Source: Nitrosospira sp. 56-18 (GTDB taxonomy: Bacteria > Pseudomonadota > Gammaproteobacteria > Burkholderiales > Nitrosomonadaceae). Taken from it: 42,372 nucleotides of DNA. The translations under genes and the position numbers were made by a program. This document shows positions 1-42,372 of this stretch, piece by piece; position 1 is the stretch's first letter, and every line of letters begins with the position of its first letter. Location: NCBI GenBank assembly GCA_001899235.1, contig MKVR01000052.1, forward strand, positions 1 to 42,372. The letters are read 5' to 3'. The notes below the pieces were generated by a model. The model was given only the letters and a program-made list of their open reading frames with translations. It searched no databases and had not been told where the DNA came from.

Positions 1-925
1 CCTGCATGCTGTGCAATTCCAGCAGCGGCGCATTCCCGGCCTTGCCCGGCAGCGCAATGGAAAGATCCGACAGATCCAGCTCCATGCTCGTCAGGGCAAG
101 TGCGGCCTTGCCCTCCCCGTAGGAAAATCCGTAATTTGTCGAAAGAGACAGGGCGCCGCGCGGCTGCGCCATCTGCACTTTCCCGCGAAAAAACTGCCAG
201 ATGCTGGCCAGCTTCAATTCGCGCAGGCTTGCTTCCCCGTTCGAGGTGAGCGGAATGAGCGTGGCGTCGCCCTTCCATGCCAGCGTGCCCCCGCCGGGAA
301 TCTGCGCTTCCAGCAGGTAGCGTCCCTTTTGGTCGGGGATCGTGCTCACCCCGGCGAGCGTCAGGTTGATGGGAGAAAGCGTGATCGTCGCGGCCGCAGC
401 TTTTTCATCCCCCGGCGCTTCCTCGGAAAAATCGCTGAAGCGCACGCTGCCATCGCTCAGCGACACGCGTTCCAGGACCACGCCGGGAGGTGGCGAAGGC
501 TCCCGGATCTCTTGTTCCTGCAGTTTCTTGAAGCGCTCGATGACCTCCATGATGTTCAGCCGGCGCTCGCGGTCGATCACCAGGGATAGTTCCAGACCTT
601 CCAGCGCCACATCCGCGAATGTCCAGGCCCGCCCGAAAATGCTCGACAGCTCGAAATCGACATGCAAACGGCCAAGCTTGAGCAGTGGCTGGCCGGGAGC
701 ATCATCGAGCTGAAGCCCGGACACCTCCAGCGAGAACAGGTAGGGATTGATGCGGATATCGCCCACGCTCGCCCGCCTCCCCAGATACCTCTCCGCATAG
801 TCCGGGACGGCGCGCGCCAGCCAGGAAGGGGCGATCACGAAGCCTGCCAGCGTATAGGCCAGCAGCAATGCCGCGCCGATCCATGCCGCTTTTCTGAAAT
901 AAGGACTGGCGATAATCTTTTCCAT
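1..925 (-). CDS. DUF748 (AsmA-like) family protein, N-terminal part
   Basis: The minus-strand frame is open from an ATG at 925 to the left edge (308 codons), so the C-terminus is missing. The protein starts MEKIIASPYFRKAAWIG and has one N-terminal membrane segment (about residues 13-33). It then shows the typical DUF748 opening: a basic YLGRRASVGDIRINPYLFSLEVSGL stretch (residues about 47-71) and LSSIFGRAWTFADVALEGL (about 93-111). Members of this family are large envelope proteins related to AsmA, anchored in the inner membrane with a long periplasmic beta-rich part, and are linked to outer-membrane homeostasis or lipid transport. That role is family knowledge and is not shown here. No operon partner is visible upstream; the next gene is divergent. 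Confidence 0.8.
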   Translation of the reverse strand, partial: MEKIIASPYFRKAAWIGAALLLAYTLAGFVIAPSWLARAVPDYAERYLGRRASVGDIRINPYLFSLEVSGLQLDDAPGQPLLKLGRLHVDFELSSIFGRAWTFADVALEGLELSLVIDRERRLNIMEVIERFKKLQEQEIREPSPPPGVVLERVSLSDGSVRFSDFSEEAPGDEKAAAATITLSPINLTLAGVSTIPDQKGRYLLEAQIPGGGTLAWKGDATLIPLTSNGEASLRELKLASIWQFFRGKVQMAQPRGALSLSTNYGFSYGEGKAALALTSMELDLSDLSIALPGKAGNAPLLELHSMQ

Positions 926-1135
926 GTCAGGCAGTTTGCTAGCGATTTTTTTTCAGAATTATAGCCGTTCTCGATCAAGCTTAATTTCTGCTGCCTATTG
1001 ATCCTGCCAATATATCCGAGATATCCGAGCATCAGAGGATTCGGGAATCTCATTTCCGGAAATCGGAAATTTGGAATATCAGCATGGTGAGACCGGACAA
1101 TGCATTGAAGAACGGCACTAAGGGGGGAGATTCGG

Positions 1136-1197
1136 ATAGTCCATCGAGCTTATTTACTTATCGTCCTGGCGGTATAAACTGGAAAGCTCATCCATCC
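1136..1197 (+). promoter_or_regulatory. Upstream element shared with the next HAF paralogue
   Basis: ATAGTCC (1136) and ACTGGAAA (1178) are separated by exactly the same distance as the same two words at 2714 and 2756, and both are followed by a CTC...CCATCC tail. TATAAA lies at 1173-1178. This is a conserved promoter or leader region in front of two paralogous genes. The rest of 926-1235 holds only a 9-bp direct repeat, TATCCGAGA/TATCCGAGC, near 1014-1031. Confidence 0.4.
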
Positions 1198-1235
1198 GTT
1201 GCTTTTTCTCACCGCATTCTTTCGGAGGAGCCGTC

Positions 1236-2420
1236 ATGATAGCCGCCCCTGCCTCTAAATCTCGCGTCTTCGTATTCGCCGCTGCCCTCGGCATGGCTTT
1301 GAGCGCCGTATCCCCTGCTCACGCAGCAATCGCTGCGCTTCTCGTGGACCTCAACAGCAAGGAAATAACGCCCATCGGGCCGATGGGCGGTAGCGCTGCT
1401 TACCCCACTGCCATCAACAATGCTGGGCAGGTAGTGGGTTATTATTTCAATACGCCTACAACTACTGCTGCCCACGCTTTCATGACCGGCCCTAACGGCG
1501 TGGGTCTCACCGACCTTGGTACGCTTGGTGGAATTGCAAGTTACGCCTTTGGCATCAACGACGCCGGACAGGTAGTGGGCAGATCCAATGCCGCCGGGTC
1601 GGATCGATGGACTTATCCATTCATCACCGGCCCCAACGGCGTGGGCATGACGCGCCTTGGCACGCTCGGCGGTGGAAACAATGTTCTCGATGGCGCCACC
1701 GGCATCAATGCATCTGGGCAGGTGGTGGGCCAATCCGCTTTGCCTACGCTGGAGAATCACGCTTTCATCACCGGCCCGAATGGCATAGGCATGACCGACC
1801 TTGGCACGTTTGGCGATGGAGCTACTAGCGAGGCTCTTGCCGTCAATGATGCCGGACGCGTGGTGGGTACTTCCACCGTAGGTGTGGCGGGTGATAGACC
1901 CTATGCATTCATTACCGGCCCTGATGGCGTGGGCATGACTTTCCTTGGCACGCTGGGCGGACCTGATAGCGTCCCCTATGGCATCAACGAAACCGGCCAG
2001 GTAGTAGGCAATTCCGATACACGCAGCGGTGAACAGCATGCTTTCATTACCGGGCCGAATGGCGTGGGCATGACCGATCTCGGCGCACTGGGGGGATGGT
2101 TCAGTTTCGGTGCTGGCATCAATGACGCTGGTCGCGTGGTGGGTGGATATTCCGTAGCGGATGGCGGACCACTTAATAACCATGCCTTCATCACTGGTCC
2201 AGATGGCATAAGTATAACTGACCTTACTTCGCTGATCAGTCCCCCCTCCGGGTTTTCATGGGAGAATGCTCTTGGGATCAACAATCATGACCAGATTATT
2301 GTGATAGCAACCTCTATTCCCGAACCGGAAACCTATGTCTTGGTGCTCGCGGGACTGGTCCTCGTCAGCACCATGGTGCAGCGGAAACTTTCGGATGACA
2401 TCCCCACGGCAACGGAATAG
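1236..2420 (+). CDS. HAF-repeat PEP-CTERM secreted protein (paralogue 1)
   Basis: This is a 394-residue exported protein. The ATG follows a strong Shine-Dalgarno sequence (CGGAGGAG near 1224-1231). Residues 1-31 form a signal peptide ending in PAHA. The body consists of about seven repeats of 40-46 residues, each carrying INDAGQVVG, an H/YAFITGPNGVG core and TDLGTLGG. This is the HAF repeat, named for its His-Ala-Phe. The C-terminus has the PEP-CTERM sorting signal: PEPETY, a hydrophobic helix and a short basic tail (QRKLSDD). Such proteins are known to be sorted and processed by exosortase at the cell envelope and often go to the biofilm matrix; no exosortase gene lies in this window. The function of HAF proteins is unknown. 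It is first in a run of three co-oriented paralogues. Confidence 0.88.
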   Translation: MIAAPASKSRVFVFAAALGMALSAVSPAHAAIAALLVDLNSKEITPIGPMGGSAAYPTAINNAGQVVGYYFNTPTTTAAHAFMTGPNGVGLTDLGTLGGIASYAFGINDAGQVVGRSNAAGSDRWTYPFITGPNGVGMTRLGTLGGGNNVLDGATGINASGQVVGQSALPTLENHAFITGPNGIGMTDLGTFGDGATSEALAVNDAGRVVGTSTVGVAGDRPYAFITGPDGVGMTFLGTLGGPDSVPYGINETGQVVGNSDTRSGEQHAFITGPNGVGMTDLGALGGWFSFGAGINDAGRVVGGYSVADGGPLNNHAFITGPDGISITDLTSLISPPSGFSWENALGINNHDQIIVIATSIPEPETYVLVLAGLVLVSTMVQRKLSDDIPTATE

Positions 2421-2545
2421 AGGCTGAAATAGCCGCGACCTGACGCCGTCCTTGTCAAGCCATTTGCAGCGAGCTGCGGCCCAGGCAAAGCTTGAGGATC
2501 GCAAAATGTAACCCATCATCTTCCTGATACTGGACAAATGTTTTT

Positions 2546-2576
2546 GATGGGTTGCGTTTCACTCCACCCATCCTAC
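2546..2576. repeat. REP-B palindrome (inverse orientation)
   Basis: Imperfect palindrome GATGGGTTGCGTTTC-ACTCCACCCATCCTAC. The same 31-bp word, in either orientation and with few changes, occurs at 7887, 9153, 23701 and 24167. A degenerate half (GCAAAATGTAACCCATC) lies just upstream near 2500-2517. It sits in the 376-bp gap between two HAF genes, which otherwise holds only the promoter element at 2714. Confidence 0.7.
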
Positions 2577-2713
2577 CGTGCCATGACAATCACGAGGCGG
2601 CTGGCGGAGAATGCGATGAGAGGGAGCGCAAGATGGAAGAATCACGCGTTTGACTATACCGGCGCGGCCCGGAGAAATGTGCCAACGAAAATCTCGAGGC
2701 AAATACTGGAAGA

Positions 2714-2775
2714 ATAGTCCACTTGTCCTATTGCGCTATTGATCGATCGGTCCAGACTGGAAACTCCCTCCATCC
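2714..2775 (+). promoter_or_regulatory. Upstream element shared with paralogue 1
   Basis: ATAGTCC (2714) and ACTGGAAA (2756) are 42 bp apart, start to start, as at 1136/1178, and are followed by CTCCCTCCATCC. The element lies 22 bp before the start codon of the second HAF gene. The conserved spacing suggests a duplicated promoter or leader. Confidence 0.4.
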
Positions 2776-2796
2776 CGTGATTGGAAGATCGCCGCC

Positions 2797-3897
2797 ATGC
2801 AAACAATCGCTTGCTCTAAAATCCGCAACTTCCTGGCCATAGTGGCAGTCCTGAGTGCAAGTCTTGGCTTCGCGGCTCCGGCCTTTGCCAAAGAGGCCAT
2901 CTTGAATCCTGACGGTAAACTAACTTATCTCCACATGGACACCGCTCTCGTCAGTGGCATCAACGACGCCGGACAAGTGACAGGAGATATAGTCGGCCAC
3001 GGTTTCGTCACGGGCCCCAATGGCGTGGGTATACTGAGTAGGGTTGACGGCTCCCCTACCAGTATCAACGATGCCGGGCAGGTGGTCGGATATTCTTTCA
3101 CGGCGGATTCTGAGTACATCTTCATCACAGGTCCCAATGGCGTGGGGATGACTAACCTTGGTACGTTGGGTAGAGGCTACGTCAGTGCCTCTGGTATCAA
3201 TGATGTCGGACAGGTGGCCGGAGATTCTGGCACGGCTAATGGTTATCACCATGCCTTCATCACCGGTCCCAATGGCGTGGGGATGACTGACCTCGGTACA
3301 CTGGGTGGGGCTAACAGTTACGCTTCGAGCATCAACGATGCCGGAGAGGTGGCCGGAACTTCTGACACGGCCGATGGTTCTCGGCACGCCTTCATCACCG
3401 GTCCCAATGGCGTGGGGATGACTGACCTCGGTACACTGGGTGGGGCTAACAGTTACGCTTCGAGCATCAACGATGCCGGAGAGGTGGTGGGATATTCTGC
3501 CACGACCGAAGGCGCCACCCGCGCCTTCATTACCGGTCCCAATGGTGTGGGGATAACCGATCTCGGTACATTGGGCGGACCTAGCAGTTTCGCCTATGGC
3601 ATCAACGATGCCGGACAGGTGGTCGGATACTCTGTTATGGCTGATGGTTCTAATCACGCGTTCATCACCGGTTCCAATGGCGTGGGAATGATCGACCTCA
3701 ACTCGTTGGTGGTAAACCTGCCGGTGCCGGGCGAATACTTTATAGCCGACGCACGGGGAATCAATAATCACGGACAGATCCTCGTCTATGTCGGTGGCGT
3801 CCCCGAACCCGAAACCTACGCCCTGCTGCTGGCGGGTTTAACCCTGGTAGGCTTTACCACGCGGCTTCGCAAGGCTGCTGTCGATTACCGGGCCTAG
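2797..3897 (+). CDS. HAF-repeat PEP-CTERM secreted protein (paralogue 2)
   Basis: 366 residues. The signal peptide covers about residues 1-32 (ends PAFAKE). Seven to eight HAF units follow (INDAGQVVG...HAFITGPNGVGMTDLGTLGG), then a PEP-CTERM tail: PEPETYALLLAGLTLVGF and a basic end, TRLRKA. Two adjacent repeat units near residues 152-240 are almost identical at the DNA level, which points to recent unit duplication. The ribosome-binding site is weak (GGAAGA, 9 nt before the ATG). The stop codon lies inside the first copy of a 14-bp tandem repeat. Likely role: an exported, exosortase-processed surface or matrix protein of unknown function. Confidence 0.88.
   Translation: MQTIACSKIRNFLAIVAVLSASLGFAAPAFAKEAILNPDGKLTYLHMDTALVSGINDAGQVTGDIVGHGFVTGPNGVGILSRVDGSPTSINDAGQVVGYSFTADSEYIFITGPNGVGMTNLGTLGRGYVSASGINDVGQVAGDSGTANGYHHAFITGPNGVGMTDLGTLGGANSYASSINDAGEVAGTSDTADGSRHAFITGPNGVGMTDLGTLGGANSYASSINDAGEVVGYSATTEGATRAFITGPNGVGITDLGTLGGPSSFAYGINDAGQVVGYSVMADGSNHAFITGSNGVGMIDLNSLVVNLPVPGEYFIADARGINNHGQILVYVGGVPEPETYALLLAGLTLVGFTTRLRKAAVDYRA
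3253..3487 (+). repeat. Near-identical 135-bp coding repeat inside HAF paralogue 2
   Basis: About 100 bp beginning at 3253 (GCCTTCATCACCGGTCCCAA...) are repeated without visible change beginning at 3388, an offset of 135 bp or 45 codons. The two copies diverge again at 3353 and 3488. The offset keeps the reading frame and equals one HAF unit. Confidence 0.85.
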
Positions 3898-3939
3898 ATT
3901 ACCGGGCCTAGATTACCGGGCCTAGATTACCGGGCCTAG
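3884..3939 (+). repeat. Four perfect tandem copies of a 14-bp unit
   Basis: The unit ATTACCGGGCCTAG is repeated exactly four times (3884-3897, 3898-3911, 3912-3925, 3926-3939). The TAG of the first copy is the stop codon of HAF paralogue 2. The array ends 36 bp before the proposed start of paralogue 3, so changes in copy number would alter the spacing between the two genes but not either protein. Confidence 0.95.
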
Positions 3940-3975
3940 ATTGTGAAATCCACTTCCTGTCGGAGGATCACCGTG

Positions 3976-5103
3976 ATGGTTGTCCCTATCCTCAAAACCC
4001 GCCTTTTCCTGCTGGCTGCCACCCTCGGCATCGCCCTGGGGTTCACGCTCCCAGCCCATGCGCAGGTGGCGCACCTATATTTCGTTGATCTCAACAGCAA
4101 GGAAGTAACTCCGCTCGGTTTATCCGGAGACTACGCTACCGACGCTATTGCAATCAATGATGCCGGACAGGTGTTAGGCCGGTCCTATACAGACCCGGGG
4201 GATAGCTACATTTTTATCACCGGTCCCAACGGCGTGGGCAGGACCGATCTCAATTTGATGGCCGGCGTGGAGTCCGCTACTGCGATCAATGATACCGGGC
4301 GAGTGACAGGCTTTGCCTTTGGAGCCGCCCCAGCGATCCACGCTTTCATCACCGGCCCTAATGGCGTGGGCAGGACCGATCTCGGCAGCGTGGGCGGAGG
4401 TGATTACGATCCAAGCTACGGTTATGGAATCAATAATACCGGGCAGGTGGTTGGATATTATGTCACAGCTGGTGGTCCTGAGCACGCCTTCATCACAGGT
4501 CTCAATGGCGTGGGCATGACCGATCTGGGTACCCCGGGCGCATACTCGAGCCGGGCTACTGCGATCAACGATGCCGGACAGGTGGTAGGTGAATATAATA
4601 ACGGCGAAGGAGACCACGCCTTCATCACTGGACCCAATGGCGTGGGCATGACCGATCTCGGTATCCCTGGAGGTAGCGAGGCTTATGCGATCAACGAGGC
4701 AGGGCAGGTGGCGGGGACGAGCTACGAGAGAGGAAACTTCATCACAGGCCCCGATGGCGTGGGTATAACTTATCTGGATGGCGTGGGGTTTGCCAGTAAT
4801 AATAATAACAGTACGATTATCAATGATGCGGGGCAGGTGGTCGGCTCTTCTGTGGTCCCCGGCGCAGGATTCGGTCACGCTGTCATCACCGGCCCCAATG
4901 GCGTGGGCATGACCGATCTCAACTCATTGGTGAATCCGGGGAGTCCCGTTCTAACCGAGGCCTTCGCGATCAACAACCACGGCCAGATCATTGCCGCAGG
5001 CGAGGCTCCCATCCCTCCGATCTCCGAACCCGAAACCTACGCCCTGCTGCTGGCTGGCCTGGCTCTGATCGGAATCATGGCAGCTCGGAACTCCCGCATA
5101 TAG
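3976..5103 (+). CDS. HAF-repeat PEP-CTERM secreted protein (paralogue 3)
   Basis: 375 residues from the ATG at 3976. I chose this start over an upstream GTG at 3943 because CGGAGG at 3961-3966 is correctly spaced and the protein then opens with a clean signal peptide (MVVPILKTRLFLLAATLG...PAHA). GTG at 3973 is also possible. Seven to eight HAF repeats follow, more diverged than in paralogue 2, and then SEPETYALLLAGLALIG with a short basic end (ARNSRI). The sorting motif reads SEPETY, not PEPETY. It is 78 bp behind paralogue 2 and probably co-transcribed with it. Confidence 0.85.
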   Translation: MVVPILKTRLFLLAATLGIALGFTLPAHAQVAHLYFVDLNSKEVTPLGLSGDYATDAIAINDAGQVLGRSYTDPGDSYIFITGPNGVGRTDLNLMAGVESATAINDTGRVTGFAFGAAPAIHAFITGPNGVGRTDLGSVGGGDYDPSYGYGINNTGQVVGYYVTAGGPEHAFITGLNGVGMTDLGTPGAYSSRATAINDAGQVVGEYNNGEGDHAFITGPNGVGMTDLGIPGGSEAYAINEAGQVAGTSYERGNFITGPDGVGITYLDGVGFASNNNNSTIINDAGQVVGSSVVPGAGFGHAVITGPNGVGMTDLNSLVNPGSPVLTEAFAINNHGQIIAAGEAPIPPISEPETYALLLAGLALIGIMAARNSRI

Positions 5104-5195
5104 TGTCTTGACGAAGATAAAAGAGTGTAGCGATAACCGGGGATTGACCATCGAGTATCGGAAAGCTGAAGACCTCTCAACTGGAGACTTTAAAA

Positions 5196-5915
5196 ATGCG
5201 TACCAACTCTTTGTCGGGCTTGATGAAATCCCTTGCAGTAGCGGCTATCGTTGCAACCTATTCTCAAGTCGCCATCGCGGTTCAACCCCTATCCTATTCC
5301 ACATCAGTCGATAATGTAACTGGAACGGCAAGCTTCCATGTCAAGTTCGATAGCAGACCCGATTTTTATACTGTGGATCACGTATCCCGGCAAGCGGATT
5401 CAGTGCAGTTCTGGGTGGATGCGGTAGCTCGTGACCCGATAATACGGGCGTATAACGTATTGGATGGCAAATTGACGACCCATAGCCAGAACGTCATTTC
5501 TTTTCACGAAATTCCGTCCACCAACCAATTGCAGATTATCTGGGTTGCGCCCGAGACGGAACCCGGGCCGAGAGGCTACGGCGGTTGGGGTTTCGTCGCG
5601 GGCAGCGTTGACTATTCGCTCACAGCGGACAACGTGCTGTCTTTCGAGGTGCCGCTTTCATTACTGCGGGACACCGATGGCGTTTTTTATTACGACTTTG
5701 CAACTGTCCAATATGGTTCCGGAGGAAATGTTTTTACCGGTGTTAGCGGCATATCGTACGATACTCCCGTGATCTATGCGCCGCCGATACCCGAGCCCAA
5801 TATTTTTTTGCTGATGCTGTCCGGTATCGCCTTGTTGGCCGTACCCGGATATCGCTCCCGCTATGGACGCCTGGCAAAGGAAGCAACTGCCGTAAAAACT
5901 ACGTTCAAGGCTTGA
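5196..5915 (+). CDS. PEP-CTERM sorting domain protein without HAF repeats
   Basis: 239 residues. The signal peptide ends near residue 28 (SQVAIA). The body is 170 residues of beta-rich sequence with no HAF repeat and no domain I recognise. The C-terminus has IPEPNIFLLMLSGIALLAV and a basic tail (YRSRYGR), then about 14 extra residues. CTGGAG lies 10-16 nt before the ATG. Its 3' end overlaps the convergent methyltransferase gene by 11 bp. Likely an exported envelope or matrix protein; function unknown. Confidence 0.8.
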   Translation: MRTNSLSGLMKSLAVAAIVATYSQVAIAVQPLSYSTSVDNVTGTASFHVKFDSRPDFYTVDHVSRQADSVQFWVDAVARDPIIRAYNVLDGKLTTHSQNVISFHEIPSTNQLQIIWVAPETEPGPRGYGGWGFVAGSVDYSLTADNVLSFEVPLSLLRDTDGVFYYDFATVQYGSGGNVFTGVSGISYDTPVIYAPPIPEPNIFLLMLSGIALLAVPGYRSRYGRLAKEATAVKTTFKA

Positions 5916-6942
5916 GGCCGGTGATTATGCTGTTGTAACCAAAGGCTGGCTTGACTTGAATGTCATGAAATCCCGCGTCCGCCAGCATGGCGAAGAGCTC
6001 CGCGGACGAGTACGATCTGCCCTCCGTCCATCCCATCATCAGCATGCTGAATGCCGCTGCCGCGAACGGGCCGGTTTTGTCCTCGTTATAGAGCATGCCA
6101 TGGATGATGATGCGCCCCCCGGAAGGGAGGCTGTTGAAGCTCTTGGCTGTCAGGAAACTGCATTTATCGAAAGCCCAGTCATTATAGACGGTGGAATAAA
6201 AGTGGAGGTCGGCGGCAGGCAGCGGGTCGCTCCACATATCTCCTCCGCACGTTGCGATGCGGTCCTGCATGCCATGCTGCGCAATGAAATCCTGGGCGAT
6301 CTGGCATACCATGGGAAAATCGAAGATTATGGCCCGCAGATCCGGCCATCTCGACACGGCGCCTATGGAATGCGCGCCCGAGCTTCCCCCGATGTCGAGC
6401 ATGATACGGTTAGCGGATAGATCCAGCACTTCAGGCCAGTGGAACGCCGATGTGATGCTCATGCTGTACATGCTGCGCGCAAATCTCCGTATGAGTTCGG
6501 CCTGGACCTCTTCGGGCTGGTAAATCCCCGACCCGCCGTAAACCTGCGGCGCATCGGTGCGAATCGCCTTCTCCAGGCTTCTGAATGAATGCACCTGCTC
6601 ATTTTCGATCATCAGGTCCCACATGTAGCCAAAATAACTCGGGCTCTTCTTGAGCAGATAGCATTCGGCCATGGGCGTCAGCGAATAATTCCCCTCTTTT
6701 ATCGACAGGAAGCCCAGCGCTGCCGCCGCGGTGAGCATCGCCTCCGCGGGGCGCGGCTTGACGTCCAGCTTCTCGCAGATCGCCGGCAGCGAAAGCCCGC
6801 CGTGTTCCAGCAGGGAGAAAACCCCCAGCTTATGCGCGAGAAGCACCGCCGAATAGCCATAGAGCCCAAGGAAGACATCCCATAGTTTCCTGTCATCGGG
6901 CGCCTGTGGTTGCTGCGTTTCTTCAGAAACTTCTTTTGTCAT
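5905..6942 (-). CDS. SAM-dependent O-methyltransferase (COMT/AOMT type)
   Basis: 345 residues. The N-terminal part (about 20-110) is the winged-helix dimerisation domain of the plant-COMT-like methyltransferases (LWDVFLGLYGYSAVLLAHKLGVF). The catalytic Rossmann domain follows, with SAM motif I as MLDIGGSSGAHS near residue 180, an acidic FDFP strand end and GGDMWSDPLP. The C-terminal IIHGM region is typical of the family. The general-base His often seen in plant members is not obvious, so the acceptor is unknown. GAGGA lies upstream of the ATG. It is 119 bp downstream of an SRPBCC gene on the same strand, a combination seen in pathways for aromatic or polyketide-like compounds. That link is inference only. 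Confidence 0.8.
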   Translation of the reverse strand: MTKEVSEETQQPQAPDDRKLWDVFLGLYGYSAVLLAHKLGVFSLLEHGGLSLPAICEKLDVKPRPAEAMLTAAAALGFLSIKEGNYSLTPMAECYLLKKSPSYFGYMWDLMIENEQVHSFRSLEKAIRTDAPQVYGGSGIYQPEEVQAELIRRFARSMYSMSITSAFHWPEVLDLSANRIMLDIGGSSGAHSIGAVSRWPDLRAIIFDFPMVCQIAQDFIAQHGMQDRIATCGGDMWSDPLPAADLHFYSTVYNDWAFDKCSFLTAKSFNSLPSGGRIIIHGMLYNEDKTGPFAAAAFSMLMMGWTEGRSYSSAELFAMLADAGFHDIQVKPAFGYNSIITGLKP

Positions 6943-7061
6943 GAATAAATCCTCGTTGCGGTCCGGATGCTGAAATCAGCACCCGCAGGCGATAATGTGC
7001 GCATGAAAAATTTCATGCCTTGATGACAACATATTCTCTAGAAATTATCAGCACGCTTCGG

Positions 7062-7571
7062 TCAGAGCCGGGCAGCGGCAGCGGATTTGCCGCTTTCAAC
7101 CAGGCGTTTTATATTTTCCACCGTGCGGCTCGCGCCATCCTGAACAGCGCTGCGCACCATCTGCTCGAAAGGCCGCATGAACACCTTGAGCTCGAGCAGT
7201 TCAAAGGTAAAACTCAATTCGGTCATATCTCCCGTACCTTGGGGCCGTAATTCGTAAAGACAGCGATAAGGCTCGACCACCCCTGCAAAGGCCAGCCGCC
7301 TGCAAGGTTCATAAATCGTAATCCGGAATGTCGATTCCGAGCGTTGGCCATGATCCACGCGCACTTGCCTTACCATCGTTCCCAGTCTTACGGGCCCATC
7401 GGTGAGGCACTCGAGTTCCTGTACTTCCGGCGACCACCGGGGATAATTGTGAAATAGATCGTCGCCAATAAACTTGTAAAGCTCCGCAGCGGACGATTTG
7501 ACCAGAATGCTCTTCCTGCCGACCACTGGATCGGCAGGGCCCAGATTGAACATGGAGCCTAAATTGAACAT
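7062..7571 (-). CDS. SRPBCC family protein (polyketide cyclase/dehydrase-like)
   Basis: 169 residues. The body fits the START-like SRPBCC fold: KSSAAELYKFIGDDLFHNYPRWSPEV, then TVRQV..STFRITIYEPCRRLAFAGV and a long C-terminal helix (MVRSAVQDGASRTVENIKRLVES). Family members bind hydrophobic ligands. The ATG at 7571 has AGGAG 9 nt upstream. An 18-bp tandem duplication makes the start read MFNLGSMFNLG, so the ATG at 7553 is a possible alternative. It lies upstream of the O-methyltransferase on the same strand and may be co-transcribed. Confidence 0.75.
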   Translation of the reverse strand: MFNLGSMFNLGPADPVVGRKSILVKSSAAELYKFIGDDLFHNYPRWSPEVQELECLTDGPVRLGTMVRQVRVDHGQRSESTFRITIYEPCRRLAFAGVVEPYRCLYELRPQGTGDMTELSFTFELLELKVFMRPFEQMVRSAVQDGASRTVENIKRLVESGKSAAAARL

Positions 7572-7709
7572 CCCGTATCACTCCTGCTCAACTTAAAGCG
7601 ACATAATGATCAATAATGATTGCGGATGCAATGCCGATTACATGAACGGGCGCGCTTTTTGGTATTTCAAGCGGCGAAGTGTGCCAGTGGGGATAGATAG
7701 GAGGACAGC

Positions 7710-7890
7710 ATGCGTGTACTGGTAGATTGGTAGATATAACCGGCACGCAAATCGGGGAACTGATTCGGATCAGCAAGGCCGGGAAGGCATCTCGCATCGA
7801 AATCATCCGGTCAGCTATCGCCATTTTCATCGAAACGAAAAGACCGGATGCGGTTGAACCTAAATCCGGTCTTTGGCAAGCAAGCTGTAA
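7710..7890 (+). pseudogene. CopG/ribbon-helix-helix antitoxin remnant
   Basis: AGGAGG at 7699-7704 precedes an ATG at 7710 that reads MRVLVD and then hits TAG. An 8-bp direct duplication (TGGTAGAT, 7720-7727 and 7728-7735) causes the break. Removing one copy restores MRVLVDITGTQIGELIRISK, then AGKASRIEIIRSAIAIFIE and an end at SGLWQ. This is the pattern of small CopG-like antitoxins (beta strand, then two helices with xSRxExIRxAI, then xFGLW). The 3' end runs into a REP-B palindrome, and no toxin gene follows. It is likely a dead orphan antitoxin. Confidence 0.65.
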
Positions 7891-7917
7891 GATGAGTGGA
7901 GCAAAGCGCAACCCATC
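7887..7917 (+). repeat. REP-B palindrome
   Basis: GTAAGATGAGTGGAGC-AAAGCGCAACCCATC is a diverged copy of the REP-B word. It overlaps the end of the antitoxin remnant and ends 7 bp before the stop codon side of HAF paralogue 4. Confidence 0.65.
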
Positions 7918-7923
7918 AAAGTA

Positions 7924-9066
7924 TCAAGAAACCGGAAGCGAACCGGTAGGCTTCTTTCTCCACGTCATCGCACCGACGAGTGCCAGGCCGGCAAGCAGCA
8001 GCGCGTAGCTCTCCGGCTCGGGAATCGCCGCGGCAATCACTTGGCCCGCGTCATTGATGCCTCTGGCCTCTGTCAGAACCCATCCAGCAGGCAAATGGAT
8101 CAGCGAATTGAGGTCTGTCATGCTCCCGCCGTTGGGGCCGGTAATGAAGGCGTGGGCGGCGCCTTCGGCTGTGGAAGACGTCCCCACGACCTGGCCGGCC
8201 TCGTTGATGCCGTTGGCGTTGCTGGTATTTCCGCCCAGCGTGCCCAGGTCTCTCAGGTCCGTTCCGTCCGGACCGGTGATGAAGGCATGGTGGCTGCCTC
8301 CAGTGGTTGAAAAATAGCCCGTGACCTGTCCCGCATCATTGATGCCCGAAGCATTGGCGGAACCGCCGCCCAGGGCTCTCATGCCGGCGCCATCCGGCCC
8401 GGTGATGAAGGCGCCGGCGCCATCAGCCGTATAAGAAAACCCTACCACCTGCCCCGTATTATTGACGCCATTGGCAAAGCTGGCATCTCCACCCAGGGTA
8501 CCGAGGTCTTTCATGCCCGTTCCGCCGGGATTGGTGATGAAAGCATGCGAAGACCCGAGTCCCGCATCGGACGATCCCGCCACCTGCCCTGCGTCGTTGA
8601 TCGCTGAAGCAGCGCTGCTATCCCCGCCCAGCGTCCCCAGATCGCTCATGCCAGCGCCGTTCGGACCCGTGATGAAGGCATGGGGGACGCCGTCCTGGGT
8701 GTCGGACGACCCCACCACCCTTCCCGCATCATTGATGCCAAAAGCCCGGCTGGAATCGCCGCCCAGCGTGCCGAGGTCCCTCATGCCCAATCCACCGGGG
8801 CCGGTGATGAAGGCATGGGGGCTGAGAATGCCGGAAGGGCCAGGGCCTGCAGCCGTAAAGGATTCGCCCACCACCTGTCCCGCATCGTTGATGCCCCAGG
8901 CGGAACTGGAATCACCCCCCAGCGTGCCGAGGTCGGTCGCTGTCTTGCTGTTGAGATCGATGAGATAGGCACGCTCGGCCGATGCGGGGGAAATGCATCC
9001 CAACCCGGAAAGGAACGCGATTGCGAGCAGAAAGCTGCGAAGGTTGAATCCAGACGTTGCTTTCAT
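7924..9066 (-). CDS. HAF-repeat PEP-CTERM secreted protein (paralogue 4)
   Basis: 380 residues. The signal peptide covers about residues 1-30 (MKATSGFNLRSFLLAIAF...SPASA). The mature start is AYLIDLNSKTATDLGTLGG. Seven HAF units follow, then IPEPESYALLLAGLALVGAMTWRKK as the PEP-CTERM signal. AGGAGGT stands 6 nt before the ATG. The leader contains the palindrome TTGAAATTTCAA, which is shared in related form with paralogue 5. Paralogues 4 and 5 share MKxxxGFNLR and LIDLNS(K/R)TAT at the N-terminus, so they form their own sub-pair and are more similar to each other than to paralogues 1-3. Confidence 0.88.
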   Translation of the reverse strand: MKATSGFNLRSFLLAIAFLSGLGCISPASAERAYLIDLNSKTATDLGTLGGDSSSAWGINDAGQVVGESFTAAGPGPSGILSPHAFITGPGGLGMRDLGTLGGDSSRAFGINDAGRVVGSSDTQDGVPHAFITGPNGAGMSDLGTLGGDSSAASAINDAGQVAGSSDAGLGSSHAFITNPGGTGMKDLGTLGGDASFANGVNNTGQVVGFSYTADGAGAFITGPDGAGMRALGGGSANASGINDAGQVTGYFSTTGGSHHAFITGPDGTDLRDLGTLGGNTSNANGINEAGQVVGTSSTAEGAAHAFITGPNGGSMTDLNSLIHLPAGWVLTEARGINDAGQVIAAAIPEPESYALLLAGLALVGAMTWRKKPTGSLPVS

Positions 9067-9085
9067 ATTGCACCTCCTAAGGTTT

Positions 9086-9097
9086 TTGAAATTTCAA
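9086..9097 (-). promoter_or_regulatory. Palindromic leader element of HAF paralogue 4
   Basis: TTGAAATTTCAA is a perfect 12-bp palindrome in the leader, just upstream of AAAACCTTAGGAGGTGCAAT. The leader of paralogue 5 aligns with it (TTGAAAACTTCAA, then AAAACCGTGGGAGGCGCAAC). It could be an operator or simply a shared duplicated leader. Confidence 0.35.
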
Positions 9098-9152
9098 GAA
9101 CGATGGAATGCAGGACTATCGGAAAAATAACGAAGACAAAGCTAAAGCAACT

Positions 9153-9234
9153 GTAGGATGGATGGAGTGAAACGCAATCCATCGAAAAAACATCAGGAAA
9201 ATGACGGGTTATGCCTTGCTCCACCCGTCCTGCG
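9153..9234. repeat. REP-B palindrome pair
   Basis: The forward copy at 9153-9183 is GTAGGATGGATGGAGTG-AAACGCAATCCATC. A degenerate inverse copy at about 9208-9234 is GGGTTATGCCTTGC-TCCACCCGTCCTGC. Together they form a BIME-like pair between HAF paralogues 4 and 5. Confidence 0.6.
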
Positions 9235-9297
9235 AAAGCTGATCTTCCACTACCCAAGCTCAAGGTGTGATCAAAGGCAGTTTGTTACTATTGCCAC

Positions 9298-10488
9298 TCA
9301 GGATGGAGCCGGAAGCAGGCTGGCGCCTTTTTTCCGGTGAACGAGCGCTGCGAGGAGGGCCAGGCCAGCAGGCAGCAGCGCGTAGCTCTCCGGTTCCGGA
9401 ACAACGGTAATGTAGCCGTAGGCAATGACTTGGCCTACGTTATTGATGGCTATGGGATTAACCAGGATCACCCCCTTTGGCAGGTCGGCCAGCGAATTGA
9501 GGTCGATCATGCCTGCCCCGTTGGAGCCAGTGATGAAAGCATGTCCGTCGGACTCGCCTGCCACCTGCCCGGCCTCGTTGATGGCATGAGCTTCGCTGCC
9601 ACTCCAATCCGTCCCGGCCAATGTGCCAAGATCTCTCATGCCCACTCCGTCAGGGCCGGTGATAAAGGCATGCGGTATGATTCCCTCCGACGCCCATGCG
9701 CTCCCCGCTACCTGCCCGGCATCGTTGACGGCATGAGCCTCGCTGTAATCGTTGACGGGCGGGTACAGTGCACCTAGGTCTTTCATGCCCACACTGTTGG
9801 GGCCAGTAATGAAGGCGTGCTGCTGCAGGTCGCTGCCCAGGGTAGATCCCACCACCTGGCCGGACCCGTTGAGGGCCACATAGGTGGAATCCTCACCCTC
9901 TAAACTGGAATTCTCACCCACTATGCCAAGGTCGGTCATGCCCACGCCATTGGGGCCGGTGATGAACGCATGCCTCTGGTTGTTGCCGATACCGAAATAT
10001 CCCAATACCTGTCCAGTATCGTTAATGTCATAAACTCCACTATAAGAAAACCCCCCAGGCACGCCCAGGTCTCTCATGCCTACGCCATTGGGGCCGGTGA
10101 TAAAGGCATGGGTGCCGGTAGACGTGGCAGAAACCCCCGCCACCTGTCCGGATGCATTGATGGCAACAGCATAACTGGAATCCCCACCCAGTGTCCCCAG
10201 GTCTCTCATGCCCGCGCCGTTGGGGCCCGTGATGAATGCGTGACTCTGACCCGCGGCCGTAGTGGAAGATCCCACCACCTGCCCGGCATCGTTGATACCC
10301 GAAGCATGACCTGAATAACCGCTGAACGCGCCCAGCTTGGTTGCCGTCCTGCTATTCAGGTCTATGAGATAAGCTTGGTCTACGTATTGCGCCGAGGCAT
10401 GACTGCCAAAACCCAGTCCGCCCAGTCCGGCGAAGAACGCGGCGGCAAGGAGAAACCAGCGGAGATTGAATCCAGGGATTATTTTCAC
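9298..10488 (-). CDS. HAF-repeat PEP-CTERM secreted protein (paralogue 5)
   Basis: 396 residues from a GTG at 10488. I chose this start because GGGAGG lies 6 nt upstream and the product then opens VKIIPGFNLRWFLLAAAFF, a clean signal peptide ending SHASA. An ATG at 10602 in the same frame would add 38 residues that do not look like an export signal. Seven to eight HAF units follow, then VPEPESYALLPAGLALLAALVHRKK as the PEP-CTERM signal. It is 231 bp upstream of paralogue 4 on the same strand. Confidence 0.85.
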   Translation of the reverse strand: MKIIPGFNLRWFLLAAAFFAGLGGLGFGSHASAQYVDQAYLIDLNSRTATKLGAFSGYSGHASGINDAGQVVGSSTTAAGQSHAFITGPNGAGMRDLGTLGGDSSYAVAINASGQVAGVSATSTGTHAFITGPNGVGMRDLGVPGGFSYSGVYDINDTGQVLGYFGIGNNQRHAFITGPNGVGMTDLGIVGENSSLEGEDSTYVALNGSGQVVGSTLGSDLQQHAFITGPNSVGMKDLGALYPPVNDYSEAHAVNDAGQVAGSAWASEGIIPHAFITGPDGVGMRDLGTLAGTDWSGSEAHAINEAGQVAGESDGHAFITGSNGAGMIDLNSLADLPKGVILVNPIAINNVGQVIAYGYITVVPEPESYALLPAGLALLAALVHRKKGASLLPAPS

Positions 10489-10507
10489 GTTGCGCCTCCC
10501 ACGGTTT

Positions 10508-10520
10508 TTGAAGTTTTCAA
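10508..10520 (-). promoter_or_regulatory. Leader element of HAF paralogue 5
   Basis: TTGAAAACTTCAA on the minus strand has TTGAA/TTCAA arms, matching the palindrome in the leader of paralogue 4. It lies 19 nt upstream of the proposed GTG start. TATAAAA occurs further upstream near 10580-10587. Confidence 0.3.
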
Positions 10521-10744
10521 AAATGAAAGGGGTGCGCGGACGGTTGAAGAAATAGCACACAGATCGACCGCAATCTGAGCTTTTATATGGTGGAGCAAGC
10601 ACCCTGCCCAGACAACTTAGGCTTCATGCCAAGGCTGTGCAATAGTCCAAACAGGCTATTGAGAATGATGTAAAGCAAAAATTGCCATATCGGTGAAGAA
10701 CTCAGGAAAGCCTGACCTATACCCCTCACATCGCCTTTCCGGGC

Positions 10745-11707
10745 CTACGGCGCTGGCGCCTTTCTTTTCATGTTCCAGATATGCAGCACCGCGTAACTGC
10801 GCCAGGGCCGCCACGCCTGCGACATCTCTTCCGCCTGCCTGGCGGTGACGCCGCCGAGGTTGTTGAGAATGGCGATATCGCCCTTGGGAAAGGCATCGCG
10901 CCAGCGCAAGGCCCGCATGGCGATATAGTGCGCTGTCCAGTGGCCAATTCCGGGCAACTCGACCAGCCGCGCGATTGCCTCGGCGGGATCATGAGGGACA
11001 ATGCTGTCCAGCGGCAAGGCGCCCGAGGCTTCCGCCTGCGCGAGGGCAATGATGCTCTTGCAGCGCGCGCCTACAATACCGTGCCTGGCAAGGTCATCGA
11101 TGGTGGACCCGGCAAGGCACGCGGAAATCGGCGCCAGGCGGTTCAATTCCGGGTACGGCGTGGCGAAGGGCTCTCCGAATGCCGCACCAACGCGGCCCGC
11201 AATCGTGGTCGCGGCCTTCACGGTTACCTGCTGGCCAATGATGGCCCGCAATCCCATTTCAAATCCGTTGAAAGCCCCCGGCACGCGCATGCCGGGATTA
11301 CTCTCGACCAGCGGAGCCATGAGCTTGTCCTTGCATAATTGCGCGGCAATGATATCGGGACGCGCATCGAGATCGAACAGATTGCTCACCCGGGCGAGGA
11401 GCGTCGGCAGAACCGGCGCCAGGCCATGGTTGAACTGCAGCACGAGGGCATCCCTGCTCTTGTCCTGCGTTACCCTGATCCAGCCCTTATGTTCCCCTCC
11501 CCCCTCTTCCTTGCATCCCTTGAGATGAATAGTCCGGGAATAAAAGCTTTCCGTAACCCATTCGACCCCTTTCAATTCGCGCGCCTTTAAAAAAGCCAGC
11601 ACGCCTGCCCAGTCATAGGGCGGACGATAGGGAAGCTGCACCGTTGACGTATCCGGATCGTTGGCCGAGATCATTGCATAATCAGCGGCATTTCTGCCGG
11701 CTTCCAT
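10745..11707 (-). CDS. alkA: AlkA-type DNA-3-methyladenine glycosylase II
   Basis: 320 residues. It removes alkylated bases from DNA in base excision repair. Residues about 20-130 match the AlkA N-terminal domain (LPYRPPYDWAGVLAFLKAREL). The glycosylase domain follows: GLRAIIGQQVTVKAA, then the helix-hairpin-helix ELPGIGHWTAHYIAMRAL. The catalytic Asp is D277 in PKGDIAILN, equivalent to D238 of the E. coli enzyme. The C-terminal AWRPWRSYAVLHIW is characteristic of the family. The length fits AlkA without a fused Ada domain. The gene begins 22 bp after ogt on the same strand, forming an alkylation-repair operon. The start is uncertain because neither ATG at 11707 nor at 11674 has a good ribosome-binding site. 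Confidence 0.9.
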   Translation of the reverse strand: MEAGRNAADYAMISANDPDTSTVQLPYRPPYDWAGVLAFLKARELKGVEWVTESFYSRTIHLKGCKEEGGGEHKGWIRVTQDKSRDALVLQFNHGLAPVLPTLLARVSNLFDLDARPDIIAAQLCKDKLMAPLVESNPGMRVPGAFNGFEMGLRAIIGQQVTVKAATTIAGRVGAAFGEPFATPYPELNRLAPISACLAGSTIDDLARHGIVGARCKSIIALAQAEASGALPLDSIVPHDPAEAIARLVELPGIGHWTAHYIAMRALRWRDAFPKGDIAILNNLGGVTARQAEEMSQAWRPWRSYAVLHIWNMKRKAPAP

Positions 11708-11729
11708 TCACAGGTGGCATAATCTCCGG

Positions 11730-12230
11730 TCAAACACCGGCATGCTGCGCCTCGCCGCCTTCCAAGTCGAGTAGCTGCCTTTTTGTTCCGAGCCCTCCCG
11801 CGAATCCGGTGAGGTCGCCGGATGCACCAAGCACGCGATGGCAGGGAGCGATGATCGAGATGGGGTTTTTCCCGGTCGCGGCGCCCACCGCCCGGACCGC
11901 CTTCGGGTTGCCGATCTGCATGGCGATCTCCCGGTAGCTGCGGGTTTCTCCAAAGGGAATGGTCAGCAGCGCCTCCCATACCTTCCTCTGGAATTCGGTC
12001 CCCTGGAATTCGAGTTCGAGGTCGAAGCCATTTCTTTTTCCGGCGAAATACTCGTTCAGCTGCCGTTCCGCCTCCGCCAATACCGGATTGTCCGGCTCTT
12101 CGCGCATCGGGCCCAGCCGCACCCGTTCCGGCTTGTCGTTTTCCCACAGGACGGCGGAAAGTTTTGAGCCATTTGCAACCAGCGTCAGCTTGCCGACGGG
12201 CGAGTCGATGACCTTGCAGGCGTAAGACAT
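11730..12230 (-). CDS. ogt: Methylated-DNA--protein-cysteine methyltransferase
   Basis: 166 residues. This suicide enzyme transfers alkyl groups from O6-alkylguanine to its own cysteine. The N-terminal domain reads MSYACKVIDSPVGKLTLV. The DNA-binding helix is RSYREIAMQIGNPKAVRAVG. The acceptor is C130 in PCHRV, preceded by the conserved Asn of GKNPISIIAP. The frame is open far upstream (to 12476), but the added 82 residues do not match the family, while AGGA 8 nt before the ATG at 12230 and the family's usual length support this start. It is upstream of alkA and divergent from cbpA; the 257-bp divergent region shows no other feature. Confidence 0.92.
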   Translation of the reverse strand: MSYACKVIDSPVGKLTLVANGSKLSAVLWENDKPERVRLGPMREEPDNPVLAEAERQLNEYFAGKRNGFDLELEFQGTEFQRKVWEALLTIPFGETRSYREIAMQIGNPKAVRAVGAATGKNPISIIAPCHRVLGASGDLTGFAGGLGTKRQLLDLEGGEAQHAGV

Positions 12231-12487
12231 CTTGGAATTCCTGTTTTCGGAAGGATCCAAATCTACCACGGTTTCTCGGTACTCATGCCGGAATGAACAA
12301 TGCGGGCATTGCTTTAATCCGCATGGAAGCGGTGGGACAGCACCATTCAGGAAAAAAATCCTGCAAAATGCCCTATCTCGCTCATCTCGGCTGCCGGCCC
12401 CATGAAACGCCCCTTGAATAATGCCGGCGCGACCCCATAAAGAAGAGCTGATGCTGCAAATGTACCGACCGCTCATCGGGAGCCTGG

Positions 12488-13471
12488 ATGGAATACAAGG
12501 ATTATTACAAAATCATGGGGGTGGCGCGCGATGCGCCCCAGGAAGACATCAAGCGCGCCTATCGCAAGCTCGCCCGCAAGTATCATCCGGACGTAAGCAA
12601 GGAAGCGGACGCGGAAGCACGCTTCAAGGAAGTCGGCGAAGCCTATGAAGTGCTCCAGGACCCGGAAAAACGCGCCGCTTATGACCGGCTGGGCGCCAAC
12701 TGGAAGGCGAACCAGGAATTCCGCCCTCCTCCGGACTGGAACGCGGGATTCGAGTTTTCCGGGCACGAATTTTCCCAGGCGGATGCGGCGAAATACAGCG
12801 ACTTCTTCGAATCGCTGTTCGGGGGGAATTTCCGGGCAGGGTTCGGCGCGGAAGGCGCATCCGGTGGCAGAGGCGGCGGGCCGGAGGGGTTTCATCGCCG
12901 GGGCGAGGACCGGTATGCCAAGATCCTGATCGGGCTGGAAGATGCCTATGAGGGCGCAACCCGCGCGATCACATTGCAGATTCCCCAGGTGGATGCCAGC
13001 GGCCATGTCTCCACCCGCGAGCACACGCTCAACGTAAAGATTCCGAAGGGCATACGCGCGCGCCAGCAGATCCGGCTGGCCGGCCAGGGCGCGCCGGGAC
13101 ATGGGCAGGCGCCCGCCGGCGACCTTTACCTGGAGATTGAATTCCGTCCCCATCCGTATTATCGTGTCGATGGCTCGGATGTATATCTCGATCTGCCGGT
13201 CAGCCCCTGGGAGGCTGAACTGGGAGCTACCGTGAAAACGCCTACGCCTGGCGGCATCGTCGATCTCAAGATACCGCCTCGTTCGGCTGCCGGCAAAAAG
13301 CTCCGGCTGAAGGGGCGCGGCATCCCGGGAAAAACACCGGGGGATTTCTTCGTCGTCCTGCAGATCGCACTGCCTGCCGCACCCATTGAAGAGGACAAGG
13401 ATTTCTACCGCCGCATGTCGGAGCATTTCAAGTCGTTCAACCCCCGCGCCGGACTGGGAGCAACGGGATGA
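12488..13471 (+). CDS. cbpA: Curved-DNA-binding protein / DnaJ-class co-chaperone
   Basis: 327 residues. The J domain occupies residues 5-70 with the essential HPD triad at 33-35 (KYHPDVSK). A Gly/Phe-rich linker follows (about 75-140). Two C-terminal substrate-binding domains are seen ([35 protein letters not shown] and [18 protein letters not shown]). There is no zinc-finger domain, which separates CbpA from DnaJ. It works with DnaK and also binds curved DNA. The last 4 bp overlap the start of cbpM (ATGA), indicating translational coupling. Confidence 0.93.
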
Positions 13472-13872
13472 AAAGCAAAAACGGACACCAGGATTCATCG
13501 CCTTGCGTGCAGGGGGCGCAGGGATCAGCGGCGGACACCCCCGAACTGAGCGGCACCCTTCTGGATGACCAGCACCTGCTCACGGTGGAGGATGTCTGCC
13601 GGGTGTGCGCGGTGCGAATCGAATATATCGAGGAACTGGTCGAAGAGGGCCTGATCACGCCGCAAGTGGAGCAGGTGGATGCCCTCCATGCTGCGAAAGG
13701 ACATGAGCTGCAGTCCTGGCGCTTCACCGGCATGCATATGCGCCAGGCCCGGATCGCCGCTCACCTGCAAAGCGATCTGGGAATCAATCTTGCCGGGGTG
13801 GCACTTGCCCTGCAGCTGCTGGATGAAGTCGAGGTTCTGCGCATGCGGGTGAAGGCGATCGACGCCACGTAG
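13468..13872 (+). CDS. cbpM: Chaperone modulator CbpM
   Basis: 134 residues. The core from about residue 35 is MerR-like: [30 protein letters not shown], then a helix with [34 protein letters not shown]. This matches CbpM, the small inhibitor that binds the J domain of CbpA. The first 34 residues are longer and less ordered than in the E. coli protein, so a later start is possible, but the ATGA overlap with cbpA supports this one. Confidence 0.88.
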
Positions 13873-13873
13873 G

Positions 13874-13934
13874 CCCTGCAAGCGTTTCTCCATGGCATAA
13901 ACGGAAACAAACGGAAATAACGCTTGCAGCAGGG
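13874..13934. other. Hairpin downstream of cbpM
   Basis: CCCTGCAAGCGT (13874-13885) and ACGCTTGCAGCAGGG (about 13920-13934) can pair with a 3-nt bulge around a ~34-nt loop. It could end or process the cbpA-cbpM transcript. There is no T-run, so the call is weak. Confidence 0.3.
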
Positions 13935-14062
13935 CAAGGCGCTGTCCTTCGATATGCTCCTTGATATGCCCCTTGCCAAGCCTGGCGTCCTGCCGTTTCC
14001 GGCCTGAGTGGCCGCCTGGCACACCTCGCGCCAGCGGAGATTTATTCAGCGCTTCTTTAACC

Positions 14063-14340
14063 TAGGGAACCTCTGAACAAGTCTCCACTGGCGCGACGGT
14101 GGCTTTGCGGGATGGGATGCGCGAAAGGCGACGACGCGAATGGTTGATCCCCTTCGCCAGGAGCCTGACAAGGCAGACCGCTCGCAAAGCCCCGTCCCCA
14201 CTGGGTTGCGGTAAAATCGGGCTCTCATGGCGTTGCGCTCCTTGGCATCGTAGTCCAGCTACGACCTTCGTCGCGCGCCTTATGATCATCCCGATTTTAC
14301 CAGCAACGCGCTCAGCGAGGACTTGTTCAGAGGTTCCCTA
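14063..14340. mobile_element. 278-bp MITE-like element with perfect 21-bp terminal inverted repeats
   Basis: The left end begins TAGGGAACCTCTGAACAAGT (plus C) at 14063. The right end, 14320-14340, is its exact reverse complement. The interior has no credible ORF but holds a second inverted pair: GGTAAAATCGGG near 14211-14222 and CCCGATTTTACC near 14289-14300. The outermost TA on both sides could be the target duplication of an IS630/Tc1-like transposase, or part of the repeat; the flanks beyond do not match. Isolated ends of the same family occur near 23444, 26634 and 38177. Confidence 0.75.
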
Positions 14341-14365
14341 AATCTTCCATCCCTTCTCCCCATCC

Positions 14366-17302
14366 ATGCAAGCTACCCCGGAAGCAGAGCTGCAGGCGGG
14401 CGAACATCCGGCAGCGCCGCCGCAGCCAGTGCCGCCTTACAGGCAATCCGTCGAGGAGGCGCAGGCTGTTCTGGAGACTCATCCCCAGTATGGCCTGGAC
14501 GAAGAGGAAGCACGCGCCCGGCTCGGGAAATACGGGCGAAACGAGCTGGCCGAAGAAAAACCGGTTCCGGGGTGGAAACGATTTCTCGCCCAGTTCCAGA
14601 ATGTGCTTGTCATCCTGCTCCTTGCCGCCACCGCCATATCGATGAGCCTGTGGCTGTACGAGCATGAAACTGCCCTGCCTTACGAAGCCATGGCCATCTT
14701 CGCCGTGGTGCTGCTCAATGCGGCCATGGGTTACATCCAGGAATCCCGCGCGGAAAAAGCAGTGGCGGCGCTGCGCGAGATGTCGGCGGCACGGGCCAGT
14801 GCCATAAGAAATGGCCGGCGGCGCAGCATTCCTGCGACGGAGCTCGTGCCGGGCGACATCATCATCATCGAGCAGGGGGATACCATACCCGCAGACGCCC
14901 GGTTGATCCATTGCGCGGCTTTCCAGACCGCGGAGGCCCCGCTTACCGGGGAAAGCCTGACGGTATCCAAGAACACGCTCCCCATCGCTCAAAATGCCGA
15001 GCTGGCAGATCGCCATAACATGGTTTTCAGCGGCACGGCAGCCACTTCCGGACAGGCGCGCGCCGTCGTCACCGCCACTGGCATGCGCACCGAGCTGGGC
15101 CATATTGCCGGAATGCTGGAGCAAGCGCCCGCAGAGATCACGCCCCTGCAAAAAGAACTCGCGCGCATGGGCAAGCTGCTTGGAATCATCGTTATCGCCA
15201 TTGCCGCGATCATGATTGCAACCATTGTTCTGGTCGAGGAAGTGCGTAGTTTCGCCGCCATTCTGGATGTGCTCATCCTGGGCGTGGCGCTTGCCGTCGC
15301 GGCTGTCCCCGAAGGCCTGCCGGCGATCGTGACTGCGGCCCTTTCCCTCGGCGTGCAGCGCATGGCCCGCAGGAATGCCATCGTGCGGCATCTTCCCGCG
15401 GTGGAAACACTGGGTTCGGCCACTGTCATCGCCTCCGACAAGACCGGCACCCTGACGAAGAATGAGATGACGGTGCGAACAGTGATCACAGCCAGCGGGC
15501 GCATCGACATGGGCGGCGTAGGCTACGCGCCGGAAGGCGGGATTTCCCGGTACTGCGGCGAAAATGGAAACGGAGCAGGAAGTGAAGAGAATCCGGCAAA
15601 GATCGATGGCGGGTTGAGAATCGAGCTGGATCGCGCGCTGGCAGCCGCCGGGTGCGCCAACAACGCCGTCCTGCAAGACCAGGATGGCCGCTGGGCCGTG
15701 CAGGGGGACCCCACCGAGGGAGCATTGCTCGTGGCCGCGCGCAAGGCGGGACTGGACGATAACGTACTCAACGCGCGTTTCCGGCGCGTAGGGGAAGTGC
15801 CGTTTTCTTCGGAGCGCAAATTGCATACGACAATGCATGCCGATGCGCAGGAGAATGGACGCCTGGTGGTTTTTACCAAGGGGGCGCCCGATCTGCTGCT
15901 GGACCTTTGCACACACGAACTGGTGGGGAATGCGCCCTGCCCCCTGGCGGAAAGCCGCCGCGCGGAGATCCTGAAAGTGAATGAGCAGCTCGGGGCCGAA
16001 GCCCTGCGTACGCTGGGTGTCGCTTTCCGCTTCTTGCCGGCGGAAGGCCTGGCCGCAACAGGAACCGCATCGCGGATTGAAGCCGGTGCGCGCATCGAGC
16101 GCGATCTCGTCTTCGCGGGATTGATCGGCATGATGGATCCGCCGCGTGCGGAAGCGAAGGAAGCGGTGGCGCGCGCAAAAGATGCAGGGATGCGGCCTAT
16201 CATGATCACGGGCGATCACCCGGCAACCGCGGGAATGATCGCCCGGATGCTGGGAATAGCCGGAAACGGACGAACGCTCAGCGGCAGCGATCTCGAGAAA
16301 CTTCCGGATGAAGCGCTCGCCCAGGCCGTCCATGAGGTATCGGTTTACGCGCGGGTCAACCCCGAGCACAAGCTGCGCATCGTCAAAGCATTGCAACGGC
16401 AAGGGGCGGTGGTGGCAATGACCGGCGATGGCGTGAACGATGCACCCGCCCTGAAAACAGCGGATATCGGCATCGCCATGGGTTTGACGGGAACCGATGT
16501 TTCCCGCCAGGCGGCGGACATGATACTCGGGGACGATAATTTCGCCACCATCGTGGCCGCGGTCGAGGAAGGACGCACCATTTTCTCCAACATCCGCAAA
16601 TTCCTGCGCTACCTGCTTTCTTCCAACATAGGCGAAGTGATTACCATGTTCTTTGGCGTTCTGCTGGCGGATCTCATCGGACTGGCGGCAGAAGGAAATT
16701 CCGGGGAAGAAATGGTTGTGCTGCCGCTGCTGGCAACGCAACTCCTGTGGATCAACCTGGTGACCGATGGCGCTCCCGCGCTTGCGCTCGGCATGGACCC
16801 GCCGGACGCAGATGCGATGCGCAAGCCGCCTCGCCCCGCCGGCGAGGGTGTCATCACGCCACGGATGTGGCTCAGCATCGCCTATATTGGCGTGGCCATG
16901 GGGGTAAGTGCGCTGATGGTACTGGACGCCAGCCTGCCAGGCGGTTTTATCAAAGGCTCGGGAAACATGCGCTATGCCCAGACGATGACGTTCAATACCC
17001 TGGTGCTGCTCTCATTGTTCAATCTTTTCAATGCGCGTTCCGAGGAGCAGAGCGCATTCGCCGGATTATTTTCCAACAAGTGGCTTTGGGAGGCGGTAGG
17101 GCTGTCCCTGCTGCTGCAACTGGCGGTGATCTATGCCCCCTTTCTCCAGCATGCCTTTTCGACCGTCAGCCTGAGCCTGGAGGACTGGCTGCTGTGCACG
17201 CTGGCGGGCAGTTCGGTGCTGTGGCTGAGCGAGTTGAAAAAGGGGATCGTGCGCATAAGCAGGCCGGGCGCCCGGCGGGCAGGCTCCGATGTAACATCCT
17301 GA
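14366..17302 (+). CDS. P-type (IIA-like) cation-transporting ATPase, probably Ca2+
   Basis: 978 residues. The motifs are in order: N-terminal cation ATPase domain (about 30-95), actuator TGES at 194-197, PEGLPA from 315, the phosphorylated Asp D358 in DKTGTLT, and the hinge TGDGVNDAP at 686-694. Between them is a nucleotide-binding domain with GDPTEGALL and FTKGAPD. Helix residues match SERCA Ca2+ pumps: VPEGLP in M4, SSNIGEV in M5 and LLWINLVTDG in M6, so Ca2+ efflux is the best guess; Mn2+ or another divalent cation is possible. No Shine-Dalgarno sequence is visible before the ATG, and a MITE-like repeat ends 25 bp upstream. No operon partner. Confidence 0.9.
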   Translation: MQATPEAELQAGEHPAAPPQPVPPYRQSVEEAQAVLETHPQYGLDEEEARARLGKYGRNELAEEKPVPGWKRFLAQFQNVLVILLLAATAISMSLWLYEHETALPYEAMAIFAVVLLNAAMGYIQESRAEKAVAALREMSAARASAIRNGRRRSIPATELVPGDIIIIEQGDTIPADARLIHCAAFQTAEAPLTGESLTVSKNTLPIAQNAELADRHNMVFSGTAATSGQARAVVTATGMRTELGHIAGMLEQAPAEITPLQKELARMGKLLGIIVIAIAAIMIATIVLVEEVRSFAAILDVLILGVALAVAAVPEGLPAIVTAALSLGVQRMARRNAIVRHLPAVETLGSATVIASDKTGTLTKNEMTVRTVITASGRIDMGGVGYAPEGGISRYCGENGNGAGSEENPAKIDGGLRIELDRALAAAGCANNAVLQDQDGRWAVQGDPTEGALLVAARKAGLDDNVLNARFRRVGEVPFSSERKLHTTMHADAQENGRLVVFTKGAPDLLLDLCTHELVGNAPCPLAESRRAEILKVNEQLGAEALRTLGVAFRFLPAEGLAATGTASRIEAGARIERDLVFAGLIGMMDPPRAEAKEAVARAKDAGMRPIMITGDHPATAGMIARMLGIAGNGRTLSGSDLEKLPDEALAQAVHEVSVYARVNPEHKLRIVKALQRQGAVVAMTGDGVNDAPALKTADIGIAMGLTGTDVSRQAADMILGDDNFATIVAAVEEGRTIFSNIRKFLRYLLSSNIGEVITMFFGVLLADLIGLAAEGNSGEEMVVLPLLATQLLWINLVTDGAPALALGMDPPDADAMRKPPRPAGEGVITPRMWLSIAYIGVAMGVSALMVLDASLPGGFIKGSGNMRYAQTMTFNTLVLLSLFNLFNARSEEQSAFAGLFSNKWLWEAVGLSLLLQLAVIYAPFLQHAFSTVSLSLEDWLLCTLAGSSVLWLSELKKGIVRISRPGARRAGSDVTS

Positions 17303-17304
17303 AT

Positions 17305-17396
17305 CCGGTAGCTGGCCGCTCTTTTTCAGTTTGGAACCATGATCCCAAAACCGGCAGTTGATCGCACATTTCCAGTTTGGAGCCATGATCCACAAA
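17305..17396. repeat. Two tandem 46-bp copies
   Basis: Units at 17305 and 17351 share CCGG(T/C)AG(C/T)TG at the start and CAGTTTGGA(A/G)CCATGATCC at offset 22. They lie directly behind the ATPase stop codon. Confidence 0.6.
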
Positions 17397-17419
17397 AACT
17401 TTTCGCAGTATTTGACGTT

Positions 17420-17580
17420 CACCTATAGGGTGAGTTCGCTACAAGGCGGATTACGCGATTTTTGCGCCTCATGGCTGCGTTGCAACTCCTTGGAATGGAA
17501 TAGCCACTGCGCGTCGCAGCACCTTGCCCTGCACCCCAAAAACCGCATATTCCACCCCGTCCAACCGCCCGGATTTGGAA
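17420..17580. repeat. Degenerate palindromic repeat element
   Basis: The segment starts GGTGAGTTCGCTACAAGGCG and contains GCGATTTTTGCG...CAAAAACCGC as opposed arms. Its centre (TCATGGCTGCGTTGCAACTC, then CTTGGAAT) resembles the centre of the MITE-like element at 14063-14340 (TCATGGCGTTGCGCTCCTTG). The 17303-17776 gap has no supported gene. Confidence 0.4.
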
Positions 17581-17776
17581 TCATTCAACTGCCAAACCGC
17601 GAGGAAGCGCTGGATTATGATGCGAAGTAAGCGTATCGTCGAATGGCGGCACCTCGGCGCATCGCCACCCGCATAGTCATGCGTGCATGTCCATTTTTAC
17701 AGGGGACCCGGCAATCGGGGCAGATCACAGGGGAGATGCCGGGAATCGTCTATTACTTACAATCCGGAGGAATCGA

Positions 17777-18256
17777 ATGAACGTCGTTAAACGTCATATC
17801 CTGTTGAGCCTTGCCATGGCAGCCTTTTCCGGTTCCGTCGCGGCGCAGGATCTCGGGCAGATTACCAATACGCTGGGTGGCGCCGCGGGCGGCATGCCCT
17901 CTGTGCCAGGCCAGGGGGCGCTGGGGGGAGCAGCGGGGTCGCTGGGAGCACTCGGTTCGCTGGGATCGATACAGCCCGGCAGCATGGGCAATGCCGCTGG
18001 CATTCTCCAGTATTGCGTCCAGAACAATTACCTCGGCGGTGGAAATGCAGCCTCTGTCAAGGATCAGTTGATGAGCAAACTCACCGCCAGCAGCGGCCAG
18101 CCCGCGGAAAGCAATCCGGATTATGTCAGCGGCACGAACGGGATCCTGAGCGGCAGCAATGGCCAGACTCTGGATCTCAGCACAGCCGGCCTGAAAGCCG
18201 CGGCAGCGAAACAATTGTGCGGAAAAATACTCGACCAGGCGAAGTCGATGTTTTGA
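17777..18256 (+). CDS. DUF2501 (YjjA-like) secreted protein
   Basis: 159 residues. The ATG at 17777 has CCGGAGG 6 nt upstream; a longer in-frame start at 17687 lacks both a good ribosome site and a signal peptide. The signal peptide covers about residues 1-23 (SGSVAA/QD). A Gly/Ala-rich low-complexity stretch follows (about 30-75). The conserved DUF2501 core is GILQYCVQNNYL...VKDQLMSKL and the C-terminal LCGKILDQAKSMF, with two Cys that could pair. Probably periplasmic; E. coli YjjA is the known relative and its function is unknown. Confidence 0.82.
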   Translation: MNVVKRHILLSLAMAAFSGSVAAQDLGQITNTLGGAAGGMPSVPGQGALGGAAGSLGALGSLGSIQPGSMGNAAGILQYCVQNNYLGGGNAASVKDQLMSKLTASSGQPAESNPDYVSGTNGILSGSNGQTLDLSTAGLKAAAAKQLCGKILDQAKSMF

Positions 18257-18387
18257 CCCGCTATCGCGGCTAACGGTTAACGGCTAAACGGATAGGCGAG
18301 CGCCGTCCCCGGACCGGGGAAGCGCTCATCATCCCATTTCATCCCCGCACTTCGCACTTTCTGGCTGTGCCGCCGGCGAGCAAGTTT

Positions 18388-18416
18388 GTAGCCGGATTAG
18401 TGGAACGTAATCCGGC
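18388..18416 (+). repeat. REP-A palindrome (diverged)
   Basis: GTAGCCGGATTAGTGGAACG-TAATCCGGC has CCGGATTA/TAATCCGG arms. It belongs to the REP-A family abundant near 39-40 kb. Confidence 0.75.
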
Positions 18417-18557
18417 ATGATGCTGAAGCTGGCTACCTATGCGGAGATTCCGCATCGCCACGCTTCATTCCCCTTTCGCCAGTAATAATCAACCAGGACG
18501 GATCCATAACATCGCCTGCAGCGAAGCATAAGATAGCCCACGCTCTCGTATGAAGTT

Positions 18558-18587
18558 GTAGGTCGGATTAGTGAAACGTAATCCGAC
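18558..18587 (+). repeat. REP-A palindrome
   Basis: GTAG, then GTCGGATTA and TAATCCGAC arms around GTGAAACG. The 18257-18752 gap contains this and the copy at 18388. I see no gene there. Confidence 0.85.
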
Positions 18588-18752
18588 ATGTGCAGACCCT
18601 ATCCCATCCCCATGCCCGACATGGCAATTCCCGCGGGCGCAGGGGAAACATTCTTGATAACCTAAAGTACAAGCATGACCGGGGACGCCATCAGCTAAGC
18701 GGTGTGGTAACGAACAGATTAGCCGCATATTTCACGTTATCTTTTACTCAAC

Positions 18753-18981
18753 TCACGGGCGATCTTCATTAATGAGATCCTTGATGCTTAATCCACTCAA
18801 GGTCACTCTCTGATTGACTTCGAGCAGATCGCGCGCTACTTGCCGGGCTCGCGCGCGATTGAAGCCGGGTTCGTCGGAAACCAGCCGTGCCACAGTGATA
18901 AGAAAATTCCTCGCCTGCCGCCACCCAGTCGAGCAACGTCCCCAGTTTATTCCTGGCCTCGAAGGCGCCGATTGCGCGCAT
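18753..18981 (-). pseudogene. Phd/YefM-type antitoxin, frameshifted
   Basis: From the ATG at 18981 the frame reads MRAIGAFEARNKLGTLLDWV, AAGEEF, then goes out of phase. A +1 shift at the A4 run 18903-18906 restores LITVARLVSDEPGFNRARAR, QVARDLLEVNQ and ends LINEDRP at 18753. This is the Phd antitoxin pattern (FEARNKLGTLLD...GEEFLIT...VARLV), but the usual RHGKP between LIT and VARLV is also missing. No PIN-type toxin gene follows on the minus strand. AGGGAA precedes the start. Confidence 0.65.
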
Positions 18982-19143
18982 GGTATTCCCTGTGAAATAA
19001 GCTGGATTAAATCCAGCCTGTCATATTTCAAGTGGCTTCGGCTGCATGATCCTGTACCATGATAAAAATCACTGGCCGATCTCTCCCGCCGGCCGCTAGC
19101 TTTCCGCTTCCCGCCCAATCCGTTACTGGAGAAAACAAGCAAC

Positions 19144-20403
19144 ATGGCTTCGACTTACGAAAACATCAGCATGGCCGTATTCTGCGATTTCGAGAATGTG
19201 GCGCTCGGCGTACGCGATGCAAAATACGAAAAATTCGATATCGAGCCAGTGCTCGAACGGCTGCTGCTCAAGGGCAGCATCGTGGTCAAAAAGGCCTATT
19301 GCGACTGGGACCGGTACAAGACCTTCAAGGCTGCCATGCACGAGGCCAGTTTCGAATTGATCGAAATCCCCCATGTTCGCCAGTCGGGAAAAAACTCGGC
19401 GGATATCCGCCTGGTGGTGGACGCGCTCGATCTTTGCTACACCAAGTCCCATGTCAATACTTTTGTCATCATCAGCGGCGATTCCGATTTTTCGCCGCTG
19501 GTTTCCAAGCTGCGCGAAAATGCCAAGCAGGTGATCGGGGTTGGCGTCAAGCAATCCACTTCCGATTTGCTGATCGGCAATTGCGACGAATTCATCTTCT
19601 ACGATGACCTGGTGCGCGAAAGCCAGCGGAGCAAGGCAGAACAGCACGATTCGAAGCCCATGCAGCCTGCCGCCAAGGCGCCATCCCAGGTTGAAAAAGG
19701 CGGCAGGGAAGAATGGGAGTCGCGCAAGCGCAAAGCCATAGAAATCGCGGTGGAAACGTTTGATGCGCTGGTATCCGAGAGAGGCGACAGCGGGAAAATC
19801 TGGGCTTCCACGCTCAAGCAGGCCATCAAGCGCCGCCGCCCCGGCTTCAATGAGTCCTATTACGGCTTCCGCGCATTCGGCAACCTGCTGGAAGAGGCGC
19901 AGGAACGAGGCCTACTCGAACTGGGCCGCGACGAGAAGTCAGGCACCTATGTCTACCGCAGCGATAGCGGGAGCGCCGGCAAACCCTCGGCGCACCCGGA
20001 AACCAGCGTGACCGGGCATACAATGCAATCCTCGATCCAGCTCCCGGTCCAGCCGGCGCCCGACCCCGAACCGGCGAATGGGCATGAACCGCTACCCCGT
20101 AGGCATACTGACCATCGGCGCGGAAAAAAGGCTGCAGAGCTTCTGCCGCCGCCCGCCCCCGCCGAAACCGGTATGGCAGCGCGACGGGAAGTGGAATCTG
20201 TCATCCCTTCGCATGAGCCAGGCATGCTACCCGAGGATACGGCGGGGAAAGCGGTGGACAAAACGACCGGCAAAGGCCGCAAACCCGCCCCGCGCAGGCG
20301 CAGGTCATCGAGAGCGGAAATACCGGACGCGCCCGGGGATCAGCAAATACAGGAGATACCGGGAATACCTGAAGAGGCTCAAAACGATAATGGAAGTGCG
20401 TGA
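19144..20403 (+). CDS. NYN (LabA/DUF88) domain protein with OST-HTH/LOTUS domain
   Basis: 419 residues. Residues 8-155 form a NYN domain, a PIN-like fold typical of metal-dependent RNases. The acidic ladder is visible: D15 and N18 in FCDFENVALG, D87 in SADIRLVVDAL, D113 and D115 in ISGDSDFSPL. Residues about 185-275 match the OST-HTH/LOTUS domain (IEIAVETFDALVSERG...WASTLKQAIKRRRPGF...GLLEL). The last 140 residues are disordered, proline-rich and then basic (GRKPAPRRRRSSR). It is presumably an RNA-binding or RNA-cleaving protein; the substrate is unknown. No operon partner. Confidence 0.85.
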   Translation: MASTYENISMAVFCDFENVALGVRDAKYEKFDIEPVLERLLLKGSIVVKKAYCDWDRYKTFKAAMHEASFELIEIPHVRQSGKNSADIRLVVDALDLCYTKSHVNTFVIISGDSDFSPLVSKLRENAKQVIGVGVKQSTSDLLIGNCDEFIFYDDLVRESQRSKAEQHDSKPMQPAAKAPSQVEKGGREEWESRKRKAIEIAVETFDALVSERGDSGKIWASTLKQAIKRRRPGFNESYYGFRAFGNLLEEAQERGLLELGRDEKSGTYVYRSDSGSAGKPSAHPETSVTGHTMQSSIQLPVQPAPDPEPANGHEPLPRRHTDHRRGKKAAELLPPPAPAETGMAARREVESVIPSHEPGMLPEDTAGKAVDKTTGKGRKPAPRRRRSSRAEIPDAPGDQQIQEIPGIPEEAQNDNGSA

Positions 20404-20429
20404 ATAGGCAATCAGAGGTGGTGTAGAAG

Positions 20430-20448
20430 CCCCGGTGGAAGGCCGGGG
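20430..20448. terminator. Possible bidirectional hairpin between convergent genes
   Basis: CCCCGG (20430-20435) and CCGGGG (20443-20448) pair around a 7-nt loop in the 56-bp gap between two converging genes. The T-rich tail is poor on both sides. Confidence 0.35.
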
Positions 20449-20459
20449 TAATATCAATC

Positions 20460-20945
20460 CTACATCCGCTCGGCCAGCGGATATTTCCCGGTCAGCACCC
20501 ACACTTCGGTGGGAATCCGCAATATCGTGCTCAAGAATTCCATGCGCACGCCCATGGCATCGGGAGCGGTAATGATCGCATTCGCAGGCTTGCCGCATTC
20601 GGAACTGATGAGCGCTTCGATGCCTATTCCCTGCTCTTTCAGCTTTTGCATCCGGCCTTCCATGTCGGATTCCCATACGCCGAAATAGAGAATCCCGCCC
20701 GCGTTCCTGGCAGAAAATATACCATCTCCGTTGGCCTGTATCAGTTCCAGGTAGGGTGCGCGAGTGCGGGAGTAGGCCGCCACCACCTTTATGCTCTCGG
20801 ATTGCCCCTGCTGCGGATTTTCGATACAGAGCACGCTGTCGGTCGGTTCGGTGAATGTGATATCGAGCAGCTTCGAATAATACGCGGCGGCCTCCTGGAG
20901 ATCGTGGACGACCATGCCGATATGGTAGTAAGGCGCGGTAAACAT
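20460..20945 (-). CDS. VOC (glyoxalase/bleomycin-resistance fold) family protein
   Basis: 161 residues with two paired beta-alpha-beta-beta-beta modules: YYHIGMVVHDLQEAAAYYSKLL, YLELIQ, then ILYFGVWESDMEGRMQKLKEQG and GVRMEFLS. Candidate metal ligands are H8, the Glu of YLELIQ and the Glu of RMEFLS. It begins 3 bp after the response-regulator stop codon, so it is the third gene of a kinase-regulator operon. Its substrate is unknown. An adjacent two-component system suggests that its expression or its small-molecule ligand is tied to the signal. Confidence 0.8.
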   Translation of the reverse strand: MFTAPYYHIGMVVHDLQEAAAYYSKLLDITFTEPTDSVLCIENPQQGQSESIKVVAAYSRTRAPYLELIQANGDGIFSARNAGGILYFGVWESDMEGRMQKLKEQGIGIEALISSECGKPANAIITAPDAMGVRMEFLSTILRIPTEVWVLTGKYPLAERM

Positions 20946-20948
20946 GTT

Positions 20949-21371
20949 TCAATAGGACATTTCCGGCGATTCCGCCGGCGGATCCATCAGCAGCAGATCC
21001 TTGGCGATCTCGCCTATCTTGAGATAGGCCTCGTAGCCCGAGGGCTTGCGAAAATAGGCGTCGGCGCCCATGCTGGCAGCCTCGGCGCGATCTATCACCG
21101 AGTCCGATGAAGAAACCACCACCACCAGGGATTGCCTGCATTTGCTGCTGCGCCGCAGGTATTCCAGCACCTCTATTCCTGAAACCTTGGGAAGATTCAG
21201 GTCGAGTAGCACGAGGGCCGGGCAGTTGCCCGAGCCGTCTGCGTTCAGCTCGTCGATATACCGCATTGCCATTTCGCCGTCGCTCACCACATGAAGGCTG
21301 GCGGCGATTTCAGCCGCTTCCAGCGCCTCCCGCATGAGAAACACGTCCGCCTGGTTGTCCTCGACGAGCAT
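20949..21371 (-). CDS. Single-domain response regulator (Rcp1-like)
   Basis: 140 residues, receiver domain only. The acidic pocket is E4/D5 in MLVEDNQADVF. The phosphorylated Asp is D57 in VLLDLNLPKVSG, and the conserved Lys is in YFRKPSGYE. There is no output domain, so it probably acts through protein contacts or feeds back on the kinase. The ATG at 21371 lies 62 bp inside the end of the kinase gene in another frame and has no clear ribosome site, so translation is probably coupled. No other start codon occurs in the upstream 70 bp of this frame. Confidence 0.82.
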   Translation of the reverse strand: MLVEDNQADVFLMREALEAAEIAASLHVVSDGEMAMRYIDELNADGSGNCPALVLLDLNLPKVSGIEVLEYLRRSSKCRQSLVVVVSSSDSVIDRAEAASMGADAYFRKPSGYEAYLKIGEIAKDLLLMDPPAESPEMSY

Positions 21372-23214
21372 GATGGGAAAGCATTCTTGGGAGCCGTCGC
21401 GGCAGCGTGAAGTAAAAAGTCGATCCCTCCCCTGGCGTGGATTCGGCCCAGATGCGGCCGCGGTACCGTTCCACGATTCGCCGGCAGATCGCGAGGCCGA
21501 GGCCGGTTCCCGGATATTCCGTGCTGGTGTGAAGTCGTTTGAAGAGTCCAAAGATCTGCTCCTTGAATTGAGGTTCGAAACCGATGCCATTGTCCTTAAC
21601 GGAGAATAGCGCGTACCCGCCATCATGCTGCGTGGCATCCACATGCACGACAGGAGATTCCCTGCCGCGATATCTTAGCGCATTTGAGATAAGGTTCTGG
21701 AGAATCTGCTGCAGGTGGACGGGAGATGCCCGCACCTCGGGCAGCTCACGGGATATTACTTTTGCATCGAGGCCGGCCATGGTCTCGGCGAGATTGGAGA
21801 GCACGATCGCCAGCACGGAGTTGGCGTCCGTTTTATCGGTGGAGACATCGAGCTTGACGACGCGGGTATACTCGAGCAGGTCACCCACGAGCGCCTCCAT
21901 GCGCGCCGCCCCTTCGGCCAGGTACCTGAGAAGCTCCTGCGCTTCGCCATCCAGCCGGTCCGCGCATCGCCTGATGAGAAGCTCGCTGTAGATGCTGACG
22001 CTCCTCAAGGGCTCCTGCAGATCGTGGCTCACGGAATAGGCGAACTGCTCCAGGTCATCATTGGCGCGCCGCAGTTCCTGCTCGGTTTTCAGGCGCTCGG
22101 TGATATCGGTATTGGTTCCGAACCAGCGGATGATCCGGTCCCCTTCGCGGATGGGCAGCGCATGGGAGAGAAACCACCGGTAGGTTCCGTCCTTGCCGCG
22201 CAACGGAAACGTATCCTCCCAGGTCTTGCCGGTTTCGAAGCAGTGCCTGATATGCGCGACGACCCGTTCCACGTGCCCGGGATGATGAACAGCCCGCCAG
22301 CCCCACCCCCGCATGGTCTCGAATGTGGTGCCGGTATAGTCATACCATCGTTGGTTGTACCAGAATACCGAGCCTGATTCATCCGTCATCCAGGCGAGCT
22401 GCGAAATGTTGTCGGCGAGCGTGCGAAATTCTTCTTCGCTCTTGCACAGGGCTTCTTCCGCCTGCTTTTGCTTGGTCACGTCACGCGAAACCACGACGAT
22501 GCCCATCGGCGTACCGGCCTCGTCGCGAAGCGGGGCCTTGATGGATTGAAAGAAATGGACCTTGCCGCCCGGATCGGGATACTGCTCGTCGATCGATATG
22601 GTCTTCCCCGACTGCATCACCCCGCGGTCCACTTCCATGATCGGTTCAGCCAATTCCGGCTTCGAGATTTCCCCATCGGTTCGGCCTATCACCTCGGCCA
22701 TGGGAAGCCCGAGGATCCGTGCCGTCGCCTCGTTCAGCGCAAGGTAGCGCCCTTCGCGATCCTTGGCAAGAATTACATCCGGGCTGCTGTCGAGTATGGT
22801 GGTAAGCAGGGCATTGGCCCGGTCGCGCTCCATCTCGACATTCTTCCGCTCGGTGATATCGGTGTTCATTCCAACCCAGCCCGACGTTTTTCCGTCCGGC
22901 GCCGCCAGCGGCACAGCGCCTCCCGCGGTCCAGCGCCACTCGCCGCTCATATGGCGGATGCGGTACTCGTGGTAAAATGGCCGCTGGTTTCTCACCGCTT
23001 CCTGCCAGCTTCCCTCCGCGCTTTCCCTATCGTCCGGATGAACGCAATCCAGCCAGCCGGATGTTCTCCATTCCTCGAAGGTTTGCCCCGTGTAAGTCCG
23101 CCAGGAGGGAGAATCCTCGACAATGAGCCCGTTGGCATCCGTTGCCCATACGATCTGGGCAGAAGCCTCGACCAGCGCGCAAAACCGCGCCTCGTTGTCC
23201 GGCTGCACGCTCAT
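21310..23214 (-). CDS. Multi-PAS sensor histidine kinase
   Basis: 634 residues from the ATG at 23214, chosen because GGGGAGGAG stands just before it; an ATG at 23274 lacks one. There are three PAS/PAC modules: about 10-125 (IVWATDANGLIVEDSPSWRT...NTDITERK), 130-255 (ILDSSPDVILAKDREGRYLA...VSRDVTKQK) and 260-375 (LAWMTDESGSVFWYNQRWYD...NTDITERL). The HisKA phosphoacceptor is H397 in YSVSHDLQEPLRS. The ATPase domain has NLISNALRYR, DNGIGF, FKRLH and GTGLGLAICRRIV. There are no membrane segments, so it is a cytoplasmic sensor. The final ~25 residues overlap the regulator gene. Confidence 0.92.
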   Translation of the reverse strand: MSVQPDNEARFCALVEASAQIVWATDANGLIVEDSPSWRTYTGQTFEEWRTSGWLDCVHPDDRESAEGSWQEAVRNQRPFYHEYRIRHMSGEWRWTAGGAVPLAAPDGKTSGWVGMNTDITERKNVEMERDRANALLTTILDSSPDVILAKDREGRYLALNEATARILGLPMAEVIGRTDGEISKPELAEPIMEVDRGVMQSGKTISIDEQYPDPGGKVHFFQSIKAPLRDEAGTPMGIVVVSRDVTKQKQAEEALCKSEEEFRTLADNISQLAWMTDESGSVFWYNQRWYDYTGTTFETMRGWGWRAVHHPGHVERVVAHIRHCFETGKTWEDTFPLRGKDGTYRWFLSHALPIREGDRIIRWFGTNTDITERLKTEQELRRANDDLEQFAYSVSHDLQEPLRSVSIYSELLIRRCADRLDGEAQELLRYLAEGAARMEALVGDLLEYTRVVKLDVSTDKTDANSVLAIVLSNLAETMAGLDAKVISRELPEVRASPVHLQQILQNLISNALRYRGRESPVVHVDATQHDGGYALFSVKDNGIGFEPQFKEQIFGLFKRLHTSTEYPGTGLGLAICRRIVERYRGRIWAESTPGEGSTFYFTLPRRLPRMLSHHARRGQPGGRVSHAGGAGSG

Positions 23215-23443
23215 GGAACTCCTCCCCGGATCGTCTGCCGGCGGGCGGAGCGGAAAGCGATGGGTTCTTGCCATATCGTCAGGTCATCAGATACATAGGA
23301 TACTTCGGGCACGGTAACACAGGACACAGGAGATAGCCGGATCGCTCAGGGTACCGAAGCTCTGGAGCGCTCGGGCACTTGAGGCGCCGGTACTGAAGCA
23401 TCGGAGATTCAGGAGATTCAAGCAACTCCATGCAGGTTCCCAC

Positions 23444-23454
23444 GGACTTGTTCA
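23444..23454. repeat. Isolated fragment of the MITE-like terminal repeat
   Basis: GACTTGTTCAG is identical to the first 11 bp of the right terminal repeat of the 14063-14340 element; similarity fades after it (AAACCACCTGA). The 23215-23808 gap has no gene I can support. Confidence 0.4.
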
Positions 23455-23629
23455 GAAACCACCTGAGCTTTCAGTATTCATAAACGGATAAACCCCATCA
23501 AGAGATGACAGGCGTGTGAAACTTTGTCACCATGCCGTCAGGATAGTTCAAGATCGGGAATATGTCAGCAAAGGGAGAAAAAAGACGCGATCGATGGGAA
23601 GGAATGAACAGGCAAGCCATTTGATTCAT

Positions 23630-23658
23630 TGGCTCCCCGGCTAGGGCTCGAACCTTGC
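23630..23658 (-). other. Orphan tRNA 3'-end fragment, Asn-like
   Basis: The minus strand reads GCAAGGTTCGAGCCC, then TAGCCGGGGAGCCA. This has a canonical T-loop (TTCGAGC), a T-stem with one mismatch, a 7-nt acceptor 3' strand (CCGGGGA), a discriminator G and a genomic CCA. The end resembles bacterial tRNA-Asn. No matching 5' acceptor strand (TCCCCGG) occurs in the 60-80 bp upstream, so it is not a whole tRNA. Fragments like this are left at attachment sites of integrated elements. Confidence 0.5.
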
Positions 23659-23700
23659 GCTCCCGCGGACCGTGGCGATTCCAGCTTGCATAAGCTTGCA

Positions 23701-23781
23701 TGGATGGGTGGAGCAAAGCGCTACCATCCTGGTACCGGATAAATATTCTGGGTGGATTGCGCTTTGCTTCACCCGTCTTGC
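23701..23781. repeat. REP-B pair, diverged
   Basis: The forward copy at 23701 is TGGATGGGTGGAGCAAAGCG. The inverse copy at 23750-23781 is GGGTGGATTGCGCTTTGC, then TTCACCCGTCTTGC. Together they form a BIME-like inverted pair upstream of nothing and downstream of the EexN-like gene. Confidence 0.55.
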
Positions 23782-23808
23782 ACTTCTGAGCGAGGCCGTA
23801 CCCTCCGG

Positions 23809-24099
23809 CTATGGCGGCGGAATTGACGGCTCCGTTCTTACACCTTCCTTTTCGGTCGCCCATTTAGCCTCGGCGTTTGCGTTGTTGGCCGCGCGGCTGG
23901 CATTGATGCAATCGGGGGTTCCGTCGAGCAAACCGGGATTGGCCCTGCATTCGGCCAGCTTGGCCTCGCGCTCAGCGGCATTTTTTTCGTACCAGTCGAC
24001 CGCGCGCACTGTTCCTTCTCCACTGCGGGTGCCGCACCCCGCCACTAAAGCGGCGCATACGCCCACCGCAACGAAAATGATTTCCAACTTCGTTTTCAT
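23809..24099 (-). CDS. EexN-like small lipoprotein
   Basis: 96 residues. The lipoprotein signal peptide ends in the lipobox LVAGC (C22). The mature part carries VDWYEKNAAEREAKLAECRA, then NPGLLDGTPDCINAS, the hallmark of EexN-family lipoproteins, with two Cys that can form a disulfide. Family members were named for entry exclusion in conjugative plasmids, but many are chromosomal orphans. No conjugation gene is nearby here. It lies between two REP-B pairs. Confidence 0.75.
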   Translation of the reverse strand: MKTKLEIIFVAVGVCAALVAGCGTRSGEGTVRAVDWYEKNAAEREAKLAECRANPGLLDGTPDCINASRAANNANAEAKWATEKEGVRTEPSIPPP

Positions 24100-24166
24100 G
24101 ATGAGATCCCGTCAGGTTTTATCCGCTCCCCTTATCTGGCCGCGTCGTTCTTTCGACCCAGTTTAC

Positions 24167-24256
24167 GTAGGATGGGTGGAGTGAAACGCAACCCATCAAA
24201 AAGCAGCTACCCAGCACCAGGAAAATAATGGGTTACACTTTGCTCAACCATCCTAC
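24167..24256. repeat. REP-B inverted pair
   Basis: The forward copy at 24167-24197 is GTAGGATGGGTGGAGTG-AAACGCAACCCATC, the most canonical copy in the window. The inverse copy at 24228-24256 is ATGGGTTACACTTTGCTC-AACCATCCTAC. It lies between the transketolase stop and the EexN-like gene. Confidence 0.75.
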
Positions 24257-24346
24257 AGTCCACTGCCGCAACGGACGATCTTAAAATGAAACCCGGTCAG
24301 GACGCGTCGTTCAGGCGATGCGTATCCGGACTTCCAGTCCGCAACC

Positions 24347-26542
24347 CTAATCACCAGCTTTAGCCGGTGGTTGTTGAGTCTGGCCACCTTCCCGCGCCGC
24401 ATCGTTCTCGCGACCCAGAAGCCGCAATGCCGCGGCAGTGACATGCTCTGCCGTGAAACCGAAGTGCTTCATATTCTCCTCGCCGGGAGCCGAAGCGCCA
24501 AAATGGTCGATGCCAATCATGGTCCCTTCCGCCCCGGCGAACCGCTCCCATCCCAGGGTTGCGCCCGCTTCAACGGTCACGCGTTTCCGTACTGCCCCTG
24601 GCAGCACTTGTTCGCGGTAAGCCTCATCCTGCTCGGCGAAAATTTCCCAGCTCGGCAGGCTCACCACCCGCGCCCCCACGCCCAGCTCTTTCAACCGCGC
24701 CTGCGCCTTGACGCAAAGACCGACCTCGGAACCCGTCCCGATCAGCAGCACCTGCGGCGCGCCGTCTCCGGCATCGGCAAGAATGTAGCCGCCTCGCGCT
24801 GCTCCCGCGTCCCGTGAATGCGAACGGTCGAGGATGGCAAGATTCTGGCGCGACAGCACCAGCAATGTCGGCGTCGCGCGCTGCACCGCCAGTACCCACG
24901 CTTCCGCGGCCTCGGTCGCATCCGCCGGACGGATGACCGTCAGGCCGGGAATCGCCCGCAGGCCCGCAAGATGCTCGATGGGCTCGTGCGTCGGGCCATC
25001 CTCTCCCACTGCGATGCTGTCGTGGGTAAAGACGTAGACCACCCGCAAACCCATGAGCGCGCCCAGCCGTATGGATGGCTTCATGTAATCCGAAAAAACC
25101 AGGAACGTCGCGCTGAACGGCAGCACGCCTCCATGGGCCGCCATGCCGTTCACGGCCGCACCCATGGCATGCTCGCGCACGCCAAACGCGATGTTGCGGC
25201 CCCCATAGCCCCATGTCCCCCCGACCGCCCCCTCGACTTCCACCTTGCCAGCAGCAGCGGAATCAGCCGGGTCCTCGGGAGGCTGGAAATCGCCCTGCCC
25301 TTTCAGCGCCGTATTGGTCGAGGGGTTCAAATCGGCTGAGCCGCCGACGATGTTCGGAATGAGCGCGGCCAATGCGTTCAGCGCCTGCCCGGCGGCCACG
25401 CGCGTCGAAACCGGCTTGTCCCCCGGCTTCCATTGGGGCATTCCGGATTCGAGGTCCGCAGGCAGCCGTCCTTCCATGACGGCATCCCATTCCTCTGCTT
25501 CCGCCGGAAAAGCCTTGCGGTAGGCATCCAGACGCCGCTGCCACGCCTGCTGCGCTTGCGCCCCGCGGCCGATGGCCTCCCGGAAGTGCGATATCGCCTC
25601 GGGCGGCAGGTAAAAATCGGGGCTTTCCGGCCAGCCCAGCGCCTTCTTTGTCTTCGCCACCTCCTCCTCACCCAGCGGAGAGCCATGCGCATGAAAACTA
25701 TCCTGTTTATCCGGGCTGCCATAGCCAATATGGGTATGCATCAGCAACAGCGAGGGCCGGTCCTTTTCCGCGCGCGCCTCGGCCAGCGCGGCGGCCACGT
25801 CATCGGTATCGTTGCCGTCCGGCACGGTGCGGGTATGCCACCCATAGGCTTCGAACCGCCGAGCGACATCTTCGGTAAACGTGAGGCCGGTCCCTCCCGC
25901 CAGCGTCACGTGGTTCTGGTCGTAGAGATAGATGAGTTTGCCCAGGCGCAGATGCCCCGCGAGCGAGGCAGCCTCGGAAGCCACGCCTTCCATCAGATCG
26001 CCATCCGAGACGAGCACATAAGTGTAATGATCCACGATGGCGTGATCCGGGCGATTGTAGCGGGCTGCGAGCCAGGCTTCGGCAATGGCCATGCCCACGC
26101 CATTGCCGAAACCCTGCCCGAGCGGGCCGGTGGAAACCTCCACGCCGGGAGTGTGGTAGCTGCGCTCGGGATGCCCCGGCGTGTGGCTGCCCCACTGGCG
26201 GAAGCGCTTGATTTCGTCCAGCGGCAAATCATAGCCGGTGAGATGCAGCAGGCTGTAGAGAAGCATCGAACCATGCCCGGCCGACAGCACGAAACGGTCC
26301 CGGTCCGGCCACTGTGGATCGCGCGGGTTGTACTTCAGGTAGCGCGTCCATAGCACATAGGCCATGGCGGCCGCTCCCATGGGCAAACCCGGATGGCCGG
26401 AATTCGCCTTCTGCACCGCATCGACGGAAAGGAAGCGAATGGTATTGATGCACAGCTCATCCAGCGCCTTGCCGGCTTGAACGGATTTCTGCTCTGCTGA
26501 CGCCTGGTCTCCCGCCTGGTCCGCGCTCGATTGAATCGCCAT
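24347..26542 (-). CDS. tkt: Transketolase
   Basis: 731 residues. It transfers two-carbon ketol units in the pentose phosphate and Calvin cycles using thiamine diphosphate. Visible features: [14 protein letters not shown] with H50, the TPP-binding [20 protein letters not shown], the pyrimidine-domain [18 protein letters not shown], the [18 protein letters not shown] loop, and the C-terminal domain ending [20 protein letters not shown]. The ~20-residue N-terminal extension and Gly/Gln-rich tail are slightly longer than in E. coli TktA. It lies 125 bp downstream of glycogen phosphorylase on the same strand. In autotrophic nitrifiers it would serve CO2 fixation, an inference from the presumed host. 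Confidence 0.95.
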
Positions 26543-26633
26543 ATTGTTCCCCCGTTGGTTGCGTCTAGAGTTGCATCCAGACTCTCACGATAAACTCCCG
26601 GGCTCTGTGCGGCAGGGCACGATTACCGATGCC

Positions 26634-26653
26634 AGGGAACTTCTGAACAATTC
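26634..26653 (+). repeat. Isolated MITE-like terminal repeat
   Basis: AGGGAACTTCTGAACAATTC matches the left terminal repeat of the 14063-14340 element at 18 of 20 positions. It lies between the phosphorylase stop and the transketolase start; no partner end is nearby. Confidence 0.5.
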
Positions 26654-26667
26654 ATGCGTGTCCGCGA

Positions 26668-29214
26668 TCAGCGCTGCCACAGGATCTGGGAGGCTTCCAG
26701 CGGGATGCAGATATCGTCATGGCGCGGAACGAGCCGGGCAGTGTAATCCGTTGCCGGCCGCTCAGCCGGTACGTGTGCGACATAGGCATAGCCCGTGGCC
26801 GCGGCCACCAGCCGATGCATGCGCTGCATCTCCTGGCGCACGGGGGCGCCTTCTGGAACGCCCTCTGCATAGAGCTCGACCCGGACCGCTTCAGGGTCCA
26901 GGCCGTTGAGATAGGCATGCACCACGAATACGTGCTGTCCGCCCTCGGTTTCCACGGTCGCATCGCCGAAATGCAGACCCCCCCATTTCTGCCTGAGCTC
27001 CGACTGCCAGCCGGCTATCCGCGCGCCAAGCGCACCATTGTCGGCGCTGCGCTTCAAGTAGGCTGAGGCGGATGGCAGGTAGTGGCGCTCCGTGTACTCC
27101 CGCACCACGCGGCTGGTCGCGAAACGGGGTGTCAGTTGCGCCATGCTTTTACGCATGCGCGTGACCCAGGCGGTGGGAATTCCCTGTTGGTCGCGCGCAT
27201 AAAATTCGGGTATCACCTGCTGCTCCAGCAGGTCGTAGAGCTGGTTGGCTTCGAATGCATCCCAGGCGGGATCGTCGCCGTGCTCCTTGCCGTCCCCCAA
27301 CGCCCAGCCCACCTCCGGCGTGTAGGCCTCCGCCCACCATCCGTCCAGCACCGAGAGATTGATGCCGCCGTTGACCAGCACCTTCATCCCGCTGGTTCCG
27401 CATGCTTCCCATGGGCGGCGCGGCGTGTTCAGCCATACGTCCACCCCTTGCACCAGTTGCTCCGTCAAGTGCATGTCATAATCGCTGAGGAAGATGATGG
27501 AAGCCCGCGCTCCGGTATGGCGGATGAAGTTTCCCCATTCCTGGATAAGAGCCTTGCCCGCCTCATCGGCGGGGTGCGCCTTGCCAGCCATGATGAGCTG
27601 CACCCGGCGCCGGGGATTGGATAGCAGTCCCAGCAGGCGCTCGCGGTCGTGCAGCAGCAGATCGGGCCTTTTGTAGGTGGCAAAGCGGCGGGCGAATCCG
27701 AGAGTCAGGGCATCCGGATCGAGCAGTCCCTTCGCCCCCTCGACCGCTTCAGGTGGCGCACCGCCGACCGCCAGCTGCAGCGACAGCTCCCGCCGGACGA
27801 ACTCGATCAGTTTCTTGCTGGAATCGCAGCGGAATTGCCAAAGATCGGCATCGGCCATGTTCAGGATCTTCGGTTCCAGCGGTTCCATCGTGTCGATCCA
27901 GCGGTCTTTGCCGCAAACCTCGGTCCAGAGCCGATCCGCCGCCGCCGAGTCCCAGGTTGGCACGTGCACGCCATTGGTCACATGGCCGACAGGCACCTCG
28001 TTGATCGGCCAGTTCGGGAAAAAGGATCCGAAGAGGTGCCGGCTCACCCTGCCGTGCAGGCAGCTGACTGCGTTCACCGCCGCGCTGCCGTTCATGGCGA
28101 GATAGGCCATGTTGAAAGGCTCGCATGCATCATCGGCATTCCTGCGCCCCAGCGCCAGCAACTCGTGGCAGCCGATGCCAAGCTTATGCGTCGCGTAATC
28201 TCCGAGAATACGCGTGATCAAGTCCGGAGCGAAGCGGTCGAAGCCGGCGGCAACCGCCGTGTGGGTAGTGAACAGGTTGCCCGCCCGCGTAATGGCCAGG
28301 GCAGTCCTGAAATCATGCCCGGTCTCCCGCATGCACGACCAGGCGCGCTCCAGAACGGCAAAAGCCGCGTGGCCCTCGTTCAAATGGCAAACCTCCGGCT
28401 TGATGCCCAATTCGGCAAGCAGTTGCCAGCCGCCGATTCCCAGCACTATTTCCTGCTGAAGGCGCAATTCCGGACCACCGCCGTACAATTCGCTGGTAAT
28501 GCCGCGATGCGCGGGATAATTCGCCGCGTCGTTGCTGTCCAGCAGATAAAGCACGGTTTTCCCTACCTGGACCTGCCAGGTGCGCAGCCAGAGCGAATAT
28601 CCCGGCAGCCGGAATTCCAGCCGCAGCCATTCCCCATTGGCGCGGCGCAGTGGCGTGATCGGCAGTTGGCCCGGATCATTGTATGGAAAAAGCGCCTGCT
28701 GTTCGCCATCCTTGCCGATCACCTGCCGGAAATACCCTTGCTGGTATAGCAAGCCGATGCCTATTACCGGAACGCCCAGTTCACTGGCAGTCTTGAGCTG
28801 GTCGCCCGCCACATTGCCCAGCCCCCCCGAGTAGATGGGCAACGCTTCGCTCAGCATGAATTCCATGCAGAAATAGGCGACGCATTTCAGTGGCGCTTGC
28901 GGATGATTTTGCTCGAACCAGGTTGGCGCAGCCAGCGTGCCGCGCCGGTCCTGCACCAGGTCGGCCAGATTGGCGGAGAAAGCCGGATCGGCAAGGCACT
29001 GCTCGAGTTTTTCCTGGGAGACGGTCTGCAACACCACCCAGGGATTGTGTGTGAGCTTCCACAGTGCGGGTTCCAGTTGCTCCCATATGTGGTCGGCGCT
29101 GTGGTTCCATGAAGTGCGCATGTCGAGCGCCAATTCCGCAAGAGAATCGTAACCTTCAAGATCGGGCACAGGATGAAGACTATGCAGCTGCTTGCCCTTG
29201 GTCTGGTCGGTCAT
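26668..29214 (-). CDS. glgP: Alpha-glucan (glycogen) phosphorylase, GT35
   Basis: 848 residues from the ATG at 29214 (AGGAGG just upstream; an in-frame ATG at 29289 lacks one). It releases glucose-1-phosphate from glycogen using pyridoxal phosphate. The N-terminal DUF3417-type region (LAELALDMRTSWNHSADHIW) marks the short bacterial/archaeal class, not the E. coli GlgP type. YFCMEFMLSEALPIYSGGLG, VCHLNEGHAAFA and EACGTSGMKVLVNGGINLSV are the key active-site segments; LDGWWAEAY follows the last one. It precedes transketolase, so stored glucan would feed sugar phosphates into the same pool. Confidence 0.93.
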   Translation of the reverse strand: MTDQTKGKQLHSLHPVPDLEGYDSLAELALDMRTSWNHSADHIWEQLEPALWKLTHNPWVVLQTVSQEKLEQCLADPAFSANLADLVQDRRGTLAAPTWFEQNHPQAPLKCVAYFCMEFMLSEALPIYSGGLGNVAGDQLKTASELGVPVIGIGLLYQQGYFRQVIGKDGEQQALFPYNDPGQLPITPLRRANGEWLRLEFRLPGYSLWLRTWQVQVGKTVLYLLDSNDAANYPAHRGITSELYGGGPELRLQQEIVLGIGGWQLLAELGIKPEVCHLNEGHAAFAVLERAWSCMRETGHDFRTALAITRAGNLFTTHTAVAAGFDRFAPDLITRILGDYATHKLGIGCHELLALGRRNADDACEPFNMAYLAMNGSAAVNAVSCLHGRVSRHLFGSFFPNWPINEVPVGHVTNGVHVPTWDSAAADRLWTEVCGKDRWIDTMEPLEPKILNMADADLWQFRCDSSKKLIEFVRRELSLQLAVGGAPPEAVEGAKGLLDPDALTLGFARRFATYKRPDLLLHDRERLLGLLSNPRRRVQLIMAGKAHPADEAGKALIQEWGNFIRHTGARASIIFLSDYDMHLTEQLVQGVDVWLNTPRRPWEACGTSGMKVLVNGGINLSVLDGWWAEAYTPEVGWALGDGKEHGDDPAWDAFEANQLYDLLEQQVIPEFYARDQQGIPTAWVTRMRKSMAQLTPRFATSRVVREYTERHYLPSASAYLKRSADNGALGARIAGWQSELRQKWGGLHFGDATVETEGGQHVFVVHAYLNGLDPEAVRVELYAEGVPEGAPVRQEMQRMHRLVAAATGYAYVAHVPAERPATDYTARLVPRHDDICIPLEASQILWQR

Positions 29215-29666
29215 GCGGCCTCCTGTCACGGAAGATGCGCAAAATGCGCACGAAAGGTGCGGGGAAGTGAGGCAATCCATTACTGCCACGGAGTAGTTTA
29301 CGCCTTGCCGTCTTCACGTCAAGCCACCCCAGGCTGCCCCAGGCTGCCCCAGGTCATCTCAAGCCGCCTCGGAACCTGCCAGGCGCAGGAAGGCAGCACT
29401 GGCGCCAAAATCGCCAGCACCCGTCCGTTCCGATACGCCGGCAAACGTTGCCTTGCTGCTATATCCCCCATATCTCCCCCTATTCCATAAAGCCGTATCC
29501 ATGCCCCGTGTACCCTATATACCCTGTGTACGGCAGCGAACGGAAATGGCCAGCGGAAGCTTCATATTATTGAAGAGTTTTCGCCGGGATGATCCGGGTG
29601 CCGGCTGACTGGGCAGGACGGAGCACTGCGGAAGCGATGAAACCCGAACAGGATAGGGAGTCGAAA
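29215..29666. other. Intergenic region between divergent genes
   Basis: 452 bp between the phosphorylase start (minus) and a hypothetical gene (plus). It contains short direct repeats of CAGGCTGCCC (about 29331-29352) and of TACCC(T/C)-rich words near 29509-29530. No ORF with a ribosome site or protein-like composition was found. Both divergent promoters must lie here, but none stands out. Confidence 0.4.
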
Positions 29667-30044
29667 ATGGACAAGGAACCGCTGATCGAGCTGCCCTGGC
29701 ATGGACAGGAAACCATCGCCAATGCGCCAAAGCTGCTGGATCAGGCCAGGCAGGTGAAGATCACGCTGCCGGCCAACTATAACCACTCGCTGTTCAGCGT
29801 ATTTCATCCCGGCGCGCCGCCCGGCCACCCCGAGGCGGTGGATGTTTCCGGAGGGCGGGAACTGCTCGTCACGGTTGCATCGATCAAGGGATTGGAGGGG
29901 ATCGCCCGGCTTGCCGACGGCTTGCCGGCGGAAGGGGTAATGGTCCAGGTCGTCAGCCCGCCAGCAATCATAATGACGCTCGAACCTCTTTCAGCGGAAC
30001 TGCCGAACCTCCGCCCAAGCCCAATCAGCGATGACCAGGCTTGA
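29667..30044 (+). CDS. Hypothetical protein
   Basis: 125 residues from the ATG at 29667, preceded by AGGGAG; an upstream in-frame ATG at 29589 has no clear ribosome site. The protein has no signal peptide or membrane helix. It has an amphipathic alpha/beta pattern (QARQVKITLPANYNHSLFSV; GGRELLVTVASIKGLEGIA; GVMVQVVSPPAIIMTLEPLS) and an acidic start. I do not recognise a family. It lies 48 bp before the CYTH gene on the same strand and may be co-transcribed. Confidence 0.6.
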   Translation: MDKEPLIELPWHGQETIANAPKLLDQARQVKITLPANYNHSLFSVFHPGAPPGHPEAVDVSGGRELLVTVASIKGLEGIARLADGLPAEGVMVQVVSPPAIIMTLEPLSAELPNLRPSPISDDQA

Positions 30045-30092
30045 TGCCTCCCGTACCCAAACCCAAACGGCAACGAGCTGAAAACGGACATC

Positions 30093-30584
30093 ATGGGCAA
30101 GGAAATCGAGCGGAAATTCAGGGTGAACAAAGAAAGAGCCGCAGCCTGGCGAAAAGCCCCCTGTCTGGAGATACGGCAGGGCTATCTCTCGCTCGATAAG
30201 GAGCGTACCGTCCGCGTGCGGATCGCCGGCGGCGACGCCTGGCTCGCCGTCAAGGGCATTACCCGGGAAGCTTCCCGATCCGAATACGAATATCCCGTTC
30301 CCATTGCCGATGCGGGGGAAATGCTGGATTTTCTGTGTCTGCACCCTTTAATCGAGAAACGCAGGCATCGTGTCGAGCACCAGGGGTTTCTGTGGGAGGT
30401 TGACGAATTTTACGGAGACAACGCCGGGCTGATCATAGCGGAGATCGAGCTGGAAAGCGCGAACCAGGCTTTCCCCAGGCCGCCGTGGGTTGACGTGGAG
30501 GTGACGCACGACCCCCGCTATTACAACGCCAGCCTGGTGCGCCATCCATACAGCCTGTGGAAATCTGAGCGCGGGACGCCATGA
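30093..30584 (+). CDS. CYTH-domain triphosphate tunnel metalloenzyme
   Basis: 163 residues. The signature ExExK is at residues 4-8 (MGKEIERKF). The tunnel strands are visible: RQGYLSL, TVRVRIAGGDAWLAVKG, SRSEYEYPVP, KRRHRVEHQGFLWEVDEFYG and AEIELESANQAF. Enzymes of this short class hydrolyse inorganic triphosphate or nucleoside triphosphates with Mg2+ or Mn2+. The length is typical of stand-alone bacterial CYTH proteins. It is followed 138 bp later by an EEP-family gene on the same strand. Confidence 0.9.
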   Translation: MGKEIERKFRVNKERAAAWRKAPCLEIRQGYLSLDKERTVRVRIAGGDAWLAVKGITREASRSEYEYPVPIADAGEMLDFLCLHPLIEKRRHRVEHQGFLWEVDEFYGDNAGLIIAEIELESANQAFPRPPWVDVEVTHDPRYYNASLVRHPYSLWKSERGTP

Positions 30585-30722
30585 ATCCCCAGGCGGCAAA
30601 TCCATCAGCTCTGGCAAATCCGGTAAAAACCCGCTGGGCACAGCCTTGCGGCACACCGGCATAAAAACCGTGAACCATGGGAATTCACGGGTATCATATA
30701 AGAAGCGTAGAGGAGAAGGCAT

Positions 30723-31409
30723 ATGAACCTGACGCTCGCCACCTACAATATCCATGCCTGCATCGGCGCGGACGGCCGCTTCGAGCCGGACCGCACCGTG
30801 GACGTGCTGCGCGAACTCGATGCCGATGTCGTGGCGCTGCAGGAAGTCGATCATCACGAAGTCAACGGCTCCGACCTGCTGGACTACCTCGCCGAAAAAA
30901 CAGGCTTGACCCCTATTGCCGGCCCTACCCTCCTGCGCGATACGCGGCATTACGGGAATGCGCTATTGACGCGGCTGCCCATCCTGGCGGTAAACCGGGT
31001 GGACCTTACCCTGCCCGGCCACGAGGCGCGCGGTGCGCTCGACGTGACTCTTGGTTCGAACGGGCGCCGCTTGCAGGTCGTGGCGACACATCTTGGGCTG
31101 AAGCCCTGGGAGCGGCGCCAGCAGGTGCGCCAGTTGCTGAGCCTGTTCGATATCGGCTCCAAGGACGTCTACGTGCTGCTGGGAGACCTCAATGAGTGGT
31201 TCCTGTGGGGAAGGCCCCTGCGCTGGCTGCAGGCGCACTTCAAGCAAACCCCGCACCGGGCGACCTTCCCTTCCCGCCGGCCGTTCATGGCGCTCGATCG
31301 CGTCTGGGTGCACCCGCGCCGCAAGCTCACCGCAGTGGAAGCGCATGTCAGCAAGCTTGCCCGCATCGCCTCCGACCATCTTCCCCTGAAAGGCATCATC
31401 GAAATCTGA
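30723..31409 (+). CDS. Endonuclease/exonuclease/phosphatase (EEP) family hydrolase
   Basis: 228 residues with the full EEP catalytic set: N9 (TYNIHACIG), E41 (ALQEVDHHE), H123 (ATHLGL), D155 and N157 (LLGDLNEW), and D218-H219 (IASDHLPLKG). GAGGAGAAGG precedes the ATG. There is no signal peptide, so it is cytoplasmic. The length and RDTRHYGNALLTRLP segment match small bacterial EEP proteins often found near phospholipase D or DedA genes; here that context is absent. The substrate (a phosphodiester or phospholipid headgroup) is unknown. Confidence 0.85.
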   Translation: MNLTLATYNIHACIGADGRFEPDRTVDVLRELDADVVALQEVDHHEVNGSDLLDYLAEKTGLTPIAGPTLLRDTRHYGNALLTRLPILAVNRVDLTLPGHEARGALDVTLGSNGRRLQVVATHLGLKPWERRQQVRQLLSLFDIGSKDVYVLLGDLNEWFLWGRPLRWLQAHFKQTPHRATFPSRRPFMALDRVWVHPRRKLTAVEAHVSKLARIASDHLPLKGIIEI

Positions 31410-31448
31410 AAAAAAGGATCGGATCCTGATCCCCCTCGAATGGATTTT

Positions 31449-31479
31449 GCAGGCCGGGTTAGCGCGAGCTTAATCCGAC
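31449..31479 (+). repeat. REP-A palindrome, strongly diverged
   Basis: GCAGGCCGGGTTAGCGCGAG-CTTAATCCGAC. Only one arm (TTAATCCGAC) matches the family well. Confidence 0.55.
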
Positions 31480-31520
31480 AATTCCGCCCTAATCCATCCG
31501 CTTATTTATACCCAGATTTT

Positions 31521-31689
31521 GTAGGTCGGATTAGCGCAGTGTAATCCGACTTCCCACTTCCCATTCCTCATCCATCCGGCTATTCATGCCCCACGCTGCG
31601 GGTTCCGCTACGCCCCGACCCCAATCGAGTGGATATAGCCCTGCCTCCGCATAGAATCTGTAGGTCGGATTAGCGCAGCGTAATCCGAC
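31521..31689. repeat. REP-A + RAYT 3'-end relic + REP-A composite
   Basis: REP-A copies lie at 31521-31550 and 31660-31689. Between them, about 31551-31653, is the 3' end of a REP-associated transposase gene on the minus strand. It translates YAEAGLYPLDWGRGVAEPAA, matching the C-terminal segment at 39431-39526. There is no transposase 5' part. The rest of 31410-32059 has no supported gene. Confidence 0.75.
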
Positions 31690-32059
31690 ATTCCGACTGA
31701 TTTGCGCCGCAATCCCGGGCATACCCGAAACTGCTTCCCACTCTTCCCGAATTACTGGTGCGGCCTCATCGATCTATTCCCGGAGTCAGTTCATGGCGTA
31801 GCCGCGTAATATCCGCGATCTCCGCAATCGGCGTTTACGTTCTCCACCGCACAGAACCATCCTGCTGCATGCGGCATCATTGCATCACGCTGTCCACGTA
31901 TTTCACTTCTGCTGTATCCCGGTTACCCCTTTGCAAGGCAGAAAACGTGGATTTTTTATAAGCCTCGGCCGTTTCTACTGCAGACCCCAACCTGCGGCGG
32001 ATGGGAACCAGATACTTCCCAACCGGTAAAACGGCTCTTCCCGATAGGAGGAAAAGAAA

Positions 32060-32602
32060 ATGTTAGGAAAAATTGTCACCATAGCCGCAGCCGCTGCGGG
32101 CGGAATCATGCTGTCGAAGCATTTTCGGAAATCTTACGACCCGGATAAATCCACAGTGGAAGAGTCCATAGAAGTCAATGTTCCAGTAAGCACAGCCTAC
32201 AACCAGTGGACCCAGTTCGAGGATTTTCCGAAGTTCATGAAAGGCGTTACCGAGGTTCATCAGATCGACGATACACACCTGCACTGGCGCGCCAGGATTG
32301 GAGGCAGGGAGGAAGAGTGGGATTGTGAAATCACCGAGCAGACGCCTGATCAGCGAATCGCCTGGCACAGCACAGGCGGAGCGGAAAATGCCGGGGTGAT
32401 GACCTTTCATAAAATCGCCGATTCCAGGACGCGCATCATGCTGCAGATGGATTACAGCCCGAAAGGCTTCGTGGAGGGGTTCGGCAACGCCCTGGGCGCG
32501 GTCGGAGCACGCACTCGTGGCGACCTGAAACGCTTCAAGAAGTTTATCGAGGAGCAGGGAAAGGAAACGGGAGCCTGGCGCGGCACCGTGGCTCAACACT
32601 GA
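32060..32602 (+). CDS. SRPBCC family protein (cyclase/dehydrase-like)
   Basis: 180 residues. The N-terminal 25 residues are small and hydrophobic (IVTIAAAAAGGIMLSKHF), like a membrane anchor. The SRPBCC domain follows: SIEVNVPVSTAYNQWTQFEDFPKFMKGV, then HLHWRARIGGREEEWDCEIT and RTRIMLQMDYSPKG. This fits the subgroup often found with stress-linked small proteins; the ligand is unknown. GGAGGAAAAGAAA precedes the ATG. No transcriptional partner within 300 bp. Confidence 0.85.
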   Translation: MLGKIVTIAAAAAGGIMLSKHFRKSYDPDKSTVEESIEVNVPVSTAYNQWTQFEDFPKFMKGVTEVHQIDDTHLHWRARIGGREEEWDCEITEQTPDQRIAWHSTGGAENAGVMTFHKIADSRTRIMLQMDYSPKGFVEGFGNALGAVGARTRGDLKRFKKFIEEQGKETGAWRGTVAQH

Positions 32603-32665
32603 CTTCGACCGTCCAAAGCAGGCCGTCAGCCAGTCTATCTATTGATTCGGCTGGAAAATACCATG

Positions 32666-32769
32666 AATACGCCATTCCGGGCTTGACCCGGAATTCAGTT
32701 CCCGGCCAGCAGATAGGCTAGGCTGCTTCGTACGCCACTGGATACCGGCTTCTGCCGGTATGGCGTATT
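32666..32769. repeat. 104-bp palindromic repeat with nested hairpins
   Basis: It is bounded by AATACGCCATTCCGG (32666) and CCGGTATGGCGTATT (ends 32769), near-perfect inverted ends. Inside are ATTCCGGG-CTTGA-CCCGGAAT and TACCGGC-TTCT-GCCGGTA hairpins. This resembles the widespread proteobacterial repeats with CTTGACCCGGAAT. The remaining 32603-32932 gap shows nothing else. Confidence 0.7.
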
Positions 32770-32932
32770 GCTTGCTTGCGGGATCAAATAATGCGGCGGA
32801 GGCGAATCACCTGGAAACCAGTGCTTCGCCTCTGATTTTCGTGATTGCCCGCTGGCCATGGACAGCTCAGACGGAACTATTCGCGGCGGAGGCTCCTCCA
32901 AAATAGACAACAACGGTAAATAAGGAGAAAAC

Positions 32933-33439
32933 ATGTCGGATTTAGTGGTGGTGGGTTTTGATAAAATTGAAACAGCCGATCTGGTCCTGCTAAGGCTCAA
33001 AAGATTGAAAAGGGAGTACCTCATCGACCTCGAGGACGCCGTCGTGGTTGAGCGCGACGCGTCCGGCGAGGTCCATCTCAAGCAGAGTATCAACCTCACG
33101 CAACTCGGCGCCAGCTCCGGACTGCTGTCTGGCAGCCTCCTTGGCGCGCTGGTCGGCATGATGTTTCTCAATCCCGTGGCCGGTTTTCTGATCGGAGGCG
33201 TGTTCGGGGCGGGGGGCGGCGCGTTGTCGGGTTCGTTGACCGACTATGGCATCAACGATGATTTCATCCGGTCGCTGGGAGAAACCATTCCCGCCAACTC
33301 ATCGGCCCTGTTCATACTTGTGCGCAAGGCACAGCCCGAAAAGGTTCTGGCTGAGCTTTCAGACGTCAAGGGCAAAGTGCTGCGCACGTCGCTTTCTCCG
33401 GCACAGGAACAGCAACTGCAAAAAGCGCTATCCGGCTGA
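32933..33439 (+). CDS. DUF1269 family membrane protein
   Basis: 168 residues. An N-terminal soluble part (VVGFDKIETADLVLLRLKRL, LEDAVVVERDASGEVHLKQS) precedes a Gly-rich hydrophobic hairpin, about residues 61-103 (SGLLSGSLLGALVGMMFL; FLIGGVFGAGGGALSGSL). A C-terminal soluble lobe follows (ALFILVRKAQPEKVLAELSD). This is the DUF1269 arrangement, with the glycine hairpin presumably in the inner membrane. Function unknown. AAGGAGAAAAC precedes the ATG. Confidence 0.88.
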   Translation: MSDLVVVGFDKIETADLVLLRLKRLKREYLIDLEDAVVVERDASGEVHLKQSINLTQLGASSGLLSGSLLGALVGMMFLNPVAGFLIGGVFGAGGGALSGSLTDYGINDDFIRSLGETIPANSSALFILVRKAQPEKVLAELSDVKGKVLRTSLSPAQEQQLQKALSG

Positions 33440-33698
33440 GATCCGCACCATGTAGCGGGGCGGAAAGAGCGTCCGGCCTGCTTCCCGTCCCTGCCCTGGC
33501 CTGCTGGCGCAAAGCTGCCGCCCCCGCAGGCTGTTTTCCTTCATTCTTCATCGAAAGATTCAATTCAGCGGCACCCGGCATCCCGCGGCCCGCAAGCTGC
33601 GACCGGCAGTTCAAACCTGGCAGTTCATGGAACTTTTATATGTAATTTGCCTTAAAATGGCTCTTTTTACTATCGATGCAAATCGTGGAGGAACGAAA

Positions 33699-34292
33699 GT
33701 GAGGCATCTGCTTATCCTGGCCGCCGGTCTCATGGCGGCGACTGTTTCCGCTTTTGCGGATACGCATGACTCTTATAAACTGCAGCTCGACGATGGCCAG
33801 ATCGCTGACGTGATACTTACCGCGAGCAACCTGTCGATAGAAGCCGCGCAGCTCGCGAGGCTGAAGGCGCGTAGCGCGGCAGTGCGCCAGTATGCTGGAA
33901 AAATAATTGCCGAGCATGGGCACGTCAATGATTCCCTGTCGCGGCTCGTGAAAAAAATCGATGTCGTCCGGGAAAACAATCCCATCAGCAGCGCCTTGAA
34001 GGCCGACGGGAAGGCAGATCTCGAAAGGCTGCGCTCGCTCCATGGCAAGGCATTCGACGAGGCTTATGTCAAGCAGGAGATCGTGCTGTACCAGGACGTG
34101 CTCGATACCATCGACAACCGCCTGATGCCCAATGCCCGCCGCGAAGAATTAAAAACGCTGCTGTACAATCTGTTTGCCCCGTTGTCGCTGCACCTGGAGC
34201 AGGCCCAGCAGATCCAGGAGGCGCTGAATGATGAACCGGGCGAAACACCGCGGGAAGGAGCGGGATTTCATGCTGGCAATCTAACTGCTTGA
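33699..34292 (+). CDS. DUF4142 exported protein (copy 1)
   Basis: 197 residues from a GTG at 33699, chosen because GGAGG lies 7 nt upstream and the product opens with a signal peptide (VRHLLILAAGLMAATVSAFA). The DUF4142 helical bundle follows: DDGQIADVILTASNLSIEAA, AVRQYAGKIIAEHGHVNDSL, then FDEAYVKQEIVLYQDVLDTI. The family is related to ferritin-like bundles and is mostly periplasmic; function unknown. A paralogue lies at 40323-40853, beyond the prophage-like segment. Confidence 0.85.
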   Translation: MRHLLILAAGLMAATVSAFADTHDSYKLQLDDGQIADVILTASNLSIEAAQLARLKARSAAVRQYAGKIIAEHGHVNDSLSRLVKKIDVVRENNPISSALKADGKADLERLRSLHGKAFDEAYVKQEIVLYQDVLDTIDNRLMPNARREELKTLLYNLFAPLSLHLEQAQQIQEALNDEPGETPREGAGFHAGNLTA

Positions 34293-34359
34293 TCGAAGCG
34301 GTTAACCGGGCCGCATAATCGAACCGCATAACCAAGCTGCTTGCCCGGATTCAGGATCG

Positions 34360-34881
34360 TCACATCCGGGCGCCAGAAACAGTGCCCAGCAGCCCCCTCG
34401 CCTCCATTTCCATGCGCAGCCTGTCCATCGCCTGGGCATGTATCGCATCCAGCGCATCGTAGGATCTGTTGCGCAGGGATGCCGCCTTGAGCATGCCGCA
34501 GCGCAAGGATGCCCTGATCTCGCGCAGCCCTATCCTTTCGCCGCAATATGCGCGGATGATCTGGTCGATGCTTCTGCGGCTGTGCACGCCCGTGCCGAAA
34601 TTCGCCGCGAGATGATGCGCAAGGATATCGGAACCGGCCGCCTCCCTGCCGAACTGGATTCTTACGTAGGCCATGTGCAGCGTCGGCAAAACCCGCTCGC
34701 ACAGCGCGAGTATCAGCGCCGCCTGCGCATGCCGGTCGTGCGCGGTCAGTTCCCCGTTTCCGCTACTCCCCCCTGCCCTGCTGGCTTCGCGCATGTCGTT
34801 GACGGAAGAAATCTTCACGATCGGCCTGCTGATGGTTTCGTAGGCCCATTTCAGGGCGTGCTCCGGGCTGCTGAACTTCAT
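34360..34881 (-). CDS. Phage-like hypothetical protein, last gene of early operon
   Basis: 173 residues from the ATG at 34881 (AAGGAGCC just upstream), which overlaps the previous gene's stop as ATGA. Mostly helical: MKFSSPEHALKWAYETISRP, HDRHAQAALILALCERVLPT, RRSIDQIIRAYCGERIGLRE. I do not recognise the family with certainty. Its place at the end of a replication operon is where lambdoid phages carry the late antiterminator Q, so a Q-like regulator is possible but unproven. Confidence 0.7.
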   Translation of the reverse strand: MKFSSPEHALKWAYETISRPIVKISSVNDMREASRAGGSSGNGELTAHDRHAQAALILALCERVLPTLHMAYVRIQFGREAAGSDILAHHLAANFGTGVHSRRSIDQIIRAYCGERIGLREIRASLRCGMLKAASLRNRSYDALDAIHAQAMDRLRMEMEARGLLGTVSGARM

Positions 34882-35246
34882 TTGCGGCTCCTTTTCGATT
34901 GATATAGACCACATTGCTTTCCGTGGCGGCGCCCTTTCGCGCAATATTTCACGACTTCCCAGGAAAGATTGTTTTCCGCAAAATAGAGCGCCGCCTCATG
35001 GACGCAGCCGTGGCAGGACTTCGCCTGCCTGCGCTCCAATACCTTCTGCGGATCACCATATTCCCAGCGCTCGAGTTGCGGGAAAGCGAAAGGAAAACCG
35101 AACCCGCCCAGGCAGGGATAATCGGATTTCGCCTCCATTGCTCTTATCCCCCCTGGCGCCGTTGTCACCTTTGTCACCTTTGCCATGCTTGCCACCCCTC
35201 CTCTCTCCATAGTCCTTCCTATAGCCGGCCCAGGTCGATACATCAT
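34878..35246 (-). CDS. Small Cys-motif phage protein
   Basis: Up to 122 residues. The start is uncertain. ATG at 35246 overlaps the upstream stop (ATGA) as elsewhere in this operon, while ATG at 35186 has a stronger GGAGG. The conserved-looking part begins at about MEAKSDYPCLGGFGFPFAFP and contains LERWEYGDPQKVLERRQAKS, C-x2-C (CHGC), and CAKGRRHGKQC. The four to five Cys and His suggest a small metal-binding site. Homologous proteins are familiar from Burkholderia-type phages; function unknown. Confidence 0.65.
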   Translation of the reverse strand: MMYRPGPAIGRTMERGGVASMAKVTKVTTAPGGIRAMEAKSDYPCLGGFGFPFAFPQLERWEYGDPQKVLERRQAKSCHGCVHEAALYFAENNLSWEVVKYCAKGRRHGKQCGLYQSKRSRK

Positions 35247-35935
35247 GATGTGGCCTGCTCATTGCCGGACTTGCCATCGCTATCCAGGGCGCCGCCCACG
35301 CCTTCGTCTCCCTGGTCCCTTTTTTCCTCTACATGCCTCAGGCTGCTGAAGCCGGGCATGGACTGGCTGGCACTTTCCCGCAGAACCCGCTCCGCCAGTT
35401 GCCTGTTTCCGATCAGCACCGGCTTTCCCGATTCGAAACGCTTGAGCTCGTTATGCGCGGTGGCAATGCCGGTCAGGACAGGGGCATAAGGCGGGCGCTC
35501 GTTGCGCGAGCGGAAGCCGCGATAGCGGTTCTCGAATTCTTTCGCGACGAATGGCCACTCCGCCTCGGATTTCGTTCCCAGCCCTATCCACCCCCCCATG
35601 TCCTGGATCACGCGGTGGATCAGCGCATCGTCGAACACCACATCGCAATAAGTACCCACCGAGCGGACCGCGCGGTCGACTTTTGCCCAGGCGCGCAATG
35701 CGGAATCCTGTGTGGAACCCTGCAGCATGCGGATGATGTCCGCGGGTTTGGGAGCAAACTGGCCAGAATCCGGATTCGCGAGATGACGATTGAATGCATC
35801 GATGATTGCAGGCAGCTCATGGCTTCTAAGCGCCGTCCACCAGACATCCAGCGCGAATCGGGACAGGCTTTTGCCATAAAATCCCATTACGCCGGTGATG
35901 CCATCGTGAAATTTCTGGAAGTCGTCTACCCGCAT
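35243..35935 (-). CDS. DUF6475 phage protein (replication-partner position)
   Basis: 230 residues. The sequence DVWWTALRSHELPAIIDAFN, HLANPDSGQFAPKPADIIRM, LQGSTQDSALRAWAKVD, then DDALIHRVIQDMGGWIGLG and FENRYRGF is the DUF6475 pattern known from beta-proteobacterial phages. It occupies the lambda P position after a DUF1376 (O-like) gene, so a helicase-loading role is an inference from order. GGAGGG precedes the ATG. It overlaps the upstream gene by 10 bp and the downstream gene by 4 bp. Confidence 0.85.
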   Translation of the reverse strand: MRVDDFQKFHDGITGVMGFYGKSLSRFALDVWWTALRSHELPAIIDAFNRHLANPDSGQFAPKPADIIRMLQGSTQDSALRAWAKVDRAVRSVGTYCDVVFDDALIHRVIQDMGGWIGLGTKSEAEWPFVAKEFENRYRGFRSRNERPPYAPVLTGIATAHNELKRFESGKPVLIGNRQLAERVLRESASQSMPGFSSLRHVEEKRDQGDEGVGGALDSDGKSGNEQATS

Positions 35936-37086
35936 GGCGAAACCCTCCTATCCGCCGCGGCGGATTGCCCTACTGGCGGTTCCACCGGCTCCCCTGGCTC
36001 TGCCGGTTCTGCCGCCGGGGCATTCCGCAATTCCGGCGGCATCCATCCCGCGGTCCCCGTATGGCTGGCCGCTTGCAGCAGTTCCTGGCCGCTGGGCATG
36101 CGCCCCTGGTGCAGAACCAGTTTTGCAGCCTCTTCACGCTGGCGCCTCACCATTCCGACCACGTAGGGAAAATTTGCTTTTCCCCGGGCCGCGGCATTTC
36201 CTGCCGCCTGCAGGAACTCCTCTTCGGTCGCGCCTGCCTGCAGCAGCGCCAGCAGTGTCGGATGATGGGGATTGCAGCCTGTCACCCCCTGGCCCATCAG
36301 CGCCTTGCAACACGCGCCGGCGGTACCCGGAGCAACAGAAGCTCCCAGGCTGCCAGTGCCTGCGTGAAAGCCAGTCCGCCCGCCGCTATCGCCACGGTTG
36401 CCGGGACGGGAATGGAGGCTGCCATGGTCCGGGGCCGGCTCCTGCTCCCGCCCCTGTTGACGGGCAGCCATTTCCGGTTCCGGCTGGTCTTTTTCCGGAT
36501 CGCCCGTCCCACAGGAATTGAAATCCGCGCTTGCCTCTTCCCGGAACGGGCGAGACTGGCGATGCAGTTCGTGCTGGCGCTGGCGCTGGTGATGGGGTTG
36601 GGACTGGTAAGCTTCGCCGCTGGGTTCGCCGTGGGTTTCGGTGTACGGGGCGGACCTGCTCCCGGAGGGTTCCTGGTCGAAACCCATGGATAACCCGTCG
36701 GGTATATCCGCACCACCGGGCTGCATCTGCCGGATTTCCGTATTTGCGCTAGCCGCCTTGGCTGGCCTGCCGCCCTTTCTGCCATTGATGCGCGCCGCCT
36801 CGATTTTTGGCCTTGCCTTGGCGATCTCGCGATCCGCGCGCTGGTTGTGGCGCAGTCCGTCGCCGCCCGATACCGGAAAGAATTGCTCCGCGACCGACTT
36901 GACAGCCTGCTGTTCCAGGCGCGTCATGGCGCGGCAAACTCTATAAAGACTGGAAAGGTCCTCCGGCAGCGGTTTCTCGACACTGAAATACGTATCCAGC
37001 AGCATCGTGTAAGCGCCATGCTCGGCGAGCGAAAGGTGCGCCGTATCGCGCTGATAGTCTCCACAATATCGTTCGTAATAATTCAT
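35926..37086 (-). CDS. DUF1376 phage replication (O-like) protein
   Basis: 386 residues. Residues 1-90 are the DUF1376/YdaU domain (MNYYERYCGDYQRDTAHLSL, AEHGAYTMLLDTYF, PEDLSSLYRVCRAMT), a winged-helix DNA-binding module. The middle (about 120-250) is low-complexity, rich in Gln, Glu, Gly and His. The end has CNPHHPTLLALLQAGATEEE and FLQAAGNAAARGKANF, as in phage initiator-type proteins. AAGGAG precedes the ATG. It is the first gene of the minus-strand operon and reads away from the repressor. Confidence 0.85.
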   Translation of the reverse strand: MNYYERYCGDYQRDTAHLSLAEHGAYTMLLDTYFSVEKPLPEDLSSLYRVCRAMTRLEQQAVKSVAEQFFPVSGGDGLRHNQRADREIAKARPKIEAARINGRKGGRPAKAASANTEIRQMQPGGADIPDGLSMGFDQEPSGSRSAPYTETHGEPSGEAYQSQPHHQRQRQHELHRQSRPFREEASADFNSCGTGDPEKDQPEPEMAARQQGREQEPAPDHGSLHSRPGNRGDSGGRTGFHAGTGSLGASVAPGTAGACCKALMGQGVTGCNPHHPTLLALLQAGATEEEFLQAAGNAAARGKANFPYVVGMVRRQREEAAKLVLHQGRMPSGQELLQAASHTGTAGWMPPELRNAPAAEPAEPGEPVEPPVGQSAAADRRVSPCG

Positions 37087-37190
37087 CGATATGCTCCTTT
37101 GCCCGCGCTGGCATTCAGATCCTATGGAGTCTCATAGGCTATCCCTGCAGGTTTACTCCAGAGGCTTCTGCGCAACCCGCATTACCCCCA

Positions 37191-37219
37191 TTATTACAAG
37201 TATAACTTGTTAATGTCAA
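37191..37219 (-). promoter_or_regulatory. Early promoter of the phage replication operon
   Basis: On the minus strand: -35 TTGACA (37219-37214), a 17-bp spacer, and -10 TAATAA (37196-37191). The spacer and part of the -10 are covered by the operator at 37196-37210, so repressor binding would block polymerase. The architecture is the same as the promoter at 38681-38709. Confidence 0.7.
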
Positions 37220-37254
37220 GCTATTCTTGTAAGCGTGGCGCAAGCGTTGCTTGT
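37196..37254. promoter_or_regulatory. Three operator sites NCAAG-N5-CTTGT
   Basis: The sites are ACAAG-TATAA-CTTGT (37196-37210), TCAAG-CTATT-CTTGT (37216-37230) and GCAAG-CGTTG-CTTGT (37240-37254). All share the half-site CAAG/CTTG with a 5-bp centre, 20 and 24 bp apart, between the divergent repressor and replication genes. This is the layout of a lambda-type triple operator. Confidence 0.75.
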
Positions 37255-37259
37255 ATTAT
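37254..37259 (+). promoter_or_regulatory. -10 box of the repressor gene; probable leaderless mRNA
   Basis: TATTAT lies 7 nt before the repressor ATG at 37266, so the transcript would start at or next to the ATG. No Shine-Dalgarno sequence is present. The third operator abuts this box, consistent with autoregulation. Confidence 0.5.
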
Positions 37260-37265
37260 GAATGC

Positions 37266-37790
37266 ATGAATATCGCGAAAATAATCCGCGAAGGGCGCGA
37301 AAAACTGAATCTGAATCAGTCAGAACTCGCTGAATTGCTTGGCGTGACGCCGCAGGCGGTGCAGCAATGGGAATCCGGCGCCACCCAGCCGCGCGGAAAA
37401 AGGCTGAACAAGATAGCTGAAGTACTCAAACTGCCATCCATTCTCATGCATTTCGGCATATTGGAGGACGTGCCGGGAAAAAAAGACGTCGCCAAGCCTC
37501 CGGAGCCGCCGCCAGGCGATCCTCCCCGAACCATCGTGGAAAAATCCGTTTCCCCCAACGATGTGCTAATCAATGAAGTAGTAAAAGCAATGCAACGAAT
37601 GTCCAAGGAAGATGCCGCCCTGCTGGTGACGCTCAGCAAGGCGCTGGTGCGCGAAGAACCGCAGTCTGCAGCGACCGGCGCGAAGAAATTGCCGGTGCCG
37701 GACCTGGCGCCGCACCCGGCTTCGGCATTTCCTCCGCGCAGGGTGCCCAGGACAACTGGAAAGGCGCGCGGAAAGACGGCAGTTCGATAG
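37266..37790 (+). CDS. XRE-family phage repressor (CI-like)
   Basis: 174 residues from the ATG at 37266. The N-terminal helix-turn-helix is clear: IREGREKLNLNQSELAELLG, VTPQAVQQWESGATQPRGKR (residues about 6-48). The C-terminal part is Pro-rich with one helix (VLINEVVKAMQRMSKEDAAL) and a basic tail. There is no LexA/CI-type peptidase domain, so it would not self-cleave; its inactivation route is unclear. The gene is divergent from the replication operon across three operators and is the likely protein that binds them. Confidence 0.85.
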   Translation: MNIAKIIREGREKLNLNQSELAELLGVTPQAVQQWESGATQPRGKRLNKIAEVLKLPSILMHFGILEDVPGKKDVAKPPEPPPGDPPRTIVEKSVSPNDVLINEVVKAMQRMSKEDAALLVTLSKALVREEPQSAATGAKKLPVPDLAPHPASAFPPRRVPRTTGKARGKTAVR

Positions 37791-37966
37791 AAGAGCGTAC
37801 AGCAGGCATCAGCCGAACCGCCGGAAATTCGAGAGGCGGGGAAGAAGGCGCGGCGACTAGCCTGCGAAAGCCTGGGCAATAACAAGACATGAGCGGCACC
37901 GGCGCCGGCACCCGTCCGTCTGGCCGCCAGGGAAATCAGGAGCGGCATCCGCAGGAGGAGATATCC

Positions 37967-38179
37967 ATGGCAAATCGCACACCCTACGACAACCTAGAGA
38001 TGATATTCGCCTTTCACATTTCGGAGAAAGCGCGAACCAGGCGCGAACAGCATATCCTGCGGTTTCCTCCGGATCTTCGGGAAGAAGAAAGGCGCCGGTA
38101 TACCCTGGAGCATGCGGTCAAGGAAGTGCTGGTGGAAGTGGCGGAAGTCAGCCTGCTCATCAGGGAGCTGGAGAGTTAG
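37967..38179 (+). CDS. Small hypothetical protein
   Basis: 70 residues. AGGAGGAG is 6 nt before the ATG, a strong start; the open frame upstream to 37889 lacks one. It is soluble, charged and helical (FHISEKARTRREQHILRFPP, LEHAVKEVLVEVAEVSLLIR). I recognise no family. The stop codon TAG is the first three bases of a MITE-like terminal repeat, so the original C-terminus may have been different. It lies 176 bp behind the repressor. Confidence 0.6.
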   Translation: MANRTPYDNLEMIFAFHISEKARTRREQHILRFPPDLREEERRRYTLEHAVKEVLVEVAEVSLLIRELES

Positions 38180-38198
38180 GGAACACCTGAACAGAGTC
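38177..38198 (+). repeat. Isolated MITE-like terminal repeat supplying a stop codon
   Basis: TAGGGAACACCTGAACAGAG, then TC, is the left end of the 14063-14340 family with one inserted base and one change. Its TAG ends the 70-residue ORF. No partner end is found downstream. Confidence 0.55.
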
Positions 38199-38250
38199 TC
38201 CGCAAGATGCCGCCAAAGACATATAATTCTGCTTTATCTTGGGAGTCACC

Positions 38251-38577
38251 ATGAAAACCATCCTTTTCGCGCTGCTCAGCATCCTTGTTCTCTCTTCCTG
38301 CGCCAGCAAGATGGCTGGTTTGCGCGAGGGCCAGACCAGGGCGCAGGTCATCAGTGCTGTGGGTCCGCCCGATGGCTACCAGCGCAGCGGCGAGTACGAA
38401 GTATTGCTCTACATCGAGCGGCGCACCAACGCCTGGTCCTATTTTTCAGGGGGCATACAGGACCTGACGGATTATTCAGTCATCCTGAAGGACGATCACG
38501 TCGTGGAATATGGCCCGGGCAGGACACATCGTCGTGATGCCGATCCTACTCCTTTCATCCGGGTTCCCGTCCGATAG
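38251..38577 (+). CDS. BamE/SmpA-like small lipoprotein
   Basis: 108 residues. The signal peptide ends in the lipobox LSSC (C17). The mature part starts LREGQTRAQVISAVGPPDGY, the BamE/SmpA-OmlA fold signature (G-x-T-x-x-x-V...G-x-P), followed by EVLLYIERRTNAW and DYSVILKDDHVVEYG. Family members sit in the outer membrane and assist the Bam complex or related assembly steps. It may be a paralogue and not BamE itself. GGGAG is 5 nt before the ATG. Confidence 0.8.
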   Translation: MKTILFALLSILVLSSCASKMAGLREGQTRAQVISAVGPPDGYQRSGEYEVLLYIERRTNAWSYFSGGIQDLTDYSVILKDDHVVEYGPGRTHRRDADPTPFIRVPVR

Positions 38578-38680
38578 CAATAAAGCAGCAAAGTCCGTCC
38601 GTATTGCAGATCCTCTCTTTTTTCAGACAATAAGTAAAAGCCGCTGAAACCCCGCACCAGGCGGGATTCACTCCCGTGCA

Positions 38681-38709
38681 TTGACAATTACAAGTATTAC
38701 TTGTAAACT
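38681..38709 (+). promoter_or_regulatory. Promoter with a fourth phage operator
   Basis: -35 TTGACA (38681-38686), a 17-bp spacer and -10 TAAACT (38704-38709). The spacer holds ACAAG-TATTA-CTTGT (38690-38704), nearly identical to the operator at 37196 (TTACAAGTAT-A/T-ACTTGT). The promoter reads toward the 87-residue phage gene at 38956. The rest of 38578-38955 has no convincing gene. Confidence 0.65.
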
Positions 38710-38955
38710 GTCTCCCGAATGCCGTAGGGAATACTGCGCTGCGGCTTCCCGCGAAACAGATGCGTAGTCCAAGCTGGCATAGCCTCTATCCTGCAAGTCC
38801 CCTGTGGCATGGAAAGACAAGCGGTCCGCGAGGAACAGGCGCGAAGAAATGTCCAGGCCGTGCCTGGCGCGGAACTCCGCCCGATTTGAAAGGGCGAGAA
38901 CAGGAAACCGCATTGTCTCGCCGCGGGAAACGTCAGGAATCAGGGGCGCGAGAAC

Positions 38956-39219
38956 ATGGAAAATGGTGATGCGTACGGCATGAATCGGGCAGGCTGGTCC
39001 GAAGCCTGGACCGAGCATCGGCCCGCGCCCCTGAATCTCACCGACACCCAGATCCTCGACTGGCTTGGCGAATACTGCGACCAGGCAATATATCGCCGTC
39101 CCTCGCCGGAATCCCGGGGTGGATTTACCCTGTATTGCTACGATATCCGGACAAGCGGCGCCACCCTGCGCGAAGCTGTTTGTCTCGCCGCAGCGAAATG
39201 GAAGGAAGCAAATGAATAA
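38956..39219 (+). CDS. Phage-like hypothetical protein
   Basis: 87 residues. The core LNLTDTQILDWLGEYCDQAI, then RGGFTLYCYDIRTSGATLRE and AVCLAAAKWKEA, is familiar from small early proteins of beta-proteobacterial phages; function unknown. Ribosome sites are weak for both ATGs (38956 and 38980), so the start is uncertain. It lies about 240 bp downstream of the operator-bearing promoter and is the last gene of the prophage-like segment. Confidence 0.7.
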   Translation: MENGDAYGMNRAGWSEAWTEHRPAPLNLTDTQILDWLGEYCDQAIYRRPSPESRGGFTLYCYDIRTSGATLREAVCLAAAKWKEANE

Positions 39220-39249
39220 CGATGATCCATGTTGCCGGTATTCGATGCC

Positions 39250-39279
39250 GTCGGATTACGCTGCGCTAATCCGACCTAC
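39250..39279 (-). repeat. REP-A palindrome (inverse)
   Basis: GTCGGATTA-CGCTGCGC-TAATCCGAC, then CTAC. A canonical copy. Confidence 0.9.
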
Positions 39280-39371
39280 CCAACTACCCAGCATGTAGGG
39301 CGTCAATAAGCGTAGCGCATTGCGCCGAAAGAAAACAGGTCAATGAAATGGGCTCTCACTCTTGAGAATTT

Positions 39372-39401
39372 GTAGATCGGATTAGCGCAGCGTAATCCGA
39401 C
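39372..39401 (+). repeat. REP-A palindrome
   Basis: GTAGATCGGATTAGCGCAGC-GTAATCCGAC, one change from consensus. It lies 30 bp beyond the 3' end of the transposase reading frame. Confidence 0.9.
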
Positions 39402-39430
39402 TTCCCACTTCCCATTCCTCCTCCATCCGG

Positions 39431-39526
39431 CTATTCATGCCCCACCCCTGCGGGTTCCGCTACGCCCCGACCCCAATCGGGCGGATATAACCCTGCCTCC
39501 GCATAGCGGTGGAAGCTCGAATACGG
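39431..39526 (-). pseudogene. Severed C-terminal segment of the RAYT transposase
   Basis: Reading on in the same frame past the TGA at 39529-39527 gives PYSSFHRYAEAGLYPPDWGR, then GVAEPAGVGHE and a TAG at 39433-39431. This is the normal C-terminal continuation of RAYT proteins, where the codon at the TGA is TGG (VREW-PYSSF). So one base change (TGG to TGA) explains the short protein. The same 3' segment is found in relic copies at about 31551-31653 and 40109-40222. Confidence 0.8.
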
Positions 39527-39976
39527 TCATTCCCGCACTGTCGCCGCCAAACCGTGCTTTACCGGATTAAAATGAATGTAATCGACATGCTGCATCATGT
39601 CGGCTTCATTTCGCAGCGCATGTTCCCAATAACGGTTTTGCCATATCGGCAGCCGTTTCTGTTGCGATTTTTCCGATACATGCCGATTTGTTGCATTTCC
39701 CGAAACCAAATCATATCGCTTGGTGAACCATGTCTTGATCAACCGCCACCGCATCGCAAAATCGGCATCTCCTTCAGGAAGCGACCAGATGCAATGCAAA
39801 TGATCGGGAAGAATCACCACCGCATCCACCTCGAAAGGATGGCGCGAGCGAACCGCGCGAAATGCCATTCGCAGTAAATCCACGGCCGCTCTGGAAGCAA
39901 AGACAGGGCGGCGTTCGGCTGTCACCACGGTGAAAAAAAATGAACCACCCGCGATCCACGCTCTCCGGTATTGCAT
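39527..39976 (-). CDS. REP-associated tyrosine transposase (RAYT), truncated by TGA
   Basis: 149 residues of a Y1-transposase of the IS200/IS605-like superfamily. It starts MQYRRAWIAGGSFFFTVVTA. The HUH metal site is HLH in LPDHLHCIWSLPEGD. WQNRYWEHALRNEADMMQHV, then DYIHFNPVKHGLA, carries the expected catalytic Tyr region. The protein ends at an in-frame TGA; another 31 matching codons lie beyond (39431-39526). Known RAYTs nick and join REP palindromes. Here REP-A copies flank the gene in opposite orientation (39372 and 39993). Whether the truncated protein is active is doubtful. Confidence 0.88.
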   Translation of the reverse strand: MQYRRAWIAGGSFFFTVVTAERRPVFASRAAVDLLRMAFRAVRSRHPFEVDAVVILPDHLHCIWSLPEGDADFAMRWRLIKTWFTKRYDLVSGNATNRHVSEKSQQKRLPIWQNRYWEHALRNEADMMQHVDYIHFNPVKHGLAATVRE

Positions 39977-39992
39977 TGGCCTCTCGTCCGTT

Positions 39993-40022
39993 GTCGGATT
40001 ACGCTGCGCTAATCCGACCTAC
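39993..40022 (-). repeat. REP-A palindrome (inverse)
   Basis: A canonical copy (GTCGGATTA-CGCTGCGC-TAATCCGAC-CTAC), 16 bp upstream of the RAYT start codon and inverted relative to the copy at 39372. Confidence 0.9.
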
Positions 40023-40078
40023 CCAACTGCAACGGCACGCTATCCCGGTCATAAGCATTTACAACCAGATTAACATTT

Positions 40079-40108
40079 GTAGGTCGGATTAGCGCAGCGT
40101 AATCCGAC
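40079..40108 (+). repeat. REP-A palindrome
   Basis: A canonical copy (GTAG-GTCGGATTA-GCGCAGCG-TAATCCGAC). It makes an inverted pair with 39993 and leads straight into a transposase 3'-end relic. Confidence 0.9.
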
Positions 40109-40222
40109 TTCACACGACTTCCCATTCCTCATCCATCCGACTATTCATGCCCCACCCCTGCAGGTTCCGCTACGTCCTGACCCTAATCGATCGGATATAA
40201 CCCTGCCTCCGCATAACGATGG
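40109..40222 (-). pseudogene. RAYT 3'-end relic
   Basis: The minus strand translates HRYAEAGLYPID, a stop, then GQDVAEPAGVGHE, matching the C-terminal segment at 39431-39526. The 5' part of the gene is absent. A REP-A copy lies on each side (40079 and 40265). Confidence 0.75.
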
Positions 40223-40264
40223 AAATGAGAAATCGCTGCATTTTCCCCGGAATTTGCAGAATTT

Positions 40265-40294
40265 GTAGGTCGGATTAGCGCAGCGTAATCCGAC
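40265..40294 (+). repeat. REP-A palindrome joined to a short RAYT fragment
   Basis: A canonical copy. On the minus strand, the bases just before it (about 40320-40296) read SFHRYAED, again the RAYT C-terminal segment cut at the same place as in the other copies. Confidence 0.85.
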
Positions 40295-40322
40295 ATCCTC
40301 CGCATAACGGTGAAAGCTCAGG

Positions 40323-40853
40323 CTATTTCTTTCTTCCCAGCGAAACCTTGATGAGCCGCGCTCGCTCATGATGATCGGTGAGGGACCGCCGCATTTCCCG
40401 CAGCAATTTCTTTAATCCCTCGTTCCGGGCATCAGGAATCAGCTTGTTTTCCAGGAGGTCGAGCATATGCTGGTGGGATTCGACCTCGTGATTGATATAA
40501 TCCAGGTCGAACAGTATGCCGCTCTGCTTCCCGAGATTCTCAAGAAACTTTTCCTCTTCCGCCTTCAGCTCATCGCTTATCGGACCGGATCTCGGCGTGA
40601 TTCCCCGCCAGGCCACCCAGTCGCCGAATCGCGAACTGGACCGCTGGTGCTCCTCCGCCAGATCACGCCCGAACATCTTCACGTCCCTGTTGGTGGATAC
40701 CGAATAGGCCAGGTTGCCGGCATCGATTTCAGCCCGGTTCACCGCCATGACGATACCCACAATCTCCGCGTCGTCCAGCGGCATGCCGGTCTCGGCAAAA
40801 ACGGCAAAAGCCTGGACCGCCAGGGCGACAGCCAGGATAAGCAATTTTTTCAT
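40323..40853 (-). CDS. DUF4142 exported protein (copy 2)
   Basis: 176 residues from the ATG at 40853 (AGGGA upstream), where a signal peptide starts (MKKLLILAVALAVQAFAVFA). The helical bundle shows DDAEIVGIVMAVNRAEIDAG, VKMFGRDLAEEHQRSSSRFG, FDLDYINHEVESHQHMLDLL and ENKLIPDARNEGL. It aligns along its length with the DUF4142 protein at 33699-34292 but is clearly diverged. Periplasmic location is likely; function unknown. Confidence 0.85.
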   Translation of the reverse strand: MKKLLILAVALAVQAFAVFAETGMPLDDAEIVGIVMAVNRAEIDAGNLAYSVSTNRDVKMFGRDLAEEHQRSSSRFGDWVAWRGITPRSGPISDELKAEEEKFLENLGKQSGILFDLDYINHEVESHQHMLDLLENKLIPDARNEGLKKLLREMRRSLTDHHERARLIKVSLGRKK

Positions 40854-40955
40854 GGAAATCCCTTTGTTGACTGGATGGTGCGGCATGCCGTCACCCGGAT
40901 GCCCGGCCCCCTGGCCGGAATGGGGCACCTCCTGGAAAAGGCCGCGCTTGCCTTT

Positions 40956-41171
40956 TTATTTACTTTTCTTGTCGTCGCTTCCGGTTTTTGTTTCCGGCTT
41001 GCGCGTGCTGTTTTCGCGCCTGTCCTCCTTCTTCGCGGAACGCGGCATTTTCGCCTGGTCGGCTTCGATGCGCCTGGCAGCCCGCTCCCAGGGGTATTCC
41101 TGCGGCTCCTTCTGCGCGAACGCCTGCGAGGAAATCAATACGGAAAATACGGCGAGGAATAGCGTTCTCAT
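40956..41171 (-). CDS. Small secreted charged protein
   Basis: 71 residues from the ATG at 41171. Signal peptide MRTLFLAVFSVLISSQAFA, then a highly charged mature part (PWERAARRIEADQAKMPRSA, KKEDRRENSTRKPETKTG). There is no recognised domain. The upstream in-frame extension to 41282 does not look like an export signal. The ribosome site is weak. It lies 102 bp upstream of the DUF4142 gene on the same strand. Confidence 0.6.
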   Translation of the reverse strand: MRTLFLAVFSVLISSQAFAQKEPQEYPWERAARRIEADQAKMPRSAKKEDRRENSTRKPETKTGSDDKKSK

Positions 41172-41406
41172 GGAATTACGGAAAATTGCTGCAGCCTTCC
41201 AATCATTACAAACGGCCAATGGCCAACGACCCATGGCCGGCGGCATTGGGTACAAAGTCGCGTGAATATCCGGCACCCGCACCGTGATACGGCGATGGGG
41301 CGATACGCAGGAGCATGGCCGGCTACATTATGCTACCCAAAAAACCGGCGTGCTTCAAGCTGATGCCAGCGAATGCCAGCGAACGCCAGCGCGGCATCCG
41401 CAGCCG

Positions 41407-42372
41407 CTATTTCAGGATACAGAACAGCAGCAGGACTGCCGCCACCAGCAACATGATCCAGAACAGGTTTTTCCAGTGCCCGCAATGATCCTTGCCGGAT
41501 GCGGGACCAGGCACGATGACCGGCGGACGACCAGGCTGACCGATGATCACGCCCGGATTGCCGCCAGCCGATGGATCGCTGGTGACCGGTACGGTGTAGG
41601 AGCCGTCGCCATTATCGACGGCCGGCCCGGTCACCGTTGTGCCAGGCGTGCCAGTTACCGTGAATCCATCGCCGCGGCCCGGACCCAGGTTGTTGCCATA
41701 CTTGTCTTTCGGGATAACTATGATGGTTCCCGTGCCCCCGCTGACATTGACCGTAATCACCGTGCGTGAGGGATCGACGCCCGTATCCACATGCACCGAC
41801 CACAGCAGCTCGCGGGTAGCGGTGCAGCCCTCCCCGTAAGCCGCCTGGAAGCGAAACGTATAGTCCCCTTCCACGGTCAGCAGATCCGCGAGCGGATTGC
41901 CGAAGATGCCCGCAGCTTCGGGAGAGCCAGTATGCTGGGAATCGTCGAACAGGGAGAAGCTCTGCTGCGTGTAGCCGACGACGGGCCGGCCGGTGCGCTG
42001 CTCGATCGCCATCAGGGTGGCCTGGCGCGCGGGGACGGTGTCGGCATCGATCACCACCGGTGCGCCGAGCTTTTCCTGCGAGAGCAGGTTGCCGATGCTC
42101 GCATCCGGCCGCGAGACAACGACCTTTACCTGCGCATTGGGCGGAAGTCCGCCCTGCAGGTATTGAAGCCCGACGAGCGGATTGATCACGTCGCCGGTAT
42201 AGTATCTGGCGGTATCCGGCATGCGGCGCAGGATGGCGCCACCACTGGCCACCACATTCACGAAATAGGCGGTTTCCGGCGCGAGCGCCGCAAATTCCAC
42301 GCCTACAACGCCGGGGCGGAAGACCAGGGCCTGCCATGTGCCGTCGCGCTCGCCGTTTTGCGGCAGCGGCAC
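41407..42372 (-). CDS. Ig-like surface protein with C-terminal membrane anchor, C-terminal part
   Basis: The frame is open to the right edge, so the N-terminus is missing; 321 residues are visible. The last ~120 residues include an invasin/filamin-like Ig domain (VITVNVSGGTGTIIVIPKDK, YGNNLGPGRGDGFTVTG, VDNGDGSYTVPVTSD), then a Pro/Gly linker, GKDHCGHWKNL and a final membrane helix (FWIMLLVAAVLLLFCILK). The upstream part contains TVPARQATLMAIEQRTGRPV and a beta-rich EGDYTFRFQAAYGEGCTATR. It is probably exported with the tail anchored in a membrane; function unknown. Confidence 0.7.
   Translation of the reverse strand: MPLPQNGERDGTWQALVFRPGVVGVEFAALAPETAYFVNVVASGGAILRRMPDTARYYTGDVINPLVGLQYLQGGLPPNAQVKVVVSRPDASIGNLLSQEKLGAPVVIDADTVPARQATLMAIEQRTGRPVVGYTQQSFSLFDDSQHTGSPEAAGIFGNPLADLLTVEGDYTFRFQAAYGEGCTATRELLWSVHVDTGVDPSRTVITVNVSGGTGTIIVIPKDKYGNNLGPGRGDGFTVTGTPGTTVTGPAVDNGDGSYTVPVTSDPSAGGNPGVIIGQPGRPPVIVPGPASGKDHCGHWKNLFWIMLLVAAVLLLFCILK

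Follow-up and report, generated by a model that had tools for sequence, protein, structure and literature searches.

A lambda-like operator region conserved across Nitrosospira, probably a domesticated prophage immunity region

The window analyzed here is a 42,372-nucleotide stretch of DNA from Nitrosospira sp. 56-18 (contig MKVR01000052.1), which encodes on its plus strand (37266-37790) a 174-aa repressor with a Cro/CI-type helix-turn-helix (HTH), a PQAVQQWE helix within it, and a proline-rich conserved tail. The solved structures nearest to the HTH are those of P22 C2 and the 434 repressor, while the C-terminal half is predicted to form two helices followed by the conserved proline-rich tail (pLDDT 71, pTM 0.35). 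A Pfam scan of the repressor returned HTH_3 and HTH-type families only and no peptidase domain, in agreement with the proposal of an earlier note on this DNA that the protein has no self-cleavage domain. A full-length, single-copy ortholog, 56-67% identical to the window copy, is found in 22 of 23 genus genomes; only G015 lacks one, an assembly that is 80% complete and divided into about 450 contigs. Of 24 loci recovered in a repressor scan, 16 belong to Nitrosospira/Nitrosovibrio and the other eight match mainly in the HTH, and the remaining 102 genomes of the family give weak matches (best E 8.1e-9) that lie nearly all within the HTH, one of which (G076) covers residues 10-119 and contains an internal stop.

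Three operators separate the repressor gene from the operon that diverges from it. O1 (OR1-like; 37196-37210, ACAAGTATAACTTGT) is a perfect ACAAG-N5-CTTGT site, kept in all 22 loci, and lies in the spacer of a predicted left promoter, TTGACA-N17-TAATAA (37191-37219, minus strand), that serves the DUF1376 operon and has a -35 box matching at five or six of six positions in 22/22. One arm of O2 (OR2-like; 37216-37230, TCAAGCTATTCTTGT) overlaps this -35 box, and O3 (OR3-like; 37240-37254, GCAAGCGTTGCTTGT) adjoins the -10 box of the repressor promoter, TATTAT (37254-37259, plus strand). The earlier note had described three NCAAG-N5-CTTGT sites in this region, the first overlapping the TTGACA-N17-TAATAA promoter; all three are present and perfect, and the promoter reads as claimed on the minus strand (37219-37191). 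A fourth exact site, O4 (OL-like; 38690-38704, ACAAGTATTACTTGT), had been overlooked. It occupies the spacer of a predicted right promoter, TTGACA-N17-TAAACT (38681-38709, plus strand), whose -35 box is 6/6 in 22/22 loci, so that the left and right promoters are nearly identical in build, each with an operator in its spacer. A consensus scan of 34200-39600 picks exactly these two promoters, reading the left one as N18-AATAAT with the same -35 box; two promoters are expected by chance in such a scan, and the scan alone is therefore no proof of either.

The exact pattern CAAG-N5-CTTG occurs four times in the 42-kb window, a count reached by none of 100 shuffles (mean 0.9), so the sites are above chance; with one mismatch allowed there are 12 occurrences against 16.6 expected, which is no excess. 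Three perfect sites precede the repressor gene in every one of the 22 orthologous loci, and their arms are identical at 66/66 sites, while the N5 centers vary, with majority identity falling to 0.41. The sites were chosen by their arm pattern, and no locus dropped out through that choice. The spacing from O2 to O3 is 24 in 22/22 loci, whereas that from O1 to O2 is 20 in 18 loci and 19 in four. O4 was found in 22/22 loci, each with one to three perfect OL-like sites; a second perfect site lies 20 bp before O4 in nine of them and is degenerate in the window species.

The repressor promoter is built differently. Its -10 box is TATTAT, or one change from it, in the 22 loci, and the best -35 candidate matches at only 2-4 of six positions in 22/22 (mean 2.5, against 2.7 at random positions). 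The center of O2 lies 43 bp upstream of the predicted mRNA start, placed seven bases beyond the end of the -10 box, in all 22 loci, a constancy that restates the fixed O2-O3 spacing and holds in the five loci with longer leaders as well. Given the lack of a good -35 box and the placement of O2 at a fixed, lambda-like position upstream in 22/22, auto-activation by O2-bound repressor is the most likely reading of this promoter from its sequence. A simpler circuit, in which the repressor merely represses itself, O2 has no activating role and the geometry is a legacy of phage ancestry, is less likely but deserves real weight: weak promoter activity can arise from a -10 box without a -35 partner, and two loci (L045 and L047) reach 4/6 in the -35 box at a spacing of 18. 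Against that simpler circuit, no locus exceeds 4/6, and the distance from O2 to the -10 box is fixed in 22/22 while that between O1 and O2 varies.

The earlier note had also placed a TATTAT box beside O3, 7 nt before the repressor ATG, with no Shine-Dalgarno site and a probable leaderless mRNA. The box is there and no Shine-Dalgarno site is seen, but the gap to the ATG (37266) is 6 nt. By sequence, the box lies 6 nt before the ATG in 17/22 genomes, where a leaderless start fits, and 45-53 nt before it in 5/22. These five loci (L053-L056 and L058, in G010, G003, G013, G007 and G019) carry 39-47 additional nucleotides before the ATG and represent a natural leadered version of the leaderless-type start. 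Auto-activation would not depend on a leaderless form, which is possible in 17/22.

The lambda OR region is the textbook switch of this kind, and its known relatives are found mostly in phages and prophages. In lambda the divergent early promoter is overlapped by operators, the cI mRNA is leaderless, and CI bound at OR2 activates PRM from a distance like that of O2 here. When the two regions are measured alike, the centers of OR3, OR2 and OR1 in phage lambda (NC_001416) lie 19, 42 and 66 bp from the cI ATG and those of O3, O2 and O1 in the window at 19, 43 and 63, differing by 0, 1 and 3 bp. Both systems place three operators between divergent repressor and early promoters, as in 22/22 of our loci, with operators overlapping the early promoter, and in both a further set of operators lies beyond the repressor gene, separated from it by other genes (O4, 22/22). 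The Nitrosospira region departs from lambda in its DNA words, in having sites of 15 rather than 17 bp, in its one to three perfect OL-like sites, and in the absence of cro, of a cleavable C-terminal domain and of any late gene recognized in the window proteins scanned. The logic of the lambda OR region, which the earlier note had seen reproduced here, is therefore strengthened by the operator geometry, by the OL-like second promoter and by conservation in 22/22, but what is conserved is not an intact switch. Activation by CI from OR2 is described in PMC8630535.

To the left, the operon begins with a DUF1376 protein (35926-37086, minus strand) with primosomal relatives among the PHROGs, followed by a DUF6475 protein (35243-35935, minus) whose phage relatives stand beside replication genes; both were matched in the same 17/22 loci. 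A small Cys-rich protein (34878-35246, minus) is less well kept (18/22; dN/dS 0.31 on 16 sequences). The last gene (34360-34881, minus) encodes a 173-aa predicted AlpA/Q-like antiterminator present in 22/22 with a dN/dS of 0.11, and it is retained also in the five species that lack DUF1376 and DUF6475. These five form a clade (L038-L041 and L043, in G008, G004, G006, G005 and G009) that has lost the two genes; all of its operators persist, together with the left promoter and the last gene of the operon.

The profile of this last protein gave a single match in the PDB, to AlpA, weak (E 0.068) and nearly full length. The predicted model has eight helices at moderate pLDDT (70, with four other models at 41-48), the number published for AlpA (PMC9371919), and two AlpA chains are its sole confident Foldseek matches (prob 1.00, TMq 0.61 and 0.64, E 2.2e-3 and 1.1e-2), no fold match falling below E 0.001. 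The predicted model thus shows the AlpA/21Q fold with a C-terminal HTH. Relatives of the protein occur in prophage-like regions of the genus (L169-L171) between early and lysis/packaging genes, which is the place of Q; the functions in these regions were named by eye from translations, apart from a capsid match in L169 and DUF6475 in L171. All three, and a fourth (L117, G000:C54:16-204), are prophage-like regions in which an AlpA/Q-like gene accompanies early genes that are either RusA-like by eye or of the DUF6475 family. Behind this gene L170 and L171 have a terminator, CCCACC...GGTGGG plus a T run, and in L170 promoter-like and terminator sequences can be made out there by eye. A search of 23 genomes with the 172 bases that follow the L170 copy gave no target promoter for the antiterminator; beyond chance-level matches the terminator part alone recurs (for example in G021, G002, G016 and G011), and four short motifs from the region are not conserved across the 22 locus stretches. 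The antiterminator-like protein was not found in 369 other genomes sampled across the class. Phage Bcep176 was considered as a close relative and set aside: among 18 of its proteins compared, DUF6475 alone matches (E 3.5e-94), and its gp2, which resembles the antiterminator by eye, gives no match (E 0.68).

To the right of the repressor, three small genes are present in 22/22 loci on the plus strand: a 70-aa protein without a Pfam match (37967-38179; dN/dS 0.11), a 108-aa protein that looks like a lipoprotein by eye and has a sub-threshold DUF6491 match (38251-38577; dN/dS 0.19), and an 87-aa protein (38956-39219; dN/dS 0.17) for which there was no match in Pfam and no PHROG below E 0.07. The order of repressor, antiterminator-like, 70-aa, 108-aa and 87-aa genes is the same in 22/22. 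Ahead of the 87-aa gene lies a conserved 124-nt block (38749-38872, plus strand) that is probably a structured leader RNA. Under strict filters it occurs once each in 21 of the 23 genus genomes, always at this locus, and the 102 further genomes of the family have no copy; it is partly lost in G019, and G015 lacks the locus. Copies are 77-86% identical to that in the window. A consensus structure of 34 pairs, with 98.7% of cells paired, contains eight pairs with changes on both sides, compared with 0-3 in slid controls, although a single alignment served both to build the structure and to assess it. Covariation by further pair types was reached by 45 of 500 shuffles, the five double changes at one pair all come from a single clade, and the window leader alone folds no better than shuffles (z 0.82); for the last two reasons we regard the structure as probable and not as proven. 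Other identities for the block were considered and rejected: six genomes translated gave no consistent open frame, no Rfam family matched near a gathering score, and the phage collection contained no match. With some support from covariation, it is a candidate for a new RNA family.

No late, structural, integrase or lysis gene was recognized among the 18 distinct window proteins scanned. O1 is separated from the first left-operon gene by 90-213 nt in 22/22 loci, and the longest ORF between them, with 60 nt of the gene included, is 55 aa in 22/22; with no longer ORF and no room in this gap, there is no cro. The description of the region in the earlier note as an intact lambda-like switch fails on these points, since cro, the cleavage domain and any late gene among those 18 proteins are all missing. 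Its underlying picture, an intact or mobile prophage or satellite in which the switch still decides between lysis and lysogeny, has in its favor that the locus genes are of phage type and that prophage-like regions of the genus carry similar early genes and the same antiterminator family. We consider it very improbable nonetheless. Cro is absent, the region is present as one copy per genome in 22/23, and of seven left-flank window proteins scanned, five match families that we judge cellular and two match nothing. The PF05065 capsid has no match in the genome of the window itself; it occurs in 13 of the 23 genus genomes, sharing a contig with the locus in four, at least 112 kb apart, and lying on other contigs in the remaining nine.

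Several features of the surroundings were also recorded. Short repeats around GGATTAGCGCAGCGTAATCCGAC, perhaps REP-like by eye, flank the locus at 39245-40320 and 31420-31700, and the same repeats flank a Y1-transposase-like ORF (39527-39976, minus strand). Two DUF4142 genes (33627-34292 and 40323-40928) face each other across the locus, and several species have further DUF4142 matches in its vicinity; matches to the left one enter none of the counts given here. Genes of the left flank (those at window 30723, 32060 or 32933) were seen in the fetched stretch for 15 of the 22 loci and unseen in seven.

The locus genes are under purifying selection, with dN/dS medians of 0.11-0.31 over eight genes (0.21 for the repressor), each from 7-47 pairs with dS between 0.05 and 1.0. 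Divergence at synonymous sites approaches saturation (median pS 0.64-0.70), and the conservation of the locus therefore reflects more than mere recency. Transketolase was rejected as a species marker because it occurs as two types in the genus, and rpoB was used instead. Spearman correlations of protein distances with those of rpoB were 0.27 for the repressor, 0.39 for the antiterminator-like gene, and 0.41, 0.30 and 0.57 for the 70-, 108- and 87-aa genes, levels reached in 16, 1, 0, 0 and 0 of 999 permutations, respectively. This weak-to-moderate tracking makes vertical descent likely, with some exchange possible. A further alternative is that the locus is what remains of a prophage, decaying neutrally and no longer of any use. 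Decay would account for the absence of late genes, cro and the peptidase domain, for the gene loss still under way in some species, for the short Cys-rich gene of L039, and for an early stop near the end of the G019 repressor. It sits poorly with the dN/dS medians, with operator arms unchanged at 66/66 sites, and with a leader block that remains 77-86% identical despite near-saturated synonymous divergence, and we hold it to be unlikely.

We also followed the operator words beyond the genus. Ten loci outside it encode repressors with the same or a similar HTH recognition helix, a likeness due in part to how they were picked, as the search patterns contained QAVQQWE. In eight of the ten, one or more perfect CAAG-N5-CTTG sites lie in the 130 bp ahead of the start; the search patterns did not include the operators, the start codons were assigned by script, and three of these eight loci are close Acinetobacter-type relatives. 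A pattern scan of viral sequences returned 28 stretches with the promoter-operator module, about the number that we estimate to be expected by chance for 16 fixed bases, and only one of them, the short contig L236 (IMGVR_UViG_3300020176_001130), is convincing, with a lambda-type immunity region. As in Nitrosospira, it has the same operator words and a DUF1376 gene in the divergent operon. It carries three OR-like sites, a pair of OL-like sites spaced by 20 bp, and a TATAAT box 6 nt before the CI ATG. It differs in that its CI contains a Peptidase_S24 domain and that a Cro of YdaS type, which shares the helix, is encoded divergently. The contig was found by its promoter-operator module, the repressor, Cro and further sites not being in the pattern. 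Taken together, the loci outside the genus and L236 appear, by sequence, to tie the CAAG-N5-CTTG words to this repressor helix.

The existence of viral contigs with the same words (L035, L036 and L236) raises the question of whether the retained function is superinfection immunity, with the repressor silencing incoming phages that share these operators. This would leave the conservation of the antiterminator-like gene, the leader RNA and the 87-aa gene unexplained. In addition, a repressor of the motif list was present in L236 alone among the 28 viral stretches, L218 and L230 have three sites each and no such repressor found, and the repressor in the prophage-like region L169 is by eye of a different type. 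We rate immunity as the retained function a rather doubtful account. Among seven locus proteins compared with the PADLOC models of anti-phage defence, the repressor alone matched, through its HTH. Targets elsewhere in the host were also sought: genome-wide counts of perfect ACAAG-N5-CTTGT are about those of a reversed control pattern, with few sites, and no further conserved operator target was seen among the matches listed for the Nitrosospira genomes. The genome of the window has two such sites out of the locus, both inside open frames of more than 100 codons.

Among published systems, the nearest design that we found is the immB region of N15-type phages. According to PMC4488713, the immB of N15, phiKO2 and PY54 comprises three OR and two OL sites, a repressor, Cro and Q, so that, as here, a repressor is joined to a divergent operon leading to an antiterminator, and leaderless mRNAs are reported for PY54. 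These are phages with a Cro, whereas the Nitrosospira locus is chromosomal, genus-wide and without cro. The PaaR2-YdaS/YdaT region of cryptic prophage CP-933P in E. coli O157:H7 likewise shares lambda-like logic, a leaderless start and a CI-like repressor without sequence similarity to that of lambda, and is unlike the Nitrosospira locus in its Cro analogue YdaS and its toxin-antitoxin pair (PMC8630535). In Pseudomonas aeruginosa the chromosomal, phage-type AlpR repressor controls the antiterminator AlpA, an arrangement predicted here also, and its authors favor a prophage origin; AlpR cleaves itself, and the genes under AlpA are the lysis genes alpBCDE (PMC7969949 and PMC9371919), while the Nitrosospira repressor has no cleavage domain and no lysis gene was recognized among the 18 distinct window proteins scanned. 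The locus was not found described in the listed titles and abstract openings of open-licence literature on Nitrosospira phages and prophages and on domesticated switches. Prophage induction by stress in N. multiformis 25196 is the subject of a reference entry in PMC11849493.

We therefore return to the reading that accounts best for the whole: the locus is likely an ancient lambda-type immunity and early-control region of a prophage, fixed in the ancestor of Nitrosospira and kept by selection, and in this sense probably domesticated. Its sequence, geometry, conservation, selection and homologies are observed directly, and from them we infer binding, auto-activation, antitermination and the trigger. 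Repressor bound to O1 and O2, 20 bp apart, would silence the left promoter, and repressor on O4, and in some species also on the second site at a distance of 20 bp, would silence the right promoter. At O2 it would activate its own promoter, which has no -35 box, and at O3 it would turn that promoter down. A signal would then remove the repressor, SOS self-cleavage being unlikely as the trigger, upon which the left operon would make the AlpA/Q-like antiterminator and the right promoter the structured leader RNA and the 87-aa protein. The switch apparently controls a transcription antiterminator and a conserved RNA. In the absence of cro there is a single positive feedback; the circuit may stay bistable and would reset unlike lambda.

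More tentatively, and with the balance tipped slightly against it, domestication may have made a lambda-type switch into core regulatory circuitry for the whole genus, which answers to a host signal and controls host genes or resident prophages in trans. If so, the switch would have shed cro and SOS cleavage and come to act through an AlpA-like antiterminator and a new structured RNA under repressor control. The lambda-like geometry is held to genus depth without cro or cleavage, and the 22 natural versions make it possible to ask which elements of lambda's design cannot be dispensed with. In the soil ammonia-oxidizing Nitrosospira, nitrifiers of environmental importance, the locus supplies a candidate structured RNA and a possible example of core host regulation derived from the control circuitry of a prophage.
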